Source: Gracilibacillus sp. YIM 98692 (GTDB lineage: Bacteria; Bacillota; Bacilli; Bacillales; Amphibacillaceae). From it: a stretch of 64,000 nt of DNA. Within the stretch, counting starts at the first letter, position 1. The number at the start of each line of letters is the position of its first letter. The notes under the pieces were generated by a model. It worked only from the letters and a program-made list of their open reading frames with translations, was not told the origin of the DNA and did not search any database. The stretch covers positions 1-64,000 of the forward strand of contig NZ_WIXM01000015.1 of the NCBI RefSeq assembly GCF_010993965.1. Reading direction: 5' to 3'. This document shows, piece after piece, positions 1-64,000 of this stretch. Made by a program: the position numbers and the translations under genes.

Positions 1-2
1 GT

Positions 3-47
3 AAGGTGAAACACCCTGAAACCCGAAGACAAGAAGGCACTATTTAA
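3..47 (+). other. possible C-terminal tail of an upstream gene
   Basis: One frame is open from the left edge to a TAA at 45-47, encoding 14 residues rich in charged amino acids. It could be the end of a gene that starts before the window or chance. Apart from the repeat remnant at 61-125 I see nothing else in 1-345: no convincing promoter, RNA gene or longer reading frame. Confidence 0.15.
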
Positions 48-60
48 TTCCTGTTTTCTA

Positions 61-125
61 CTCTACCGTGGAAAGCGAAGTATCTTGCCGAAGCGATTCT
101 TTGCACTTAGCTTCGGAAGAGTGGT
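61..125. repeat. remnant of GC-rich palindromic Bacillaceae-type repeat
   Basis: The stretch GGAAAGCGAAGTAT followed by GAAGCG matches one arm of the larger palindromic repeat at 53182-53291. It also contains its own inverted repeat, CCGAAGC/GCTTCGG. It looks like a degenerate copy. Confidence 0.45.
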
Positions 126-345
126 AGAAAGCCATGCTACAGTTATTGCGTCGTATATGGATATGGTGCAAAAGAGTATTTTTAAAAAAGCCAATCTTTT
201 GGAAAACAGCCTAACGATTATTTGGAAGAGAGATTGCCAGATGACAATTACTTGAACTTTTGGTACATTATATAAACAGGTGTTAGGACTTAAGTTTCAA
301 AAGCTTCTCTGCAAGTTAATCAAGCATTAAAGGACGTTCCTATTT

Positions 346-804
346 ATGTATAAAATTATATCCTGGATGTTGGTTGTGGTTTGGATGGTATTTATTTTTT
401 ACCTTTCTCATCAGCCAGCTGTTGACTCTAATCAATTAAGTACAAATGTTACAGAGGAAATTATCGAAAAGGTCGAAAAAGTGAGACAAGATAATAATTG
501 GAATATACCTGAAATGAATCATATTGTAAGGAAGTATGCACATTTTCTCGTTTATTTCGTATTAGGAATATTAGTGATGCATGCTTATAATAGCAGTGGA
601 TTTTCCAAAAGGAAAGCTACTGTTGCAGCTTTTATTACTTGTTTGGGATATGCTATATCAGATGAATTTCACCAGCGTTTTATTGATGGAAGAGGATCGC
701 AAGTAATGGATGTGATTATTGATAGTGGTGGAGCTATTATCGGAATCATAGTATGGTTTTTCTTATATAAAATAATAAAACGATCTGGCAGAATTCCTGA
801 TTAA
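346..804 (+). CDS. VanZ family membrane protein
   Basis: A 152-residue protein with an N-terminal membrane segment, then the VanZ-type motif FYLSHQP, a conserved RKYAHFLVYFVLG segment, and SDEFHQRFIDGRGSQ before a final hydrophobic helix. This arrangement is typical of the VanZ family, whose founding member gives low-level teicoplanin resistance; most Bacillaceae members have no known role. The length is normal. The start at 346 has a moderate Shine-Dalgarno (AAGGAC) about ten bases upstream. It is followed by a separate gene on the same strand, with no sign of a van cluster, so a role in glycopeptide resistance should not be assumed. Confidence 0.85.
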   Translation: MYKIISWMLVVVWMVFIFYLSHQPAVDSNQLSTNVTEEIIEKVEKVRQDNNWNIPEMNHIVRKYAHFLVYFVLGILVMHAYNSSGFSKRKATVAAFITCLGYAISDEFHQRFIDGRGSQVMDVIIDSGGAIIGIIVWFFLYKIIKRSGRIPD

Positions 805-905
805 TAGTCATCTATTATTTTTATTGTATCCTGTAACATAATGGAAATGGCAGTAAATAGAATGATATAATAATAGAATAGTTTCATGGCAGAAGGATGG
901 GGTGT

Positions 906-1703
906 ATGGATTTACTTTATAACTTGTTTCAAATTTCTTTGAAATCAGGCGAAGAAATAATGTCGGTATATGACAAAGAATTTGAGGTAGAATTGAAACC
1001 AGATAATTCTCCAGTAACAGCAGCAGATAAACGAGCACATCAGATAATTACGAAGGGGCTTGAAGAACGAGATAAATCTATCCCCATAATCAGTGAGGAA
1101 GGGGAGATTTCCCCTTATCAGGAACGGAAAGATTGGGGACAATTTTGGCTAGTCGATCCACTAGATGGGACAAAAAATTTTGTGAAAAGAAATGGAGAAT
1201 TTACAGTTAACATTGCACTAATTAATGACTGTTATCCAATATTAGGTGCTATCTATGCTCCAGCTTTTGATATATTTTATTTTGGACAAGAGGGAAAAGG
1301 AGCTTATAAATTGGAGAATGCTTCTCAATATAGTGAGTCCATAAAAAGTACAGAAGAATTAATCGAAAAAAGTATTTGTTTACCAGAAAAAAATAATCGA
1401 ACAAAAATGAGAGTAGTCGCGAGTCGTTCCTATCTATCTCCTGAAACCAAGGCATTTATGAATCGTTTTGAAAAGGAAGTGGAAGTTGTATCCTCAGGCA
1501 GCTCTTTGAAATTTTGCTTAGTAGCGGAAGGACAAGCAGATTATTATCCTCGTTATGCCCCTACAATGGAATGGGATACAGGAGCTGGACAAGCGATTGT
1601 GGAAGCGGCAGGGGGTAAAGTTACAAAGCATTCCAACGGCCAAAGGTTTCGTTACAATCGTGAAAATATGAAAAATGAATGGTTTTTAGTTGAAAGACTA
1701 TAA
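906..1703 (+). CDS. cysQ: 3'(2'),5'-bisphosphate nucleotidase / inositol monophosphatase family (CysQ-like)
   Basis: A 265-residue, lithium-sensitive type magnesium phosphatase. CysQ enzymes hydrolyse 3'-phosphoadenosine 5'-phosphate, a by-product of sulfate assimilation. Visible motifs are SPVTAADKRAH near the N-terminus, the metal ligands ISEEGE, the signature WLVDPLDGTKNF, GEFTVNIAL and the C-terminal MEWDTGAGQAIVEAAGG, all of which favour CysQ over myo-inositol phosphatases. An in-frame ATG exists at 897, but AGAAGGA at 891-897 sits about eight bases before 906, and the family usually begins near this point. A bidirectional terminator follows. Confidence 0.85.
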   Translation: MDLLYNLFQISLKSGEEIMSVYDKEFEVELKPDNSPVTAADKRAHQIITKGLEERDKSIPIISEEGEISPYQERKDWGQFWLVDPLDGTKNFVKRNGEFTVNIALINDCYPILGAIYAPAFDIFYFGQEGKGAYKLENASQYSESIKSTEELIEKSICLPEKNNRTKMRVVASRSYLSPETKAFMNRFEKEVEVVSSGSSLKFCLVAEGQADYYPRYAPTMEWDTGAGQAIVEAAGGKVTKHSNGQRFRYNRENMKNEWFLVERL

Positions 1704-1720
1704 AGGAAGACAAGTATACG

Positions 1721-1760
1721 AAAAAGCCTATCCTCAATACTATAAAGGATAGGCTTTTAA
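1721..1760. terminator. bidirectional terminator between convergent genes
   Basis: AAAAGCCTATCCT pairs with AGGATAGGCTTTT across a short loop. A-rich and T-rich flanks on both sides let it stop both the CysQ-like gene and the symporter operon that converges on it. Confidence 0.8.
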
Positions 1761-1773
1761 ATTTTTCTTTATA

Positions 1774-3273
1774 TTATCCTATTTTTTTTAAAAATAGTTC
1801 TTCGCTTTTTTCGTTTGATGTTAGGCCGCTTATGATTCCCATTATGACGAAAGCAGCTAATGAACTAAAGAACATTGCTATAAAAATATTTTCGATGACG
1901 TTTAGAGATGTAAAGACAACATATAAGGTAGCGCCTGTGACTAGTGCTGCGATTGCGCCGTAGTTATTAGCACGTTTCCAGAAATAACCCAATGTAATCG
2001 GTGCGATAATTCCAGAGATAATTGCTGAAAAGCTGAATTGAATTAAGAATGCTAAAGACTCTGGTCTTTCTAATGAGAAATATAGAGACAATAGACCAAC
2101 AACGATAAGAGAGCCTTTTGCAACTTTTAACGATTGACGTTCTAGTTGCTTTTCTCCTATTTTTTTGGAAGAAACAATAGGTGCTAGAACACGATAAAAG
2201 TCATTTCCGATACTTGTTGTGATCCCTAGGTATAGACTGTCTGTACTAGATAGAATCGCTGAGATAATCCCTACAATCATGATCGCTGCGATGAAGCTTG
2301 GGAACGCATCGATAATATAAGCAGGAATAGCAGCGTCAGCACTTTCTAATGTTGGGAATAATACACGTGCTGCAAGTCCGCCAAGTACCATTAATGTAGC
2401 AATGACAAAAAGTACTAATCCTGCAGATAAAGTAAATGGTGCAAGATCTTCTTCTGTTTCAATCGATAATACTTTATTTAATAAGTGCGGCATTAAGATA
2501 AAACTAAACAGTAAAAATTGTACAGCCATAATGGCTAGGACACTATTATATGGACCACTGTCAGCTACTGCAGCCGTTAAATTTGGATCAATCGCAGCTA
2601 ACTTGTCTGTTAACTCACCAAATACATTGAAGCCACCGCCGATTGTCCAAAAGAAAGAGACAACAATAAAGATAGAAGTAATTGCCATAAGAATCCCTTG
2701 GATCCCATCTGTAATCATTTGGGCGAATGCGCCGCCAAGTCCAATGTAAAGAATGGTAATCGTAACACCGATGATAATACCCCAAACATATGGAATGTTA
2801 AGCACTGTTTCAAAGATAGTAGCTAGTCCAACATTTTGACCAACAATATAATAAACATTAAATAAGATCAATAAAGAAACGAGTACTTGAAGTGCTTTAG
2901 AGTTATATCTTCTTCCAAGCCATTCTGGTAACGTAGAAACGCGGCCAAATTTTTTCCCATAACGCCAAAAGGTTTTTGCAAAAAGTAACAGTCCAACCCA
3001 TGAAACACCAAAGCATCCAAGCGTGTACCATAGTACAGCTGTTCCATATTCATAAGCTAAACCTGGTACCCCGATAAATAAATTCGCACTGGCATAGGAA
3101 GCGGCAAAACTTGCGCCGACAAGCCATGGGCTAACCTTTCCACGTGCTGTCGCAAATCCATTCATAGATTGACTATGAGCTCTTCCTTTCTTTCCAATCC
3201 AAGTAACTACCCCAAAATAGATGGCTAATAATATAATAACGGTCCAAAGTAATACACCAGAACTAGTAATCAT
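1774..3273 (-). CDS. sodium:solute symporter (SSS family)
   Basis: A 499-residue polytopic membrane protein with about 13 hydrophobic segments. It has the SSS hallmarks GASFAASYASANLFIG in the first third, a Trp/Gly-rich YIGLGGAFAQMITDGIQG segment and ISAILSSTDSLYLGI later. The family uses sodium to take up carboxylates, amino acids, sugars or pantothenate. It is the last gene of a minus-strand operon encoding an acyl-CoA ligase and thiolases, so a short-chain keto- or carboxylic acid is a reasonable substrate guess. The S-box control also leaves a methionine-related solute possible. A 31-residue membrane peptide is encoded immediately upstream. Confidence 0.9.
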   Translation of the reverse strand: MITSSGVLLWTVIILLAIYFGVVTWIGKKGRAHSQSMNGFATARGKVSPWLVGASFAASYASANLFIGVPGLAYEYGTAVLWYTLGCFGVSWVGLLLFAKTFWRYGKKFGRVSTLPEWLGRRYNSKALQVLVSLLILFNVYYIVGQNVGLATIFETVLNIPYVWGIIIGVTITILYIGLGGAFAQMITDGIQGILMAITSIFIVVSFFWTIGGGFNVFGELTDKLAAIDPNLTAAVADSGPYNSVLAIMAVQFLLFSFILMPHLLNKVLSIETEEDLAPFTLSAGLVLFVIATLMVLGGLAARVLFPTLESADAAIPAYIIDAFPSFIAAIMIVGIISAILSSTDSLYLGITTSIGNDFYRVLAPIVSSKKIGEKQLERQSLKVAKGSLIVVGLLSLYFSLERPESLAFLIQFSFSAIISGIIAPITLGYFWKRANNYGAIAALVTGATLYVVFTSLNVIENIFIAMFFSSLAAFVIMGIISGLTSNEKSEELFLKKIG

Positions 3274-3276
3274 GAT

Positions 3277-3372
3277 TTATTGTTCCCCTTTCTTCTTTTT
3301 GTATATATTGACCCATAAAGTCAGTCCAACCAACCAAAATAAAGCAATCGCGAGAAAATAAGTAAGAATCAT
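3277..3372 (-). CDS. 31-residue single-helix membrane peptide, putative symporter accessory subunit
   Basis: Starts at ATG 3372-3370, which overlaps the stop of the DUF35 gene as ATGA, and ends four bases before the symporter start. A perfect AAAGGAGG lies six bases upstream of the ATG. The peptide is MILTYFLAIALFWLVGLTLW followed by a short polar end (VNIYKKKKGEQ): one hydrophobic helix and then a Lys-rich tail, giving an inside-positive C-terminus. Several SSS transporters are known to be encoded beside a small membrane accessory protein. Position, coupling and ribosome site make this a real gene; the accessory role is inferred. Confidence 0.75.
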   Translation of the reverse strand: MILTYFLAIALFWLVGLTLWVNIYKKKKGEQ

Positions 3373-3788
3373 TGCGTTTCCTCCTTTGTGAAAAATGGTA
3401 ATGTATGGTTCTCAATAACCTCAAATGACACTTTTACTTTCATCTTGTAAGCTAAATCTTCTTCCTTCACCAATAAATGTGTTAAGAGAGATGGCCCCTC
3501 TTCCAACTCGACGATTCCCACAACGTAAGGTGTTCGATCTTGCCAAGCTGGATGCCCTGCCCGATGAATCACACTCCAAGTTTTTAATGATCCACTACCA
3601 GATGCTTCTTTCCAAGTTAAATCATCAGAAAGGCAGTGAGGACAGTGTTCTCGGGGATAAAAGACCCACTCTTGACAACTATTACATTGTTGAATCGATA
3701 ACTTTCCAGCTGCGACACTGTCCCAAAATGGTTTGCTCACAGGTGTTATCGTTGGTCCTGGTAAAGAAATGTTCTGTAAGGAACTCAT
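3369..3788 (-). CDS. DUF35 OB-fold / Zn-ribbon protein, partner of thiolase-like protein
   Basis: A 139-residue protein with an N-terminal helix, a rubredoxin-like Zn ribbon (CNSCQEWVFYPREHCPHC; four Cys in two pairs around residues 35-55) and a C-terminal OB fold. DUF35 proteins such as ChsH2 bind Cys-poor SCP2-thiolase-like proteins to form aldolases or acyl-CoA handling complexes. The gene overlaps the upstream thiolase-like gene by ATGA and the downstream peptide gene by ATGA, which implies translational coupling and fixed stoichiometry. Substrate cannot be read from the sequence. Confidence 0.85.
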   Translation of the reverse strand: MSSLQNISLPGPTITPVSKPFWDSVAAGKLSIQQCNSCQEWVFYPREHCPHCLSDDLTWKEASGSGSLKTWSVIHRAGHPAWQDRTPYVVGIVELEEGPSLLTHLLVKEEDLAYKMKVKVSFEVIENHTLPFFTKEETQ

Positions 3789-4945
3789 CTTTCACCTCCT
3801 AACACAAGCGCCGTTGTTTCACTTAACGTAGCTCCGTTTCCGGTAACAAGTGCTTGTTTTGCATTTGGTATTTGTCGGTTTCCGCCGTCACCACGTAACT
3901 GAACAACCGCTTCAACGACATGAGACATCCCGCCAGCTAAGTCAGCTTGCCCAAAGCCTAATTGACCTCCGTGTGTGTTTAAAGGATAGTCTCCATCATG
4001 GCCAAAGCTGTGGTTTTTCACAAATTCCCCGAATTCGCCAGGCTTACAAAGACCTGTACTTTCAAGAGTTGTGGCAACAACACTTGTATAACAGTCATAT
4101 AAAGACAGCAGATCGATGTCCTCGATATAAGTTTCAGCCTGTTTCAACGCATGAGGGATTGAGTAGCTAAACGGAAGTGCGTCGATGTCCGGCGCTTGGC
4201 TGACTGCACGGTGTGTGATTTTTTCACCAGCACCTTTTAGGTATACGGGTTTCTTGTTTGATTTTTTGGCTTTTTCTTCTGATGTCACGACAACGGCTGC
4301 TCCTCCAGCAACAGGCATGACGATTTCTAGCAAATGAAGCGGATCTGATATGACCGGTGATTGCAAAATATCTTTCACTTCTAATGGCTTGCCGTAAAAG
4401 ATTGCATTTGGATTTAACTGAGCATTTTTTCTTGCCCAATAAGCAATTTCTGCAAATTCTTCTTGTGTCGATCCGTGTTTTTCCATATGCTGTCGTTTTA
4501 ATAGAGCATAGGAGGTGTTGGCTCCCGAAGCTCCGAATGGAACATCAAACTCACGGATCGGGTTACGGTTTGGCGAACGTAACGCTTCTCCTTTTTCATT
4601 TTTGTTTGCTAGTACACAAACAACCGTTTCACACATTCCTGCTTGAATTGCTGCAGCTGCTCTCCAAATCATCCCAGGCCCAGTCGCTCCTCCAAGATCA
4701 ACTGTATTGGACATGGTTGGATTTATGCCTAAGTATTCAGAAACCGTTGCTGGTACATGCTGCGGTGTTTCCCCAACTTGAGGACCGACAAGAAGGCCAT
4801 CAATTTCTTCTTTAGAAATCCCAGCATCTTGAATTGCTAATCGAGTAGCTTCAGCAATTAAACCTAATGTTGTTTTTCCTTCTGAATAGCGTACAGGTTT
4901 TAATTCACCGATACCAATAATGGCACCTTGTAATCTATTACTCAT
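3785..4945 (-). CDS. thiolase-like protein lacking the nucleophilic Cys (SCP2-thiolase / aldolase-like)
   Basis: A 386-residue member of the thiolase superfamily. The N-terminal region keeps the fold signatures (IQDAGISKEEIDGLL; VDLGGATGPGMIWRAAAAI near residues 80-100), but the usual nucleophilic Cys is replaced within the GGATG stretch. The C-terminal NTHGGQLGFGQADLAGG is present. Cys-less homologues paired with DUF35 proteins, such as Ltp2 with ChsH2, act as retro-aldolases on acyl-CoA side chains rather than as thiolases. The start codon shares a base with the stop of the synthetase gene (TAATG), and its 3' end overlaps the DUF35 gene. A true thiolase is encoded earlier in the same operon. 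Confidence 0.8.
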   Translation of the reverse strand: MSNRLQGAIIGIGELKPVRYSEGKTTLGLIAEATRLAIQDAGISKEEIDGLLVGPQVGETPQHVPATVSEYLGINPTMSNTVDLGGATGPGMIWRAAAAIQAGMCETVVCVLANKNEKGEALRSPNRNPIREFDVPFGASGANTSYALLKRQHMEKHGSTQEEFAEIAYWARKNAQLNPNAIFYGKPLEVKDILQSPVISDPLHLLEIVMPVAGGAAVVVTSEEKAKKSNKKPVYLKGAGEKITHRAVSQAPDIDALPFSYSIPHALKQAETYIEDIDLLSLYDCYTSVVATTLESTGLCKPGEFGEFVKNHSFGHDGDYPLNTHGGQLGFGQADLAGGMSHVVEAVVQLRGDGGNRQIPNAKQALVTGNGATLSETTALVLGGER

Positions 4946-6891
4946 TAAAAATACTCCTTTTCTGACAGGCGAGAGAATGATTGTAAGCTAGATGGATTCT
5001 TCAAGGAAGCTTTATTTTTCACTTCATCTCCTAAAGCTGCCGTTTTCGCAGCACCTTCTACTTTTTTATCATTAATCGTATGCGGAATATCTTCCACCTG
5101 ATAGATTCTCTTAGGCACATGTCTTGGAGACGCTTTTGAACGAATTTGCTTTCGGATGTACGCTGCTAATTCTTCATTAAGATCATCTGTCACCAGACAT
5201 AACACAATTTCTTCGTCGTTATCCTTTGGCAGACCAAATACGATGGAATCTTTAATTTTTTCTATTTGTTCGATAATTCTGTAAATTTCGGCTGTACCAA
5301 TTCGAACACCACCAGGATTTAATGTTGTATCTGCACGTCCATAAATAATAAAGGCTTCATCAATTGTTTGTTCAGCAAAATCGCCGTGTGTCCAAATTCC
5401 CGGTCTTTTGGAAAAGTAGTTATTTCTATATCGTTGATCTCCACCTTCTCCAAAAAAGGTGAGAGGCATGCTTGGGAATGGCTGGGTACACACTAAGTCT
5501 CCTTTTTCCTCATAGACAGATGCACCTCGTTCGTCTAATACATCAACAGCCATTCCTAATGCCTTACAAGCAATTTCTCCACTTTTGACTGGATGTACTG
5601 GAGATCCCATGACAAAGCAACCAATAATTTCGGTTCCACCCGAAATGGAAGCTAGGTGCAGATCTTTTTTCACCGTTTGATAAATCCAATTGTACTGTTC
5701 TGGTACAAGTGGTGCACCACAAGATAAAATACTCTTTAACGATGATAGATCATGTGATTTTTGTAATTCGACACCTGCTTTCATTAATGTCTCCAAATAT
5801 TTAGGACTCGTGCCAAAGTGAGTAAGTCCAATTTCGTCAGCAATATCCCAAAGATGAGTTAAAGAATCTGAGCGAACAGGAGAACCATCATACAATAGAA
5901 TGGCTGCTTCACTAGCTAAGCCTGATACAAGCCAAGGATACATCATCCACGCAGTGTTGGTGTACCAAAATAGTACATCATCTTTGTGGACATCACTATG
6001 CAGTTGATGTTCTTTTACGTGCTGTAGTAGTGTTCCTCCGACAGAATGCACAATTGCTTTTGGTAATCCCGTTGTTCCAGATGTGTATAAAATATATAAA
6101 GGATGATTAAAAGATACTGGTTGAAAATCTGGTTCCAACGCTTCATTGTCACAAAGTGTTTCCCAACTACATGTTTTGACCTGTACGTCTGCTAATTCCC
6201 CTGATAATGTCACAACTGCTGATAGACTATCAATCGCCTCGGTTGTTTCTTTAATTTTGTCCGCAATATTGAATGGCTTTTCTTTATACTGATAGGACAA
6301 TTGTGAAATTAATACTTTTGGTTTTACTTGCCCGATTCGATCAATGATTCCTTTTGCTCCGAAGTCAGGAGAGCATGAAGTCCATACTGCACCTAAGGAA
6401 ACTGTTGCAATTAAAGCAACTAATCCATCTACACTATTGATCGTAACGCCAGCAACACGGTCTCCTTCTTTTAAGCCTAGACTTTTTAGACCTGCCTGAG
6501 CCTTTGCTACTAATATCTTTAGCTCCCTTAAGGTGATCGAACGTCTAACACCATTTTCATCAGCTTCATATGCAACGATACGGTCAAGGGACCCTCGTAA
6601 TAGATTTTCTGCAAAATTCAACTTAGCTTCCGGAAACCATGTAGCATCAGGCATGGATGAGCCAGGGGTGAAGATACGTTCTCCTTTTTCCCCGATAATT
6701 CCGGCATAGTCCCATACTGCTGACCAAAATTCAGGTAGATGTGAAATCGACCATCGATGTAACCGTTCATATGGAAATAACGGCTGGTTATTGAAATCAG
6801 CAAAAGCTTTTATATGAGATTGTTGAATCTGTTTTTCGGTAGGTTCCCAAAGGTATGGAGAACGCTTGGTTATCGTTTGTGCACTCATCAA
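4945..6891 (-). CDS. aacS: acetoacetyl-CoA synthetase-like acyl-CoA ligase
   Basis: About 648 residues, normal for acetoacetate-CoA ligase of the ANL superfamily, which activates acetoacetate (or a related acid) with ATP and CoA. The N-terminal region has the family-specific WEPTEKQI and FPEAKLNFAENLL. The P-loop motif YTSGTTGLPK is at residues 269-278, GISGGTEI-type adenine contacts follow, and the C-terminal NPGGVRIGTAEIY and NDKKVEG carry the hinge and catalytic Lys. It starts at TTG 6891 or ATG 6888; AAAGGA is seven bases before the TTG. It lies between a thiolase and a thiolase-like gene. Exact substrate is uncertain because S-box control is unusual for ketone-body use. Confidence 0.8.
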   Translation of the reverse strand: MMSAQTITKRSPYLWEPTEKQIQQSHIKAFADFNNQPLFPYERLHRWSISHLPEFWSAVWDYAGIIGEKGERIFTPGSSMPDATWFPEAKLNFAENLLRGSLDRIVAYEADENGVRRSITLRELKILVAKAQAGLKSLGLKEGDRVAGVTINSVDGLVALIATVSLGAVWTSCSPDFGAKGIIDRIGQVKPKVLISQLSYQYKEKPFNIADKIKETTEAIDSLSAVVTLSGELADVQVKTCSWETLCDNEALEPDFQPVSFNHPLYILYTSGTTGLPKAIVHSVGGTLLQHVKEHQLHSDVHKDDVLFWYTNTAWMMYPWLVSGLASEAAILLYDGSPVRSDSLTHLWDIADEIGLTHFGTSPKYLETLMKAGVELQKSHDLSSLKSILSCGAPLVPEQYNWIYQTVKKDLHLASISGGTEIIGCFVMGSPVHPVKSGEIACKALGMAVDVLDERGASVYEEKGDLVCTQPFPSMPLTFFGEGGDQRYRNNYFSKRPGIWTHGDFAEQTIDEAFIIYGRADTTLNPGGVRIGTAEIYRIIEQIEKIKDSIVFGLPKDNDEEIVLCLVTDDLNEELAAYIRKQIRSKASPRHVPKRIYQVEDIPHTINDKKVEGAAKTAALGDEVKNKASLKNPSSLQSFSRLSEKEYF

Positions 6892-6906
6892 AAACTCATC
6901 CTTTCA

Positions 6907-8064
6907 TTATGTCTTCGGAACTTCAAGTAGGATAGCTATTCCTTGGCCGCCACCGCCACATAAACTAGCAATCCCTTTGCCGCCTCCACGTCTTCTTAAT
7001 TCATGGGCGAGCGTTAATACGAGACGGAAGCCAGTTCCACCTAATGGATGACCGATAGCGATCGCACCTCCATTAACGTTCACTCGACTGTAATCTATAT
7101 CTAAATCTCTGCAGCTAGCTATGGCCACACTGGCAAAGGCTTCATTTATCTCAAATAAATCGATATCTTCTATTGATAAGTTGTGTTTTTTTAGTAGACG
7201 CTTGATTGCTTGGGAAGGTTTGGTTTGCAAACTAGCATCTGGTCCTGCTACCTCTGACCAATCAATAATTTCTGCTAACGGTAATTGTCCAATTTCTTTT
7301 GCTTTTTCTTCCGTAGTGACAATACCCACACTAGCTCCATCTGTCATTTGTGATGCATTCCCTGCTGTGATTGTTCCATTATTACCAAAGGCAGGGGAGA
7401 GACTAGCTAATTTTTCTTCGGTTGTACTACTTCGAATGCCCTCGTCTTGATCTAAAAAGTTTGCAATCGGTGCAATTTCTGAATCGAATCGTCCATTGGC
7501 TTGCGCTTGTGCTGCTCTCTGTTGAGAAAGTGCGGCGTATTGATCTTGATCTTGGCGACTGATATCAAATGTACGGTTTTTTTCATCAGTCAGCTCTCCC
7601 ATGGATTGATCAGTAAGGGAACACCATAAACCGTCGTGTAATAAGGTATCCGTTAATGGAGAATGACCAATCCCACTATTCATCCGAACATTTGCAACAT
7701 GCGGTGCATTAGTCATAGAATCAAATCCACCGACAATATATAAGTCTCCTTCTTTTAACAGAAGACGGCGAGAAGCATCTGTAATGGTTGCAATACCGCC
7801 CAAGCAAACATTATTTAATGTAATCGCAGGAATAGATGTATCGACTCCAGCTTGGAAAGCTGCTTGTCTTGCTGGGTTCTGACCTGATCCTGCTTGAATA
7901 ACTTGTGCAAGAAGAACTCCATCTGCATTTTTAGCTTGCGGATTTCTTTCTAGTAATGCTGTTAGAGCTTTAGTACCAAGCTCTGTCGCAGACAACTTCG
8001 CTAATGCTCCTTTCCATTTTCCGAAAGGAGTTCTTATTCCGTCTAACAGAACTATTTTCATCAT
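6907..8064 (-). CDS. acetyl-CoA acetyltransferase (thiolase)
   Basis: A canonical thiolase: nucleophilic Cys in LNNVCLGG (about residue 87), NEAFA, the catalytic His in AIAIGHPLGGTG and the second catalytic Cys in SLCGGGGQG near the C-terminus. It would interconvert acetoacetyl-CoA (or another 3-ketoacyl-CoA) and acetyl-CoA. ATGATG at 8064/8061 follows AAAAGGGGAC with good spacing, so the in-frame ATG at 8082 is not preferred; that upstream ATG also sits against the riboswitch terminator. First gene of the S-box operon, 15 bases before the synthetase. Confidence 0.9.
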   Translation of the reverse strand: MMKIVLLDGIRTPFGKWKGALAKLSATELGTKALTALLERNPQAKNADGVLLAQVIQAGSGQNPARQAAFQAGVDTSIPAITLNNVCLGGIATITDASRRLLLKEGDLYIVGGFDSMTNAPHVANVRMNSGIGHSPLTDTLLHDGLWCSLTDQSMGELTDEKNRTFDISRQDQDQYAALSQQRAAQAQANGRFDSEIAPIANFLDQDEGIRSSTTEEKLASLSPAFGNNGTITAGNASQMTDGASVGIVTTEEKAKEIGQLPLAEIIDWSEVAGPDASLQTKPSQAIKRLLKKHNLSIEDIDLFEINEAFASVAIASCRDLDIDYSRVNVNGGAIAIGHPLGGTGFRLVLTLAHELRRRGGGKGIASLCGGGGQGIAILLEVPKT

Positions 8065-8082
8065 TAAGTCCCCTTTTATCAT

Positions 8083-8117
8083 GTAAAAAATCCCTCTTCC
8101 AGTAAGAAGAGGGATTT
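8083..8117 (-). terminator. S-box expression-platform terminator
   Basis: On the minus strand, AATCCCTCTTC pairs with GAAGAGGGATT, followed by TTTTTT. The 5' arm CTCTTCTTA can instead pair with TAAGAAGAG, which overlaps the 3' side of the aptamer P1 stem (8140-8130). That gives mutually exclusive terminator and antiterminator folds, as in classical S-box leaders that turn genes off when SAM is abundant. Confidence 0.85.
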
Positions 8118-8134
8118 AAATTTATTTCACTCTT

Positions 8135-8240
8135 CTTATCATTCAGGAAGACCTCCTGCAGGAATTAGCACCTTATTAAGCAAAACTGCTTAATGGTTGC
8201 CGGGCATCATTGGGCCAGTCCCTCCGCCTCTCTGGATAAG
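8135..8240 (-). ncRNA. SAM-I riboswitch (S-box) aptamer
   Basis: Read on the minus strand, the leader carries the S-box core: CTTATCCAGAGAGGCGGAGG, GACTGGCCC, CCCGGCAACC, AAGGTGCTAATTCC, TGCAGG and a closing GATAAG. P1 is CTTATC (8240-8235) with GATAAG (8140-8135). The order of conserved blocks and the 106-base length match S-adenosylmethionine riboswitches of Firmicutes. A terminator and antiterminator follow directly, and the thiolase ribosome site lies just after them. I see no substitution in the core that would suggest a changed ligand. Confidence 0.93.
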
Positions 8241-8273
8241 ATAATCATTATTTCTAATATTTAATTGTCTACA

Positions 8274-8302
8274 ATCATAGCAAGCTATTAACCTTATGTC
8301 AA
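8274..8302 (-). promoter_or_regulatory. sigma-A promoter of the S-box operon
   Basis: On the minus strand TTGACA (8302-8297), a 17-base spacer and TATGAT (8279-8274) stand about 30 bases before the riboswitch. This is an almost consensus promoter. The rest of 8303-8570 is AT-rich divergent intergenic DNA in which I see no reliable second promoter for the plus-strand oxidoreductase. Confidence 0.85.
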
Positions 8303-8570
8303 TAGACTTAAAGAAAAATCCGACCATATTCGACAGTTTTAGAACTGTTCGTTCGGCTAATTGGAATATCGGTATCTTTTGTTATACTTTTTATTCTCTA
8401 TTATCACATTATACTCAGAATTATGACAGCGATTATATTGTGGTAACATTTAACTATTCGCATATAGATATAATTGAATTTTATCTTCTTATTCTTTGAT
8501 GTTAATGGCTTGCTTTATTTGGCTTTTTCTTCCTATGATAAATATATAGTTAGAAAGGGAGGCTGATTGG

Positions 8571-9548
8571 ATGAAAGGGGTTATAGCAAAAGAACCTGGT
8601 GGAGCAGAACAATTGGTGTATACAGATATGCCTCATCCTGAACTCCAACATGGCGATTTGTTAATCAAAGTACATGCTGCTGCGGTGAACCGCACAGACA
8701 TTTTGAATCGAGAAGGTAAAGTCGGGTATGTAGAGAATCCGATTATTGGAGTTGAAATTTCTGGAGAAGTTATAGATCCAAATGGGAATGATGATTTCAA
8801 AACAGGAGATCGAGTAATGGGGCTTGTTAATGGGGGAGCATACGCGGAATATGCTGTCATGCCTGCAAACCGTGCGATGCATATACCGGATTCTCTGTCA
8901 TATACAGATGCTGCTGCAATTCCGGAAGTATTTTTAACAGCATACCAAACTTTAAATTGGATTGGAAAGCTTCAAAAAAATGAAACAGTATTAATACATG
9001 CTGGCGCCAGTGGTGTTGGAACGGCAGCCATACAATTAGCCAAAAGATTGAGTGATGCCAAAGTTATAGTAACGGCAGGATCCGAACGAAAATTAGAATT
9101 TTGTCGTCAACTAGGAGCAGATATTGCGATTAATTATAAGAAAGTATCGTTTGATCAAGAAGTTTTAAAAGCAACTGATCAAAAAGGTGTGAATGTTATC
9201 TTAGACTTTGTAGGATCAGCCTATTGGGATAAGAATTATGCAAGCATTGCAATAGACGGACGTTGGGTATTAATTGGTGTTCTCGGTGGAAGTACAGTTA
9301 AAAAGGTTCGTTTAATGGATTTGATGAAGAAACGTGTCCAATTAACAGGTACATTATTGACTCCGAGAAGTGATGATTACAAATCTGAGTTAACCAAGGA
9401 CCTGATAAGCCAAACGAATCAAATGTTTGAAAATGGAACAATAAAGCCAATAGTGGATACTATTTTTTCAATTGAGGAAGCCTACAAAGCCCATCAATGG
9501 ATGGAACAAAATAAAAATATTGGAAAAATTGTATTAACGATCAATTAA
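8571..9548 (+). CDS. NAD(P)H:quinone oxidoreductase, zinc-free MDR family
   Basis: A 325-residue medium-chain reductase of the quinone oxidoreductase (PIG3/QOR) type. It begins with the GroES-like fold (AAAVNRTDILNREG, typical of Zn-free members, with no structural Cys cluster) and then has a Rossmann domain with the nucleotide motif HAGASGVGTAAIQLAK and INYKKVSFDQEV. It would reduce quinones or enones with NADPH. Strong AAAGGGAGG precedes the ATG. It stands alone, divergent from the S-box operon and upstream of the TRAP transporter, separated from the latter by a hairpin. Physiological substrate unknown. Confidence 0.85.
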   Translation: MKGVIAKEPGGAEQLVYTDMPHPELQHGDLLIKVHAAAVNRTDILNREGKVGYVENPIIGVEISGEVIDPNGNDDFKTGDRVMGLVNGGAYAEYAVMPANRAMHIPDSLSYTDAAAIPEVFLTAYQTLNWIGKLQKNETVLIHAGASGVGTAAIQLAKRLSDAKVIVTAGSERKLEFCRQLGADIAINYKKVSFDQEVLKATDQKGVNVILDFVGSAYWDKNYASIAIDGRWVLIGVLGGSTVKKVRLMDLMKKRVQLTGTLLTPRSDDYKSELTKDLISQTNQMFENGTIKPIVDTIFSIEEAYKAHQWMEQNKNIGKIVLTIN

Positions 9549-9557
9549 TGAGACTAT

Positions 9558-9605
9558 CGGCAAAATTCAGACTACCGTAGAGACCGTTCTGAATTTTGTC
9601 GATTT
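9558..9605 (+). terminator. hairpin after the oxidoreductase gene
   Basis: CGGCAAAATTCAGA pairs with TCTGAATTTTGTCG across a 16-base loop, followed by only four T and then an A-run. It is a strong stem but a weak terminator tract. Confidence 0.55.
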
Positions 9606-9618
9606 TAAAAAAAAAGAC

Positions 9619-9647
9619 TTGAAATATGCAAAATAAGAGATTATAAT
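9619..9647 (+). promoter_or_regulatory. promoter of the TRAP transporter operon
   Basis: TTGAAA (9619-9624), 17 bases, then TATAAT (9642-9647), about 75 bases before dctP. Immediately downstream lies a near-perfect palindrome that would block elongation or open-complex formation when bound. Confidence 0.8.
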
Positions 9648-9653
9648 GAAATC

Positions 9654-9675
9654 GTTAACAAATTAATTTGTTTAC
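9654..9675 (+). promoter_or_regulatory. 22-bp palindromic operator before dctP
   Basis: GTTAACAAATT is followed without a spacer by AATTTGTTTAC, which is inverted with one mismatch in eleven. It lies seven bases after the -10 box, the usual place for a repressor. No repressor gene adjoins; the binding protein is unknown. Confidence 0.6.
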
Positions 9676-9721
9676 CAAACAAACCAAAGATTATAACAAA
9701 CATTAGTAGGGGGTAATTTTT

Positions 9722-10774
9722 TTGAGTAAAATGAAAACGTTGTTATTAGGATTTATGGTGGTCAGCTTGGCTATATTATTAATAGCTTGTGGAGGCGAAG
9801 ATGATAACGATACTGCAAATGGATCTTCAGATTCAGGCGCAGAAAATGAAAGCAGTAACACAGAAGAGAATCAAGAAACGGTTACGTTAAAACTAGCGGA
9901 AAATCAACCTGAAGATTATCCAACAACGATTGGGGATAAAGAATTTGCAAGATTAGTAGAAGAAAAAACAGATGGACGTTACGAGATAGAAGTTTATGCA
10001 GGTGGACAGCTTGGAGATGAAGTAAGCGTTATCGAACAAGTACAATTAGGTTCTATTGATTTAGCACGTGTAAATGCAACACCTTTAACACAATTTGTTG
10101 ATGAAATTGGTGTTCTTTCCATGCCGTTCCTATTTGAAAGTGAAGAAGAAAAATGGGAAGTATTAAATGGAGAAAAAGGACAAGAGCTGTTAGATACATT
10201 TGATGGAAGTAATTTAGTTGGTCTTGCTTATTACGATTCAGGTGAAAGAAGTTTTTATAACACAGAAAGACCAGTTAAATCACCTGAAGATTTAGAAGGC
10301 TTAAAAATCCGTGTTCAACAATCAGATTTAGCCATTTCAGTTGTAGAAGCGTTAGGTGCGTCAGCTACACCAATGGAATATGGAGAAGTGTATTCATCCT
10401 TACAAACGGGAGTTATTCAAGGAGCTGAAAATAATTTCCCAAGCTACTATACAAGTAACCATTATGAAGTAGCTCCATATTATACGGTTAATGGTTATTC
10501 AGGTACACCAGAAGTTGTAATCGGTTCTCAAAAGCTATGGGATTCTCTAAGTGAAGAGGACAAGCAAGCATTTAAAGAAGCAGCTCAGGAATCTGTATCC
10601 GTACAACGTGAGGCGTGGGCTGAACTGGAAGAAGAATCTCGAGAAGCAGTTGTGGAAGCAGGAAGTGAATTGACTGAAGTAGACGATATTTCTGAATGGA
10701 GAGACGCAGTACAAGAAGTTTATGATGAATACGAAGATCAGTATGGTGAATGGATTGAAAAGTTAACAGAATAG
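9722..10774 (+). CDS. dctP: TRAP transporter solute-binding lipoprotein DctP
   Basis: A 350-residue lipoprotein: hydrophobic signal, lipobox LLIAC, an acidic Ser/Glu/Asn-rich linker, then the DctP fold with AENQPEDYPTTIGDKEFARLVEE, YAGGQLGDE and the conserved Arg-containing LKIRVQQSD and GVIQGAENNFPSYY stretches. DctP proteins catch organic acids (C4-dicarboxylates, sugar acids, uronates) for the membrane subunits. Translation probably begins at TTG 9722, eight bases after AGGGGG; the ATG at 9731 would be too far. Next to a hemicellulose island, a uronate or aldonate substrate is plausible but inferred. Confidence 0.9.
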   Translation: MSKMKTLLLGFMVVSLAILLIACGGEDDNDTANGSSDSGAENESSNTEENQETVTLKLAENQPEDYPTTIGDKEFARLVEEKTDGRYEIEVYAGGQLGDEVSVIEQVQLGSIDLARVNATPLTQFVDEIGVLSMPFLFESEEEKWEVLNGEKGQELLDTFDGSNLVGLAYYDSGERSFYNTERPVKSPEDLEGLKIRVQQSDLAISVVEALGASATPMEYGEVYSSLQTGVIQGAENNFPSYYTSNHYEVAPYYTVNGYSGTPEVVIGSQKLWDSLSEEDKQAFKEAAQESVSVQREAWAELEEESREAVVEAGSELTEVDDISEWRDAVQEVYDEYEDQYGEWIEKLTE

Positions 10775-10799
10775 AATGAAGGGGGAGCCCCCTTCATTC
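10774..10799 (+). promoter_or_regulatory. perfect hairpin between dctP and dctQ
   Basis: GAATGAAGGGGG is followed by its perfect complement CCCCCTTCATTC, starting on the last base of the dctP stop codon. With no T-run and with a ribosome site just after, it probably stabilises the dctP transcript or partly attenuates the membrane subunits rather than ending transcription. Confidence 0.7.
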
Positions 10800-10820
10800 C
10801 TATTTCTAGGAGGAACATAT

Positions 10821-11318
10821 ATGAAAGCAATGAGCGGAATTAAAGCAGTCATTGACAAGCTATTAGTTGTAACAGCTTTAACTATGTTAGCAGTGATGGT
10901 AGTAGTGATTGTAGTGCAAGTTTTTTCACGGCAATTATTTGACTACACACCATCTTGGTCAGAGGAGCTATCTAAATTGTTACTTGTTTGGATCAGCTTT
11001 TTAGGAATTGCATATGGGGTAAAGGAAAAGCTTCATATTGCACTTGGCCTCTTTGTTAATAAGATGCCAAAAAGTATTCAACATACATTGGATTATTTCG
11101 CAAAGGTACTCATTATCGGGTTTGGCGGCATAATGGTCTATTATGGTTACATCTTTATGGATTTAATGGGAAATTCAACGATGCCAGGTACTGGCCTGCC
11201 ATCTAGTTTTCTATATGCATGTATTCCTGTTACAGGGGTGTATGTTGTTATTTATGGTGTGGAATTGTTATTCAAAAAAGGGTTACACCAAGAATTTAAT
11301 GAGATAAGCGAGGAATGA
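10821..11318 (+). CDS. dctQ: TRAP transporter small permease DctQ
   Basis: 165 residues with four hydrophobic segments and the DctQ signature FSRQLFDYTPSWSEELSKLLLVWISFLG in the first half. DctQ is the small membrane subunit that pairs with DctM. The start at 10821 follows AGGAGG with seven to eight bases of spacing; an in-frame upstream extension runs through the intercistronic hairpin and is not credible. It is followed four bases later by dctM. Confidence 0.9.
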   Translation: MKAMSGIKAVIDKLLVVTALTMLAVMVVVIVVQVFSRQLFDYTPSWSEELSKLLLVWISFLGIAYGVKEKLHIALGLFVNKMPKSIQHTLDYFAKVLIIGFGGIMVYYGYIFMDLMGNSTMPGTGLPSSFLYACIPVTGVYVVIYGVELLFKKGLHQEFNEISEE

Positions 11319-11322
11319 AATC

Positions 11323-12600
11323 ATGGAAATAGCAATCTTACTCGGAAGTTTCGCAATATTGTTAATTTTAAGAGTCCCTATTGCCTTAACATTAATTATT
11401 TCTTCCTTATTAACAGGAATATATATGGAATTAGATCCAGCTGCCATTATGCAACGTATGGTAGGAGGGTTGAATTCTTTTTCCTTGCTAGCTATTCCGT
11501 TTTTTATTTTAGCTGGTGAGATTATGAATGAAGGCGGAATTTCGCGTCGTTTAATTAATTTCGCAAATGTTATTATCGGCAAGATTCGTGGTGGGGTAGC
11601 TATGGTAAATGTCCTTGCTAGTACCTTTTTTGGAGGTATTTCCGGTTCTGCACTTGCTGATACATCTTCATTAGGTTCTGTACTCATTCCAATGATGAAA
11701 AAGAATGGATACGATTCTGATTATTCCGTATCTGTTACAATATCAAGTGCAGCACAAGGGGTATTAATTCCTCCAAGTCATAATATGATTATTTACTCAA
11801 CAGCAGCTGGTGGTGTCTCTGTTGGTGCTCTGTTTATGGGTGGATTAGGTCCAGGATTATTGCTTGGTTTAGCTATTATGGTATTAACCTATGCTATCGC
11901 TGTTAAACGTAAATATCCAAAAGGAGAAGTAATAAAAAAAGAAGAGATTCCTAGAATCGTATGGGAAGGCTTACTAGGATTATTAACGGTTGTTATTATT
12001 ATGGGTGGTATTCTTAGTGGGATCTTTACAGCAACGGAATCTGCTGCAATAGGTACACTTTATGCATTTATCATTACTTTCTTTGTGTATAGAGAAATCC
12101 CTTTTGCTAGAATGGGATTAATACTATATAGAACGTTTAAAACACTAGCAATGGTTATGTTCCTTATTGCAACCTCTTCATCGTTTGGATGGCTTTTAGC
12201 GTTATTAAAAGTTCCAGCAATGGTTGCTGACGGCCTTATAGGTATTTCGCCAAATCATTATGTGACTATCTTTTTGATAGTTGTTATTCTCTTGTTACTA
12301 GGAATGGTTATGGATATGGCGCCATTAATTTTGATCGCTACTCCTATTTTATTACCTGTTGCTATGCAAGTAGGGATTGACCCAGTACACTTCGGCGTTT
12401 TATTAATCTTATGCTTGGCAGTTGGATTAGTGACTCCGCCAGTAGGATCGGTACTATTTGTTGGTTCCGCTATAGGAAGGATACCGATAGAGAAAGCATC
12501 AAAAGGAATGGTACCATTCTATGCTGCAATGATTGTTGTATTATTACTCGTTGCTTATGTTCCAGAAATTTCGCTTTATCTTCCTTCGCTATTTGAATAA
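11323..12600 (+). CDS. dctM: TRAP transporter large permease DctM
   Basis: 425 residues, about 12 membrane segments, with the DctM hallmarks AIPFFILAGEIMNEGGIS, GGISGSALADTSSLG, SVTISSAAQGVLIPPSHNM and ESAAIGTLYA. It is the sodium-driven channel subunit of the TRAP system. It ends the operon; a copy of a dispersed repeat begins two bases after its stop codon and a strong terminator lies 156 bases on. Confidence 0.92.
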   Translation: MEIAILLGSFAILLILRVPIALTLIISSLLTGIYMELDPAAIMQRMVGGLNSFSLLAIPFFILAGEIMNEGGISRRLINFANVIIGKIRGGVAMVNVLASTFFGGISGSALADTSSLGSVLIPMMKKNGYDSDYSVSVTISSAAQGVLIPPSHNMIIYSTAAGGVSVGALFMGGLGPGLLLGLAIMVLTYAIAVKRKYPKGEVIKKEEIPRIVWEGLLGLLTVVIIMGGILSGIFTATESAAIGTLYAFIITFFVYREIPFARMGLILYRTFKTLAMVMFLIATSSSFGWLLALLKVPAMVADGLIGISPNHYVTIFLIVVILLLLGMVMDMAPLILIATPILLPVAMQVGIDPVHFGVLLILCLAVGLVTPPVGSVLFVGSAIGRIPIEKASKGMVPFYAAMIVVLLLVAYVPEISLYLPSLFE

Positions 12601-12602
12601 TT

Positions 12603-12720
12603 TTATAAAGAAAACTCGTCGATTGTCGAGCCTTTGGCGAAGTTAGAGACGTAGTTGCCCCAATCTATCTTCCTAATAGTGGTATCTACGTTAAATTTAA
12701 TTCATCTGTAACACGGTATA
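12603..12720 (+). repeat. dispersed repeat family B, copy 1
   Basis: Begins TTATAAAGAAAACTCGTC two bases after the dctM stop and ends GTAACACGGTATA. It matches 32879-32996 on the opposite strand along its whole ~118 bases with roughly 85 percent identity by eye. It has no coding potential. Confidence 0.8.
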
Positions 12721-12755
12721 AATTCTGATAAGGTAAAGTTACTAGATTCATATAA

Positions 12756-12795
12756 CCCCCTGCTCGATAAGAAGAGCAGGGGGTTTGTTTGTTTG
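12756..12795 (+). terminator. terminator of the TRAP operon
   Basis: CCCCCTGCTC and GAGCAGGGGG form a ten-pair GC-rich stem followed by TTTGTTTGTTTG. Confidence 0.85.
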
Positions 12796-12921
12796 CAGGA
12801 TTCTAATATAATAAGCGTATGAATAATTCGTTAGAACTAGTGAAAAAAGCCTATTATTATATTTCCTGGGAAATTAAAATGATGTGAGACTCCTGTAAGT
12901 ATTAAAATTACCGTGTACAGG

Positions 12922-12950
12922 GAGCTAACTTTTTGGTTAGCTCTTTGTTG
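12922..12950 (+). terminator. terminator-like hairpin in the sensor leader
   Basis: GAGCTAAC and GTTAGCTC form an eight-pair stem with a T-rich loop, followed by TTTGTTGTG. It ends just before the sensor promoter, so it may be a second stop for upstream transcription. The stretch 12796-12921 otherwise shows nothing I can name. Confidence 0.5.
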
Positions 12951-12960
12951 TGTCATCTTA

Positions 12961-12989
12961 TTGAAAAGAACCAATAGAAGTGCTAATGT
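12961..12989 (+). promoter_or_regulatory. promoter of the YesM/YesN-type pair
   Basis: TTGAAA, 17 bases, TAATGT. A cre-like sequence follows 29 bases downstream. If this promoter is used, the first in-frame ATGs at 12980-12986 cannot be the start, which supports GTG 13049. Confidence 0.6.
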
Positions 12990-13017
12990 ATAAATTAATA
13001 CAAGCAATATCTTGTTT

Positions 13018-13031
13018 TGGAAGCGATTACA
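13018..13031 (+). promoter_or_regulatory. cre-like site (CcpA) before the sensor kinase
   Basis: TGGAAGCGATTACA matches the catabolite-responsive element consensus TGWNANCGNTNWCA with one mismatch. Its position between promoter and start codon would give glucose repression. Confidence 0.55.
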
Positions 13032-13048
13032 ATAAGGTGGTAGAATAC

Positions 13049-14770
13049 GTGAAGAAGATAATTAGAAAAATAAAATGGTTTATGCAGTCTTTAAGTTTAA
13101 AAAGTCGTATTGCTGTTGTACTAGCTATTGGTACTTTGATACCGGTATTGTTTACTGTCTTATTCGCATATCATTCTATGTCCACCATATTAACTAATAA
13201 ATTACACGATAGTGTTTATAGTAACCTTCATCAAATTCGGCTATCACTGGAAAATACGATAGATGATTTGAATTATGTCTCCCAGCAAATTGCTTACTCG
13301 GAAGATATATTATTTAAATTAAGTGGCTATCTTGAATTAGAACAATCTTATGATCGAACAAAGTATTATGAAGATATAAGAAAAGAACTAAACTTAATTA
13401 CCTTTAGTAATCCAAGTATTGGTTTATCGCTTATTTATTTAGAAGAGAACCAAAACTATTTATTTAATAGTCATGGTGTGAAACAAGGATTTCAAATACA
13501 TAACCCGCCACTGTTAGATGGAGGATTTCAATTACATAATTATGGGCCGCATATAACAAATGAAAGATTTAAAGATCATTATGTTCTTTCTACTATAAGA
13601 AAGTTGGATTTAGCAATAAACAATTCTATTTATATTTATTTAGAATCTAGTTTGAATTTAACGGAGGATATTTTACAAACGGAACAAGTCGTCAACCAAG
13701 CTGAATACTTACTGCTAGACTCATCTAATCAAATTATCTACAGCGAAAATAATGATTTTCCAGTCCACTCTCGCTTTTCCAGTAATCTACAACAAACAAA
13801 CGGAACTCATAATGGATATTATTGGTTTCAAGAAAAGTCCAACAAAGACTGGAGTATCATTGCACTTATACCAATAGCAAAATACCAGGAAGAAATGAAT
13901 CAATGGGTAATTATGATGGGTTACATTGCTGTTTTATTTGTATGTGTCAGCCTTATTATTGCTTTATTACTTTGGAAAAATGTATACAAACCTCTTAATC
14001 AATTTAATCGAGAAATTCAATTAATGGAACACAGTAATTTTCATTCAAGGGTTGTGGAAACAAGAATACCAGAGTTTGTGTCATTAATTCATCAGTTTCG
14101 TAATATGAGAAAACAAATTTCCTTATTGATTGAGGAAATTGAACAAAAAGAGCGTAAAAAAGCAGATTTAGAAGTAGAAAAACTAGTTCATCAAATTAAT
14201 CCACATTTTTTAATGAATACATTAGATACTGCAAGATGGCTAGCTGTTGCTGGGGATCGTAAGCCATTAACAAAATTACTATCCTCTTTAAATAAAATTC
14301 TCTATTATAATATGGGGAAATTAGGAAAAATGTCTACTTTAAAAGAAGAGATTGATTCCATGGAGCAATATATAAATCTTCAACAATTACGATATGATTT
14401 TACATATAAATCCTGCGTAAATGTATCAGAACAGATCCTTCAATCAGAAGTGCCACGGTTTATCCTGCAACCAATTGTTGAAAATGCTATTTATCATGGG
14501 CTTGTGGATGATGGAACTATTCAACTTTGCATAATAACAGAAAAGCGGAACATAAAAATAGAGTTAAAAGACGATGGTAGAGGGATTCCTGAAGAAAAAC
14601 TTCATAGCCTTATAAATGAGAAGCCTACGAATCAATCAGAACAAGGAATGGGAATTGGCTTACATTATGTAAAAAGAATTTTAGAAAGAATGTATAATGA
14701 GAAAGCAGACATACAATTGAAATCTAAAGAAGGGGAAGGAACTAGTGTCACACTCTATATTCCATTTTAA
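13049..14770 (+). CDS. YesM-type sensor histidine kinase
   Basis: 573 residues: first membrane helix near residues 20-40, a ~250-residue extracellular sensor region, second helix, HAMP, then a His_kinase domain whose phospho-acceptor lies in HQINPHFLMNTLD (His386) and an ATPase domain with VENAIYHGL and DDGRGIPEE. YesM-type kinases detect extracellular oligosaccharides or loaded binding proteins. GTG 13049 follows AAGGTGG by eight bases. It is followed by its regulator and then by the ABC importer it probably controls. Confidence 0.9.
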   Translation: MKKIIRKIKWFMQSLSLKSRIAVVLAIGTLIPVLFTVLFAYHSMSTILTNKLHDSVYSNLHQIRLSLENTIDDLNYVSQQIAYSEDILFKLSGYLELEQSYDRTKYYEDIRKELNLITFSNPSIGLSLIYLEENQNYLFNSHGVKQGFQIHNPPLLDGGFQLHNYGPHITNERFKDHYVLSTIRKLDLAINNSIYIYLESSLNLTEDILQTEQVVNQAEYLLLDSSNQIIYSENNDFPVHSRFSSNLQQTNGTHNGYYWFQEKSNKDWSIIALIPIAKYQEEMNQWVIMMGYIAVLFVCVSLIIALLLWKNVYKPLNQFNREIQLMEHSNFHSRVVETRIPEFVSLIHQFRNMRKQISLLIEEIEQKERKKADLEVEKLVHQINPHFLMNTLDTARWLAVAGDRKPLTKLLSSLNKILYYNMGKLGKMSTLKEEIDSMEQYINLQQLRYDFTYKSCVNVSEQILQSEVPRFILQPIVENAIYHGLVDDGTIQLCIITEKRNIKIELKDDGRGIPEEKLHSLINEKPTNQSEQGMGIGLHYVKRILERMYNEKADIQLKSKEGEGTSVTLYIPF

Positions 14771-14786
14771 AAGGGGGTTTACGTCA

Positions 14787-16175
14787 TTGATACGTGTATT
14801 AATTGTAGAAGATGATAAATTAGTTAGGAAAAGCTTTATTCAGGCCTTTGATTGGGAGAAGTTTGGCATGAGTGTGGTAGGAGACGCCAAAAATGGTGAA
14901 AAAGCTCTGCAATATTTAAATACGAAAGAAGTAGATTTAATAATTACGGATCTTGCCATGCCTATTATGTCCGGGATAGAGTTGATAAAACAAGTGAAAG
15001 AAAAATATCCTAATATCTTTATCGTTGTTCTATCTTTACACCAAGACTTTGAATATATACAGGAAGCTATGCGGTTAGGCGCCATTGATTATATTGCGAA
15101 GGTAGAACTGGATGATGAACACATGGATGCGACACTTCACCGTATCCAAAATCGTATTAAAGCAGAAAAAAAGAAGGTGCACCAGGTAGAAGCAGCGCCA
15201 TCCATAAATATCAGAAAGGGTTTCTTATTTTTGGCGGAACAACAATTAGATGCGTATATGGAGCAATTATCTGATTTGATGGATCAAGAGATATATGACA
15301 TTGCGGCAGATGCTGTTTTTATTCCAACCGATCATAAACAAAGAATAGAACAAGAAATAGAACAGATTCAAGCATTTGATCACTCGCTTTTTATTTTTTG
15401 GGTGGATAATTATGAAAGCAGAGAAACGTTGAAAAAGCAAGTTCTTCAGTATAAAGATCATTTTATTTTTTATGAAACAACAAGAGATCATTATATAGAA
15501 ATGAAGGACTATAAGCAGTTATTGATCCCGCAACAAAGGGTAGAGTTGTCGGAGATAGAGGAACGTTTAGTATCTTTGCAATGGGTTAAGGATAATATGA
15601 CGTTATATGCCTTGTTAGAGGATGTACGTCAAATAAGATTACCAAAGCATAAAATAAATGAATTAATTTTAATGACGATGTATGAATGTAGAAAAATATA
15701 TGAAGATTTGCTGCCTAGTGATTTAGCATTACCAGCTTCTTTTTCTTATTGGATAGATATAGAAAATTGGTTTTTACAGGCAAAATCAGTCATTCATCAA
15801 AACGTTTTCAGCCAGTCTTTTTCTAACGAGACCAATCAGTCCATTCTTCAAGCTGTTCATATAGTGGAACAAGAATTAGCACAGCCCATTACAGCTGGTG
15901 ATGTGGCAGAGAGGGTCTATATGAGTAGAAGTTACTTTTCCATTTGTTTTAAGGAAATCGTCGGCTATACTTTTCATGAGTATTTGCGGATTGCACGTAT
16001 TAACAAGGCAAAGAAATATCTTAAACACACAAGAGAAAAGGTGGCTGTCATTGCAGAAAAGGTGGGCTATACGGATATAAAGTATTTTAGTAAAATGTTT
16101 AAACAAACAACAGGTTGCTTACCTACCGAATACAGAAAAAGGAACCGAAGGGTGAAAGATGTTTTGTCAAAGTGA
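14787..16175 (+). CDS. YesN-type response regulator with AraC DNA-binding domain
   Basis: 462 residues. The receiver domain has the phospho-acceptor Asp55 in LIITDLAMPIMSG and a DDKL acidic pocket. A long central region follows, and then the C-terminal double helix-turn-helix of AraC type (AERVYMSRSYFSICFKEIVG; KVGYTDIKYFSKMFK). The likely start is TTG 14787, nine bases after AAAAGGGGG, 16 bases past the kinase stop. An earlier ATG at 14745 overlaps the kinase end. It probably activates the adjacent lipoprotein promoter at 16261. Confidence 0.88.
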   Translation: MIRVLIVEDDKLVRKSFIQAFDWEKFGMSVVGDAKNGEKALQYLNTKEVDLIITDLAMPIMSGIELIKQVKEKYPNIFIVVLSLHQDFEYIQEAMRLGAIDYIAKVELDDEHMDATLHRIQNRIKAEKKKVHQVEAAPSINIRKGFLFLAEQQLDAYMEQLSDLMDQEIYDIAADAVFIPTDHKQRIEQEIEQIQAFDHSLFIFWVDNYESRETLKKQVLQYKDHFIFYETTRDHYIEMKDYKQLLIPQQRVELSEIEERLVSLQWVKDNMTLYALLEDVRQIRLPKHKINELILMTMYECRKIYEDLLPSDLALPASFSYWIDIENWFLQAKSVIHQNVFSQSFSNETNQSILQAVHIVEQELAQPITAGDVAERVYMSRSYFSICFKEIVGYTFHEYLRIARINKAKKYLKHTREKVAVIAEKVGYTDIKYFSKMFKQTTGCLPTEYRKRNRRVKDVLSK

Positions 16176-16260
16176 GATAATTGTTTGAAAGACTGGTAAC
16201 AGCTATCCAATTTCCCTATTGACATACAAATATCCCCTATTTTTCAAAACAACCCTCTAA

Positions 16261-16288
16261 TTGAATGCGCTTTCAAAAGTGGTAAGAT
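16261..16288 (+). promoter_or_regulatory. promoter with overlapping cre-like site before lipoprotein gene
   Basis: TTGAAT (16261-16266), 16 bases and TAAGAT (16283-16288). TGAATGCGCTTTCA at 16262-16275 matches the cre consensus with one mismatch and overlaps the -35 box, so CcpA binding would exclude RNA polymerase. Confidence 0.6.
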
Positions 16289-16329
16289 AAATGTGTATTC
16301 CATTTAAATCAGAGGGGAAGGGTGAAGTA

Positions 16330-18033
16330 ATGAAAAAAGCAGTGTTTCGTATTTTTGTTATGATGTTGTTTATTTTACTTATTGCCTGCTCAGAAGAAGA
16401 GCCTTCGTCTAGTGAAGAGGAAAATCAGAATGAAGAAGCAAGTCCCAAAACAGATGAACCAGCCGATCCTTTTGGGAAATATGAAGATCCTGTAACGATA
16501 GCGATCGGACAAGAAGTAGACCCTAGTGATACTAGTTTACCAGAGGGCGATACACCATTGGATAATCAATATACAAGACATGTAAAAGAGAATTTAAATA
16601 TTGAAGTAGAACACGCCTTTACGGCATCACCTTCTAATTATGATCAAAAGGTAAGTCTAGCCATTGCAAGTAACGATTTGCCCGACGCCATGATTGTAGG
16701 GCCTGTTGAGCTTCGTCAAATGTATGAAGCAGACCAGCTTGCGGATTTGACAAATGTGTATGAAAATTACGCATCACCAGCAATTAAGAGAATTATTGAT
16801 AGTACAGATGGCATTGCGAAGGATACAGTGACTTTTGATGGAAAAATGATGGCTATTCCAAATGTCCAATTACAAGCGGATGGGGTACACCTTTTATGGA
16901 TTAGGCAGGATTGGTTAGATAACCTTGGGTTAGATGTACCAAAAACTGTAGAGGAAATAGAAGAAGTAGCGAGAGCTTTTGTCGAGCAAGATCCTGATGG
17001 AAATGGTGAAGATGATACGATTGGGCTTGCCGGACCCGATACAAGTAGTAAGCTTTATGCTAACTTTTTAGAATCTACCAATAACCTTTATGGCTTTGAC
17101 GGTATTTTTTCGGCTTATCAATCATATCCAGGTTATTGGATCGAGAATGATGAAGGGGAGCCTGTTTACGGATCGATATTACCAGAAACGAAAGAGGCTC
17201 TAGCTAAATTAAGAGAGATGTATGCAGATGGTTTGATTGATAGAGAGATGGGAGTTAGAGAAGATTCTGGGGAATCCGTTGTTTCTGGAAAGACAGGTAT
17301 GTTCTTTGGACCATGGTGGATGCCTTATGGACCGATTACGGATGCAGTGACAGAAGATCCTGATGCGAATTGGCAAGCATATGCATCACCACTAGATGAC
17401 AATGGGGAGTATTCGCCACATATGAGTTCACCCTCTAACAATTTTGTTGTCGTAAGGAAAGGTTATGAGCATCCAGAAGCAGCAATGAAAATGTTAAATA
17501 ATCTATTAGACAATGAGTCTACATTTGATCCAAGTTTAGGCGGTCCCGGGTTTTATCCATTGCGACTTGTTTTTGCTCCATCTGATGAAACGGAATATAG
17601 TGTAAAGGCATTACGTGAAGTATTAGCAGGTACCAAAACACCAGAAGATTTTGAGGATAAGCCAGAGTATAAATTACTAGTATCTGATGCAGAAACGATC
17701 AAGGATGTAAAATTAGAGCCTTATGATGATTATAATATTGAGCACTGGGATATGGAAGCAGATAAAGGACATTGGACGAGAGCTTATGCATTAATGGTAG
17801 GTGGATCACCTTTAGTAGATAATGAAGTTAAAGGCCAATACAGCCTCCTTTACTCCCAAACAGAAACGATGGAAGATCGTTGGGTGAATTTAAAAAAATT
17901 AGAAGATGAAACTTTCTTAAAAATCATTATGGGAACGGAACCATTAGACACCTTTGACCGATTCGTAGAAGACTGGAAAAAGCAAGGCGGCGACCAAATA
18001 ACACAAGAAGTAGCAGAAGTAGCTGAGCCATAA
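16330..18033 (+). CDS. extracellular oligosaccharide-binding lipoprotein (LplA/YtcQ type)
   Basis: 567 residues, the large form of family 1 solute-binding proteins paired with LplB/LplC-type permeases. It has a signal peptide, lipobox LLIAC, an acidic linker, and then the binding fold (LNIEVEHAF, NDLPDAMIV, LWIRQDWLDNLGLDVPKTVEEIEE). The start at 16330 follows GAGGGGAAGGG. The stop TAA is the first three bases of a dispersed repeat lying on the opposite strand. It is expected to bind plant cell-wall oligosaccharides for the two permeases downstream; no ATPase is encoded in the window, so a shared MsmX-type ATPase is likely. Confidence 0.9.
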   Translation: MKKAVFRIFVMMLFILLIACSEEEPSSSEEENQNEEASPKTDEPADPFGKYEDPVTIAIGQEVDPSDTSLPEGDTPLDNQYTRHVKENLNIEVEHAFTASPSNYDQKVSLAIASNDLPDAMIVGPVELRQMYEADQLADLTNVYENYASPAIKRIIDSTDGIAKDTVTFDGKMMAIPNVQLQADGVHLLWIRQDWLDNLGLDVPKTVEEIEEVARAFVEQDPDGNGEDDTIGLAGPDTSSKLYANFLESTNNLYGFDGIFSAYQSYPGYWIENDEGEPVYGSILPETKEALAKLREMYADGLIDREMGVREDSGESVVSGKTGMFFGPWWMPYGPITDAVTEDPDANWQAYASPLDDNGEYSPHMSSPSNNFVVVRKGYEHPEAAMKMLNNLLDNESTFDPSLGGPGFYPLRLVFAPSDETEYSVKALREVLAGTKTPEDFEDKPEYKLLVSDAETIKDVKLEPYDDYNIEHWDMEADKGHWTRAYALMVGGSPLVDNEVKGQYSLLYSQTETMEDRWVNLKKLEDETFLKIIMGTEPLDTFDRFVEDWKKQGGDQITQEVAEVAEP

Positions 18034-18181
18034 AGAGAGACTTCTATCAGTGGGGGTTCTTCATCCCCCGCTGATAGTTAGCGATACTTATCAGGGTGCT
18101 AGCGTCCGTTATTCCCTACTCACAATTCTTTCATTCTTCTAAGTCATGGGGGCCTTACGGACGATTGTTCACCGTGATAAA
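18031..18181 (-). repeat. dispersed structured repeat family A, copy D
   Basis: On the minus strand it runs from TTTATCACGGTGAACAATCG to GAAGTCTCTCTTTA. Paired segments are TTTATCACGGTG with CACCCTGATAAG, CGTCCGT with ACGGACG, and the end hairpin CTATCAG/CTGATAG with a G5/C5 core (18044-18077). Read on the plus strand, its end gives TAAAGAGAGACTTC, whose TAA is the lipoprotein stop codon. The hairpin then lies between binding protein and permease genes. Confidence 0.85.
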
Positions 18182-18249
18182 TCGGAGGCCTTTGTTCGAG
18201 GGGCACAGGCACCCCACGGATTAGGTCTAATGATGGAGGAGGTATTTAT

Positions 18250-19140
18250 ATGAGGTCGAAGGGATTTGCAAAACATTATTACTTGATGTTGCTTCCAGGT
18301 TTTATTTGGTTGTTTCTATTTAGTATTGTTCCCATGTTTGGGATCATTATTGCGTTCCAGAATTTTAATCCCGGTAAAGGTGTTTTCGGTTCAGAATTTA
18401 TTGGTTTGGAAACTTTCCAGTATATGTTTCAGCTCAGTGATACGATGAATGTTTTTTTTAATACCATTTATATTGCCGTGATGAAGATCATTGGGAATTT
18501 AATCGTCCCATTAGTTTTTGCTCTTATGCTCAATGAAGTGCGCTATATGGGATTAAAACGTTCTATACAGACTATCGTGTACCTACCACACTTCTTATCT
18601 TGGGTTATTTTAGGTGGTGTGTTACTCGATATTTTTGCCTTCCAAGGACCTATCAATCAGCTTTTAGAATTCTTTGGGGTAGAACCCATTTTATTCTTCG
18701 GTCGGGCGGACCTATTCCCTTTCTTAGTTGTCGGTAGTGATGTTTGGAAAGAATTCGGTTTTAATACGATCATTTATTTGGCTGCTTTAACTGGAATTAA
18801 TCCTGCTTTATATGAAGCGGCTGGCATTGACGGAGCTTCAAGACTGCGTATGCTGTGGCATGTTACATTACCTGGCATTCGTACAACCGCAGTATTACTT
18901 GCAGTATTAAGCCTAGGTAATGTTTTAAACGCAGGTTTTGATCAGATCTTTAACTTGTATAACCCATTAGTTTATTCAACAGGGGATATTATTGATACAT
19001 GGGTGTATCGTGCTGGTTTATTAAACTTACAGTATGAATTAGCTACTGCTGTCGGTTTATTAAAATCGGTTGCTGGTTTTATCTTGATTAGCTTGTCGTA
19101 TTACTTAGCATATAAATTTACAAACTATCGCATTTTTTAA
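18250..19140 (+). CDS. sugar ABC transporter permease (LplB type)
   Basis: 296 residues with six membrane segments. The EAA loop is YEAAGIDGASRLRMLWHVTLP near residue 195, the contact for the ATPase. The N-terminal MLLPGFIWLFLFSIVPMFG is typical of the LplB/YtcP class used for oligosaccharides. GGAGGAGGT precedes the ATG. The 216 bases between it and the lipoprotein gene are almost entirely a reversed family A repeat. Confidence 0.9.
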   Translation: MRSKGFAKHYYLMLLPGFIWLFLFSIVPMFGIIIAFQNFNPGKGVFGSEFIGLETFQYMFQLSDTMNVFFNTIYIAVMKIIGNLIVPLVFALMLNEVRYMGLKRSIQTIVYLPHFLSWVILGGVLLDIFAFQGPINQLLEFFGVEPILFFGRADLFPFLVVGSDVWKEFGFNTIIYLAALTGINPALYEAAGIDGASRLRMLWHVTLPGIRTTAVLLAVLSLGNVLNAGFDQIFNLYNPLVYSTGDIIDTWVYRAGLLNLQYELATAVGLLKSVAGFILISLSYYLAYKFTNYRIF

Positions 19141-19157
19141 GAAAGGGGGATTAGCCT

Positions 19158-20048
19158 ATGATGCGCAGCAAATCGTTATCTTCTAAAATAGCAGATGTTG
19201 TACTGATCATCATTCTTGTATCGATTGCCATAACATGCATTTTGCCGCTTTGGTATACTTTATCACTTTCTCTTAGCTCGAAATCTGCAGCAGCAGCAGG
19301 TGCTGTAGCACTTTGGCCTGTAGAATTTAATTTTAGTTCCTATCAACAATTATTACAGGATGGGCAATTTTTTAAATCTTTTTGGATTTCTGTTCAAAGA
19401 GTAGTATTTGGAGCCGGACTAAATTTTATCATTGTTCCATTAATGGCATATCCATTATCCAAAACGGTCAAGGATTTTAAAGGCAGAAACGTACTCATGT
19501 GGACTTTGATTTTCACGATGCTGTTTAATGGTGGATTGATTCCACTATATTTAACAGTGAAAGGATACGGGTTAATGAACAGTATATGGGCCCTTGTGCT
19601 AGTAGGTGGTGCACAAACGATTGTGTTTAATATTATTTTAACGATTAACTTTTTCCGAAATCTCCCTAAATCTTTGGAAGAAGCGGCATTAGTCGATGGA
19701 GCTGGACCATGGTACATTTTGTTCAAAGTATTTATCCCATTATCAATTCCAGTGCTGGCAACGGTATCATTGTTTAGCATTGTCTATCATTGGAATGAAT
19801 TTTTATATGGTTTAATTTTTATGACTCGGGAAGAGTTCTATCCGCTGCAAACCTACATTCAACAACTAGTGGTATCTGTTGACCCTTCTACTATGACGGA
19901 AGATCAGTATAAAAGAATGAGTGAACTCTCGAACCGAACATTGGATGCTGCCAAAATATTTATTGCTATGATTCCAGTACTAGTTGTTTATCCATTTTTA
20001 CAAAAATATTTTATTCACGGCATTACGTTAGGTTCAGTGAAAGAATAA
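19158..20048 (+). CDS. sugar ABC transporter permease (LplC type)
   Basis: 296 residues, six membrane segments, EAA loop EEAALVDGAGPWYILFKVF around residue 175. It pairs with the preceding permease, 17 bases away. The C-terminal FLQKYFIHGITLGSVKE is the usual end of this family. Same operon as the lipoprotein and the glycosidases that follow. Confidence 0.9.
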   Translation: MMRSKSLSSKIADVVLIIILVSIAITCILPLWYTLSLSLSSKSAAAAGAVALWPVEFNFSSYQQLLQDGQFFKSFWISVQRVVFGAGLNFIIVPLMAYPLSKTVKDFKGRNVLMWTLIFTMLFNGGLIPLYLTVKGYGLMNSIWALVLVGGAQTIVFNIILTINFFRNLPKSLEEAALVDGAGPWYILFKVFIPLSIPVLATVSLFSIVYHWNEFLYGLIFMTREEFYPLQTYIQQLVVSVDPSTMTEDQYKRMSELSNRTLDAAKIFIAMIPVLVVYPFLQKYFIHGITLGSVKE

Positions 20049-20063
20049 TAAGGAGTGTACATC

Positions 20064-20690
20064 ATGGAATCAAGTGGTATGGAGAGAGTTTACCAATTGG
20101 CAGATTGGATCATGAAAATTGCTTATATAAATCTATTAGCTATATTTTTTAGTATGGTTGGGTTGTTTGTTTTTGGCTTTTTTCCAGCCATAGCAGCAAC
20201 TTTTGCTGTGCTACGAAAATGGTTAATAGGTTATAGTGACATTCCTATCACAAAAACCTTTTGGTGTTGCTATAAAAAGGAATTCTTTAAAAGCAATCTG
20301 ATAGGATTTATTTTAGTAACGGTCGGAAGTTTACTATTTATTAACTTATCGATTGCCGAAATAATGGGGCACAAGATCATTCAATATAGTTATTATCCCA
20401 TTTTAGCTGTATGGATTATCTTTCTATCTGCATGTTTGTATGTTTTTCCAGTATCCTTGCATTATCATGTATCAATCAAACAAATATTTAAAAACGCTTT
20501 TTTATTACTATTTGTCCAACCAAAGAATACAATAATCATGATTGCTTCTATTATTATTTTATATTTTCTATTGATCTCGATTCCAGGGTTAATCCCATTA
20601 TTTGGTGTTAGCTTATTCGCTTGGATTGTCATGTATTTTAGTTTGCATACTTTTAATAAACTAGAAGAAAACATGGATTTAGCAGGATAG
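20064..20690 (+). CDS. DUF624 (YesL-like) membrane protein
   Basis: 208 residues with about five hydrophobic segments; the N-terminal ADWIMKIAYINLLAIFFSM and FFPAIAATFAVLRKWL are characteristic of the YesL/DUF624 family, common in rhamnogalacturonan and xylan operons but of unknown function. The ATG at 20064 follows AAGGAG with eight bases; a GTG three codons earlier is inside the ribosome site. It lies between permeases and glycosidases in one operon. Confidence 0.8.
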   Translation: MESSGMERVYQLADWIMKIAYINLLAIFFSMVGLFVFGFFPAIAATFAVLRKWLIGYSDIPITKTFWCCYKKEFFKSNLIGFILVTVGSLLFINLSIAEIMGHKIIQYSYYPILAVWIIFLSACLYVFPVSLHYHVSIKQIFKNAFLLLFVQPKNTIIMIASIIILYFLLISIPGLIPLFGVSLFAWIVMYFSLHTFNKLEENMDLAG

Positions 20691-20702
20691 GAGGATATTG
20701 GA

Positions 20703-22385
20703 ATGATACGCTTATTTGATAGGCATCGTGTTAGAAAATACGTGGAGCTTGATGGATTGTGGGATTTTCAACCAGTAGAGAATGATGATCATGATGTGTC
20801 CGCTTTTCGCTATCAATTACCCGTTCCAAGCTGTTGGGAGTCACATCCAGATTTAACGACTTATCGAGGAAAGGGGTTGTATCGAAAAAAAATAAATATC
20901 GCTAAACAAACGAATCTTCAGTTTGAATGTAAAGGGATTAGTCATACGGCAGAGGTTTATTTTGATGGAAAAAAAGTAAAGTCGCATTATAATGCCTATA
21001 CTCCTTTTTCTTTCATTATCCCGGATGTGCAAGCGGGTGAACACGAGATTCGTATTTTAGTAGATAATCGATTTACTAGTGAATCTGCATTACACATTCC
21101 AAATGATTATTATACATATGGGGGTATTATTCGCCCTATAGTGATGGAGTATTTACCAGAGGTATCGATTGCAAATATGAAATGTGTGCCTCAATATCAA
21201 GAACAAAATTGGCATCTTCATTTGGAAGTGGATTTGCAACTATTACAACCCATGACAGATATGATTTATGTAAGCGGTAAAATATCTGAAAAGACTTTTT
21301 CTATTGTGGCTAAAATCCCGAAAACAGGAGATCGATTACAACTTCAACACCAAATTAAAAATTTAGAGGTAGAAAGCTGGTCTTCAGATAACCCGAGATT
21401 ATATGAAGTGGAACTTGAATTATACACCGAATATTCTAATCAACCAGTGGATGACTATATAGAACGAATTGGTTTTCGAACAGTCTCTACAGATAACGGT
21501 AAAATTCAAATAAATGGGGACGATATCGTATTAAAAGGATGCAATCGACATGAAGACCATCCAATTGTTGGGGCATCATTTCCACTTCAATTGATGATGC
21601 AAGATTTACAGTTATTAAAAGATATGGGAGCAAATGCCGTTCGAACCAGTCATTATCCTAATGACGAAAGATTTCTTGATTTATGTGATGAATTAGGCTT
21701 CTATGTCTGGGAAGAAAATCATGCAAGAGGGTTAAGCCTTGAACGGATGCAACATCCTCAATTTCAAAACCAATGCCAACAAGTAAATCAAGAAATGGTA
21801 GAAAACCATGTGAATCACCCATGTATTATCATGTGGGGTATATTAAATGAGTGTGCAAGTCATACAGAAGAAGGCAGAGCCATGTATAGAGAACAATTGA
21901 AACAAATTCGCTCAATGGATAATAGCCGTCCGTTAACCTTTGCTAGTCATCATCGTGAAAAAGAGCTTTGTTTTGATTTAGTAGATATTGTGTCTTTTAA
22001 CTTGTATCCATTGTGGTATACCGATGAAGATCCAAGTGAGCTTGTTGATCAAGCACGAAAATGGGCAGATGAGCTTGGCGGAAAAGGGAAGCCAATGATC
22101 ATGAGCGAATTTGGAGCAGATGGTTTTTATGGATATCGAACGATTAGTCAAGTAAAAGGAACAGAAGAACGACAAGCACAAATTATCGATGAAAATTTGA
22201 AATCATATATGGAAACAGATTATATATCTGGAATGTTTATTTGGCAATTTGCGGACTGTCGTGTGACGGAAGAAGAATGGTTTATGAAAAGAGCGCAGAC
22301 CATGAACAATAAAGGGATTGTCGATATGTATCGCAGGCCAAAGCTTGCATATGACAAAGTGAAGAATAGGTGGAGGAGAGGATAA
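20703..22385 (+). CDS. GH2 glycosidase, beta-glucuronidase/beta-galactosidase-like
   Basis: 560 residues, cytoplasmic (no signal). It has the GH2 order: sugar-binding jelly roll (LDGLWDFQP, PVPSCWESHPDLTTYRGKGLYRK), immunoglobulin-like domain, then a TIM barrel starting at LKGCNRHEDHP. The acid/base Glu383 is in WGILNEC and the nucleophile Glu469 in MSEFGADG. The C-terminal NNKGIVDMYRRPKLAYDKVK resembles beta-glucuronidases. With the alpha-xylosidase next to it, a substituent-removing role on xylan or xyloglucan oligosaccharides is likely; beta-galactosidase or alpha-arabinopyranosidase activity remains possible. Confidence 0.85.
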   Translation: MIRLFDRHRVRKYVELDGLWDFQPVENDDHDVSAFRYQLPVPSCWESHPDLTTYRGKGLYRKKINIAKQTNLQFECKGISHTAEVYFDGKKVKSHYNAYTPFSFIIPDVQAGEHEIRILVDNRFTSESALHIPNDYYTYGGIIRPIVMEYLPEVSIANMKCVPQYQEQNWHLHLEVDLQLLQPMTDMIYVSGKISEKTFSIVAKIPKTGDRLQLQHQIKNLEVESWSSDNPRLYEVELELYTEYSNQPVDDYIERIGFRTVSTDNGKIQINGDDIVLKGCNRHEDHPIVGASFPLQLMMQDLQLLKDMGANAVRTSHYPNDERFLDLCDELGFYVWEENHARGLSLERMQHPQFQNQCQQVNQEMVENHVNHPCIIMWGILNECASHTEEGRAMYREQLKQIRSMDNSRPLTFASHHREKELCFDLVDIVSFNLYPLWYTDEDPSELVDQARKWADELGGKGKPMIMSEFGADGFYGYRTISQVKGTEERQAQIIDENLKSYMETDYISGMFIWQFADCRVTEEEWFMKRAQTMNNKGIVDMYRRPKLAYDKVKNRWRRG

Positions 22386-22386
22386 C

Positions 22387-24651
22387 ATGAAATTTACCAA
22401 TGGCAATTGGCTTGTGCGGGAAGGCTATCAAATACATTTTCCAAAATTAATTCATGAAGTCGCAGAGGATAATGATTCAATCACTTTATACGCACCCTGC
22501 AAATATTTAAATCACCGTGGGGATACTTTAGACGGGCCTTTATTAACAATGAAATTATCAGCCCCCTTGGAAAACGTAGTACGGGTGCAGACATGGCATT
22601 TTAAAGGAAAAAAAGAGAGGTATCCTAATTTCGATGTAAAAGGTGAAGCTCGTGTTATCGACTTGACTGATAGTGATAAAGAACTCACTTTTTCCAGTGG
22701 AAATTTAAAGGTAACGGTTGCGAAGAAAATGTTTCGTATGGCTTTTGAAAACGAGTTAGGATTGCTAACAGATACGGATGGTAAAGGAATTGCGTGGATT
22801 GATGGTCCACGTGACCAAACATATATGCGTGGACAGTTACGTTTAGGGGTTGGGGAACATTTATATGGATTAGGTGAGCGGTTTACTCCTTTTGTGAAAA
22901 ATGGTCAATCTGTAGAGATATGGAATCGTGATGGTGGGACAAGCTCAGAACAATCATACAAAAACATCCCTTTCTTTTTAAGTAGTAAAGGGTACGGGAT
23001 ATTTGTCAATCACCCGGAAGAGGTTAGTTTTGAAATTGGTTCAGAAACTGTATCTCGTTCACAATTCAGTGTGGAAGGGGAATATTTAGATTATTATTTT
23101 ATTAATGGTCCTACACCAAAAGATGTGGTAAGCCGTTATACAGAATTAACTGGGAAGCCAGCACTTCCGCCAGCATGGTCTTTCGGTTTATGGCTATCGA
23201 CTTCCTTCACTACTGATTATAATGAAGAAACGGTGAATCATTTTGTTGATGGCATGGCAGAGCGAGGGATTCCATTAAGTGTTTTTCATTTTGACTGTTT
23301 TTGGATGAAAGAGTTTGAATGGAGTAACTTCTTATGGGACCGACGCTATTTCCCAGATCCGGAAGGTATGCTCAAGCGCCTCAAAGACAAAGGTTTAAAA
23401 GTTTGTGTCTGGATTAACCCGTATATCGCACAAAAATCGATCCTTTTTGATGAAGGAATGGAAAAAGGATATTTATTGAAAAAACAAAATGGTGACGTAT
23501 GGCAATGGGATCTATGGCAGGCGGGAATGGGAATTGTTGATTTCACTAATCCGGATGCTTGTTCTTGGTTCCAAGAAAAATTAAAAGGATTATTAGATAT
23601 GGGAGTCGATTCTTTTAAAACAGATTTTGGCGAGCGTATTCCAACAAATGTTGTGTATCATAATGGGTCAGATCCGTATAAAATGCACAATTATTATGCT
23701 TATCAATATAATAAAGTCGTATTTGATTTATTAAAGCGAGAAAAAGGAGAAAAAGAAGCGATTGTTTTTGCAAGGTCGGCAACTGCTGGCGGGCAGCAAT
23801 TCCCCGTTCACTGGGGGGGAGATTGTGATTCGACTTATGATGCAATGGCCGAAAGTCTACGAGGTGGTTTATCTTTAACATCTTCTGGATTTGGATATTG
23901 GAGTCATGATATTGGTGGTTTCGAAAACACCGCAACACCGGATGTGTTTAAACGTTGGACAGCATTTGGCTTATTATCAAGCCACAGCCGTTTTCATGGA
24001 AGTTCTTCATATCGTGTGCCATGGCACTTTGATGAAGAAGCGGTTGAGGTAGCACGGTATTTTACGCAATGGAAAAATAGGTTAATGCCATATTTATATG
24101 GTCAGGCAGTAAAAACTAGTCAGACAGGTGTGCCGATCATGCGGTCTATGGTATTAGAATTTCCAGATGACCCTTTATGTGAGACGTTGGATCGCCAATA
24201 TATGTTAGGAGATTCCTTATTAGTCGCACCAATTTTTAACGATGAAGGGATAGGTTCTTTTTACTTACCAAAGGGAACATGGACACACCTTTTTACCGGT
24301 AGGACCGTTGAAGGTGGTCGTTGGATAAAGGAGAAGTATGATTATTTGAGTCTGCCATTATTTGTTCGTGCGAATACAATTCTCCCAATTGGTTCTAAGG
24401 AAACACTGCCGAGTTACGATTATGCTGATGACGTTACGTTTAACATATATGAAATCGATGAAGGGGAGTCCATAATTCGTCATTTAGTAGATTCTCATGG
24501 AAACAATATCGGTTATTTCAGAGCTGTTCGAAAAGGAAGAAAGATTTATATGGAAACTGATTTAACCAATAAGCCGTATCATATCCATATAATTGGACAT
24601 AAACGTATTTCACCAGAGGTTGGTACCAGTCATTTAGAAGTTGAATTATAA
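22387..24651 (+). CDS. yicI: GH31 alpha-xylosidase (YicI type)
   Basis: 754 residues, close to the length of E. coli YicI and colinear with it. N-terminal beta domain (PLLTMKLSAPLENVVRVQ), catalytic barrel with nucleophile Asp413 in FKTDFGERIP and acid/base Asp479 in HWGGDCDSTYD; their spacing of 66 residues equals that in YicI. The FGER motif is diagnostic of alpha-xylosidase rather than alpha-glucosidase. It would release alpha-xylose from isoprimeverose-type oligosaccharides in the cytoplasm. It starts one base after the GH2 stop, with GGAGAGG as ribosome site. Confidence 0.93.
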   Translation: MKFTNGNWLVREGYQIHFPKLIHEVAEDNDSITLYAPCKYLNHRGDTLDGPLLTMKLSAPLENVVRVQTWHFKGKKERYPNFDVKGEARVIDLTDSDKELTFSSGNLKVTVAKKMFRMAFENELGLLTDTDGKGIAWIDGPRDQTYMRGQLRLGVGEHLYGLGERFTPFVKNGQSVEIWNRDGGTSSEQSYKNIPFFLSSKGYGIFVNHPEEVSFEIGSETVSRSQFSVEGEYLDYYFINGPTPKDVVSRYTELTGKPALPPAWSFGLWLSTSFTTDYNEETVNHFVDGMAERGIPLSVFHFDCFWMKEFEWSNFLWDRRYFPDPEGMLKRLKDKGLKVCVWINPYIAQKSILFDEGMEKGYLLKKQNGDVWQWDLWQAGMGIVDFTNPDACSWFQEKLKGLLDMGVDSFKTDFGERIPTNVVYHNGSDPYKMHNYYAYQYNKVVFDLLKREKGEKEAIVFARSATAGGQQFPVHWGGDCDSTYDAMAESLRGGLSLTSSGFGYWSHDIGGFENTATPDVFKRWTAFGLLSSHSRFHGSSSYRVPWHFDEEAVEVARYFTQWKNRLMPYLYGQAVKTSQTGVPIMRSMVLEFPDDPLCETLDRQYMLGDSLLVAPIFNDEGIGSFYLPKGTWTHLFTGRTVEGGRWIKEKYDYLSLPLFVRANTILPIGSKETLPSYDYADDVTFNIYEIDEGESIIRHLVDSHGNNIGYFRAVRKGRKIYMETDLTNKPYHIHIIGHKRISPEVGTSHLEVEL

Positions 24652-24681
24652 TAGGAAAACTAAATGTTCGTAAGAAATGAA

Positions 24682-24770
24682 CAACTGGAATATACGATAT
24701 TTCTACGAGAATCAAGCAGGTCTGAGGAAGCAGAAACACTGCCTGTGTGGATAGGAGTATATTCCAGTTG
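24682..24770. mobile_element. short inverted-repeat element (MITE-like), 89 bp
   Basis: Bounded by CAACTGGAATATAC and GTATATTCCAGTTG, perfect 14-base terminal inverted repeats. The same ends bound a longer element at 57760-57943. The interior, with a small GCAG/CTGC stem, has no coding capacity. Confidence 0.75.
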
Positions 24771-24801
24771 CTTGTACAGAGATAGAACGGATAATCGGTT
24801 A

Positions 24802-25260
24802 TTACCACATATCATGTTTCTCAAAATCGTCCTTTTGGGTACGCTCTTTTTTTGGTTCGATTTCTTCTGAGAATTCTGTTTGGTATTGTTTAGATATAAC
24901 CGTGACGTTATTTTCTGTTGTCCTATGCTCTTTGATGTATTGATGAATAAATGGTTCACATAGTGCTAGAAAAAATGCCGCGAAAGCAGAAACGCCGATA
25001 ATTTGAAGGTTATTCCCAAACAAAAATGCAGCGATCGCCCATAGCATGAAAAATGCTAGTGGAAAATCAGCAATCGTTGCGACCGTATTACCAAAATTCC
25101 GAAAAATAAGTAAATCGCCAATTAAATACGATACCCCTGTAATGACAACGCTTGTCCAAAATAAATTAATCAGTGAAGCATTATAAAAAATTCCAAATAT
25201 AGAATAGACAACTATGGCAGTAACGATAAATTTTATCCCTAATGTTTTCCAATGAATCAT
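24802..25260 (-). CDS. YndM family membrane protein (DUF2512)
   Basis: About 152 residues: four hydrophobic segments (FIVTAIVVYSIFGIFYNAS; SVVITGVSYLIGDLLI; FPLAFFMLWAIAAFLFG; VSAFAAFFLALCEPF) and a charged cytoplasmic tail. This is the pattern of the Bacillaceae YndM/DUF2512 family, some members of which are sporulation-associated; function unknown. AAGGAAGG lies directly against a TTG at 25272, so ATG 25260 is the more likely start. A 34-residue basic ORF lies just upstream on the same strand. Confidence 0.8.
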   Translation of the reverse strand: MIHWKTLGIKFIVTAIVVYSIFGIFYNASLINLFWTSVVITGVSYLIGDLLIFRNFGNTVATIADFPLAFFMLWAIAAFLFGNNLQIIGVSAFAAFFLALCEPFIHQYIKEHRTTENNVTVISKQYQTEFSEEIEPKKERTQKDDFEKHDMW

Positions 25261-25285
25261 TTCATCATTCAACCTTCCTTAGAAT

Positions 25286-25390
25286 TTAAGACTTTTTACG
25301 ACTAGTTAAAGTTTCAGAATTATTTGTAGCTTGAAATTGTCTTTTTGTATTTGCTCGTACATTTCTTAAATTCAGTCTTTTTTTGTCCAT
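25286..25390 (-). CDS. 34-residue basic small protein upstream of yndM
   Basis: ATG at 25390, with AAAGGAGAT nine bases upstream, reads 34 codons to TAA at 25286. The peptide begins MDKKRLNLRNVRANTKRQF and ends SRKKS: 11 Lys/Arg and no hydrophobic segment. It is too short for ordinary gene callers. The strong ribosome site and its position 25 bases before the yndM start support a real gene in the same transcript. Function unknown; a DNA- or RNA-binding or spore-associated role would be guesswork. Confidence 0.5.
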   Translation of the reverse strand: MDKKRLNLRNVRANTKRQFQATNNSETLTSRKKS

Positions 25391-25554
25391 TTCAGTTATC
25401 TCCTTTATATCAATCGTTAACTTTATCTTTAGTAAAAAATATCAAAATATTCACATCATGAAGGAAAGGTTAAACCTTTTTTGATGAGTTGATTTTTAAT
25501 AAAGTATTATTGTTTTTTATGGCTTCACATGTTAAGATACTACCACACCAGTTA

Positions 25555-25603
25555 TGAAAACGTTTTAATTTGAAGTGAACATTCTACTACCTTTAGATAT
25601 AAT
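25555..25603 (+). promoter_or_regulatory. cre-like site and -10 box before first Gfo/Idh gene
   Basis: TGAAAACGTTTTAA at 25555-25568 fits the cre consensus with one mismatch and is nearly palindromic. TATAAT stands at 25598-25603 with a poor -35 (GTGAAC, 17-base spacer), which suggests an activated promoter. The rest of 25391-25554 shows nothing clear. Confidence 0.5.
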
Positions 25604-25640
25604 CACAACTATTTTAAAATAAGAGAGGAGATTTTATCGC

Positions 25641-26792
25641 ATGAATGTAGCTATTATTGGTTCTGGAGCTATTTCTTCAGCTCATATAAAAGCATATTTA
25701 CAATTCCCTGACAAATGTAACATTGCAGCAATTTGTGATATTTATACAGAGAAGGCAAAACAAAAAGTGGAAGAATTAGGGTTAGATGTTGATATTGTCT
25801 CAGACTATAAGGAATTATTAACTCGTGACGATATTTCTTTAGTTTCCGTATGTACCCCTCCATATACCCATGCAGATATTGCGGTTGATTGTCTAGACGC
25901 TGGAAAACATGTGTTAGTTGAAAAACCAATGGCTTCATCTTTAACAGAATGTGATGCAATGAATGAGGCGGCCAAACGAAATAATAGAGTGCTTTCCGTT
26001 GTAGCACAAAATCGTTTTACGAATCCAATGATGAAATTAAAGCACGTTCTAGATACAAAACTAATGGGAGATATTGTTCATACTCAAGTGGACTCTTATT
26101 GGTGGCGTGGTCATAGCTATTATGATTTATGGTGGAGAGGAACATGGGAAAAAGAAGGAGGCGGCTGTACGTTAAACCATGCCGTTCATCATATTGATAT
26201 TTTCCAATGGATGAATGGCATGCCAAGCGAAGTGACAGCTGTGACAAGTAATACATCTCATGATAACGCGGAGGTTGAAGATATTTCGGTTGCTATTTGT
26301 CGTTATGACAATGGGAGTTTAGCACAAATTACCAGTTCTGTAGTACATCATGGAGAAGAACAACAGCTCATTTTTCAAGGGAAAAATGCAAGGGTATCGG
26401 CTCCTTGGAAAGTGAAAGCCTCGTCAGCCCAAGAAAACGGCTTTCCAAAACCGGATCAGACATTAGAGGAAAAACTGCAAAAAGCTTATGATGAGCAAAG
26501 TGAATTGGAGTTTGAAGGGCATGCAGGGCAAATTTCAGATGTCTTAACAGCTATTAAAGATGAGAGACAGGTATTAATTGACGGGGAACAGGGAAGACAA
26601 ACATTAGAGTTGATAACGGCAATTTACGAATCGGCCAATGAAAATAAAACGGTCACTTTGCCATTAAATAAAAATAGTCGTTTTTATACAAGAGAAGGTG
26701 TTTTGCGCAATGCTAAACACTTCTATGAAAAGAAAAAAGCAGTGGAAAACTTTTCAGATAATAAGATCACAGTTGGTGGAGAGGGAAAGTAA
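25641..26792 (+). CDS. Gfo/Idh/MocA family oxidoreductase
   Basis: 383 residues: N-terminal Rossmann fold with GSGAISSAH, CTPPYTHADI and the family Lys motif VLVEKPMA near residue 95, then the Gfo/Idh C-terminal sheet with GGGCTLNHAVHHIDIFQWM carrying the conserved Asp and His. Such enzymes oxidise or reduce sugar hydroxyls with NAD(P). It is first in a two-gene unit with another Gfo/Idh, preceded by a cre-like site. Substrate probably a sugar, glycoside or inositol derivative of the surrounding polysaccharide pathway (inferred). Confidence 0.88.
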   Translation: MNVAIIGSGAISSAHIKAYLQFPDKCNIAAICDIYTEKAKQKVEELGLDVDIVSDYKELLTRDDISLVSVCTPPYTHADIAVDCLDAGKHVLVEKPMASSLTECDAMNEAAKRNNRVLSVVAQNRFTNPMMKLKHVLDTKLMGDIVHTQVDSYWWRGHSYYDLWWRGTWEKEGGGCTLNHAVHHIDIFQWMNGMPSEVTAVTSNTSHDNAEVEDISVAICRYDNGSLAQITSSVVHHGEEQQLIFQGKNARVSAPWKVKASSAQENGFPKPDQTLEEKLQKAYDEQSELEFEGHAGQISDVLTAIKDERQVLIDGEQGRQTLELITAIYESANENKTVTLPLNKNSRFYTREGVLRNAKHFYEKKKAVENFSDNKITVGGEGK

Positions 26793-26844
26793 AGAGCATT
26801 AATATGAAAAGGGATACAAAACATGTGTCATGCTTGGAGGGAAT

Positions 26845-27981
26845 ATGGTGAAAGAATGTAATGTAGGTATCATTGGATTCGGCATGCAAGGGAGAAAGTA
26901 TGCAGAAATGATTGGTAAAGGTGATGTAGCAGGAATGACGCTAAAAGCCATTGCTACAAGATCTGCTGTCAAACAACAAGAAGTAGAAAATCAATTTTCG
27001 GATGTTGATTTTTATCTAGATTATCATGACTTGCTAAAAAGCAGGGTAGTGGATGCTGTTATTATCTGTGTTCCTCATTATTATCATGCAGAGGTTGCAG
27101 CAGTAGCATTAGAAGAAGATGTACATGTGTTAGTGGAAAAACCATTGGGTGTTTATGCAAAGCAAGTCAAACCATTATTGGAATTGGCTAAAACGAAACC
27201 TAATGTAACCTTTGCTATCCTTTTTAACCAAAGAGCGAAACCCGTCTATCAAAAGCTAAACCAATTATTAGCAGATGGCGAGATTGGCAATATTCGAAGC
27301 TGGTCTTGGACGATGTCCACAGTGTGGAGACCACAAGCATATTATGATCAAAGCAAGTGGAGAGCGACTTGGAGTGGCGAAGGTGGAGGTGTTATCATCA
27401 ATCAAGGCTCCCACCAAATAGATCTTATTCAATGGCTGTTTGGTATGCCTGATTCTGTGTATGCTCATCTAAAATATGCTTCACAGCGAGATATCGAAGT
27501 GGATGATGATGCTACAGTCATGTTTACATATGATTCAGGTATGTCTGGGGTATTTTCAACAAAGACGCATGACTATTTTGGCTATGACTACTTAGAGGTT
27601 CATGGAGATAAAGGGAAGATTTATGTTCATGATAGTGAAAAAATTGTTTTAAGAAAACTTGCAGATAAAGAGCAGGAATGGAGTAAATCGATAGCAAATG
27701 ATCAAATAACAAGGATGCATAATGATCCAAATCAATTTAAAGAAAAAGTGATCGATTTTGGTGATGATAGCAGTAATCAATATGTTACAATATTTGAAAA
27801 TTTCGCGGAACATATTCAAAATGGGATTTCTTTAATCGCACCAGGTGAAGAAGGACTTCATAGTGTGGAAATGATTAATGCCATCTATTTAGCTGATTGG
27901 ACAAAACAAGAAGTTCGCATTCCTGTCGATCCGGACGATTATTATCAAAGAATGCAGCAATATATAGAGCAGCATGTTTGA
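26845..27981 (+). CDS. Gfo/Idh/MocA family oxidoreductase
   Basis: About 378 residues. Nucleotide motif IIGFGMQGRKYAEM, the EKPLG Lys motif, GGGVIINQGSHQIDLIQWLFG with the catalytic Asp/His pair. It differs clearly from its neighbour, so it is not a recent duplicate. An in-frame ATG at 26830 lies inside the likely ribosome site TTGGAGGG; ATG 26845 or GTG 26848 is preferred. The stop codon lies inside a rho-independent terminator. It probably works with the preceding gene on a sugar redox step. Confidence 0.86.
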   Translation: MVKECNVGIIGFGMQGRKYAEMIGKGDVAGMTLKAIATRSAVKQQEVENQFSDVDFYLDYHDLLKSRVVDAVIICVPHYYHAEVAAVALEEDVHVLVEKPLGVYAKQVKPLLELAKTKPNVTFAILFNQRAKPVYQKLNQLLADGEIGNIRSWSWTMSTVWRPQAYYDQSKWRATWSGEGGGVIINQGSHQIDLIQWLFGMPDSVYAHLKYASQRDIEVDDDATVMFTYDSGMSGVFSTKTHDYFGYDYLEVHGDKGKIYVHDSEKIVLRKLADKEQEWSKSIANDQITRMHNDPNQFKEKVIDFGDDSSNQYVTIFENFAEHIQNGISLIAPGEEGLHSVEMINAIYLADWTKQEVRIPVDPDDYYQRMQQYIEQHV

Positions 27982-28006
27982 GAGGACTGTACCTCTCTTT
28001 TTTTTT
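27980..28006 (+). terminator. terminator overlapping the Gfo/Idh stop codon
   Basis: GAGAGG and CCTCTC with a short loop, then nine T. The stem begins within the TGA stop codon. Confidence 0.8.
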
Positions 28007-28135
28007 GGCTTGAATACGAAATATTTGAAAGGCAATACAGGTTATTGTCAGGTTTTGTCGATTTTTATGGTGACTTTTGTAAAGAAAACTGATAAAATAT
28101 TTCAGTGCATTTTATACTGTTGTTTTTATTGGGGG

Positions 28136-28168
28136 AACAGTAATAGGAGGTGTTCTATTACTGTTTTT
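28136..28168 (+). terminator. terminator-like hairpin upstream of nhaC
   Basis: AACAGTAATAG pairs with CTATTACTGTT, followed by TTT. It lies 15 bases before a family A repeat in a 374-base gap. It may be a leader attenuator or a leftover terminator; I cannot tell which. Confidence 0.55.
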
Positions 28169-28182
28169 CTGTGTGATTAGCT

Positions 28183-28330
28183 TTTATCACGGTGAACAAT
28201 CGTCCAGAAGATCTCCACTTCAAGACTTAGAATAATAAAAAAAGTATAGGTGGGGAGACGGACGTTAGCACTCTGATAAGTTTCGCTAGCCATCAGTGGG
28301 TGATAAAGAATCCCCCACTGATGGAAGTTA
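28183..28330 (+). repeat. dispersed structured repeat family A, copy A
   Basis: Starts TTTATCACGGTGAACAATCG, ends with hairpin CCATCAGTGGG/CCCACTGATGG. P1 has CACTCTGATAAG where other copies have CACCCTGATAAG, a change that keeps pairing through G-U. The apical stem TCTCCAC/GTGGGGAGA differs in sequence from other copies but still pairs. It lies directly upstream of the nhaC ribosome site. Confidence 0.8.
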
Positions 28331-28355
28331 TTTCATATATTGGAGGTACGAAAAG

Positions 28356-29906
28356 ATGGAAGGGACAATTTATTCCTTAATCCCTGCTGTGCTAATGTTA
28401 ATACTTGTTCTTTTGACGAGGAAACTATTGCTGTCACTCGGAACGGGTATTGTGGTCGGTGCTCTTTTGATACACGAATTTAGAGTGATGGCAACATTGG
28501 AGCAGATATGGATTGTTTTTCGAGATATATTTTACGGTGAAAATGGCTGGAACCTCAGCAATCTCTACCTTTTAGCTTTCTTAATTTTATTAGGTATGAT
28601 GACGGTTGTAATGACCGCTTCAGGTGGAAGTAAAGCCTTTGGTGAATGGGCGATTCAAAAAGTAAAAACGCGCCGTGGTGCACAACTCATACCCTCTTTG
28701 TTAGGTGTGTTTATTTTTATTGATGATTATTTTAATAGTTTAGCGGTTGGACAGATTGCAAGACCTGTAACGGATCGATACAAAGTATCACGTGCAAAGC
28801 TTGCCTACTTTATTGATTCCACTTCTGCACCTATCACCGTCATAACACCAATTTCCAGCTGGGGAGCTTATATTATTGGAACATTGGGATCAATATTTAT
28901 TACGTTAGAAGTTACGGAGTTTCAACCACTCGAAGCCTTTGTTAAAATGGTTCCATTTAATATGTATGCATTTGCAGCTATGTTACTTGTCTTTTTAGTT
29001 GTTATGTTTAATATAGATATTGGATCTATGAAAACACATGAAAAAAGAGCTGTAAAGACAGGAGAATTACTAGATCCGAATAAGCCAAAAATGGCAAGCG
29101 ATGACCAAACAGCATCTCAGGTAAACAAATATGGCAAAATATATCACTTGCTTATTCCTATTCTAGTGCTTATTTTGACCACTGTTTCAGCGATGTTTAT
29201 TACTGGTTATGCAGCAACAGGTCAAGAAGCAACTATCTTAACCATGTTTGAGAACACAGATGTTAACTTTTCATTATTTATTGGTGGATTATTATCCGTA
29301 ATGATTGCTTTTATTATGTATGTGATGCTACCTGGTGCGAAAACTTCCTCATGGAAAGTTATCACGGACGGGACACTTTCAATGCTTCCAGCTATTTATA
29401 TTTTAATATTGGCATGGATGATTGGTTCGATCATTGATGTGATCGATACAGGAGGTTATTTGGCTTCTTTAGTAGAGCAACTTGCTTTTAATGTAAATTA
29501 TTTAGCACTGTTACTATTTGTTGTGGCAGGTTTTATGGCGTTAGCAACAGGGACATCCTGGGGAACGTTCGGTATTATGCTTCCAATTGCTGCACAAATT
29601 GCTGTAGTATATGATGTGGAATTAATTTTACCTGCGATGGCAGCTGTATTAGCAGGATCTGTATTTGGAGATCATTGTTCGCCAATTTCAGATACGTCGA
29701 TTCTATCTTCTACTGGTGCAGGGTCTAATCATATTGATCATGTGATGACACAACTACCATATGCCTTCATTAGTGCCTTTGCTTCTATAATGGGCTATTG
29801 GGTATTCGGTTTGACAGGTCAAGTACTATTATCGTTAATCGTCACTTTGTTTATGGTAACAGTAACGGTGATCTTGATTAAAATGATCCAAAGTAAGTCC
29901 ACATAA
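28356..29906 (+). CDS. NhaC-family Na+/H+ antiporter
   Basis: 516 residues with about 11 membrane segments. Family motifs are IFIDDYFNSLAVGQIARPVTD, DSTSAPITVITPISSWGAYI and FGDHCSPISDTSILSSTGAG. It exchanges sodium for protons (or an organic substrate pair, as in malate/lactate-type relatives), fitting a salt- or alkali-adapted host. ATG 28356 follows GGAGGT by eight bases; the 20-codon in-frame extension runs through the repeat and is discarded. Confidence 0.88.
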   Translation: MEGTIYSLIPAVLMLILVLLTRKLLLSLGTGIVVGALLIHEFRVMATLEQIWIVFRDIFYGENGWNLSNLYLLAFLILLGMMTVVMTASGGSKAFGEWAIQKVKTRRGAQLIPSLLGVFIFIDDYFNSLAVGQIARPVTDRYKVSRAKLAYFIDSTSAPITVITPISSWGAYIIGTLGSIFITLEVTEFQPLEAFVKMVPFNMYAFAAMLLVFLVVMFNIDIGSMKTHEKRAVKTGELLDPNKPKMASDDQTASQVNKYGKIYHLLIPILVLILTTVSAMFITGYAATGQEATILTMFENTDVNFSLFIGGLLSVMIAFIMYVMLPGAKTSSWKVITDGTLSMLPAIYILILAWMIGSIIDVIDTGGYLASLVEQLAFNVNYLALLLFVVAGFMALATGTSWGTFGIMLPIAAQIAVVYDVELILPAMAAVLAGSVFGDHCSPISDTSILSSTGAGSNHIDHVMTQLPYAFISAFASIMGYWVFGLTGQVLLSLIVTLFMVTVTVILIKMIQSKST

Positions 29907-29953
29907 TTTAAAGCATCGGGTGGTGACAGACATCGCTCATTTACGGAAATGGT

Positions 29954-29983
29954 TTGACTTTTTTGTAAGATTGTTGCTAAACT
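29954..29983 (+). promoter_or_regulatory. candidate promoter of the SMR pair
   Basis: TTGACT, 18 bases, TAAACT in the gap after nhaC. The predicted leader of about 70 bases contains one long hairpin. Confidence 0.5.
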
Positions 29984-30006
29984 TTTTTAAATGGATAAAT
30001 ACTCTA

Positions 30007-30038
30007 AGCCTAGGGGATACGTATCTCTTAGGCTTTTA
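30007..30038 (+). terminator. long leader hairpin before the SMR genes
   Basis: AGCCTAGGGGATA pairs along its full length with TATCTCTTAGGCT, followed by a weak TTTTAT tract. It could end nhaC transcription or attenuate the SMR genes. It has one hairpin only and a CG loop, so it is not a guanidine-II riboswitch. Confidence 0.5.
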
Positions 30039-30060
30039 TACATGAAGGGGGAAAGGAGCT

Positions 30061-30402
30061 TTGTATGTAGAATGGTTGAAAGTATTTATAGCTGCAATTT
30101 TTGAAGTGTTGTGGGTAATTGGGTTAAAGCATTCCGATCATTTCTTAGATTGGATAGGGACAGTGGTAGCTATTTTTATTAGCTTCTATTATCTGATTAT
30201 GGCAGGAAGAAAACTTTCTGTTGGCACAGTGTATGCCGTTTTTGTTGGGCTTGGAACTACTGGTACGGTTTTATCTGAAATTGTATTTTTTAAAGAGCCT
30301 GTAAGTTATATCAAGTTAATACTAATTGGAATTCTGCTGATAGGTATTATTGGATTGAAATGGACTTCTGATTTAGAGTTTAAAAAAGGTCGTGAGATAT
30401 AA
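30061..30402 (+). CDS. SMR family exporter subunit (YkkC-like)
   Basis: 113 residues, four membrane helices. The helix 1 motif [18 protein letters not shown] contains the essential Glu and the Trp and Lys typical of Gdx-type (guanidinium exporter) rather than EmrE-type small multidrug proteins. TTG 30061 is the only workable start; an ATG two bases further on meets a stop at once. It is coupled to the next subunit by a one-base overlap (TAATG). The longer, charged C-terminus is usual for one half of a hetero-dimeric pair. Confidence 0.85.
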
Positions 30403-30716
30403 TGGCGTGGTTTGTCTTAATAGGTGCAGGGTTGTTCGAAATGTTTGGTGTGATGATGATTAATCAATGGCATGTGTCCAAAAAAATAATTCATCTATTA
30501 TCGATGTTAGGTAGTTTTTTATTAAGTTTTATTTTATTAGCCATTGCTTTAGAAACTTTACCAATGGGGACGGCATACGCTATTTGGACAGGAATTGGTG
30601 CTGCAGGTGGTGCCATAGTTGGAATGCTATTCTATCAAGAATCTACAGATTGGAAAAGAATATGTTTTATTGCTTTAATTATTAGTGCTGTAGCAGGTTT
30701 AAAATTGATAGATTAA
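30402..30716 (+). CDS. SMR family exporter subunit (YkkD-like)
   Basis: 104 residues, four helices, with LFEMFGVMMIN for the helix 1 Glu and ETLPMGTAYAIWTGIGAAGG, the highly conserved helix 3 segment. It is paired with the preceding gene; such pairs assemble in opposite orientation to export guanidinium or small cations. No guanidine riboswitch is visible upstream, so the substrate is open. Confidence 0.87.
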   Translation: MAWFVLIGAGLFEMFGVMMINQWHVSKKIIHLLSMLGSFLLSFILLAIALETLPMGTAYAIWTGIGAAGGAIVGMLFYQESTDWKRICFIALIISAVAGLKLID

Positions 30717-30839
30717 ATTTTTGTATATGACATGAATATGGGTAAAAAAATCTTTTACAAAAATTTTACTATCTCTACATGGCAGATTAATATCCATTCG
30801 TTACTATTATAGATATTATAAATAATAGGAGTGGATAAA

Positions 30840-32720
30840 GTGAGCAGGATTATTTATGTCTTTATCATGTTATGTTTCTTTTTATTTAGTAATCCAACTA
30901 TGACATTAGCATCTGAGGAAATGACCTATTACACCACGAACGAAATTAGCTTGTCAGTAGAATTTGCGGGGAGATTTGATAGTCAAACACCTATTGATGA
31001 AGGTGGAACGGAAATTGTTGCGTATGATTCAAATACATATCATGCTTTTTCTGTAAATGGTGCAGATCAAACACTAGATATTTTGGACTTGTCTGGCTTA
31101 GAAAATGGTAATGAAAAGATTCCTCTCGTTGAGAAAATACATTTGAGTGATTTCGGTGTGGATGCTGGGGATTTAACAAGTGTTGCCATTCATCCAGATG
31201 GGGGATATATTGCTGCAACTATTCCTGCGCCAATTAAAATAGAAGCCGGAAGTGTTGTATTAATGACGACTGAAGGAGAAGTAATAACATCCATTTTGGT
31301 AGGAGCATTGCCGGATATGGTGACCTTTACACCAGATGGAAATAAAATTTTAGTTGCAAATGAAGGGGAGCCAAATGAAGACTATACGGTTAATCCTGAA
31401 GGTTCTGTAAGTATTATTGATGTGTCGAATGGAGTGGGAGAAGGTACTTCTTTAACAGCAAAAAAGGTTTCTTTTGCAGAAGACATTTTAGAAGATAATA
31501 TTCGCAAAGTGCATGCTGAAAGTACGCATCCAGAAGATCTGGAGCCAGAGTATATTGTGATAGATGATAATAGCCAATTCGCATATGTAGCATTACAAGA
31601 GTCGAATGCTATAGCAAAACTAGATATTGAAAAGGAAGAGTTTACGAAAGTTAAAAATTTAGGATATAAAGATTTCTCTAAGAAGCAGAACAAGTTAGAT
31701 GCTTCCAATGATGACGATGAAATCAATATTCGTAATTGGCCTGTTCTTTCTCCATATCAGCCAGATGGAATGAAGTTTATTCATATCGAAGGTCAAGACT
31801 ACATTTTAACTGCAAATGAAGGGGATGCACAAGATTGGGATGGTTTTTCAGAAGAAACAGGAGTCGAAGACCTGGCTTCTGAAGATAAATATGATTTAAA
31901 CGCTGATTTATTCGATGGATATACACAAGAAGAGTTGGATCAACTGATTGAAAATGGTTTGTTTGATGAAGATCAGTTAGGCGCCTTAGGAACATCTACA
32001 TCACATCCAGTTACGGAAGAAGGGAAGTATGAAGCGGTATACAGTTATGGAGGACGTTCCTTTTCTATTTGGAATGCAGATACATTAGAACAAGTATATG
32101 ATAGTGGTTCTGAATTTGAAGAATTAATGGCTTCTTTTGAACCTACTTATTTTAACTCAGATAATGATGCAGATACGTTTGACTCCAGAAGTGATAATAA
32201 GGGTGTGGAGCCAGAAAGTGTAACAACTGGTCATGTTAATGGTACTGACTATGCATTTATAGGTTTAGAGCGACAAGGCGGCATTATGGTTTATAATCTT
32301 TCTGACCCTTTAAACCCATCTTTTGACTCTTACTTCTCTTCACGAGTTTTTACTGATTTAGATACTGATGTGACAAAGGAAAGTGGAGATGTAGCACCAG
32401 AAGGGCTAACTTTTGTGAACGCAGACCAAAGCCCAACAAGTAAACCATTACTACTAGTAGCGCATGAGGTTAGCGGAACAATTGCAACTTACGAGTTAGG
32501 AGAGTCATCGGACTTAAACAATGCAGCAGACGATCAATCAACAACAGAAAAAGAAGGAGTCAAAGATACGCCAGAAAACTCTACAGAAGAAAATGAACTT
32601 CCAAATACTGCTACAACCTTATTTAACTGGATGTTAGCAGGATTTGTTATAATAGTGATTGGCATGGTGTTGTATGTGCTATATGGAAAGAAAAGTGCTG
32701 CTTTAACAAAGAAGAAGTAA
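30840..32720 (+). CDS. LPNTA-anchored choice-of-anchor I surface protein
   Basis: 626 residues. Signal peptide (IIYVFIMLCFFLFSNPTMTLASE), then a beta-propeller-like choice-of-anchor I domain with repeated motifs such as SVAIHPDGGYIAA, FTPDGNKILVANEGEPNED and SYGGRSFSIWN, an acidic low-complexity linker, the sorting signal LPNTA about 40 residues from the end, a hydrophobic helix and KKSAALTKKK. It is probably fixed to peptidoglycan by the class D sortase encoded 22 kb away, since LPNTA is that class's signal. GTG 30840 follows AGGAG by eight bases. Enzymatic role unknown; many relatives are predicted phosphoesterases. Confidence 0.82.
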   Translation: MSRIIYVFIMLCFFLFSNPTMTLASEEMTYYTTNEISLSVEFAGRFDSQTPIDEGGTEIVAYDSNTYHAFSVNGADQTLDILDLSGLENGNEKIPLVEKIHLSDFGVDAGDLTSVAIHPDGGYIAATIPAPIKIEAGSVVLMTTEGEVITSILVGALPDMVTFTPDGNKILVANEGEPNEDYTVNPEGSVSIIDVSNGVGEGTSLTAKKVSFAEDILEDNIRKVHAESTHPEDLEPEYIVIDDNSQFAYVALQESNAIAKLDIEKEEFTKVKNLGYKDFSKKQNKLDASNDDDEINIRNWPVLSPYQPDGMKFIHIEGQDYILTANEGDAQDWDGFSEETGVEDLASEDKYDLNADLFDGYTQEELDQLIENGLFDEDQLGALGTSTSHPVTEEGKYEAVYSYGGRSFSIWNADTLEQVYDSGSEFEELMASFEPTYFNSDNDADTFDSRSDNKGVEPESVTTGHVNGTDYAFIGLERQGGIMVYNLSDPLNPSFDSYFSSRVFTDLDTDVTKESGDVAPEGLTFVNADQSPTSKPLLLVAHEVSGTIATYELGESSDLNNAADDQSTTEKEGVKDTPENSTEENELPNTATTLFNWMLAGFVIIVIGMVLYVLYGKKSAALTKKK

Positions 32721-32734
32721 ATCTTATAATAAGC

Positions 32735-32768
32735 AGAGGGCATTCCATAATTAATGGAATGCTCTTTA
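32735..32768 (+). terminator. terminator after the surface protein gene
   Basis: AGAGGGCATTCCAT pairs with ATGGAATGCTCT, followed by TTATT. The 700-base gap 32721-33421 also holds a family A repeat, a family B repeat, a GC-rich palindromic repeat, a third hairpin and the importer control region; no gene is seen. Confidence 0.75.
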
Positions 32769-32782
32769 TTACCCTATCAGCA

Positions 32783-32881
32783 TTTATCAAGGTGAACAAT
32801 CGTCCGTAAGCCTCCTACTGCAAGAATTAGAATAATGAAAGAAGCATCAGTGGGGATCCACTGATGGAAGTCTCTCTTTAT
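32783..32881 (+). repeat. dispersed structured repeat family A, copy E (short form)
   Basis: TTTATCAAGGTGAACAATCG through AGAATAATGAAAGAAG, then directly the end hairpin CATCAGTGG/CCACTGATG and GAAGTCTCTCTTTAT. The returning strand of P1 and P2 is absent, so this copy is an internal deletion. It abuts family B copy 2. Confidence 0.75.
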
Positions 32882-32996
32882 CTCGTGTTACAGATGAAGT
32901 GAATTCGACGTAGATACCAGGATTAGGAAGATAGATAAGGGCAGCTTCGTCTCTAACTTTGCCAAAGGCTCGTCAATAGACGAGTTTTCTTTATAA
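32879..32996 (-). repeat. dispersed repeat family B, copy 2
   Basis: Reverse complement of 12603-12720 with scattered differences. On the plus strand it ends in CTCGTC/GACGAG plus TTTTCTTT (32969-32992), a working terminator shape. Confidence 0.8.
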
Positions 32997-33104
32997 GAGA
33001 AGAAAGCATAAAAATAGTACACAAAAGCTATAAACTACGACATAACTTTTGTTTAGGCTTCCTACCTTTCTTCTTTGGAAATAGTGTTGGAATACGCTCC
33101 GACA

Positions 33105-33190
33105 ACATACTTCGCTTTCCGCGGGCACGGCCTCAGCCTCCCGTGATGCAAAGAACGCTTCTTCCGGGGTCTTCGGACTTGTGCAGTTCC
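33105..33190. repeat. GC-rich palindromic repeat, copy
   Basis: Contains CTTCGCTTTCCGCGGGCACGG followed by CCTCAGCCTCC and CCGGGGTCTTCGGA, the same blocks as at 53026-53291. It is of a type common between genes in Bacillaceae. Confidence 0.6.
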
Positions 33191-33234
33191 ACTATGGAAT
33201 AAAAAATGAATGGTACATAGTATAAGAAAACTAA

Positions 33235-33280
33235 GGCTTTCGCCATTCAGACTTGGCGATAAGCCAAGTTTTTCTTTATT
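33235..33280 (+). repeat. hairpin repeat family C, copy 1 (terminator-like)
   Basis: GGCTTTCGCC, then ACTTGGC/GCCAAGT with loop GATAA and TTTTTCTTTAT. The same hairpin and tail occur at 54614-54641. It has the form of a terminator on the plus strand. Confidence 0.65.
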
Positions 33281-33338
33281 TACTATAATCCATTTTCTTA
33301 CTATAAAAAATTAATATAAGAAACCTAAGAAATTTTAA

Positions 33339-33388
33339 GTAAGCCCTTACTTTTCTTTATTCATGTGTAAAGGCTTACAATATAGAAT
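33339..33388 (+). promoter_or_regulatory. promoter with paired palindromic operators before sugar-binding protein
   Basis: GTAAGCCCTTAC (33339-33350) and GTAAAGGCTTAC (33367-33378) are each palindromic and are inverted copies of one another, 28 bases apart. A promoter TTCATG-17-TAGAAT (-10 at 33383-33388) places the second site in its spacer. The arrangement resembles LacI/CcpA-type or dimeric regulator sites. The binder is not known; candidates are CcpA or the YesN-type regulator downstream. Confidence 0.55.
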
Positions 33389-33421
33389 AGAATTATCAAA
33401 TAGGAAAGGGGTATTAAGCAC

Positions 33422-34765
33422 ATGAAGAAGTTTTACTTATTATTTATTCTTACTTTTATGATGACAGTTGTCATTGCATGCAGCTCAGATTCATCTAATG
33501 GAGAGGCTTCATCAGATGATAACACTGGTAATGAAAACACAACAGAAGGTTCAAATGAAGAAGGAAACGAAGATGCAATAACTTTACGGGTAGCATGGTG
33601 GGGTGGTCAAGAAAGACATGACCGTACCTTGGAAGTGATAGAAATGTATGAAGAGCAAAATCCAAATATTACCATTAAAGCGGAGTATTCTGGTTTTGAT
33701 GGGTATTTTGACAAATTAAACACACAATTAGCAGCAGGTAATGCACCAGATATCATCCAGTTTGGTGGAAATTTAAATGACTTCGTTTACCGTGATGTTA
33801 TCTTGCCATTAGATGATTATGTTGGTAATGAGCTAGACATAAGCTTACATTCTCAAAGTATGCTAGATTCTGCCACATTTGATGGGAGCCTTTATGGTGT
33901 AACGTTAGGAACAACTGCTTGGGGTATTTTATTAAATAAAACGTTATTTGAAGAAGCTGGTGTTCAAATGCCTAGTAAGGAATGGACATGGGAGGATTTC
34001 AAAGACATTACACCAGAATTAACAGAAAACCTTGATGGCACATATGGTACTGCAGATTTTAATGAAGATGGATTTGGTGTCTTTCTTGCTCAACGTGACA
34101 AATTTACTTATCTTGATGGCGAAATTGGATTTGAAGCTCAGGATGTAAAAGACTGGTTCAACCTTTGGAAGGATTTAAGGGATAGTGGTGGTGCAGCGAT
34201 TCCAGAAGTACAAGTATCAGCTTCTCAAACACCAGAACAGTCATTAATTGTACAACGTGATGTAGCAATAGAATCCATTGCAAGTAACCAACTGGGAGCT
34301 TACTCAGGTGCGACAGAGGATGAATTTGAAATCTATCCATATCCTTATAATTCTGAGACTGGCAAAAATGGTGTATCACTAAGACCAAGTCAATATTTTG
34401 CAGGCTATTCAGAGACCGAACATCCAGAAGAAGTTGCTAAATTCTTAGATTTCTTTGTGAATAACAAAGAAGCAACAGAGGTCTTAGGAAATGATCGTGG
34501 AGCTCCTGTGAATTCAGAAGTTGTTAAAAATCTGATTGATCAAGCTAGTGAATTAGATCAACAAGTATATGCTTATATAGACTTAGTAAATGAAACTTCT
34601 GATGCACCATATATTCCAAACTTACCTGGATATAACGAAAACACGCAACTATTTAAAGAAACAGAAGAACTGATCTACTTTGAACAAGAAACAGTGGATG
34701 AAGCTTCAGAAGCATACTATGACGAATTGCTTCAAAATATTGAAAAATACAGAGATGAAGAGTAA
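33422..34765 (+). CDS. ABC sugar-binding lipoprotein (family 1)
   Basis: 447 residues: signal peptide, lipobox VVIAC, acidic Asn/Glu-rich linker, then the extracellular solute-binding fold with LRVAWWGGQERHDRTLEVIE, LAAGNAPDIIQFGG and NKTLFEEAGVQMPSKEWTWEDF. It is the first gene of an operon running to 43122. AGGAAAGGGG precedes the ATG. It is smaller and of a different subfamily from the LplA-type protein at 16330, so the two importers likely take different oligosaccharides. Confidence 0.9.
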   Translation: MKKFYLLFILTFMMTVVIACSSDSSNGEASSDDNTGNENTTEGSNEEGNEDAITLRVAWWGGQERHDRTLEVIEMYEEQNPNITIKAEYSGFDGYFDKLNTQLAAGNAPDIIQFGGNLNDFVYRDVILPLDDYVGNELDISLHSQSMLDSATFDGSLYGVTLGTTAWGILLNKTLFEEAGVQMPSKEWTWEDFKDITPELTENLDGTYGTADFNEDGFGVFLAQRDKFTYLDGEIGFEAQDVKDWFNLWKDLRDSGGAAIPEVQVSASQTPEQSLIVQRDVAIESIASNQLGAYSGATEDEFEIYPYPYNSETGKNGVSLRPSQYFAGYSETEHPEEVAKFLDFFVNNKEATEVLGNDRGAPVNSEVVKNLIDQASELDQQVYAYIDLVNETSDAPYIPNLPGYNENTQLFKETEELIYFEQETVDEASEAYYDELLQNIEKYRDEE

Positions 34766-34780
34766 TAGGTAGCAAGTTGT

Positions 34781-34815
34781 ACAAAGTGACTCTACTAGTA
34801 TTAGGGTCACTTTGT
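34781..34815 (+). promoter_or_regulatory. intercistronic hairpin after the binding-protein gene
   Basis: ACAAAGTGAC and GTCACTTTGT form a ten-pair stem with no T-run, between binding protein and permeases. Its position equals that of hairpins in the two other importer operons of this window; it probably raises the amount of binding protein over permeases. Confidence 0.6.
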
Positions 34816-34847
34816 GCCATCATTTGATTATGCAGGAGGGGTGACAA

Positions 34848-35792
34848 TTGAAACATTCAGCAGCCGTTGAGCCGACAATGGTACAGAAAAAGCGGTCCAA
34901 GAAAGAATTACGTAAGCAATATATTACGGCTTATTTTTTTCTATTACCTTGGTTAATAGGGTTTTTAGGATTAATATTAGGGCCTATGATTAGTTCTTTA
35001 TATTTATCTTTTACGCGTTTCGATTTATTGAATACTCCAGAATGGATTGGATTAGCTAATTATCAGGAGTTGTTTCAAGATAAGCGATTTGTAGCATCAG
35101 CGAAGGTAACGTTGACCTTTGTATTCATTGCAGTGCCAACTCAATTAATTGCAGCTTTGCTTGTTGCCGTATTATTAAATAAGAAAATGCTAGGTGTAGG
35201 ATTTTATCGAACGACTTATTATCTACCGTCGTTGTTAGGTGGAAGTGTAGCTATCGCTATTTTATGGAAAAATCTATTTGAAATTGACGGTTTAGTAAAC
35301 CAAGTACTAGCTTATTTCAATGTTTCAGGACAAGGATGGATTTCTCATCCGGATTATGCACTTGGTACGATTATTATCTTGGCAACGTGGCAATTTGGTG
35401 CTTCCATGGTTATTTTTCTAGCCGGTTTAAAGCAAATTCCAAAAGAACTATATGAAGCTGCCTCTGTAGACGGTGGCACTAAAATTCAAACATTTTTTCG
35501 AGTAACTTTACCATTACTGTCACCGGTAATTTTCTTTAATTTGGTGATTGAATTAATTAAATCTATTCAAATCTTTACTTCTGCTTTTATTATTAGTGAA
35601 GGTACAGGTGGTCCAATTAACTCAACATTATTTTATACTCTTTACTTATATCAGAAAGGGTTTACTCATTTTGAGATGGGATATGCATCAGCAATGGCCT
35701 GGGTATTAGTGTTTGTTTTAGGAACGATGACCTTATGTATCTTTTTCTCATCGAAATATTGGGTGCATTATGAAGACGGGGGGAAATTATAA
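34848..35792 (+). CDS. sugar ABC transporter permease (MalF/UgpA type)
   Basis: 314 residues, basic N-terminus then six membrane helices; EAA loop YEAASVDGGTKIQTFFRVTLP near residue 205. TTG start with AGGAGGGG six to seven bases upstream. Overlaps the next permease by one base (TAATG). Confidence 0.9.
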   Translation: MKHSAAVEPTMVQKKRSKKELRKQYITAYFFLLPWLIGFLGLILGPMISSLYLSFTRFDLLNTPEWIGLANYQELFQDKRFVASAKVTLTFVFIAVPTQLIAALLVAVLLNKKMLGVGFYRTTYYLPSLLGGSVAIAILWKNLFEIDGLVNQVLAYFNVSGQGWISHPDYALGTIIILATWQFGASMVIFLAGLKQIPKELYEAASVDGGTKIQTFFRVTLPLLSPVIFFNLVIELIKSIQIFTSAFIISEGTGGPINSTLFYTLYLYQKGFTHFEMGYASAMAWVLVFVLGTMTLCIFFSSKYWVHYEDGGKL

Positions 35793-36634
35793 TGGATGAG
35801 CGTTCAACAACTGGGAAAATATTTACTCACCTTTTCATTATTATGTTCGGTATATTAATGCTGTATCCAGTACTATGGATGATTTCAAGTTCACTTAAAC
35901 CAGAACAATTAATTTTCTCTTCGCCAAGTATTTGGTCTAAAGAGTGGACGTTGGAGAATTATATTAATGGTTGGAATACTGTACGGGATGTAAGTTTTGG
36001 GCTATTTTTCCAAAATTCATTTTTGATTAGTATCATTAGTGTAGTGGCTAACATTGTCACATGTTCTATGGCAGCTTATGCCTTTGCACGATTGCAATTT
36101 CCTTTGAAAAAGCTTTGGTTTTCTTGTATGCTGATGACTATCATGCTACCGGCACATGCGACATTAATTCCACAATATACAATCTTTCACAATTTAGATT
36201 GGGTGAATACGATTCTGCCGCTAACCGTTCCTAAAGTGTTAGCAACAGATGCTTTCTTTATTTTTCTAATGGTACAGTTTTTCCGAGGGATACCTCGTGA
36301 GTTAGATGAAAGCGCCATTATGGATGGGTGTGGGATTATACGAGTATATACACATATTATCATGCCCTTAGCAGTACCTGTATTAATTACGACATCCATC
36401 TTTACATTTATTTGGACATGGGATGATTTCTTTAGTCAAATTCTTTATTTGAACACAGTTGATCAATTTACCGTACCACTTGGTTTGCGTTTATTCTTGG
36501 ATTCTCAAGGGGAATCGTCTTGGGGTTCCGTATTTGCCATGTCTGTACTATCATTAATTCCAATAACGACTGTATTCTTTATTTTTCAAAGATATATTGT
36601 GGAAGGGATTGCAACCACAGGTATTAAAGGATAA
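35792..36634 (+). CDS. sugar ABC transporter permease (MalG/UgpE type)
   Basis: 280 residues, six helices, EAA-loop equivalent DESAIMDGCGIIRVYTHIIMP near residue 185, where the usual EAA is ESA. No ATPase gene is present, so an MsmX-like shared ATPase is expected. A short AAAGGG/CCCTTT hairpin follows the stop, before the sensor kinase gene. Confidence 0.9.
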   Translation: MDERSTTGKIFTHLFIIMFGILMLYPVLWMISSSLKPEQLIFSSPSIWSKEWTLENYINGWNTVRDVSFGLFFQNSFLISIISVVANIVTCSMAAYAFARLQFPLKKLWFSCMLMTIMLPAHATLIPQYTIFHNLDWVNTILPLTVPKVLATDAFFIFLMVQFFRGIPRELDESAIMDGCGIIRVYTHIIMPLAVPVLITTSIFTFIWTWDDFFSQILYLNTVDQFTVPLGLRLFLDSQGESSWGSVFAMSVLSLIPITTVFFIFQRYIVEGIATTGIKG

Positions 36635-36796
36635 AGGGTTGCCCTTTAAGACTTTACAAGGAAGCATTACGTTTTCTATAAGGACGTTAAGTTAGAACGG
36701 TTAGTAACTAGAATAGCTACGACTGTTGCTTGTCTTGAGATCCAGAGGTATGGTAGATGAAATAAATATTACTTGCCAGGAAACGAGGGCTTCATA

Positions 36797-38605
36797 ATGA
36801 TAAGAAAATTAAAAACTATCATGGTAGTTAGCTTCGTATTTGTTAATGCTCTTTTTCTTGCGGGTGTAAGTTATGCATCGTACCAATATTTTTTCGATTT
36901 TACCTCTGAAAAAATTAGTGAAACGGAGCTTTCCTTATTAAATGAAAGTGCCAATAAACTTTCCAGCTTTATCACAAATATAAGTGAGGCAGGTACTTTT
37001 ATTGCCATAGATCGTTCGGTGATGGATATATTTGATGGATCCAAATCAGACCCTTATGATGCATTGGTGGAGCGAAATGAATTAAAGAACCTTATCAATC
37101 ATGTTGCCACTTTAAAGCAAGAAATTTATTCCATCGAGCTTTATACCAATCGATTTGAGGAATACCCTTATTTGTATGATGAACCCATTATGCCAGAATC
37201 TAGGCTATTAGAGAAGGATTGGTTTTCTCCATTTATTGAATCTGTAGATAATGGATGGGTGCCGAGACATACTAGCACATTAACTAATCAAGAAATGATA
37301 AGTTATGTTCATCGAATTATCAATCAGCGTAGTGATACAGTAGGATATTTAAAAGTAAATGTATTAGCGGATACTTTCATAGACCATTTGGTTGGAACGG
37401 ATTTATATGAAGAAATTAATGAACCCTTTGTATTGTTAAATACAGGTGGAAGGATTATTGCGGAAACGCATTCTAGAGAGGAATTCCCAATTCTTAATGA
37501 AATCACCACTCAAGCTGATAATGCATTGTATGAACGATTAAAACCAGAATATGATCAGCTGTCGAATCATCACGAATTGATTCGTTCTGGAAATGAGTAT
37601 TATTTATTACTCATTTCTAACCCTAACTATGAACAATGGCGCTTAGTACAAGTCATACCAGTTGATGATCTATATGCAGATATGCAGGGGCTAGGGATTT
37701 TTGTTTTAATTATCGGATTTGTGGCTCTTATATTATCCATCCCTATTGTGTATGGAATTGGTAAATGGATTACGACCCCTATTAGTCAAATGGTTCAAGG
37801 GATGAGAAAAGTAGAAAAAGGACAATTTGACGTAGAAATGAATAGACATTATATAGAGGAATATGACATATTGGCTAAAAATTTTAATCAAATGACTACT
37901 GAATTGTCTGATTTAATTAAGAGAGTAGATAGAGAAAATAAAAACCGAAGAGAAGCAGAAGTGAGGGCATTACAAAGTCAAATCATGCCGCATTTCCTTT
38001 ATAATACATTAGATATGATTAAATGGAAATCTCTTGATCATGATGCAGCAAATGTTGATGAAATGGTTAATAAGCTGAGCAAAATGTTACGGATTGGATT
38101 AAGTGGAGGATTGAAATTCATCCAGTTACGCGACGAATTGGAGCATGCTAAGTGTTTTATCGATATACAAAAACAACGTTTGAATCAAAAAATTAATTAT
38201 CGGGTCCGAGTTCCTGCTTCTATGAAAGAATTATATGTCCCGAAAATTATACTACAGCCATTTATAGAAAATAGTATGAAGCATGGCTATCATTTGCCTG
38301 AGACTAAACAGATGAATATTCAGGTGAATGCCATATTACTAGAAGAAGATCATGCCTTACAAATAACGATTATAGATGATGGAATTGGTCTACCGGAAGA
38401 TTGGAGTTATGATCAAGCTACTGGAATCGGAATAAAAAATGTAAGAGAACGGATTTGGATGTATTGTGGGCAGGATTTCGATGTAGTCATCCAAAACCAT
38501 TATAAACAAGGAGTTTGTGTACAAATTACACTTCCAGTAATCAAGGAAGAACCAAGGATGGGCAATTCCGAGACAGATAGATCGGAGACGGGGGATATAT
38601 CATGA
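36797..38605 (+). CDS. YesM-type sensor histidine kinase
   Basis: 602 residues: membrane helix at the N-terminus, ~270-residue extracellular Cache-like region, second helix near residue 300, HAMP, phospho-acceptor His399 in SQIMPHFLYNTLD, ATPase motifs QPFIENSMKHGY and DDGIGLPEDW. It probably senses the oligosaccharide taken up by the importer just upstream. The chosen ATG follows CGAGGG; an upstream TTG at 36773 has no ribosome site. Its stop overlaps the regulator start (ATGA). Confidence 0.9.
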   Translation: MIRKLKTIMVVSFVFVNALFLAGVSYASYQYFFDFTSEKISETELSLLNESANKLSSFITNISEAGTFIAIDRSVMDIFDGSKSDPYDALVERNELKNLINHVATLKQEIYSIELYTNRFEEYPYLYDEPIMPESRLLEKDWFSPFIESVDNGWVPRHTSTLTNQEMISYVHRIINQRSDTVGYLKVNVLADTFIDHLVGTDLYEEINEPFVLLNTGGRIIAETHSREEFPILNEITTQADNALYERLKPEYDQLSNHHELIRSGNEYYLLLISNPNYEQWRLVQVIPVDDLYADMQGLGIFVLIIGFVALILSIPIVYGIGKWITTPISQMVQGMRKVEKGQFDVEMNRHYIEEYDILAKNFNQMTTELSDLIKRVDRENKNRREAEVRALQSQIMPHFLYNTLDMIKWKSLDHDAANVDEMVNKLSKMLRIGLSGGLKFIQLRDELEHAKCFIDIQKQRLNQKINYRVRVPASMKELYVPKIILQPFIENSMKHGYHLPETKQMNIQVNAILLEEDHALQITIIDDGIGLPEDWSYDQATGIGIKNVRERIWMYCGQDFDVVIQNHYKQGVCVQITLPVIKEEPRMGNSETDRSETGDIS

Positions 38606-40215
38606 AATCGATCTTAATTATCGACGATGATCAATCTGTTCGAGATGGACTAACCAAGCATGTCCGTTGGGAACAGTTAGGCCTTCAAGTTTATGACACA
38701 GCAAGTGATGGGCAGCAAGCTTTAGAAAAAATAAAAGATCAGCAACCCGATCTTATTATTACGGATATTTATATGCCAGAAATGGATGGATTAACATTAA
38801 TCCAGAAAGTTACGGAAGAATACCCAGATATTCGAATTATTATCCATAGTGGTTATAACCACTTCGATAACGCAAGAAAGGCGATTCGATTTGGGGTAAA
38901 GCACTTTTTTCTAAAACCATCACCGGTTTCAGAAATTGAAACGGTACTGCAAGAAGTGTTGCAAGAAATAGAGGCGGAAGAGAAACAAAAGACGATCCTC
39001 AAAACTTATCAAGAGCAAAAACCATCTTATTTAGCTTATAGAAAAGATGCTTTGATACGAAACATGTTAATGAATCGTTTAAGTTCGAATGATCTTCCAT
39101 CCGAAAAGCTAGAAATGCTAGATTTGGAACAAGATTCTCCATTAACGGTTACCACGATCACGATTAATCGTCCACCGTATTTAACAAAAGCTCATGAGCG
39201 AGATTGGCAGTTAATGAAATTTAGTGTCGGTAATATTTTATTGGAAACAATAGAGGCATTTGCAGCTGAGCATCACTTTACAACACATTTGCTGGATTAT
39301 TCTGATAGTAGTTATATTCTTATATGTTTTCAACCAAATAATCGTATTTATTTAGAACAGTTAAATGATCAATTAGCGCAACAAATGATGGATAATGTTT
39401 TATATTATTTAAAAGTATCCCTAATGATGGGGGTTAGTAATGCAAAGGACGGCATCCACCAAATGATGGATGCTTATGAGGAAAGCATGCGATCTTTAGA
39501 AGTTGCAGAATATGAAGAATGGAATAAAATTTATCGGTATGAAGAGGTAAAAGAGCAAAATGCAAATGATGCCTATATTTATCCCTTTGAAACCATTAAA
39601 GAAATCCATCGAGCGATAGCAGATAAAGAATATGAAGCGCTGCTATCGATTTGGCGTGAATTTGTAAACGGTTTAGAGGAGAAACAATCTCCTTTTTATA
39701 TGGTTCAGACCATTTCTATTAATATCTTGAGTACCTTAATGATGGAAGATCATTCCTTTGACCACGTTGATAATCAACCAGTTAAAAAATCTTCTAAAAT
39801 AATGGAAGTTTACGAGCAACCAACCACGAAAGAATTATTAGACTGGGTGACAGACCAAATTCAAGAGTGGATAGAACAAGTTCAGCAGTCTTTGTCTGGC
39901 CAGAAAACTAGTAAACTAGTGGAACGTGTAAAAGAATATGTTCGCGATTATTATGATGAGGAAATTACCCTTGCCGAAATTGCAGACTCATTGTATGTGA
40001 ATCGTAATTATTTATCCCAACTTTTTAAGAAGGTAACCGGTGAGTCATTTGTTACCTATTTAAATCATTACAGAATCAAAAAAGCAAAAGAGTTGTTACG
40101 AGAAAAAAATTATATGGTCTATGAAGTAAGCGATATGGTAGGTTACCAGAATTCCACTTATTTTAGTCAAGTATTTAAAGCTATAACGGGTGTAAGCCCG
40201 TCTGAGTATTTTTAA
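38602..40215 (+). CDS. YesN-type response regulator with AraC DNA-binding domain
   Basis: 537 residues. Receiver with Asp55 in LIITDIYMPEMDG and Lys in FFLKPS, a long middle region and C-terminal AraC helix-turn-helix pair (EIADSLYVNRNYLSQLFKKV; MVGYQNSTYFSQVFK). It overlaps the kinase gene by four bases and is followed 17 bases later by a GH43 gene, so transporter, sensor, regulator and enzymes form one operon. It likely activates the promoter before 33422. Confidence 0.9.
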   Translation: MKSILIIDDDQSVRDGLTKHVRWEQLGLQVYDTASDGQQALEKIKDQQPDLIITDIYMPEMDGLTLIQKVTEEYPDIRIIIHSGYNHFDNARKAIRFGVKHFFLKPSPVSEIETVLQEVLQEIEAEEKQKTILKTYQEQKPSYLAYRKDALIRNMLMNRLSSNDLPSEKLEMLDLEQDSPLTVTTITINRPPYLTKAHERDWQLMKFSVGNILLETIEAFAAEHHFTTHLLDYSDSSYILICFQPNNRIYLEQLNDQLAQQMMDNVLYYLKVSLMMGVSNAKDGIHQMMDAYEESMRSLEVAEYEEWNKIYRYEEVKEQNANDAYIYPFETIKEIHRAIADKEYEALLSIWREFVNGLEEKQSPFYMVQTISINILSTLMMEDHSFDHVDNQPVKKSSKIMEVYEQPTTKELLDWVTDQIQEWIEQVQQSLSGQKTSKLVERVKEYVRDYYDEEITLAEIADSLYVNRNYLSQLFKKVTGESFVTYLNHYRIKKAKELLREKNYMVYEVSDMVGYQNSTYFSQVFKAITGVSPSEYF

Positions 40216-40232
40216 AAAGGAGCGAGACTGCG

Positions 40233-41144
40233 ATGAAAACAAATCAAGAAGTCCAAATTCGTGATCCATTTGTTTATGTCGACCAAGAGGAAGGAAAATA
40301 TTATCTATTCGGAAGTACAGATAAGAATATATGGGGAAAAGGAACAGGCTTTGATGTCTATATAGGAGATGACTTAGAAAATTGGGACGGTCCATATCCG
40401 GTTTTCAGACCAGACAATCATTTTTATTCTGACGAAAACTTTTGGGCACCTGAAGTGCATCAATATAAAGGGATGTATTACATGTTTGCCACATTCTTAC
40501 GTAAAGACAATGGCAAACGCGGAACAGCCATCTTAAAATCAGATAGCTTAACAGGTCCATTCCAACCTCATAGTGAAGGGCCTGTGACCCCTAAGGATTG
40601 GTACTCATTAGATGGGACTTTACATATTGATGATGAAGGGAAGCCATGGATGGTTTTCTGTCACGAATGGGTACAAGTAGGAGATGGTGAAATTTGCGCC
40701 CAACAACTAAGTGAAGATTTAAAAAAGACAATTGGTGAACCTATCACCTTATTCTCTGCATCCGAAGCCCCATGGCCAACGTCATTTAAACACAAAAAAC
40801 GAAACACACAAGAAAATTATGTCACAGATGGTCCATATGTATATCGAGCAGAAAATGGCGAGCTTCTCATGCTGTGGGCAAGCTTTGTTGACAATGTTTA
40901 TGCCCAAGGAATATCACGTTCCACCACAGGTGAAGTGACAGGTCCTTGGACACATGATAAAGAGCCTTTGTTTTCTAGTGATGGCGGACATGGAATGTTA
41001 TTCAAAAATTTAGAAAACAACTTAATGCTAACCCTTCATTCTCCAAACAAGACTCCAAATGAACGTCCAATCTTTATTGAAATGGAAGAAACGGGTGGCG
41101 TTATAAAGAGGAGAGACAGTCATGAATCGAAAACCAATAGTTGA
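40233..41144 (+). CDS. GH43 glycosidase (arabinofuranosidase/xylosidase-like)
   Basis: 303 residues, a single five-bladed propeller without signal peptide or C-terminal domain. The catalytic triad fits GH43: base Asp11 in IRDPF, pKa-modulating Asp127 in SLDGTL and acid Glu145 in CHEWVQ; FWAPEVHQYKGMYYMF is also typical. It should act in the cytoplasm on short arabino- or xylo-oligosaccharides. It overlaps the next gene by 23 bases. Confidence 0.88.
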   Translation: MKTNQEVQIRDPFVYVDQEEGKYYLFGSTDKNIWGKGTGFDVYIGDDLENWDGPYPVFRPDNHFYSDENFWAPEVHQYKGMYYMFATFLRKDNGKRGTAILKSDSLTGPFQPHSEGPVTPKDWYSLDGTLHIDDEGKPWMVFCHEWVQVGDGEICAQQLSEDLKKTIGEPITLFSASEAPWPTSFKHKKRNTQENYVTDGPYVYRAENGELLMLWASFVDNVYAQGISRSTTGEVTGPWTHDKEPLFSSDGGHGMLFKNLENNLMLTLHSPNKTPNERPIFIEMEETGGVIKRRDSHESKTNS

Positions 41145-43122
41145 TAAACATTCACCAGTGATTACGGAATTAGAGCCAAGAGCACCGCTATCAATAGGGA
41201 ATGGTGATTTTGGCTTTTCTGTTGATTTTACTGGATTACAAACCTTTCCAGATGCCTATGTTGCACCACTCAGCACCCAGTCGAATTGGGGGTGGCATGC
41301 ATCTGGAGGGATTGATCGGTATACCCTTGAGGATGTATCGATGCAGATATTTAATGGAGTACCATATCCATTATTTCCAGAAGACAGGGAAGAAACCTAT
41401 CACTGGCTTAGACAAAATCCACACCGCTTGCAATTAGGTCAATTAGGATTCCAATTTTATGATAAAAATAACCAAGCCATTTCTTTTGAAAAAATACGAC
41501 CGATTCGGCAGCAATTACTGCTTTGGTCGGGCGTTATAGAGAGCGAATTCGATGTCGATGGCGCACCTGTTATCGTTAGCACTGTCTGTGCATCAGATGC
41601 AGACGTACTTGCCGTATCAGTAAAATCTCCGTTGATAGAAGAGGGACGAATGGAAATTGAATTAGCCTTTCCAAGCCCCCATGTGGCTGATCGAAAATGG
41701 GAACAAGCGACGAAATTATCGTGGGAAGATGAAGGGCACTTAACAGAGATAAAGGATCAATCAGATGATTCGATTTTAATCGAACGAACATTGGATGATA
41801 CCACTTATCAAGTAGGATTGGTTTGGAGTAATGGGACAGTGGAGAAGAAAGATACACATGTCGTAAAGGTGAAACCGGAAAAGGATGATGCAGGTTCCTT
41901 TGCCTTAACAGCTGCCTTTGCGCCAAAAGTAGAAAAAGTACAATCTACACAGTCTGTTTTTGATTCAAGTGAAGCTTATTGGCGAGATTTCTGGCAAAGA
42001 GGTGCCTTTGTATCGTTTGAAGGTAGCAGTGACCCATGTGCTGAAGAATTAGAACGACGCGTGATCTTATCACAGTATCTTACAGCAGTACACAGTGCCG
42101 GTTCGATACCGCCACAGGAAACAGGATTTATGTATAATAGTTGGTTTGGGAAATTTCATTTAGAGATGCATTGGTGGCATGCAGCTCATTTCCCATTATG
42201 GGGCCGTGCGCATTTACTAGAAAGAAGTATGGATTGGTATGTTTCCATACTACCTAAGGCCATCAAGCTTGCTGAATCTCAAGGATACCAAGGAGCACGC
42301 TGGCCCAAGATGGTTGCCAGAGAGGGGAACCAAACGCCATCACCAATTGCACCAGGTTTAATATGGCAACAGCCGCATCCAATTGCATTAGCAGAGTTGT
42401 GCTATCAGGCTAGTCCAAATGAACAAACGTTAAAAAAGTATAAGGATATCGTATTTGAATCAGCGGAATTTATGGTGTCCTATGCACATTTTGATGAAAA
42501 TGAAAAAGCATATGTATTAGGCCCGCCACTTATTCCAGCACAAGAATGTCATTTGATGGAAGATAGTGTGAATCCTCCTTACGAGGTCGAGTATTGGCAT
42601 TATGGCTTACAGGTTGCTATAGATTGGATGGAGCGTTTAGGAGAAGATGTTCCTAAATCATGGGTAGAAGTTCGTGACCAAATGGTCGAGCCACCTCATG
42701 AAAATGGTATATACCTTTCTCATGCTGACTGTTCGGATACTTTCACAGAAAAAAATCATGATCATCCATCTATGGTTGCAGCACTCGGTATTTTACCTGG
42801 ACATTTAATTGATTCAGAAATGATGCTTCAAACATTGAAAAAGGTCAAGGATAAGTGGAAATGGGATACAGCATGGGGATGGGATTTTCCTATGTGTGCG
42901 ATGACTGCGGCAAGATTAGGCGAATCTGATCTCGCAATCGATTTTCTATTAATGGATCAAGTGAAAAATACCTATTTAGTGAACGGTCATAATTATCAGC
43001 ATGATGCCCTAACTGCTTATTTGCCAGGTAACGGCGGATTGCTTACAACGGTTGCCATGATGGCTAGTAAATGGGGATTCCCTGATAATGGGAAATGGAA
43101 GGTAGAAGCTGAAGGGTTTTAA
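41122..43122 (+). CDS. six-hairpin (alpha/alpha)6 glycosidase-like protein, unclassified
   Basis: 666 residues, no signal peptide. N-terminal beta-sandwich with SIGNGDFGFSVDFTG, like GH65/GH95 enzymes, a linker, then a helical domain starting near residue 300 with GFMYNSWFGKFHLEMHWWHAAHFPLWGR, GARWPKMVAREG and WGWDFPMCAMTAARLG. Architecture suggests an inverting glycosidase or phosphorylase-type clan member, but I cannot assign a family or name the catalytic acids with confidence. GAGGAG precedes the ATG inside the GH43 gene. It is last in the operon and probably acts on the same oligosaccharides. Confidence 0.65.
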   Translation: MNRKPIVDKHSPVITELEPRAPLSIGNGDFGFSVDFTGLQTFPDAYVAPLSTQSNWGWHASGGIDRYTLEDVSMQIFNGVPYPLFPEDREETYHWLRQNPHRLQLGQLGFQFYDKNNQAISFEKIRPIRQQLLLWSGVIESEFDVDGAPVIVSTVCASDADVLAVSVKSPLIEEGRMEIELAFPSPHVADRKWEQATKLSWEDEGHLTEIKDQSDDSILIERTLDDTTYQVGLVWSNGTVEKKDTHVVKVKPEKDDAGSFALTAAFAPKVEKVQSTQSVFDSSEAYWRDFWQRGAFVSFEGSSDPCAEELERRVILSQYLTAVHSAGSIPPQETGFMYNSWFGKFHLEMHWWHAAHFPLWGRAHLLERSMDWYVSILPKAIKLAESQGYQGARWPKMVAREGNQTPSPIAPGLIWQQPHPIALAELCYQASPNEQTLKKYKDIVFESAEFMVSYAHFDENEKAYVLGPPLIPAQECHLMEDSVNPPYEVEYWHYGLQVAIDWMERLGEDVPKSWVEVRDQMVEPPHENGIYLSHADCSDTFTEKNHDHPSMVAALGILPGHLIDSEMMLQTLKKVKDKWKWDTAWGWDFPMCAMTAARLGESDLAIDFLLMDQVKNTYLVNGHNYQHDALTAYLPGNGGLLTTVAMMASKWGFPDNGKWKVEAEGF

Positions 43123-43126
43123 AAAT

Positions 43127-43166
43127 GATGAAAGGAGGTCTCTTGAGAGAGCCTCCTTCTTTCATC
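43127..43166. terminator. bidirectional terminator
   Basis: GATGAAAGGAGG and CCTCCTTCTTTCATC form a long, slightly bulged stem with an inner TCTCT/AGAGA; it ends both the glycosidase operon and the convergent hemolysin III gene. Confidence 0.8.
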
Positions 43167-43168
43167 TA

Positions 43169-43804
43169 TTATACATATAGCAATACACTAAAATAGTGTG
43201 CTCCGGTTCCTGCAAGTACAAACAGATGCCAGATGGCATGGTGGTATTTAAAACCGCGCCAAACATAAAACACAGCCCCTACGGTATATAGAAGTCCTCC
43301 AATAACTAAAAGTAATACTCCAGTTGGATGTAAATTGGCAACTAAGGGCTTCCATGTGAAGACGATGAGCCATCCCATCAAAACATATAGTAATGTTGAA
43401 AACACAACAAACTTTTTGACGAAAAAAGCTTTGAAAATAGTCCCAACAACAGCTAATCCCCAAACAACACCAAAAAGTGTCCAGCCTTCCCAGCCCCGAA
43501 TAATTATAAATAGGAAGGGGGTATACGTACCCGCAATAAAAAAGTATATGGAAGAGTGATCCAGTATCTCAAATAAATTTTTTGCTTTTCCTTTTGGTAA
43601 ACTGTGCAGTACGGTTGAACATGTATATAAAAGTAACATGGTAACTCCAAAAAGCGTGTAGCTAACAATATGCCATATAGATCCTTCCATAGAAGATTGG
43701 ACAATAAGTACAACTAAACCGACAATACTTAATGCAAGCCCAATTCCATGAGTCACAGAGTTTGCAATTTCTTCTCTTAGTGAAAATTCATGTGTTGTCC
43801 CCAA
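43169..43804 (-). CDS. hemolysin III / PAQR family membrane protein
   Basis: 211 residues with seven membrane helices and the HlyIII motifs EEIANSVTHGIG, CSTVLHSLP, LDHSSIYFFIAGTYTPF and a C-terminal HAIWHLFVLAGTGAHYF supplying His ligands of the metal site. Members resemble adiponectin receptors; the Bacillus role is unclear and haemolysis should not be assumed. It starts at TTG 43804, ten bases after AAAGGA. A family A repeat stands directly upstream. Confidence 0.88.
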   Translation of the reverse strand: MGTTHEFSLREEIANSVTHGIGLALSIVGLVVLIVQSSMEGSIWHIVSYTLFGVTMLLLYTCSTVLHSLPKGKAKNLFEILDHSSIYFFIAGTYTPFLFIIIRGWEGWTLFGVVWGLAVVGTIFKAFFVKKFVVFSTLLYVLMGWLIVFTWKPLVANLHPTGVLLLVIGGLLYTVGAVFYVWRGFKYHHAIWHLFVLAGTGAHYFSVLLYV

Positions 43805-43822
43805 AATTTTCGCTTCCTTTCT

Positions 43823-43959
43823 TTTATCACGGTGAACAATCGTCCGTAAGATTCCCCTTCAAGATTTAGAATAATGAAAGAAGAATGGAGTTAACGGACG
43901 CTAGCACCCTGATAAGTTTCGCTAACCAAAACCCCCACTGATGAAAAGTCTCACTTTAT
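43823..43959 (+). repeat. dispersed structured repeat family A, copy B
   Basis: TTTATCACGGTGAACAATCG, CGTCCGT/ACGGACG, CACCCTGATAAG are all kept; the apical stem differs. The left arm of the end hairpin is missing, leaving CCCCCACTGATG and AAGTCTCACTTTAT. It fills most of the 234-base gap between two convergent genes' opposite ends. Confidence 0.8.
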
Positions 43960-44038
43960 GACATCATGTACCTTTATTATGAATCTGCTGTATGATGATT
44001 GCAAGAAATTGGTCGATATATGGTATTGGTAAAATTTA

Positions 44039-44929
44039 TTATTTCCTATTTAAGTGTGTTTTAGCGTATGCTTTTCGGTATTCGGTCGGTGTCATTTTTT
44101 CATATTTTTTAAACAATCTCATGAAATATTTCTCATCTTCTATTCCCACCCTATTAGATATGACTTTAATCGGTGATCTTGTACCAACTAACAAATCTTT
44201 TGCTTTGGTAATGCGCAGTTTATGTAAATAGGACTGCAATGTTTTACCGGTTTTCTTTTTAAAGAAACGAGATAAATAGTCTTTATTATAACTAAATTTT
44301 TCAGCAACGTCTGATAAGGAAATTCCTTCAAAAGCGTTAATCCTTGACCATTCGAGGATTTGATTTAAATTCATGTCCCTATCTTGAGATAGGTCACTCG
44401 AAGCATGATGAGGGGATAATGTCTGTTCTGATAATTCAATAAGCATTGACGTCAATAAATAATTCATACTCATCCTTGTATAATAATTGGAATTGTCCAC
44501 ATCTATTAATTGATTAGCCAAAATATTCAGTCGTTGAATGGCGATAGGAGAAGCGTACTTAGGAAAATAGATATCATTCATAATATGGCTGGTTTCAGGA
44601 TTTGTACGAATGTTAATGATTGTGTCTTCATCTAGCTCATCGCTAACTTTTAACGAAGGACATAAAAAATGAAACCAATAAAAAGAAACATGTTTGTTGC
44701 AAATCCGACAACCACTGTGAGATATATGTGGAATAAGAATCAAAACCTCTCCTGGCTTTACATTATATTGTATCCCATCTTGTTGTATATATAAGACCTC
44801 GTTCACCCCGATGATCATTTCATAACTATCAATCGTTCTTTTTTCGTGTTTCCATGGCTCATCCGTGACAAATAGTCCACCTGACACATAATGGAGTGGT
44901 TTGCTGACATTTATTTTTAAATATTCCAT
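44039..44929 (-). CDS. AraC family regulator with cupin sensor domain
   Basis: 296 residues. N-terminal AraC-type cupin (VKPGEVLILIPHISHSG) for sugar binding, then two helix-turn-helix motifs (SLSDVAEKFSYNKDYLSRFFKKKTG; RVGIEDEKYFMRLFKKYEKMTPTEYRKAY). It is divergent from GH127 across a 152-base gap, so it is the probable local activator of the GH127 gene, perhaps responding to arabinose or an arabinoside (inference). Confidence 0.88.
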   Translation of the reverse strand: MEYLKINVSKPLHYVSGGLFVTDEPWKHEKRTIDSYEMIIGVNEVLYIQQDGIQYNVKPGEVLILIPHISHSGCRICNKHVSFYWFHFLCPSLKVSDELDEDTIINIRTNPETSHIMNDIYFPKYASPIAIQRLNILANQLIDVDNSNYYTRMSMNYLLTSMLIELSEQTLSPHHASSDLSQDRDMNLNQILEWSRINAFEGISLSDVAEKFSYNKDYLSRFFKKKTGKTLQSYLHKLRITKAKDLLVGTRSPIKVISNRVGIEDEKYFMRLFKKYEKMTPTEYRKAYAKTHLNRK

Positions 44930-45020
44930 TCTATTATCCTTTCATGTTACATCTAGGATTCATTATATAATAATTTTTTGATTGGTCAAAAAAGTCCACT
45001 ATTTATCCATACAAGACTAC

Positions 45021-45048
45021 TTACATGAAATGTATAAGTTGTTACAAT
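45021..45048 (+). promoter_or_regulatory. candidate promoter of the GH127 gene
   Basis: TTACAT, 16 bases, TACAAT, 34 bases before the GTG start. A weak -35 suits an AraC-activated promoter. Confidence 0.5.
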
Positions 45049-45081
45049 TTACAAAATAGTTATCTAAAGGAGTGACGATAA

Positions 45082-47037
45082 GTGACACAAGTAAAGGATC
45101 ATTTTATGAAAATGAGACCAATTAACTTAAAAAATGTGAAGTTAGATGATGCCTTTTGGAATCCATGGCAAAAACTTGTGAAAGAGGCCATTATTCCATA
45201 TCAATGGGATGCACTTAATGATCGTATTCCTGGAGCTGAACCGAGCCGTACGATTCAAAATTTTGAGATTGCAGCAGGCAAATCTAGTGGAACACATTAT
45301 GGAATGGTTTTTCAAGATAGTGATTTATATAAGTGGATGGAAACGGTTGCTTATTCGCTAGCCAATCAACGAGATGAAAAGTGGGAAAAAATATTTGATG
45401 ATGTGGTCGCTTTAATTGAAGAAGCACAAGAAAATGATGGTTATTTAAATACCTATTTTTCTGTGAATCATCCTGATCAAAAATGGACGAATTTAAAAAA
45501 TGATCATGAGTTATATTGTGCAGGACATTTAATTGAAGCAGCCGTAGCTTATTATGAAGCAACAGGGAAAAAGCGTATTATAGATGTGGTTAGCCGTTTA
45601 GTGGATCATATTCAAACTGTTTTAGGAGACAAGCAAGGGAAAAAACGAGGATATCCAGGTCATCCAGAGATTGAATTAGCCTTAATGAAGTTGTATAAGG
45701 TTACTGGTGAATCTAAATATATGAATTTATGTCAATTCTTTATTGAAGAAAGAGGGAAGCGTAACCCGGTTCATTACTATGATCTAGAGTTAGAAGATCG
45801 TGGTGGCCCAAAGCGATCGGATGACCGAGAGTATGATTATTATCAAGCCCATTTACCTGTGCGAGAACAAAAAACAGTAGAAGGTCATGCCGTACGAGCG
45901 ACATATCTTTATAGTGGAATGATAGATTTAGCGAGTGAATTACAAGATGATGAGCTATTAGAAGTGTGTAAGACGTTATGGGAAAATACAGTGAATAAGC
46001 GAATGTATGTAACTGGCGGTATAGGGTCTTCTGCACATGAAGAACGATTTACTGTTGATTATGATTTGCCAAATGACAGGGCTTATACAGAAACATGTGC
46101 TGCTATTGCCTTAATTATGTGGGCACATCGTATGGTACAGGTAGAAGGAGACAGCCAGTATACGGATGTGTTAGAACGAGCATTATATAATGGAGCACTT
46201 AGTGGGATTTCATTAGATGGAAAAGGCTACTTTTATGTAAATCCATTAGAAGTTTGGCCTCATACCGCTAATTATCGTCATGATATGAAAACAGTAAAAC
46301 CTACTAGACAACAATGGTTTGGTTGTGCATGCTGTCCGCCAAATATCGCAAGGTTACTAGCTTCTCTTGGCCAATATATTTACTCAGCGAATGAGTCAGA
46401 AATTTATGTCCATCTCTTTATTGGTGGAGAGACCTCTTTTTCTATCGACTCAGAGGAAGTGCAATTAACGCAAACATCAAATTACCCATGGGATGGAGAG
46501 GTTCAATTCACTGTTTCCTTGAAAAATGCAACAACTTTTATGTTTGCAACAAGAATTCCAGGATGGTGTAAACAAGCTGCTATTACAGTGAATGGAGAGA
46601 AAGTTTCTTATCAAGTAGAAAAAGGATATGCAAAAATAAACAGAAAATGGAAAGATGGAGATCAGATTCAGTTACGTCTAGATATGCCTGTAGAAGTAGT
46701 TCGTGCGCATCCGGAAGTGAGAGAAAATGCAGGGAAAGTAGCTCTGCAAAGAGGCCCGCTTGTTTATTGTATAGAAGAAGTAGATAATGGTCGTAACTTA
46801 CACGCCATTCAGTTACCTGCATCACAGACATTCGATGTTCTATTTGATGAAACACTATTAAATGGAGTATCCGCGATTCATGGCAAAGCAGTCAAGACTG
46901 ATTTATCTAAAATAGAAAATAGTTTATATGCAACAGATTCTTATCCTGAAAAAGACATAAAAATAAAAGCGATACCTTATTATGCATGGTGTAATCGTGG
47001 TGAAAATGAAATGATGGTATGGATTCGTGAGAAATAA
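45082..47037 (+). CDS. GH127 beta-L-arabinofuranosidase
   Basis: 651 residues, cytoplasmic, matching the zinc- and Cys-dependent GH127 enzymes such as HypBA1. Zn/active-site residues are visible: Glu337 and Cys339 in YTETCAAIALIMW, and Cys415, Cys417 and Cys418 in WFGCACCPPNIAR, where the first of the CC pair is the nucleophile. N-terminal DDAFWNPWQKLVKEAIIPYQW is typical. It removes beta-linked L-arabinofuranose. GTG start with AAAGGAG upstream. It is a single gene ended by its own terminator. Confidence 0.92.
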   Translation: MTQVKDHFMKMRPINLKNVKLDDAFWNPWQKLVKEAIIPYQWDALNDRIPGAEPSRTIQNFEIAAGKSSGTHYGMVFQDSDLYKWMETVAYSLANQRDEKWEKIFDDVVALIEEAQENDGYLNTYFSVNHPDQKWTNLKNDHELYCAGHLIEAAVAYYEATGKKRIIDVVSRLVDHIQTVLGDKQGKKRGYPGHPEIELALMKLYKVTGESKYMNLCQFFIEERGKRNPVHYYDLELEDRGGPKRSDDREYDYYQAHLPVREQKTVEGHAVRATYLYSGMIDLASELQDDELLEVCKTLWENTVNKRMYVTGGIGSSAHEERFTVDYDLPNDRAYTETCAAIALIMWAHRMVQVEGDSQYTDVLERALYNGALSGISLDGKGYFYVNPLEVWPHTANYRHDMKTVKPTRQQWFGCACCPPNIARLLASLGQYIYSANESEIYVHLFIGGETSFSIDSEEVQLTQTSNYPWDGEVQFTVSLKNATTFMFATRIPGWCKQAAITVNGEKVSYQVEKGYAKINRKWKDGDQIQLRLDMPVEVVRAHPEVRENAGKVALQRGPLVYCIEEVDNGRNLHAIQLPASQTFDVLFDETLLNGVSAIHGKAVKTDLSKIENSLYATDSYPEKDIKIKAIPYYAWCNRGENEMMVWIREK

Positions 47038-47087
47038 TGTTTTAATTTTAAAACGCTTTCTTAATTAATTGACAGAGGATCTTTAAA

Positions 47088-47140
47088 AGACATATAATGC
47101 CTATAGGATTAACTTACTGGGCTAGTATATGTCTTTTTTT
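47088..47140 (+). terminator. terminator of the GH127 gene
   Basis: AGACATATA pairs with TATATGTCT and is followed by T7; the loop holds a smaller GCC/GGC stem. Confidence 0.7.
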
Positions 47141-47176
47141 GCTAAGTTTGTTTAAAGGATGAACTTAGTTAAGGGT

Positions 47177-47333
47177 TTTATCACGGTGAACAATCGTCTG
47201 TAAGACCCCCACTTCAAGACTTAGAATTATGAAAAAAGTAGAAGTCGGGGATAACGGACGCTAGCACCCTGATAAGTTTCGCTAACCATCAGTGGGGATG
47301 AACAACCCCCCACTGATGGAAGTCTCACTTTAT
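47177..47333 (+). repeat. dispersed structured repeat family A, copy C (most complete)
   Basis: TTTATCACGGTG...CACCCTGATAAG, CGTCTGT...ACGGACG (G-U pair kept), apical CCCCCACTTC/GAAGTCGGGG, then end hairpin CCATCAGTGGGG/CCCCACTGATGG and GAAGTCTCACTTTATA. It occupies the leader of the GH43 gene that follows. Confidence 0.85.
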
Positions 47334-47370
47334 AAATCGCTATTAGTTGTTGTTAAAAAGGAGTGTCATG

Positions 47371-48957
47371 ATGACAAAGATTCAAAATCCGATATTATCG
47401 GGGTATCATCCAGACCCATCGATTTTACGAGTGAAAAATGATTATTATATTGCAGTGTCAACTTTTGAATGGTTTCCAGGTGTACAAATCTATCATTCTA
47501 AAGATCTAGTAAACTGGGAGTTACTAACTTATCCTCTAACTAGATCTTCACAATTAAATATGATAGGGAATCCAAATTCTGGCGGAGTATGGGCACCATG
47601 TTTATCTTATTCAAACGGAAAGTTTTATCTGATCTATACAGATGTTAAAAGTAGAAAAGGAGCCTTTAAAGATACACACAACTACCTTGTAACTGCTGAT
47701 GATATAGAAGGACCTTGGAGTGAACCAATTTATTTAAATAGCAGCGGTTTTGATCCTTCTCTTTTTCATGATGATGATGGAGAAAAATGGCTAGTCAATA
47801 TGATTTGGGATCATCGAAAGGGTAATCATTCCTTCGCTGGTATTGCATTACAAGAATATTCAGAGGAAGAAAAAAAGCTGGTAGGTCCCATTCGAAATAT
47901 TTTTAAAGGAACCGAGCTAGGATTAACCGAGGCACCGCATCTTTATAAGAGAAATGGCTACTATTATCTATTAACTGCTGAAGGAGGTACAGAGTATAAC
48001 CATGCTGCAACGATGGCTCGATCTACCTCTTTGTTTGGTCCCTACGAAGTAGATCCAACGAATCCCATACTAACATCAGATCAATCTAAAAAGTCTGATC
48101 AATTGCAAAAAGCTGGTCATGGAAGTCTAGTGGAAACCCAAAATGGAGAGTGGTATATGGCTCATTTGTGTGGGAGACCGGTGGTTGATGATAAGTGTAT
48201 TCTAGGGCGAGAAACGGCAATACAAAAGTGTTATTGGACAGAGGATGATTGGATCCGTATTGAAGGTGGACCAAACCCTCAGTTTGAAGTAGAAGCACCA
48301 GATTTACCAGTATTTCATATTCAAGACAACAAGGAAAAAGATGATTTCAATGGAAATCAATTAGCCAGGTATTGGAATGCCCTACGTCGAACATTAGACG
48401 GAAATTGGTATTCGTTAACAGATTGGCCAGGGTATCTTCGTTTATATGGGGAAGAATCAATGGCTTCTGGACATCAGCAAAGTATGATCATGAGAAGGTT
48501 AGAAGATTTTCATGTGGAATTAGAGACAGCTATCCAATTTGAACCGGAACACTTTCAACAAATGGCTGGTCTTATGATCTACTATGATACAGAGGATCAT
48601 GTTTACTTAAGGGTGACTCATCATGAAGAAATAGGAAAATGTATTGGAATCATCGAAACGAAGTATGGAGAATACGATGAGTTGTTAGAAAAAGATATTG
48701 CGTTACCTGATGAGTATGTAGTTTTTTTGAAAGCGGTTATAGACCGTCATATCTTACAATTTTATTATGGAACCAATGCAGGAGATTGGCATCGTATTGG
48801 CGAAGAAATAGATATTGGGCATCTGTCAGATGATGATGCTGATTTAATTCGTTTTACTGGTACATTTGTCGGGATGAGTGCACAAGATTTAAGTGGGCAG
48901 CGAAAGCATGCTGATTTTGATTACTTTCGATATAAAAAGATAAAGGATAACAAATAA
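47371..48957 (+). CDS. xynB: GH43 beta-xylosidase (XynB type)
   Basis: 528 residues: catalytic propeller with base Asp in GYHPDPSILR, VSTFEWFPGVQIYHSKDLVNW, pKa Asp in GFDPSLFHDDDGEKW and acid Glu in LTEAPHLYKRNGYYYLLTAEGG, then the C-terminal GH43 beta-sandwich (DDFNGNQLARYWNALRR; HVYLRVTHHEE). This two-domain form is the intracellular xylan beta-1,4-xylosidase class. ATG 47371 has AAAAGGAG seven bases before; another ATG lies three bases earlier. It is the first gene of a unit with ThuA and three further sugar enzymes. Confidence 0.92.
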   Translation: MTKIQNPILSGYHPDPSILRVKNDYYIAVSTFEWFPGVQIYHSKDLVNWELLTYPLTRSSQLNMIGNPNSGGVWAPCLSYSNGKFYLIYTDVKSRKGAFKDTHNYLVTADDIEGPWSEPIYLNSSGFDPSLFHDDDGEKWLVNMIWDHRKGNHSFAGIALQEYSEEEKKLVGPIRNIFKGTELGLTEAPHLYKRNGYYYLLTAEGGTEYNHAATMARSTSLFGPYEVDPTNPILTSDQSKKSDQLQKAGHGSLVETQNGEWYMAHLCGRPVVDDKCILGRETAIQKCYWTEDDWIRIEGGPNPQFEVEAPDLPVFHIQDNKEKDDFNGNQLARYWNALRRTLDGNWYSLTDWPGYLRLYGEESMASGHQQSMIMRRLEDFHVELETAIQFEPEHFQQMAGLMIYYDTEDHVYLRVTHHEEIGKCIGIIETKYGEYDELLEKDIALPDEYVVFLKAVIDRHILQFYYGTNAGDWHRIGEEIDIGHLSDDDADLIRFTGTFVGMSAQDLSGQRKHADFDYFRYKKIKDNK

Positions 48958-48973
48958 AGGAAGGAGCATAAAC

Positions 48974-49624
48974 ATGAAGAAAGCGCTGATTTTTCAAGGT
49001 GGTTGGCAAGGGCATGAACCAGAGGAAGTTGCCAACATTCTTGCTGGTATATTGGAAGAAGAAAACTTCCAAGTAAAAATTACCGATACTTTAAATACGC
49101 TTGCAGAGGATGATCTTACAGAGTATGACTTAATTGTACCTAATTGGACACAAGGAAAAATTGAGCAAGAACAATTACAGCCATTGTTAGAAGCTGTGGA
49201 AAAAGGAACAGGACTAGCAGGTTTACATGGAGGTATGGGTGATTCCTTTCGTTGGGAGGTAGAGTATCAATTTATGGTAGGAGGTCAATGGGTTGCACAC
49301 CCAGGAAATGATGGAGTCCCCTATCATGTTCATATTGTAGACCCAGATCATCCGTTAACAGAGGGAATGGAAGATTTTAAAGTGGTTTCTGAGCAATATT
49401 ATATGCATGTTGATCCTGCCGTAAATGTACATGTGACGACACGATTCCCTGTTGCAGAAGGGCCATATGAAACGAATGGAGAAGTGGACATGCCAGTCGT
49501 TTGGACCAAGAAATGGGGAAAGGGGAAAGTCTATTATTGCGGTTTAGGACATGTAGCAGAAATTGTCCGGATGCCAGAAGTAACCAAGCTGATGAGAAAT
49601 GGAATGACTTGGGCAAGTAGATAA
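48974..49624 (+). CDS. ThuA-like domain protein
   Basis: 216 residues of the ThuA fold (type 1 glutamine amidotransferase-like, without its Cys). Motifs are FQGGWQGHEPEEVANIL, LIVPNWTQGKIEQ, GLAGLHGGMGDSFRW and VVWTKKWGKGKVYYCGLGH. ThuA proteins occur with Gfo/Idh dehydrogenases and take part in 3-keto-disaccharide use, but their chemistry is poorly known. It starts 17 bases after the GH43 stop and is followed by gfo-TIM barrel-gfo. Confidence 0.85.
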   Translation: MKKALIFQGGWQGHEPEEVANILAGILEEENFQVKITDTLNTLAEDDLTEYDLIVPNWTQGKIEQEQLQPLLEAVEKGTGLAGLHGGMGDSFRWEVEYQFMVGGQWVAHPGNDGVPYHVHIVDPDHPLTEGMEDFKVVSEQYYMHVDPAVNVHVTTRFPVAEGPYETNGEVDMPVVWTKKWGKGKVYYCGLGHVAEIVRMPEVTKLMRNGMTWASR

Positions 49625-49653
49625 AGTATGTACTAACAAAATGAGGTGACGTA

Positions 49654-50769
49654 ATGGAGCAATTAAATGTTGGCATTGTCGGTTGTGGAAATATAAGCCG
49701 AATTTATTTAAAAAATGCTTCTCGCTTTGATAATTTTGAAATAAAGGCCGTAGCTGACTTAGTACTGCATCGTGCCAAGAAAACGGCATTAGAGTTTAAT
49801 ATACCAAAAGCCTATACAACTGAAGAACTTATCGCAGATCCAGAAATTGATGTGGTGATTAATTTAACCATTCCAGCGGTTCATGCTGATGTAGCTATTC
49901 AAGCATTGCAGGCTGGAAAACATGTATATGGAGAAAAACCACTAGCTGTTTCTAGAGAAGATGGCAAGAAAATGATCAATTTAGCAAAAGAAAAAGGATT
50001 ATATATTGGAAATTCACCTGATACTTTCTTAGGAGCGGGGATTCAAACATGTAAAAAGCTAATCGATGATGGCCAAATCGGCAAGCCTATCTCTGCAACT
50101 GCTTTTATGATGAACCCAGGACATGAAAGCTGGCATCCAGATCCTCACTTTTATTATCACAAGGGGGGAGGACCTATGTTTGATATGGGACCTTATTACC
50201 TCACAGCACTGATTGCTTTAATGGGGCCCGTTCAACGAGTTACGGGATCCGCACAGAAAACTTACGAGGAGCGCACAATTACCAGTGCTGAAAAGTATGG
50301 AGAAAAGATTAAAGTAGAAGTGCCGACTCAAATTAACGGAGTACTTGATTTCGAAAATGGTGCAGTGGCGTCGATCATTACAAGTTTTGATACATGGCAT
50401 CATCGACTTCCTCATATCGAAATCTATGGAACGGAAGGGAGTATTGCAGTACCTGATCCTAATACTTTTGGAGGACCAGTTTATCTTAGAAAAAGTGAGG
50501 ATAAAGAATGGAAAGAGATAGATTTTACTCATGGTTTTTCTACAAATAGCAGAGGGCTTGGTGTTGCCGAAATGATTGATGCTATTCTTTCTAATAGACC
50601 ATCACGAGCAAATGGGGAAATAGCTTACCATGTATTAGATATTATGCATGGTATCCATGATGCTTCTGAACAAGGACAGCATTGCTATGTGAATAGTTCA
50701 TGTATTCAACCAGAAACACTACCTGTTGGCATTGATGAAGATAGCTTTTCTAATAAATTAAAAATATGA
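49654..50769 (+). CDS. Gfo/Idh/MocA family oxidoreductase
   Basis: 371 residues; GIVGCGNISRIYLKN dinucleotide motif, NLTIPAVHADVAI, YGEKPLA with the conserved Lys, and GGGPMFDMGPYYLTALIALMG with the catalytic Asp and Tyr in place of the usual His. It is preceded by GAGGTGACG and followed nine bases later by a TIM-barrel gene. It probably oxidises a glycoside or free sugar hydroxyl. Confidence 0.88.
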   Translation: MEQLNVGIVGCGNISRIYLKNASRFDNFEIKAVADLVLHRAKKTALEFNIPKAYTTEELIADPEIDVVINLTIPAVHADVAIQALQAGKHVYGEKPLAVSREDGKKMINLAKEKGLYIGNSPDTFLGAGIQTCKKLIDDGQIGKPISATAFMMNPGHESWHPDPHFYYHKGGGPMFDMGPYYLTALIALMGPVQRVTGSAQKTYEERTITSAEKYGEKIKVEVPTQINGVLDFENGAVASIITSFDTWHHRLPHIEIYGTEGSIAVPDPNTFGGPVYLRKSEDKEWKEIDFTHGFSTNSRGLGVAEMIDAILSNRPSRANGEIAYHVLDIMHGIHDASEQGQHCYVNSSCIQPETLPVGIDEDSFSNKLKI

Positions 50770-50778
50770 GGTGATCCA

Positions 50779-51747
50779 ATGAAATTAGGAGTTTTCGCTG
50801 TTTTATTTGGTGACAAATCTTTGGATGAAGCACTAGACAAGATTCAAGCAGCTGGGTTAGAAACGGTTGAAGTGGGTACAGGTGGTTATCCAGGTGATAG
50901 TCATTGTAACCCGCAAGAATTATTAAACGATGAAGCTAAACTTCAAGCTTTTAAGGAAGCATTTTCTAAACGAAACCTTGAAATTTGTGCCTTAAGTTGT
51001 CATGGAAATCCGTTGCACCCAAATGAAAATATTTCTAATTCACATCACACACAATTTGAACAAACGGTATTGTTAGCTGAAAAGCTAGGAGTGGAAACAG
51101 TGGTGACTTTTTCTGGATGCCCTGGAGAATCAGATTATTCCCAACATCCTGTTTGGGTGACGGCAGCATGGCCGGATGATCACCCAGAAGTACTCAAATG
51201 GCAATGGGAACAAAAAGTCATTCCTTATTGGCGAGAGCAAAACCAGTTTTTGAAAGATCACCATGTTCGTGTTGCGATTGAGCCACACCCAGGGTTTGTT
51301 GTTTATAACAACGAAACCGCTTTAAAATTAAGAGAAGCGTGCGGAAAGCAAATTGGAGTCAACTTTGACCCAAGTCACTTGTTCTGGCAGCAAATGGATC
51401 CTGTTGTAAGTATTAAGGAGCTTGGTGAGCATGATGCGTTGTTCCATTTCCATGCAAAAGATACCGCGATGGATCAACAAAATACAGCAGCCAACGGTGT
51501 ATTAGATACGAAACCTTATAGTGATGAATTAAATCGTTCTTGGATTTTCCGAACCATCGGATATGGGAATGGGGAAGAAGAGTGGAAAAGAATTATATCT
51601 GCCCTTCAACTCGTTGGTTATCAAGGCTCTGTAAGTATCGAGCATGAGGACAGTCTTATGTCCGTTGATGAAGGCTTCCACAAAGCTGTTGAATTATTGA
51701 AGAGTGCTATGATAAAAGAGAAAGTTGGTGAAATGTGGTGGGCGTAA
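50779..51747 (+). CDS. TIM-barrel sugar isomerase/epimerase or lyase (xylose isomerase-like)
   Basis: 322 residues of the AP-endonuclease-2 / IolE-type barrel. Metal-binding residues are visible in order: Glu in VAIEPHPGFVVYNNE, Asp in VNFDPSHLFWQQ, His in LFHFHAKD and Glu in SIEHEDSL. Related proteins isomerise or epimerise keto-sugars or eliminate the aglycone from 3-keto-glycosides. Its 3' end overlaps the following Gfo/Idh gene by 13 bases. Confidence 0.87.
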   Translation: MKLGVFAVLFGDKSLDEALDKIQAAGLETVEVGTGGYPGDSHCNPQELLNDEAKLQAFKEAFSKRNLEICALSCHGNPLHPNENISNSHHTQFEQTVLLAEKLGVETVVTFSGCPGESDYSQHPVWVTAAWPDDHPEVLKWQWEQKVIPYWREQNQFLKDHHVRVAIEPHPGFVVYNNETALKLREACGKQIGVNFDPSHLFWQQMDPVVSIKELGEHDALFHFHAKDTAMDQQNTAANGVLDTKPYSDELNRSWIFRTIGYGNGEEEWKRIISALQLVGYQGSVSIEHEDSLMSVDEGFHKAVELLKSAMIKEKVGEMWWA

Positions 51748-52895
51748 AAAAGATAAGAGTTGGCATGGTTGGTTATCAATTTATGGGAAAAGCGCATAGC
51801 CATGCCTATCGGGATCTTCCCTTTTATTTTGATAATCCTTTGAAGCCTGAACTAAAAGTAATTGCGGGTCGAAATGAAGAAGCGGTCAAAGAAGCACAGG
51901 GAAAAATGGGTTGGGATTCGTATGAAACAGATTGGCGTAAAGTCATCGAGCGTGATGATATTGATGTGATCGATATTGTAACACCAAACCATACTCATGC
52001 TGAGATTGCGATTGCTGCGGCAGAAGCAGGAAAGCATATTATTACAGAAAAACCATTAGCCTTAACCGTAGACGAAGCGAAGAAAATGCTTAATGCGGTT
52101 GAAAAAAATGGTGTGAAACATATGATCTGTCATAATTATCGTTTTGCCCCAGCGGTACAATATGCCAAAAAATTAATCGAAGCTGGCAAGATTGGCCGAG
52201 TCTATCATTATCGTGCAAATTATCTTCAAGATTTTATTATGGATCCTAACTTCCCGCTAGTTTGGCGTTTGAAAAAAGAGGTGTCAGGAACCGGTGCATT
52301 AGGTGACATTGGCGCACATAGCATTGACTTAGCACGCTTTTTGATCGGTGAATTTAAAGAAGTATCAGGAACGATGGAAACTTTTATTAAAGACCGCCCG
52401 ATTGGAGAAATGACCGGTGGATTAAACGCCAAAGGAGATAACGAGAAAATGGGAGAAGTGACGGTTGATGATGCTGTTGCTTTCCTCGCTCGCTTTGAGA
52501 ATGGTGCACTTGGTACTTTTGAAGCGACACGTTTTGCTGGAGGTAACCGTAATAAAAATAAATTTGAAATTAATGGTGAGAAAGGCTCTATTCGTTGGGA
52601 TATGGAAAACATGAATAATTTAGAAGTCTATTTTGCAGATGATGAAGAAGGTCTTCAAGGCTTTAGACTTATTAATTGTACAGAAGAAGTACATCCATAT
52701 GTTGGAGCATACTGGCCACCTGGTCATATTATTGGGTATGAACATACGTTTATTCATTTAATTGATGAATTTTTCCGAGGAATAGCAAATGATAAGCAAC
52801 CTGCCCCGAACTTTGAAGACGGAGTAAAAAATCAAATAATATTAGAAGCAGTAGAGAAATCATCTAAAGAAAAACGGTGGATAGATATTCAATAA
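51735..52895 (+). CDS. Gfo/Idh/MocA family oxidoreductase
   Basis: 386 residues; GMVGYQFMGKAHSHAYRD, VTPNHTHAEIAI, ITEKPLALTVDEAKKM and SGTGALGDIGAHSIDLARFLIG with catalytic Asp/His. This longer subfamily includes enzymes acting on glycosides and inositols. GTG start inside the preceding gene, with a weak ribosome site, indicating translational coupling. It is the last gene of the GH43-ThuA-Gfo-TIM-Gfo unit. Confidence 0.88.
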   Translation: MVGVKKIRVGMVGYQFMGKAHSHAYRDLPFYFDNPLKPELKVIAGRNEEAVKEAQGKMGWDSYETDWRKVIERDDIDVIDIVTPNHTHAEIAIAAAEAGKHIITEKPLALTVDEAKKMLNAVEKNGVKHMICHNYRFAPAVQYAKKLIEAGKIGRVYHYRANYLQDFIMDPNFPLVWRLKKEVSGTGALGDIGAHSIDLARFLIGEFKEVSGTMETFIKDRPIGEMTGGLNAKGDNEKMGEVTVDDAVAFLARFENGALGTFEATRFAGGNRNKNKFEINGEKGSIRWDMENMNNLEVYFADDEEGLQGFRLINCTEEVHPYVGAYWPPGHIIGYEHTFIHLIDEFFRGIANDKQPAPNFEDGVKNQIILEAVEKSSKEKRWIDIQ

Positions 52896-53025
52896 GATCA
52901 TGTATAACACCATTCTAATAGAGTCGAGATATCCCCAGTTTTTTATTACACAGTAGAACAAAACTGCGAGATAACCTGATAAGGGATCTCTTACCAATTT
53001 AATGACTAATGAGTGCTATATCCCC

Positions 53026-53145
53026 GCTGTGGAAAAACACTCGCTTTCCGGGGGCAGCACCTCAGCCTCCTCGCTCACCAAAACCGTTCGCTGTGGGGTC
53101 TTCGGAAGCTGCTCTTCCCCCAGGAGTCTCGCATTTTTCCACAGC
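53026..53145. repeat. GC-rich palindromic repeat, arm 1
   Basis: GCTGTGGAAAAA ... TTTTTCCACAGC bound an element containing TCGCTTTCCGGGGGCAGC and GCTGCTCTTCCCCC. It could fold into one long hairpin and has no plausible gene despite open frames. It lies in the 520-base gap 52896-53415. Confidence 0.65.
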
Positions 53146-53181
53146 TTTGATTGTAGTTCGTTTTATTTCTCTCAAGCGGAA

Positions 53182-53291
53182 GAAATATACGTAGACTCCT
53201 GCGGGAAAAGCAACAGCTGAAGATCCCGCAGGCAGCGGTTTTTGCTGCCGAGGAAGCTGAAGCGTTGCCCGCGGAAAGCGAAGTATATTTC
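53182..53291. repeat. GC-rich palindromic repeat, arm 2
   Basis: Bounded by GAAATATAC and GTATATTTC. Contains CTCCTGCGGGA, GATCCCGCAGG, a GGCAGC/GCTGCC core, and GTTGCCCGCGGAAAGCG. A separate palindrome of the same general family as arm 1, and its right arm recurs at 61-125. Confidence 0.65.
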
Positions 53292-53415
53292 TGAAGCGGT
53301 ATCATAGCACTCAAGGGACACTTCGAAATTTTCCAAAGTCATGTCGCAGTTTATGGATATTGTGATAATAGGTTTTAAAAAATGAGATAAATAATTAGTA
53401 TATGGGGGAGAGTAA

Positions 53416-54471
53416 ATGAGTGTGAATACGATGAAAGCTGCGGTGTTAGATAAGCCGTTGGATATGAATGTGAAAGATGTTCCGGAGCCAGAAATAAAGG
53501 AAGACGAGGTACTTATTAAAGTTTATTGTATCGGTATATGTGGATCTGATGTTCATTATTATGAACACGGCAAAATTGGTCGATATGAAGTAAAAGAGCC
53601 CCTTATTTTAGGTCATGAGATGGCGGGAGAAGTAGTGACAGTCGGCAAAAAGGTAAACAACCTACATAAAGGTGATAGGGTAGCAGTTGAGCCTGGAGTG
53701 ACATGTGGAAGGTGTGAATATTGTAAGGAAGGACGTTACAATTTATGTCCAGATGTCGTCTTTATGGCAACACCGCCAGTAGATGGGGCTTGGGCAGAAT
53801 ATGTTGCGGTAAGAAGTGATTTTGTTTTCCCTCTACCGGATGAGATGAGCTATGAAACTGGAGCGCTGTTAGAGCCATTTTCAGTTGGAATGCATGCCAT
53901 GAATAGAGGGAAAATAAAACCAAGTGATAGACTTTTAATAACTGGTCTTGGTCCTATTGGTCTGTTGGCTATTCAATCAGCACAATTGTACGGAGTAAAA
54001 GAGATTTATGCCACAGATGTAGTCCCTTATCGCTTAGAGCTAGCCAAAAAGCTAGGGGTAACCGAAGCTATTAATCCAGCAGAAGAATCTTTATCTGAAA
54101 GGCTAAATACATTAACAAATGATAAAGGAATTACGGCCTCGATTGAAACGTCCGGAAATAGTCAAGCTGTCAACGATGTATTGACTGTAACGAAAAGGGG
54201 AGGAAGAATTGTGTTAGTCGGTCTTCCAGCAGTTCCAGAGGTTGGTATTGATGTTACTCATGTCGTTGATTCAGAATATGATGTGTATGGTTTATTCCGT
54301 TATGTCAATACGTATGATCCCGCTATTCAAGGTTTAAAAGATCAACAAATTGACATTGAACAAGTCATAACAGATAGATTTTCATTAGATCAAATTGGAA
54401 GAGCAGTAGAAAAAGCAAGTAATGAAAAAGATACAAGTATCAAAATTATGATCTATCCAAATGGTGAATAA
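53416..54471 (+). CDS. gutB: sorbitol/xylitol dehydrogenase-like zinc MDR enzyme
   Basis: 351 residues. Catalytic zinc residues are in GICGSDVHYYEHG and ILGHEMAGE; the structural zinc cluster is CGRCEYCKEGRYNLC; cofactor motif ITGLGPIGLLAIQSA with ATD after it, which favours NAD. The sequence matches polyol dehydrogenases (sorbitol, xylitol, L-arabinitol) that give ketoses. In this pentose-rich neighbourhood, xylitol or arabinitol is plausible. GGGGGAGAG precedes the ATG; it stands alone with its own terminator. Confidence 0.87.
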   Translation: MSVNTMKAAVLDKPLDMNVKDVPEPEIKEDEVLIKVYCIGICGSDVHYYEHGKIGRYEVKEPLILGHEMAGEVVTVGKKVNNLHKGDRVAVEPGVTCGRCEYCKEGRYNLCPDVVFMATPPVDGAWAEYVAVRSDFVFPLPDEMSYETGALLEPFSVGMHAMNRGKIKPSDRLLITGLGPIGLLAIQSAQLYGVKEIYATDVVPYRLELAKKLGVTEAINPAEESLSERLNTLTNDKGITASIETSGNSQAVNDVLTVTKRGGRIVLVGLPAVPEVGIDVTHVVDSEYDVYGLFRYVNTYDPAIQGLKDQQIDIEQVITDRFSLDQIGRAVEKASNEKDTSIKIMIYPNGE

Positions 54472-54476
54472 AGATA

Positions 54477-54511
54477 AAAAAACACTTGGCATTAATGCCA
54501 AGTGTTTTTTT
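54477..54511 (+). terminator. terminator of the polyol dehydrogenase gene
   Basis: AAACACTTGGCA pairs with TGCCAAGTGTTT, followed by a run of T; A-rich on the other side. Confidence 0.88.
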
Positions 54512-54536
54512 GTATAGAAAAGTATAAATTGTCAGC

Positions 54537-54641
54537 AAGGAAGCAACCTCGGCGCAGTGGACAATTTTTTGTGTATAGATAAATGCAACTATGCTCTCGC
54601 ACTGCGCCTAAAGACTTGGAGATAAAGCCAAGTTTTTCTTT
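54537..54641. repeat. hairpin repeat family C, copy 2
   Basis: GGCGCAGTG pairs with CACTGCGCC across 40 bases, then ACTTGG/CCAAGT and TTTTTCTTTA. On the minus strand the end reads TAAAGAAAAACTTGGC, and this TAA is the sortase stop codon. Confidence 0.65.
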
Positions 54642-55275
54642 ATGGAATATGTTCTATTAATTCCGTATGGACGACATATCTATCAGGTGCATCTCCAATA
54701 TAATCAAATGGATAACAAGTTGTTAAGGTTAAAGACTCGTAATCTTTTGGCACAGCAACTGTTCGGTCATCAGCAGGGACTATATCAAAACCTGTTGCTT
54801 CATAAACGAAGTCACCGTAAGGAGTTTCAAATGTCATTTGATCCCCTATTTCTAAATGTTCAAGTTTACGAAAAACTGTGTCACGATGTCCACTAAGTAA
54901 TACATGTCCACCTTGACCAGGTAACATACTTCCTGCAAAATGTCCGATGCCATGCTCTAATTCATTTTCATGAGTACCTTGAACAACTGGATAGGCTAAA
55001 TCTAATGATGAAATAGTTAGCTGCCCGATATTTTCGCCAGGAGAAGGTAATGTTGGCCAAATCTCTTCATTATCAAAAACCTTCTTTTCTAACGACGGTT
55101 TATAAGGATTAACTACTGTGTTGGTCAGTTGGACTGTTTGTTTTGTTAGATCCCAGAAAAAAATAAGCATTATGGAAACGCCGAGAATAACAATACCACT
55201 TGGAACGCCAAAAATAATCCAAAGTAGAGTTTTTTGCTTTTTACTCAGCTTCTTCCGTTTATTACTTCTTTTCAT
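54640..55275 (-). CDS. srtD: class D sortase
   Basis: 211 residues: Lys/Arg-rich start, membrane helix (residues 17-41), then the sortase barrel. Catalytic His130 in LSGHRDTVF, Cys187 in LTLTTCYPF and Arg199 in DRYVV. Class D sortases recognise LPNTA-type signals and join proteins to the cell wall. It starts two bases after the stop of an LPNTA protein gene, a clear enzyme-substrate pair. Its stop codon is formed by a repeat. Confidence 0.92.
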   Translation of the reverse strand: MKRSNKRKKLSKKQKTLLWIIFGVPSGIVILGVSIMLIFFWDLTKQTVQLTNTVVNPYKPSLEKKVFDNEEIWPTLPSPGENIGQLTISSLDLAYPVVQGTHENELEHGIGHFAGSMLPGQGGHVLLSGHRDTVFRKLEHLEIGDQMTFETPYGDFVYEATGFDIVPADDRTVAVPKDYESLTLTTCYPFDYIGDAPDRYVVHTELIEHIP

Positions 55276-55277
55276 GT

Positions 55278-55955
55278 TTAGTTTGCATTAACAACTTTTC
55301 TGGATAGTTTAACAGCTGGGATAAATCCGATCACACCTAATAGTGCAACAATTCCACCTATTAAGATGCTAGTTGGTAAGTTGGAAGCAGTGTTTGGTAG
55401 TTCTGCTTCTGGCATTGGTACGAACTCACCAGTTTCGTCTAATTCTACTTTTGCATCTACTGCTGTTTTAATAGCATCGACTTTAGTGGAAATAGCTCCT
55501 GGATTCAAATCTTCAATAGTAGGATTTACAGTTGCTAATTGGTTTCCCTCTAAATCTTGAATGTTAAGAGCTACACCATTATCAAAATTGTAGTCGGAAA
55601 GAGAGATAGAATTTCCATCATGATCTACAATTTGCACATCTAGATGTGCTTTTTGAGTTGAATCATTAAAAAGGGAAAGCAGCTCTGTTTTTTCAGCATT
55701 AGAAAAATCAGTTGGATGTGATTTTCCTTCTGTGACTTCCGCTGCACGTTCAGTATTTGTTACAATGGAGTTGTACTCTTCCTCCGTTAAATCAATTGAT
55801 TGTAAGTATGCATACAAATAATCAACCTCGTCTACTCCAAGTTGAGCAATAGAATCTGCTAATTTTTGAGCTGAAGAATTTTCTGCTGATACTGAAAATG
55901 GTAATAAACCAACAAGTAATACAGTAATCGCTAACACAATGCTAAATTTCTTCAA
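55278..55955 (-). CDS. processed acidic surface protein with LPNTA sorting signal
   Basis: 225 residues: signal peptide MKKFSIVLAITVLLVGLLPF with cleavage near SVSA-EN, an acidic region without Cys, then ELPNTA, a hydrophobic helix and a short basic tail. The family is regularly encoded beside class D sortase. TTG start eleven bases after AAAGGA. Role at the wall unknown. The sortase gene two bases downstream is its likely anchoring enzyme. Confidence 0.85.
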   Translation of the reverse strand: MKKFSIVLAITVLLVGLLPFSVSAENSSAQKLADSIAQLGVDEVDYLYAYLQSIDLTEEEYNSIVTNTERAAEVTEGKSHPTDFSNAEKTELLSLFNDSTQKAHLDVQIVDHDGNSISLSDYNFDNGVALNIQDLEGNQLATVNPTIEDLNPGAISTKVDAIKTAVDAKVELDETGEFVPMPEAELPNTASNLPTSILIGGIVALLGVIGFIPAVKLSRKVVNAN

Positions 55956-56062
55956 GTTGTTTTCATCCTTTCATGTGAATTTTTAGATAATTTAATAATA
56001 ACACAAACCCATACTAAAACAAAGATTTATGCAGGAAAATTACAACAATTTAACAATTATAT

Positions 56063-56611
56063 TCAATTGTTAATATCCGGTTGTTTATTAAGGTATTTAG
56101 CCCAGCAAGCTAATCCTGCACCATGTCGAAACTGTCCATATTCTACCAACCTTTGAAACTCTTTTAGATCTAGGAACATAACTTCTATCTTCTCTAACTC
56201 GTCCAATTGAGGAGGTAATTGATACTTAGCATTTTCCGCTAAGAATAAATGAATGGTCTCTGTTGTTGATCCTGGGGATGGATAAAAGTAATCTAGTTCT
56301 TCCCATTTATTAGATTGATAGCCTGTTTCCTCTAATAGTTCTCGTTTCGCTGCATCAATCGGCAGCTCATTTCCATCGATCATACCTGCTGGAAGTTCTA
56401 ACTCCCATGCTTTTAAAGCATGTCTGTATTGCCTTAAAACAATGATTTCCCCATTTGAGGTAATGGGGAGAATACAAACTCCATCCCGAAAGTGAATATA
56501 AGAAAAATTTTTAGTCTTTTGATTTGATAAAATGACTTCTTCTAAAGTTATTTTAAAACGATCCACCTGAGTGGTTTGTGTAGAAGTTATTCTCCATGGG
56601 TTTTGTACCAA
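56063..56611 (-). CDS. Nudix hydrolase (ADP-ribose pyrophosphatase-like)
   Basis: 182 residues with a complete Nudix box at residues 76-98 (G-x5-E-x7-RELLEE-x-G-Y). The preceding AWELELPAG and following PSPGSTTE, 16-18 residues after the box, fit the NudF/YqkG ADP-ribose pyrophosphatase group, which needs magnesium. TTG start with AAAGGAGAGG. It is last of three adjacent minus-strand genes. Confidence 0.85.
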   Translation of the reverse strand: MVQNPWRITSTQTTQVDRFKITLEEVILSNQKTKNFSYIHFRDGVCILPITSNGEIIVLRQYRHALKAWELELPAGMIDGNELPIDAAKRELLEETGYQSNKWEELDYFYPSPGSTTETIHLFLAENAKYQLPPQLDELEKIEVMFLDLKEFQRLVEYGQFRHGAGLACWAKYLNKQPDINN

Positions 56612-56635
56612 TGTGCCCTCTCCTTTGTTCCAGTA

Positions 56636-57121
56636 TCATTTCCTTTGAACAGCAGGATAAACTAAAACCATCTGATAGATTAAAGCATACAGCCAGATTA
56701 AACTAATAGTATATGCAAAAATATTATGAATAGGAGCCCAAAAAATTAATTGATAGATGAAAAGTGGTAATAATAGTGCAAAACCTGTCATTTTCCATAA
56801 TTGCTGATAGACAAGTTTTCTTTTCATTGCCCACTTAATCACCCATGCTCCAAATGCTAACAGAGAAACACCTGAAATCACTAAAAACATGATGAGGAAT
56901 GGATAAAATATGATAACTTGCATCACGTATTGACTGTAGCTTAAGCTTGCTTCGACTGGATCAAAATTTAACATGGCGTTTATCACATTAGGTGAGAATG
57001 TTAAGAAAAATAATATAAACAAATAAACAAGCGTATCACGCATATTTACACGATTTAATTGAAATAGTGCTTTTTTGTTAGGCAATTTCATACAATAGGT
57101 GATTACAGATAAAATGGACAT
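56636..57121 (-). CDS. uncharacterised membrane protein
   Basis: 161 residues with about four hydrophobic segments (TLVYLFILFFLTFSP; VMQVIIFYPFLIMFLVISG; FALLLPLFIYQLIFWAP; YTISLIWLYALIYQMVLV). The overall shape, LPNKKALFQLNR then four helices, recalls Yip1/DUF1189-type proteins, but I do not recognise a firm family. An internal Met at codon 11 could be the true start. It lies between flavin reductase and Nudix genes. Confidence 0.65.
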   Translation of the reverse strand: MSILSVITYCMKLPNKKALFQLNRVNMRDTLVYLFILFFLTFSPNVINAMLNFDPVEASLSYSQYVMQVIIFYPFLIMFLVISGVSLLAFGAWVIKWAMKRKLVYQQLWKMTGFALLLPLFIYQLIFWAPIHNIFAYTISLIWLYALIYQMVLVYPAVQRK

Positions 57122-57142
57122 CTAATTCCACCGACTTTTCTT

Positions 57143-57604
57143 CTAATCTTCTCTTATTTCACGATAATTACTATTGTAGTATAGGATAGGGTTTCCTTCA
57201 TCCAATTTGATATCATCTACTTCTGCAATTAGTAATAAATGATCTCCTGCTTCTACTGAGTTAACAACAGTACATGCAAGTGTAGTAAGGGCATTATTAA
57301 TAACGGGAATATCATCTAATTTAGTAAAGTCATTAAAATCTTTCTCAATCTGTTTAGCGAAGATCATAGAAACTTCTTTTTGCTCTTCTCTTAAAATGCT
57401 TACACCAAACCGTTTGATTTTATCTGCATTTTGATAAAAATTAGTTTTTTGATCAAGTGATATTGTAATTAACTGTGGTTCTAATGAAACAGACATAAAG
57501 GCATTCACAGTCATTCCATGAATATCCCCATTAAATTCTGATGTTACGACAGTAATTCCTGTAGCAAATTTACTCATTGCTTGACGAAATTCTTGTTTAC
57601 TCAT
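57143..57604 (-). CDS. flavin reductase family protein
   Basis: 153 residues of the HpaC/flavin-reductase-like split barrel: FATGITVVTSEFNGDIHGMTVNAFMSVSLEPQ near the N-terminus, FGVSIL in the middle and GDHLLLIAEVDDI later. Such proteins supply reduced FMN or FAD to a monooxygenase or act alone; no monooxygenase gene is nearby. AGGAGG precedes the ATG. Confidence 0.87.
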   Translation of the reverse strand: MSKQEFRQAMSKFATGITVVTSEFNGDIHGMTVNAFMSVSLEPQLITISLDQKTNFYQNADKIKRFGVSILREEQKEVSMIFAKQIEKDFNDFTKLDDIPVINNALTTLACTVVNSVEAGDHLLLIAEVDDIKLDEGNPILYYNSNYREIRED

Positions 57605-57759
57605 TAAAACTTCCTCCTAAACTTGTCTTGCCTAAATAATAAAATTTGAATCACGTATATTCTAACACAATTTTGCAGTTTTCCTAACACTCCTGTTTGC
57701 TTCAATTATAAACGAAGGAGTTGTATATAAAATTATTTTGTAGGAATATTAACTTTTCA

Positions 57760-57943
57760 GCAACTGGAATATACGAGACCAAACCTGGAAGAGCTAAAGC
57801 GAGAAAAATCACTAGGCAGTTATTGTTTATGAGGAGGCTGAGCCGTTGCTGCGGCAAAGAAGAAACTGCAAAAGCGTCCTAAAGAAACTTGAGCAGATGT
57901 CGCACTTGTACCCTGTAGGTAAAAAGGGATATATTCCAGTTGC
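57760..57943. mobile_element. inverted-repeat element (MITE-like), 184 bp
   Basis: Ends GCAACTGGAATATA and TATATTCCAGTTGC match the 89-bp element at 24682-24770. The interior (GAGGAGGCTGAGCCGTTGC, GTCGCACTTGTACC) is different and has no gene. It lies in the gap 57605-58016. Confidence 0.75.
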
Positions 57944-58016
57944 ATCTTCAAGGAGTACCTTATGGGGATTGCTTCCTTCTTTTTAAGGGTTTCTTAGTTA
58001 TAATACTATTTAGATA

Positions 58017-58316
58017 TCAGGATACCTTTTTATAATCATAAGCAACTTCTTCTAATTCTTCATTAAATTGTACAATTAAATCGTAACCTTTGAAGTACCA
58101 TGCGTCGGTTGTATCGATAAAGAATGTGATTCCATCTTTTTCTGTTTTTGTAAATAATTCATCAGGTTTTTCGTTAATTTGAAAGGCAAGCGAAAATCCT
58201 TCATGAATAGGGCTGTAACCTCCATATTTTGCTTGAAATTTGACAGTATCACCTTCTTTAAGTTCCACTTCATCTTTAAACCAACTTAACGCTTGATCAG
58301 AAATTTTAATTTCCAA
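58017..58316 (-). CDS. HesB/YadR/YfhF-type (IscA-like fold) protein
   Basis: 99 residues: LEIKISDQALSWFKDEVELKEGD, VKFQAKYGGYSPIHEGFSLAF and a short acidic C-terminus. It has the IscA-like fold of Bacillus YneR but lacks the Fe-S-binding Cys of true A-type carriers. TTG 58316 with AGGAG eight bases upstream is a better start than the longer frame to 58382. The 366 bases between this and the next gene hold no clear promoter I would vouch for. Confidence 0.78.
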   Translation of the reverse strand: MEIKISDQALSWFKDEVELKEGDTVKFQAKYGGYSPIHEGFSLAFQINEKPDELFTKTEKDGITFFIDTTDAWYFKGYDLIVQFNEELEEVAYDYKKVS

Positions 58317-58682
58317 ATTGCACACTCCTCCCATATCCATATGATTCATATGAATTCCTATATTTACTATTCCCACAAACAAATGACATTACACTATTAT
58401 CTTATGCTTTTTAAATCATTAAGGTAAACGAAATTTGGGAAAAATTTTAGAAGATCAGATATTAGTTTGCGATATTTTATTTCCCAGGAAATTGTCGATA
58501 GCTATAAACATCCTTACTTAGAGTAAAAAAAAGATTTTCAATCCATGACTATATAAATAAAACGATTTTGGCAACTAAACTGCATCAAGGGAGATATTTA
58601 AATCATTTTTTGTTATACTATATCTTAGAGTAAATAGGGCGTGTTTCTCAGGAATGGTTACGAATCTAAAGGTGGTGTAAAT

Positions 58683-59237
58683 ATGGTAGTACAGTATACA
58701 AACTTTCGTGGAGATGAATACTTTTTACATGCTAGACAAACAAAAAAGGGAAATTTGAGTTACTATTTTAAAAAAAATGATAGTAATACAAAAGTAGAAA
58801 GTATTCCAGAAGGTTACGAAATTTATGAACACCCCAATGGAAGAGTGTTTCTAACGAAAATCGCTAAAAAGAAAATAAAAGATGAAGAGCTTCGTCTTAT
58901 GGAGAAAGCGATTCAATTATATAGCCCAATAAAGGATTTTAAATTAGATGTTAAACAAAAAAGTATATACATCTATACGTATGAAAATCCAGTATCCATT
59001 GACGAGGAACCATTAGTGGTAGAGGCGCTCTCAGATCCTAAATATAAAACATATGATGTGCAGCTTTGTTTTACTTTAGTGGATAAAAAGACAAGAGAAT
59101 TTAAAGTGGAGCGAAAATCTTACACTGGTGAGAAGGAAGATCAGTGGCTATTTCTAGAGCAATCAACCGATCTTCAATCCATTGTCGAAAAGTATGTGAA
59201 ACACTTAGGAAAAGAAAGCTTTTATCAGCTGGTATAA
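58683..59237 (+). CDS. hypothetical protein
   Basis: 184 residues, Lys/Glu-rich, no signal or membrane helix. The N-terminal VVQYTNFRGDEYFLHARQTKKGNLSYYF and a central EDEELRLMEKAIQLY-like stretch suggest an alpha/beta cytosolic protein; I recognise no family. ATG 58683 with AAAGGTGG seven bases before it is clearly better than the longer frame from 58641. It is followed by its own terminator. Confidence 0.7.
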   Translation: MVVQYTNFRGDEYFLHARQTKKGNLSYYFKKNDSNTKVESIPEGYEIYEHPNGRVFLTKIAKKKIKDEELRLMEKAIQLYSPIKDFKLDVKQKSIYIYTYENPVSIDEEPLVVEALSDPKYKTYDVQLCFTLVDKKTREFKVERKSYTGEKEDQWLFLEQSTDLQSIVEKYVKHLGKESFYQLV

Positions 59238-59251
59238 TAAAGTATATTTAT

Positions 59252-59284
59252 AAGCCACAGTGAATGCATCTGTGGTTTTTTTGT
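59252..59284 (+). terminator. terminator of the hypothetical gene
   Basis: AGCCACAG pairs with CTGTGGTT across nine bases, then T7. Confidence 0.8.
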
Positions 59285-59365
59285 TCTTTGTAAATAATCA
59301 CCAATTCTTTACGATTTATTATAAATGAACGTATTTTTAATAAATTAAAAGAACGAGAGACCTAT

Positions 59366-59461
59366 ATGACATTAGCTTATCATAATCAGTATAAAAGCAA
59401 CCGTTCAAGGATTATTGAAGGTTTCACTGTTGAGACTGCTGTGTTAAACTATTTTTCGTAA
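59366..59461 (+). CDS. possible 31-residue leader ORF
   Basis: ATG with GAGAG upstream reads MTLAYHNQYKSNRSRIIEGF and eleven more residues to TAA at 59459-59461, two bases before the next ATG. It could be a small gene or a coupling leader. Evidence is limited to this spacing. Confidence 0.3.
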   Translation: MTLAYHNQYKSNRSRIIEGFTVETAVLNYFS

Positions 59462-59463
59462 AT

Positions 59464-59742
59464 ATGAATGACAAAGTAAAAAACAGGAGGAGTTTTACTA
59501 TCTTAAAAGAAATGGCACCTAAATGCGAAACATGTAGATTAGTTGCAACAGTAAATAAAGAGGAAGAAATACATCTTACCGTTCTTCATAAAGAAGATGG
59601 ATTTGTTTATTTTAAACTTAAGGATATAGATAAACAAAGAGAGGATATTCAAGTATATATAAAAGAGCTTCAACCTAAAATTGAGACAGGCGAATTTCAA
59701 GTTGGGCTTGTGGATATGGAAAAAGAACTTGTCTGTAGTTAA
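59464..59742 (+). CDS. small hypothetical protein
   Basis: Up to 92 residues; CETC motif near residue 22, then a compact beta-rich stretch (LVATVNKEEEIHLTVLHKEDGFVYFKLKD). No family recognised. The start is unclear: ATG 59464 lacks a ribosome site but follows a small ORF by two bases; a perfect AGGAGGAG at 59486-59493 lies inside the frame, nine bases before an ATC codon, and the next ATG is 59511. It is ended by a strong terminator. Confidence 0.55.
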   Translation: MNDKVKNRRSFTILKEMAPKCETCRLVATVNKEEEIHLTVLHKEDGFVYFKLKDIDKQREDIQVYIKELQPKIETGEFQVGLVDMEKELVCS

Positions 59743-59745
59743 GGA

Positions 59746-59780
59746 AAAGGACCGAACAATGATGTTCGGTCCTTTACTTT
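59746..59780. terminator. bidirectional terminator
   Basis: AAAGGACCGAAC and GTTCGGTCCTTT, perfect twelve-pair stem between convergent genes. Confidence 0.88.
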
Positions 59781-59800
59781 ATACTATCAGAAGGTTTTCT

Positions 59801-60703
59801 TTATATATAATACAATTTAAAATTAATATCTTGATCATGATTGCCGAATTCTCGACCGAATAATGTTAACCCGCCAACATTATCAGCATCCTCTTTTACT
59901 TCGATGCGTAGTTTCCAGCCATCCGTTTTGGTGTCTAAATCATGAATGGTAACATCAGACATAGGCTCACCGTCCATATAAGTTCCATGAGTCGTAATCC
60001 GGATGGTTTTCAATAAGCCATATTGGTTAATGTTATGCGGCCACCAATCAGGTGTATATTTCCCACGCGTATCTGCAAAGTCACCAGGACTGATCCACGT
60101 CCCTAATTCAATTCCATTTAAAGTAAAAGTTATATCAGAAGGCCAAACATCATTCGAAAAAGGAAACTCCGATGAAATCTCCATACTGATATCTAATTGT
60201 TGTAATTCATCATCTTCTTTTAAGAAATTAGGAGTCTTATATTCAATAAATCCTTGCGTAAACCAAAGGATTCGCGCATCCATTCGCTGAGGATCCATAA
60301 AGTATTTTGTTTGATCTACAGGTCCAATAAAATCTTTTGTAGTGGCTAAACCACAAGTAGGTAAAACGTGATAATCCGTATAATGTCCAACAGGTATTGA
60401 TGTTTCGTATGTAGCGAAGGAGTGGTAAATTTTTTTAGGGAAATTCACCTCTATATGATCTACTTTTAAAATCGAAATGCGCTGCAAACCTGATTTTCCG
60501 GGAATTTTTTCAGTACGAATGATCCCGGCCTTTTCTAATTTTTCAATATGTTTCGTTACAATCGGACTGCTGATTCCTAATTCTTTTGATAAATCTTTAA
60601 TATTCATTTTATTTTTAGAGAGTAATTGAATAATTTGTAATCTTACTTCACTCGCTAAAGCTTCGTATACAGGTAATGAGGCTTTATCAACTTCTAATTG
60701 CAT
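59801..60703 (-). CDS. ArsR-type transcriptional regulator with large C-terminal sensor domain
   Basis: 300 residues. N-terminal winged helix (EALASEVRLQIIQLL; IKDLSKELGISSPIVTKHIEKLEKAGII) then a ~210-residue beta-rich domain (PTCGLATTKDFIGPVDQTKYFMDP; TWISPGDFADTRGKYTPDWWP) found in regulators near sugar-use genes. The metal-binding Cys of classical ArsR is absent. The beta domain probably binds a carbohydrate. It stands alone with a palindromic operator upstream. Targets unknown, but may lie in the hemicellulose island. Confidence 0.8.
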   Translation of the reverse strand: MQLEVDKASLPVYEALASEVRLQIIQLLSKNKMNIKDLSKELGISSPIVTKHIEKLEKAGIIRTEKIPGKSGLQRISILKVDHIEVNFPKKIYHSFATYETSIPVGHYTDYHVLPTCGLATTKDFIGPVDQTKYFMDPQRMDARILWFTQGFIEYKTPNFLKEDDELQQLDISMEISSEFPFSNDVWPSDITFTLNGIELGTWISPGDFADTRGKYTPDWWPHNINQYGLLKTIRITTHGTYMDGEPMSDVTIHDLDTKTDGWKLRIEVKEDADNVGGLTLFGREFGNHDQDINFKLYYI

Positions 60704-60792
60704 GTGTTATCACCTTCTGTTTTATGAAATCGTTTTCTTTTATGAACAATAAGCTTATCTTTCATCATTTATATATTGTAAATATAATTCAA

Positions 60793-60812
60793 GGTTAACA
60801 AAAAAGTTAACT
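60793..60812 (-). promoter_or_regulatory. palindromic operator before the ArsR-type gene
   Basis: Two GTTAAC hexamers twelve bases apart with an A6 spacer, about 90 bases before the start, on the likely promoter. Suited to autoregulation. GTTAACAAA also begins the operator of the TRAP operon at 9654. Confidence 0.45.
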
Positions 60813-60946
60813 GTTAGCAATTTTAATGCTGTCATCATATCAAAAAGTTATGAATTATAGATATTAGAGCAAAATACAGATAAAAATAGTATTCATAGCA
60901 AAGACATAGTATAATACAATTAGCTAATAAAAGGGGGGTACACATC

Positions 60947-61786
60947 ATGATGAATGCGCTAGTTTTACAATCAGACTTCGGACTAGAAGATGGAGCGGTA
61001 AGTGCTATGAAAGGTGTTGCACATAATGTCAGTAAAGTTATCCCAATTTTTGATAATACACATGATATTCCACCTTTTGATATATGGGCGGGGTCTTATC
61101 GACTTTTACAAACAGTTTCTTATTGGCCTAAAGGTACAGTATTTGTATCAGTTGTAGATCCAGGAGTTGGTACTAATCGAAAAAGTGTAGTGGTGAAAAC
61201 GAAAGGAGAACAATACATTGTAACACCAGATAATGGAACGCTAACTCATATTTATGAAAAAGTTGGCATTGAAGCCATACGTGAGATTGATGAAAATGTC
61301 AATAGACTTCCTCACTCTGGTGCTTCGCATACTTTCCATGGGCGAGATATTTATGCTTATACAGGTGCAAGAGTAGCTGCAGGTGTTATTCCTTTTGAAA
61401 AAGTGGGACCAGAACTAAATGTTTCCGGTGTTATTCGATTACCTTTTTGTGAGGCGGAGTTAATAGATGATGCTATTCATGGAACGATTGATATACTAGA
61501 TGTTCGTTATGGGAATTTATGGACGAATATTAGCAGGGAGTTATTTCTAAAGCTTGGAGTAAGCTATGGAAATCCAGTTGAAGTAAATATTTTGAACGAC
61601 TCTCGTGTTATTTACAGCAATGTGATGACTTTTGGCAAATCGTTCGCTGCGATTCATGTTGGCGAACCATTGGTGTATGTTAATTCATTGGATAATATGG
61701 CTATCGCGATTAATCAAGGGTCTTTTGCAAGAGCGTACAATATCGGAACAGGGTCGAGTTGGCGTATATCTATTAGGAAGAGGTAG
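60947..61786 (+). CDS. SAM hydrolase (DUF62 / SAM hydroxide adenosyltransferase)
   Basis: 279 residues of the fluorinase-like superfamily: LQSDFGLEDGAVSAMKG at the N-terminus, VVDPGVGTNRKS, VTPDNGTLTHIYE, HTFHGRDIYAYTGARVAAG with the Asp-Arg-His set for hydroxide, and an RKR end. These enzymes cleave SAM to adenosine and methionine using water; fluorinase-specific insertions are absent. GGGGGG seven bases before ATG 60947 (another ATG at 60950). Confidence 0.9.
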   Translation: MMNALVLQSDFGLEDGAVSAMKGVAHNVSKVIPIFDNTHDIPPFDIWAGSYRLLQTVSYWPKGTVFVSVVDPGVGTNRKSVVVKTKGEQYIVTPDNGTLTHIYEKVGIEAIREIDENVNRLPHSGASHTFHGRDIYAYTGARVAAGVIPFEKVGPELNVSGVIRLPFCEAELIDDAIHGTIDILDVRYGNLWTNISRELFLKLGVSYGNPVEVNILNDSRVIYSNVMTFGKSFAAIHVGEPLVYVNSLDNMAIAINQGSFARAYNIGTGSSWRISIRKR

Positions 61787-61851
61787 TCAAATGGTTAAAT
61801 CACCTCTCAAGATGGTTTCATAATGGCCGTAAGAACACTTCTATTGCACCT

Positions 61852-61884
61852 AAAAAACCACGGAGTTGCTCCTCCGTGGTTTTT
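61852..61884. terminator. bidirectional terminator
   Basis: AAAAACCACGGAG and CTCCGTGGTTTTT, perfect thirteen-pair stem between convergent genes. Confidence 0.9.
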
Positions 61885-61905
61885 ATAAGAAAAAGAAACT
61901 CTAAA

Positions 61906-62793
61906 TTAATTTTTTGAAATGGAAATAATTGCTCCGGTGTATGCATCAATGTCTATTTCTATTTCTTCGACTAAGGTTTCGATTTCGGCTTCATAATATA
62001 CTTTTCCATCATCTTTTTCTAATCCTATTTCCACTTCTGATAATGTTCCAACTACTTGCGATAGTGCGATGTCTTTTGCTTCAGCTTCCGTTATAAGTGT
62101 AGCTTCACCAGTTGCTTCTGCTTTGGTGCTATTGTTCTTCTTTTCTTGGTTATCGTCTACGCTATCTTCATTTTCAGAGTTTGATTTTCCTTGTTCATTT
62201 GTTTTATCAGAAGTGTTGTCATTGTGGTTTGACTCTTCTTGATCTTGTGATGTTGTTGTTTCTGTTGTGTTTTCTGTCTCAGTATTATGTTCACTTGATT
62301 CTGTACTTACTTCACCTTGAGATTGCTGTGTCGTTTTGGAAGAAGCAGTTGTTCCGCTTTGATCTTTGGTTACATCCGTTTCTTGTTCAGCTGTTGCTCT
62401 TTCCTCTAATACCACAGATTCACTAGCTTCGTTTTTTTCATCACTATCTGTTTCATTGCCTGTTTTGGCTTCTGTTGATTGCTCAACTTGACCATTTGTC
62501 TGAACAACAAACGATTTTTCCTCTAGTCGTACAATTTCACCAGTAACCGCATCAACTTTCATTTCATAGTGATGTTCATTTCCCTCAATTTTAATTTCGT
62601 AATATGTTTCATTACCCGATTCCATTAACTCCATCTCCAAAATGTCACCAGCATATTGATTCGAAACTTTCTCAGATACTTCCTCTTTCGAAAGATGTGC
62701 ATCCGCAGAATTAGTTGTGAGCTGGAATGTTGTTAATAGTCCGCCTGTTAATAATATTCCTGTCAGGACGGCATAAAAGATTTTGTTTTTCAT
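61906..62793 (-). CDS. secreted protein with two PepSY domains and a long polar linker
   Basis: 295 residues: signal peptide, PepSY domain 1 (residues ~35-95; HYEMKVDAVTGEIVRLEE), a ~120-residue linker of Ser, Thr, Glu, Gln and Asn, then PepSY domain 2 (ITEAEAKDIALSQVVG; EIDIDAYTGAIISISK). PepSY proteins restrain proteases or act with membrane-stress two-component systems. It is followed 146 bases downstream by no further secreted gene; its upstream neighbour is a histidine kinase, the usual pairing. AAGGAGAG precedes the ATG. Confidence 0.85.
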   Translation of the reverse strand: MKNKIFYAVLTGILLTGGLLTTFQLTTNSADAHLSKEEVSEKVSNQYAGDILEMELMESGNETYYEIKIEGNEHHYEMKVDAVTGEIVRLEEKSFVVQTNGQVEQSTEAKTGNETDSDEKNEASESVVLEERATAEQETDVTKDQSGTTASSKTTQQSQGEVSTESSEHNTETENTTETTTSQDQEESNHNDNTSDKTNEQGKSNSENEDSVDDNQEKKNNSTKAEATGEATLITEAEAKDIALSQVVGTLSEVEIGLEKDDGKVYYEAEIETLVEEIEIDIDAYTGAIISISKN

Positions 62794-62888
62794 TTGCTCA
62801 TCTCTCCTTTATTTGATGTTACTTATCAGTTTAACGAGTGTTTCTGAGTGAACCCTGAGAGAAAAATGAGAATTTGATGAGAAATGAA

Positions 62889-62943
62889 TTTATTACGGTG
62901 AATAATCGTCCTTAAACCCCCACTGATGGAAGTCTCTCTTTAT
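62889..62943 (+). repeat. dispersed structured repeat family A, copy F (shortest)
   Basis: TTTATTACGGTGAATAATCG then CCCCCACTGATGG and GAAGTCTCTCTTTAT; the middle is deleted. On the minus strand TAAAGAGAGACTTC begins with the stop codon of the histidine kinase gene. Confidence 0.75.
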
Positions 62944-64000
62944 TTCGGCAAGCTGATGGTAAAGGTCGATCCTTCTTCTATTCGACTATCCACTGAAAGT
63001 TTTCCGTTATGGGCACGAACAATCGAAGTGCAGATTGCTAAACCAAGCCCAGTACCTCCAGCCTTCCTGCTTCTTGATTTATCAACTCGATAGAACCTTT
63101 GGAAAATTTGTTTTTGATCTGACTCGCTAAGTCCCTCGCCAAAATCTTGAACCTGAATATCATATGAATAATTGTTTTCTATTAAAGAAACAATCACACG
63201 GTCATCACTATACTTACAAGCATTATCGATTAATATATATATAGCTTGCTGCAATTTGGCTCGATCGGCACTAATGATTTCGTGATGGTCTGTCTCATCA
63301 TAAAAGCTAATGTTTCGATCATAGGCAATGGAAAGGGAACGAATCACTTCTTTTATTAAAGCTCTTAATTCAAATCGTTCGTAAGTAAGATTTTCTTTAT
63401 CTTCATTTCTAGCTAACATAAGCATCTGTTCTGTTAATTGTTGCATTCGATTGGTTTCGGATAAAATGGATTGGGTTGCTTCTTCTAATAACCCAGGTTT
63501 TTCTTTTCCTCTTCTCTTTAATAAATTTGCATACCCTGAAATGACAGATAAAGGCGTTTTTAATTCATGAGAAGCATCTGATACAAACTGTTCTTGTTTG
63601 CGAATATTTTCTTCGATTCGTTCAATCATTTCATTATAAGCGTGCTGCATCTGATTTATTTCATCATGGCTTTTGGAAGGTATATCCAATTTGTCCCATG
63701 TCCCATCTTTGGGATTGCTTTTCATTTCCTTCGTTAACCGTTGTATTGGCTTTGTCACATAACCAGCTAATAATGTACCTGCTATTATCGCAGGGATTAC
63801 CATTAAAGCAGCCGTTGCCATTAATACAATCTGTAAGGTTGATAGTGTATCTTCCATCGCATAAAGCGCCTCATTTACTTGAAGGGTGACAATGGACCCG
63901 TCTTCCCAAATAATAGGCATGGCCACTTGCACGTAGGGAATACCATCCTCTGTTTTATTTAATCTAATTTCTTCACTTTGCGTATAGTGGAAAGGCCAAT
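62940..64000 (-). CDS. sensor histidine kinase, 5' end beyond window
   Basis: At least 353 residues; the frame stays open to the right edge, so the N-terminus lies outside. Visible: part of an extracellular domain, a membrane helix (LSTLQIVLMATAALMVIPAIIAGTLLAGYV), HAMP, dimerisation box with FVSDASHELKTPLSVISGY, then ATPase motifs DNACKYS, DFGEGLSESDQ and RKAGGTGLGLAI. It is a classical OmpR-partner kinase (BaeS/YkoH-like), probably paired with a regulator upstream outside the window and with the PepSY protein. The stop codon is provided by a repeat end. Confidence 0.9.
   Translation of the reverse strand, partial: WPFHYTQSEEIRLNKTEDGIPYVQVAMPIIWEDGSIVTLQVNEALYAMEDTLSTLQIVLMATAALMVIPAIIAGTLLAGYVTKPIQRLTKEMKSNPKDGTWDKLDIPSKSHDEINQMQHAYNEMIERIEENIRKQEQFVSDASHELKTPLSVISGYANLLKRRGKEKPGLLEEATQSILSETNRMQQLTEQMLMLARNEDKENLTYERFELRALIKEVIRSLSIAYDRNISFYDETDHHEIISADRAKLQQAIYILIDNACKYSDDRVIVSLIENNYSYDIQVQDFGEGLSESDQKQIFQRFYRVDKSRSRKAGGTGLGLAICTSIVRAHNGKLSVDSRIEEGSTFTISLPK

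Follow-up and report, generated by a model that had tools for sequence, protein, structure and literature searches.

Riboswitches serve to assign gene functions. In Bacillales, Clostridiaceae and Chloroflexi, various genes under SAM riboswitches are probably involved in cysteine and methionine metabolism or transport (PMC3766115), and the SAM-I derivatives that sense spermidine carry changes in J1/2 and in the P3 internal loop (PMC10853860). On the enzyme side, the closest described system is the pair CtSal/CtShy-DUF35. CtSal is a bile-acid side-chain retro-aldolase whose catalytic Tyr302 and Cys304 belong to a YDCY motif, and the zinc site of CtShy is of the Cys3His1 type, with the His kept only among Shy proteins (PMC12329534). 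The operon of Gracilibacillus sp. YIM 98692 described here has counterparts of both systems. In the part of the literature that we covered, no published description was found of a SAM riboswitch on acetoacetyl-CoA, thiolase or CoA ligase genes.

A SAM-I riboswitch and the genes behind it

The window, by which we mean the whole stretch of 64,000 nucleotides that was analysed, belongs to contig 7 of a 4.37-Mb draft genome. The operon and its leader contain the following elements, in the order in which they would be transcribed:

8302-8297 (TTGACA) and 8279-8274 (TATGAT), minus strand: promoter-like site with a 17-base spacer, by sequence match
8133..8242, minus strand: SAM-I (S-box) riboswitch aptamer, RF00162, full length
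8103..8138, minus strand: antiterminator, UAAGAAGAG (8138-8130) against CUCUUCUUA (8111-8103), exactly complementary
8088..8117, minus strand: intrinsic terminator hairpin, a 13-bp stem and then a run of U's
6907..8082, minus strand: thiolase (THL) with the Cys present; TIGR01930, Thiolase_N, Thiolase_C
4945..6891, minus strand: AacS-like acyl-CoA ligase (LIG); TIGR01217, best PDB match 4wd1
3785..4945, minus strand: thiolase-fold protein (THL2), predicted Sal-type retro-aldolase subunit; best PDB match 9myr_A
3369..3788, minus strand: DUF35 partner subunit, zinc ribbon and OB fold; PF01796, PF12172, best PDB match 9myr_B
3278..3373, minus strand: 31-codon ORF with one hydrophobic segment, seen by eye in the sequence
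1774..3273, minus strand: Na+/solute symporter (SSS); PF00474, 182.5 bits

The aptamer matched RF00162 over model positions 1-108 of 108 with 88.1 bits (gathering score 44.4), and its E-value of 1.4e-19 excludes a chance match; in the whole window it was the sole Rfam match above the gathering score. Behind it, UAAGAAGAG overlaps the 3' side of P1 and CUCUUCUUA is part of the 5' arm of the terminator. Antiterminator and terminator are mutually exclusive, the 3' side of P1 pairing either within the aptamer or with the terminator 5' arm, and the terminator region (8132-8083) has a folding energy of -19.2 kcal/mol. Read from its sequence, the leader follows the usual plan of a transcriptional OFF switch. 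At high SAM, the aptamer would close P1, the terminator would form and the operon would be silent; as SAM falls, the antiterminator would form and the operon would be transcribed. The earlier note on this DNA had described a full S-box aptamer with an antiterminator, a terminator and a consensus promoter, and the RF00162 score, the complementary arms and the TTGACA-17-TATGAT site bear this description out. We consider it very likely that the operon is controlled by a SAM-I riboswitch.

THL scored 410.5 bits with TIGR01930 (cut-off 240.55), and its likelier start codon is the ATG at 8064, which is preceded by AAAGGGGA. The curated family nearest to the symporter is PanF, yet its score with TIGR02119 (167.1 bits) stays below the cut-off of 328.05. 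The 31-codon ORF had no match in the family searches and may encode an accessory peptide of the symporter. All the genes that the earlier note had listed, namely a thiolase, a ligase, a Cys-less thiolase-like/DUF35 pair and an SSS symporter, are present, but the symporter (1774-3273) lies outside the interval 3277-8302 to which they had been assigned. The same note had them overlapping or nearly touching in one transcript. The spacing is indeed close and supports a single transcript; between DUF35 and the symporter there are 95 bases, which hold the small ORF.

This genome carries 11 S-boxes above the cut-off and one weak one. Nine of the ten others above the cut-off precede apparent methionine or sulphur genes, as judged by family searches with several genes named by eye: a MetH/MetF-like gene alongside metE; two sets of metNPQ, one of which has an FMN alpha-hydroxyacid oxidase-like gene behind it; a fusion of MetY with a CoA-binding domain, ahead of acsA; genes of the cystathionine synthase/lyase kind; siroheme genes; PAPS and sulphite reductase genes; a homocysteine S-methyltransferase; and a metA-like gene with one unnamed ORF between. 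The tenth lies upstream of an FMN_dh protein. Among these targets the aldolase operon is an outlier, in agreement with what had been claimed for it from the sequence. It resembles the SAM-I (RF00162) riboswitches of Bacillaceae in aptamer, core letters and terminator/antiterminator platform, whereas its target is a CoA-dependent aldolase cassette and not a recognised methionine or cysteine gene.

Given so unusual a target, the element could be an S-box look-alike with a changed ligand, for which the SAM-I-derived spermidine riboswitches offer a precedent (PMC10853860). We find this very improbable. We aligned 31 aptamers, six from this genome (including this one) and 25 from relatives. By inspection, their letters in the junction and the P3 core match those of the methionine-gene S-boxes of this genome, with a few changes, for example in the first copy of L045; the core of this aptamer agrees with five other S-boxes of the genome at places where the spermidine variants are described as different. 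Moreover, this aptamer scored 90.9 bits with a model to which only the ten other S-boxes contributed.

The predicted retro-aldolase pair and its ligase

Both subunits of the THL2/DUF35 pair had their best PDB match in the Sal system, THL2 with 9myr_A (CtSal, E 2.6e-87) and DUF35 with 9myr_B (Shy-DUF35, E 3.3e-18). THL2 carries the YDCY motif at residues 283-286, and the motif is invariant in nine of nine sequences from Bacillota and Alphaproteobacteria. The nucleophile of thiolases is a Cys of the N-terminal domain; THL2 lacks it and has Gly86 in that column (alignment to 7yvy, counted by eye), which is again invariant in the nine aligned THL2 sequences. The pair differs from CtSal/CtShy-DUF35 in that the DUF35 of the operon has four Cys (CxxC...CxxC) where CtShy has Cys3His1, in the absence of a MaoC domain and in its AacS-like ligase partner, and no steroid genes were noticed nearby. 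The benzoylsuccinyl-CoA thiolase BbsAB also consists of a thiolase-like protein and a DUF35 protein, but the match to it was much weaker (86.4 bits against a cut-off of 750; 7pxp, E 3.1e-20).

MaoC hydratases adjoin the cassette in most of its close S-box-less relatives, and a 41% relative in Rhodococcus qingshengii has acyl-CoA dehydrogenases, CoA transferases and MaoC hydratases as neighbours; near the S-box-less locus L051 no MaoC was found. Such MaoC neighbours are expected if a hydratase step precedes the retro-aldolase. We judge it probable, from these likenesses, that THL2/DUF35 is a Sal-type retro-aldolase, which would carry a group of enzymes so far characterised with steroid substrates over to what is likely a pathway for small acids.

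LIG scored 684.8 bits with TIGR01217 (acetoacetate--CoA ligase), above the curated cut-off of 520.9, and its best PDB match, 4wd1, is also an acetoacetate-CoA ligase, matched over nearly the whole length; the sequence matches to 4wd1 and 9myr settle the folds of LIG and of the THL2/DUF35 pair. Several motifs are different. Most of eight lone ligases carry, for example, GWMMWNW, GTSAKY and SGGTDIVSCF, and LIG has AWMMYPW, GTSPKY and SGGTEIIGCF at these places, so that in this comparison it lacks the ordinary substrate-side motifs of AacS; in acetyl-CoA synthetase such motifs line the pocket. The cassette ligases as a group have WMMYPW or WMMYHW in place of the WMMWNW type of the lone ones, and four residues, Pro363, Glu421, Gly424 and Thr478, are shared by all of 15 cassette ligases and by none of the eight lone ligases. 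The cassette ligase of R. jostii RHA1 keeps these four residues and is elsewhere unlike both groups. The label of a ketone-body-like operon, which had been given to this gene set, is unsafe in view of the ligase motifs and of the Sal-type likeness of THL2/DUF35.

The transporter that accompanies the cassette varies by lineage (SSS; MHS-type MFS; MFS in alphaproteobacteria; a TIGR00366 protein nearby in Sulfitobacter), a variety that suits a small carboxylate as substrate. By its gene content, the operon looks like a SAM-repressed route for a short-chain beta-hydroxy (or beta-oxo) acid, in which the three reactions and their order are inferred from homology. A short-chain carboxylate would enter by Na+ symport, the AacS-like ligase would attach CoA to it, and the retro-aldolase would split the beta-hydroxyacyl-CoA at C2-C3, releasing acetyl-CoA together with a carbonyl product. 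Any 3-oxoacyl-CoA may be removed by the ordinary thiolase.

Distribution of the cassette and its S-boxes

We collected 80 ligase loci and defined as the related set the 42 Bacillota loci with a ligase identity of at least 59%. The search used a covariance model trained on this genome's ten remaining S-boxes, so that the tested element had no part in it. The earlier note had proposed a search for S-boxes at related operons; one or more were found upstream in 40 of the 42, two of them in series in 32, and none in any of the 38 remaining, more distant ligase loci. The 40 loci span twelve genus names, and conservation on this scale excludes a chance association of S-box and operon. The gene order was S-box(es)-THL-LIG-THL2-DUF35-SSS in 23 of the 42, S-box-S-box-metY-LIG-THL2-DUF35-MHS-THL in six, S-box(es)-LIG-THL2-DUF35 plus either SSS or MHS, THL being present in some and absent from others, in seven, and S-box-THL-SSS-LIG-THL2-DUF35 in three; one further S-box locus (L056) lacks THL2 and DUF35. 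The two loci without an S-box are L051 and L052, at which no other RNA regulator scored over a gathering score.

Since recruitment by the ligase could bias these counts, a search primed with THL2 was also run. Nine of 199 genomes of the order carry THL2, in ten copies of which nine have an S-box, in a set that overlaps the first one (six of the nine genomes plus the centre G356 were already in it, and only two were new). The tenth copy (L117) is S-box-less and shares its genome with a copy that has an S-box; its own neighbours are instead MaoC, an ArsR-rhodanese gene and a second gene of the MFS type. At E 1e-120, THL2 was present in three of 299 genomes of the window's class, all three in its genus; a sample of 375 other genomes from the class of G354, in which only five candidates per genome were scored, gave no match. 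No phage match was found.

With a loose rule, 69 of 73 aptamers have a terminator-like hairpin behind them, but so do 65 of 300 shuffles; with a hairpin score of at least 20, the counts were 14 of 15 tested aptamers and four of 300 shuffles. From these counts, most of the tandem units appear to be full switches, arranged one after the other.

Outside Bacillota, THL2 proteins of 57-68% identity occur in 11 plasmid records. The plasmid cassettes of alphaproteobacteria and Rhodococcus, LIG-THL2-DUF35-MaoC-MFS, have the same core genes, but with MaoC and MFS and with no S-box in the six regions searched; in all, none of eight cassette loci searched outside Bacillota has one. In five annotated alphaproteobacterial plasmid regions the cassette adjoins sugar-type ABC, kinase and class II aldolase genes and not met genes, a context that gave no lead to the substrate. 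Versions that lack the S-box and have other regulator genes nearby (L052, L117 and the alphaproteobacterial and Rhodococcus loci) would fit an ordinary short-chain acid catabolic operon that captured an S-box by chance beside metY, so that SAM control would have no substrate logic, and the metY-led operons show a possible path of capture. This account seems to us quite unlikely. The S-boxes persist across deep divergence, several gene orders and two transporter families, and two aptamers have been retained in 32 of the 42 loci, the majority of them followed by a terminator-like hairpin of their own, which suggests continuing selection. Nor is a single recent capture visible in the THL2 tree (THL2 orthologues only). 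There the S-box-less L052 stands beside S-box loci and the placement of L117 is weak, positions that leave two S-box gains indistinguishable from losses.

The link to metY and the proposed function

Six of the 42 loci have metY as the leading gene after the S-boxes, with the AacS-like ligase immediately next to it, and at L051 metY lies about 1.3 kb upstream with one gene between. Within the genus, and with the ligase as proxy for the operon, all 11 genomes that bear the ligase and two of the six that lack it have an S-box-led orthologue of the MetY fusion (more than 900 bits, a threshold set after the scores were seen; Fisher p 0.006, ancestry ignored). Two of these six have a completeness of 73% and 83%, and G001 was counted as ligase-bearing on two ligase fragments. 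At family level the orthologue was found in 12 of 12 ligase-bearing and four of 25 ligase-lacking genomes, ancestry again ignored. All 23 metY-fusion loci searched have an S-box at E 0.01 or better. The co-occurrence and the shared operons favour a role in methionine or sulphur supply, and this is the purpose that we prefer, tentatively, for the operon. The S-boxes themselves point the same way, nine of the ten others above the cut-off in this genome lying before methionine or sulphur genes. As our best explanation, held with the same reserve, we hypothesize that a SAM-I OFF switch acts on the import, CoA activation and retro-aldol cleavage of an acid for methionine synthesis. Methionine synthesis would probably be the purpose, and in the simplest case the sulphur or methyl groups of the acid would reach MetY as a thiol. 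Conserved, mostly tandem SAM-I control would then predict that these Bacillaceae, several of them halophilic, draw on a short-chain acid for their methionine or sulphur metabolism by a route for which no description was found in the literature searched.

Several observations count against these proposals. No sulphur- or methyl-handling enzyme was found in the operon by homology, which speaks against a sulphur role. Against the methionine reading stand the S-box-less cassettes outside Bacillota with their sugar-side context, and L051, L052 and L117, and the score of LIG above the acetoacetate--CoA ligase cut-off weighs against the best explanation. The S-box-controlled homocysteine S-methyltransferase of this genome does not track the ligase in relatives, which also counts against.

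Carnitine or betaine feeding that methyltransferase was considered and rejected: within the genus, two of the 11 genomes with the ligase have this enzyme, and the present genome has a separate BKACE/carnitine dehydrogenase cluster. Carnitine dehydrogenase was found in six of the 11 genomes with the ligase and in none of the six without it, a difference too weak to build on.

The earlier note had offered two explanations, a methionine-derived or methylthio acid as substrate and a gating of acetyl-CoA drain by the SAM level, and both keep some probability here. The purpose of the operon could also be acetyl-CoA supply, with a sulphur-free, acetoacetate-like acid imported and cleaved at low SAM, since acetyl-CoA is consumed, and acetate set free, along the O-acetylhomoserine route. 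Acetyl-CoA is the predicted end product, LIG exceeds the acetoacetate--CoA ligase cut-off, this genome has the arrangement S-box-metY-acsA (AcsA 794.4 bits, cut-off 729), and in six relatives metY directly precedes the AacS-like ligase. We consider such a role possible but unlikely, because several LIG motifs are unlike those of ordinary AacS, THL was not found in four of the 42 loci, and acsA adjoins metY in just one of 30 metY loci examined, that of this genome, so that the metY-acsA parallel is not conserved. With acsA beside none of the 29 other metY loci, acetate recycling was rejected as a general principle.

The cassette is a small, defined protein set for substrate screening. Within the preferred reading of methionine or sulphur supply, the substrate could be a sulphur-bearing beta-hydroxy acid from phytoplankton or plants, in a new methionine-supply pathway, although we regard this as a long shot. 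Gonyol would suit the chemistry, as would 3-hydroxy-5-methylthiopentanoate, which is gonyol in demethylated form. CoA activation and retro-aldol cleavage would yield acetyl-CoA and methional (or its dimethylsulfonio form). Methional is a source of methanethiol, which MetY can fix into methionine. Marine bacteria turn over gonyol and release methanethiol, with most of the sulphur passing through unidentified pathways (PMC7221440). If the substrate is of this kind, a SAM riboswitch would gate organosulphur salvage in halophiles.

Neighbour of the symporter gene

The symporter gene of the operon (window 1774-3273, minus strand) is convergent with a cysQ gene (window 897-1703). The product of the latter, a 3'(2'),5'-bisphosphate nucleotidase, scored over its family cut-off in a profile search, and its role is that of a helper of sulphate assimilation.

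Other S-box loci of the same genome

On contig 12 (stretch L098, 4377-9355), an S-box precedes genes for MetY fused to a CoA-binding domain and for AcsA, which are followed by a second S-box and an FMN_dh protein gene. The acsA product scored over the acetate--CoA ligase cut-off of the family profile; an acsA gene adjoining metY was not found at the 29 other metY loci examined. On contig 5 (L101, 3871-7770), an S-box is followed by metQ, metN and metP-like genes and by an FMN alpha-hydroxyacid oxidase-like gene, whose product could oxidise methionine hydroxy analogue. At a further locus of contig 5 (L105, 15940-18253), BKACE, L-carnitine dehydrogenase-like and thioesterase genes lie upstream of the S-box, possibly forming a carnitine-to-betaine set from which acetoacetate would be released.

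Surroundings of the cassette in other bacteria

In Heyndrickxia sporothermodurans (L049, 6429-7840), IS3-family transposase genes part the S-box from the ligase gene. Genes for ArsR-type regulators fused to a rhodanese domain adjoin two operon copies that lack the S-box (L052, 16455-17120, assigned by Pfam; L117, 4825-5487, assigned by 59% identity). A carboxymuconolactone-decarboxylase/AhpD-like gene adjoins the cassette of Oceanobacillus (L051, 3930-4595), and another, assigned by eye, lies beside that of Rhodococcus opacus (L137, 7911-8351). On the alphaproteobacterial plasmids (L111-L115), the related cassette occurs together with sugar-type ABC transporter, sugar kinase and class II aldolase genes, to which four of these five stretches add an aldehyde dehydrogenase gene; this gene set is a catabolic cluster.
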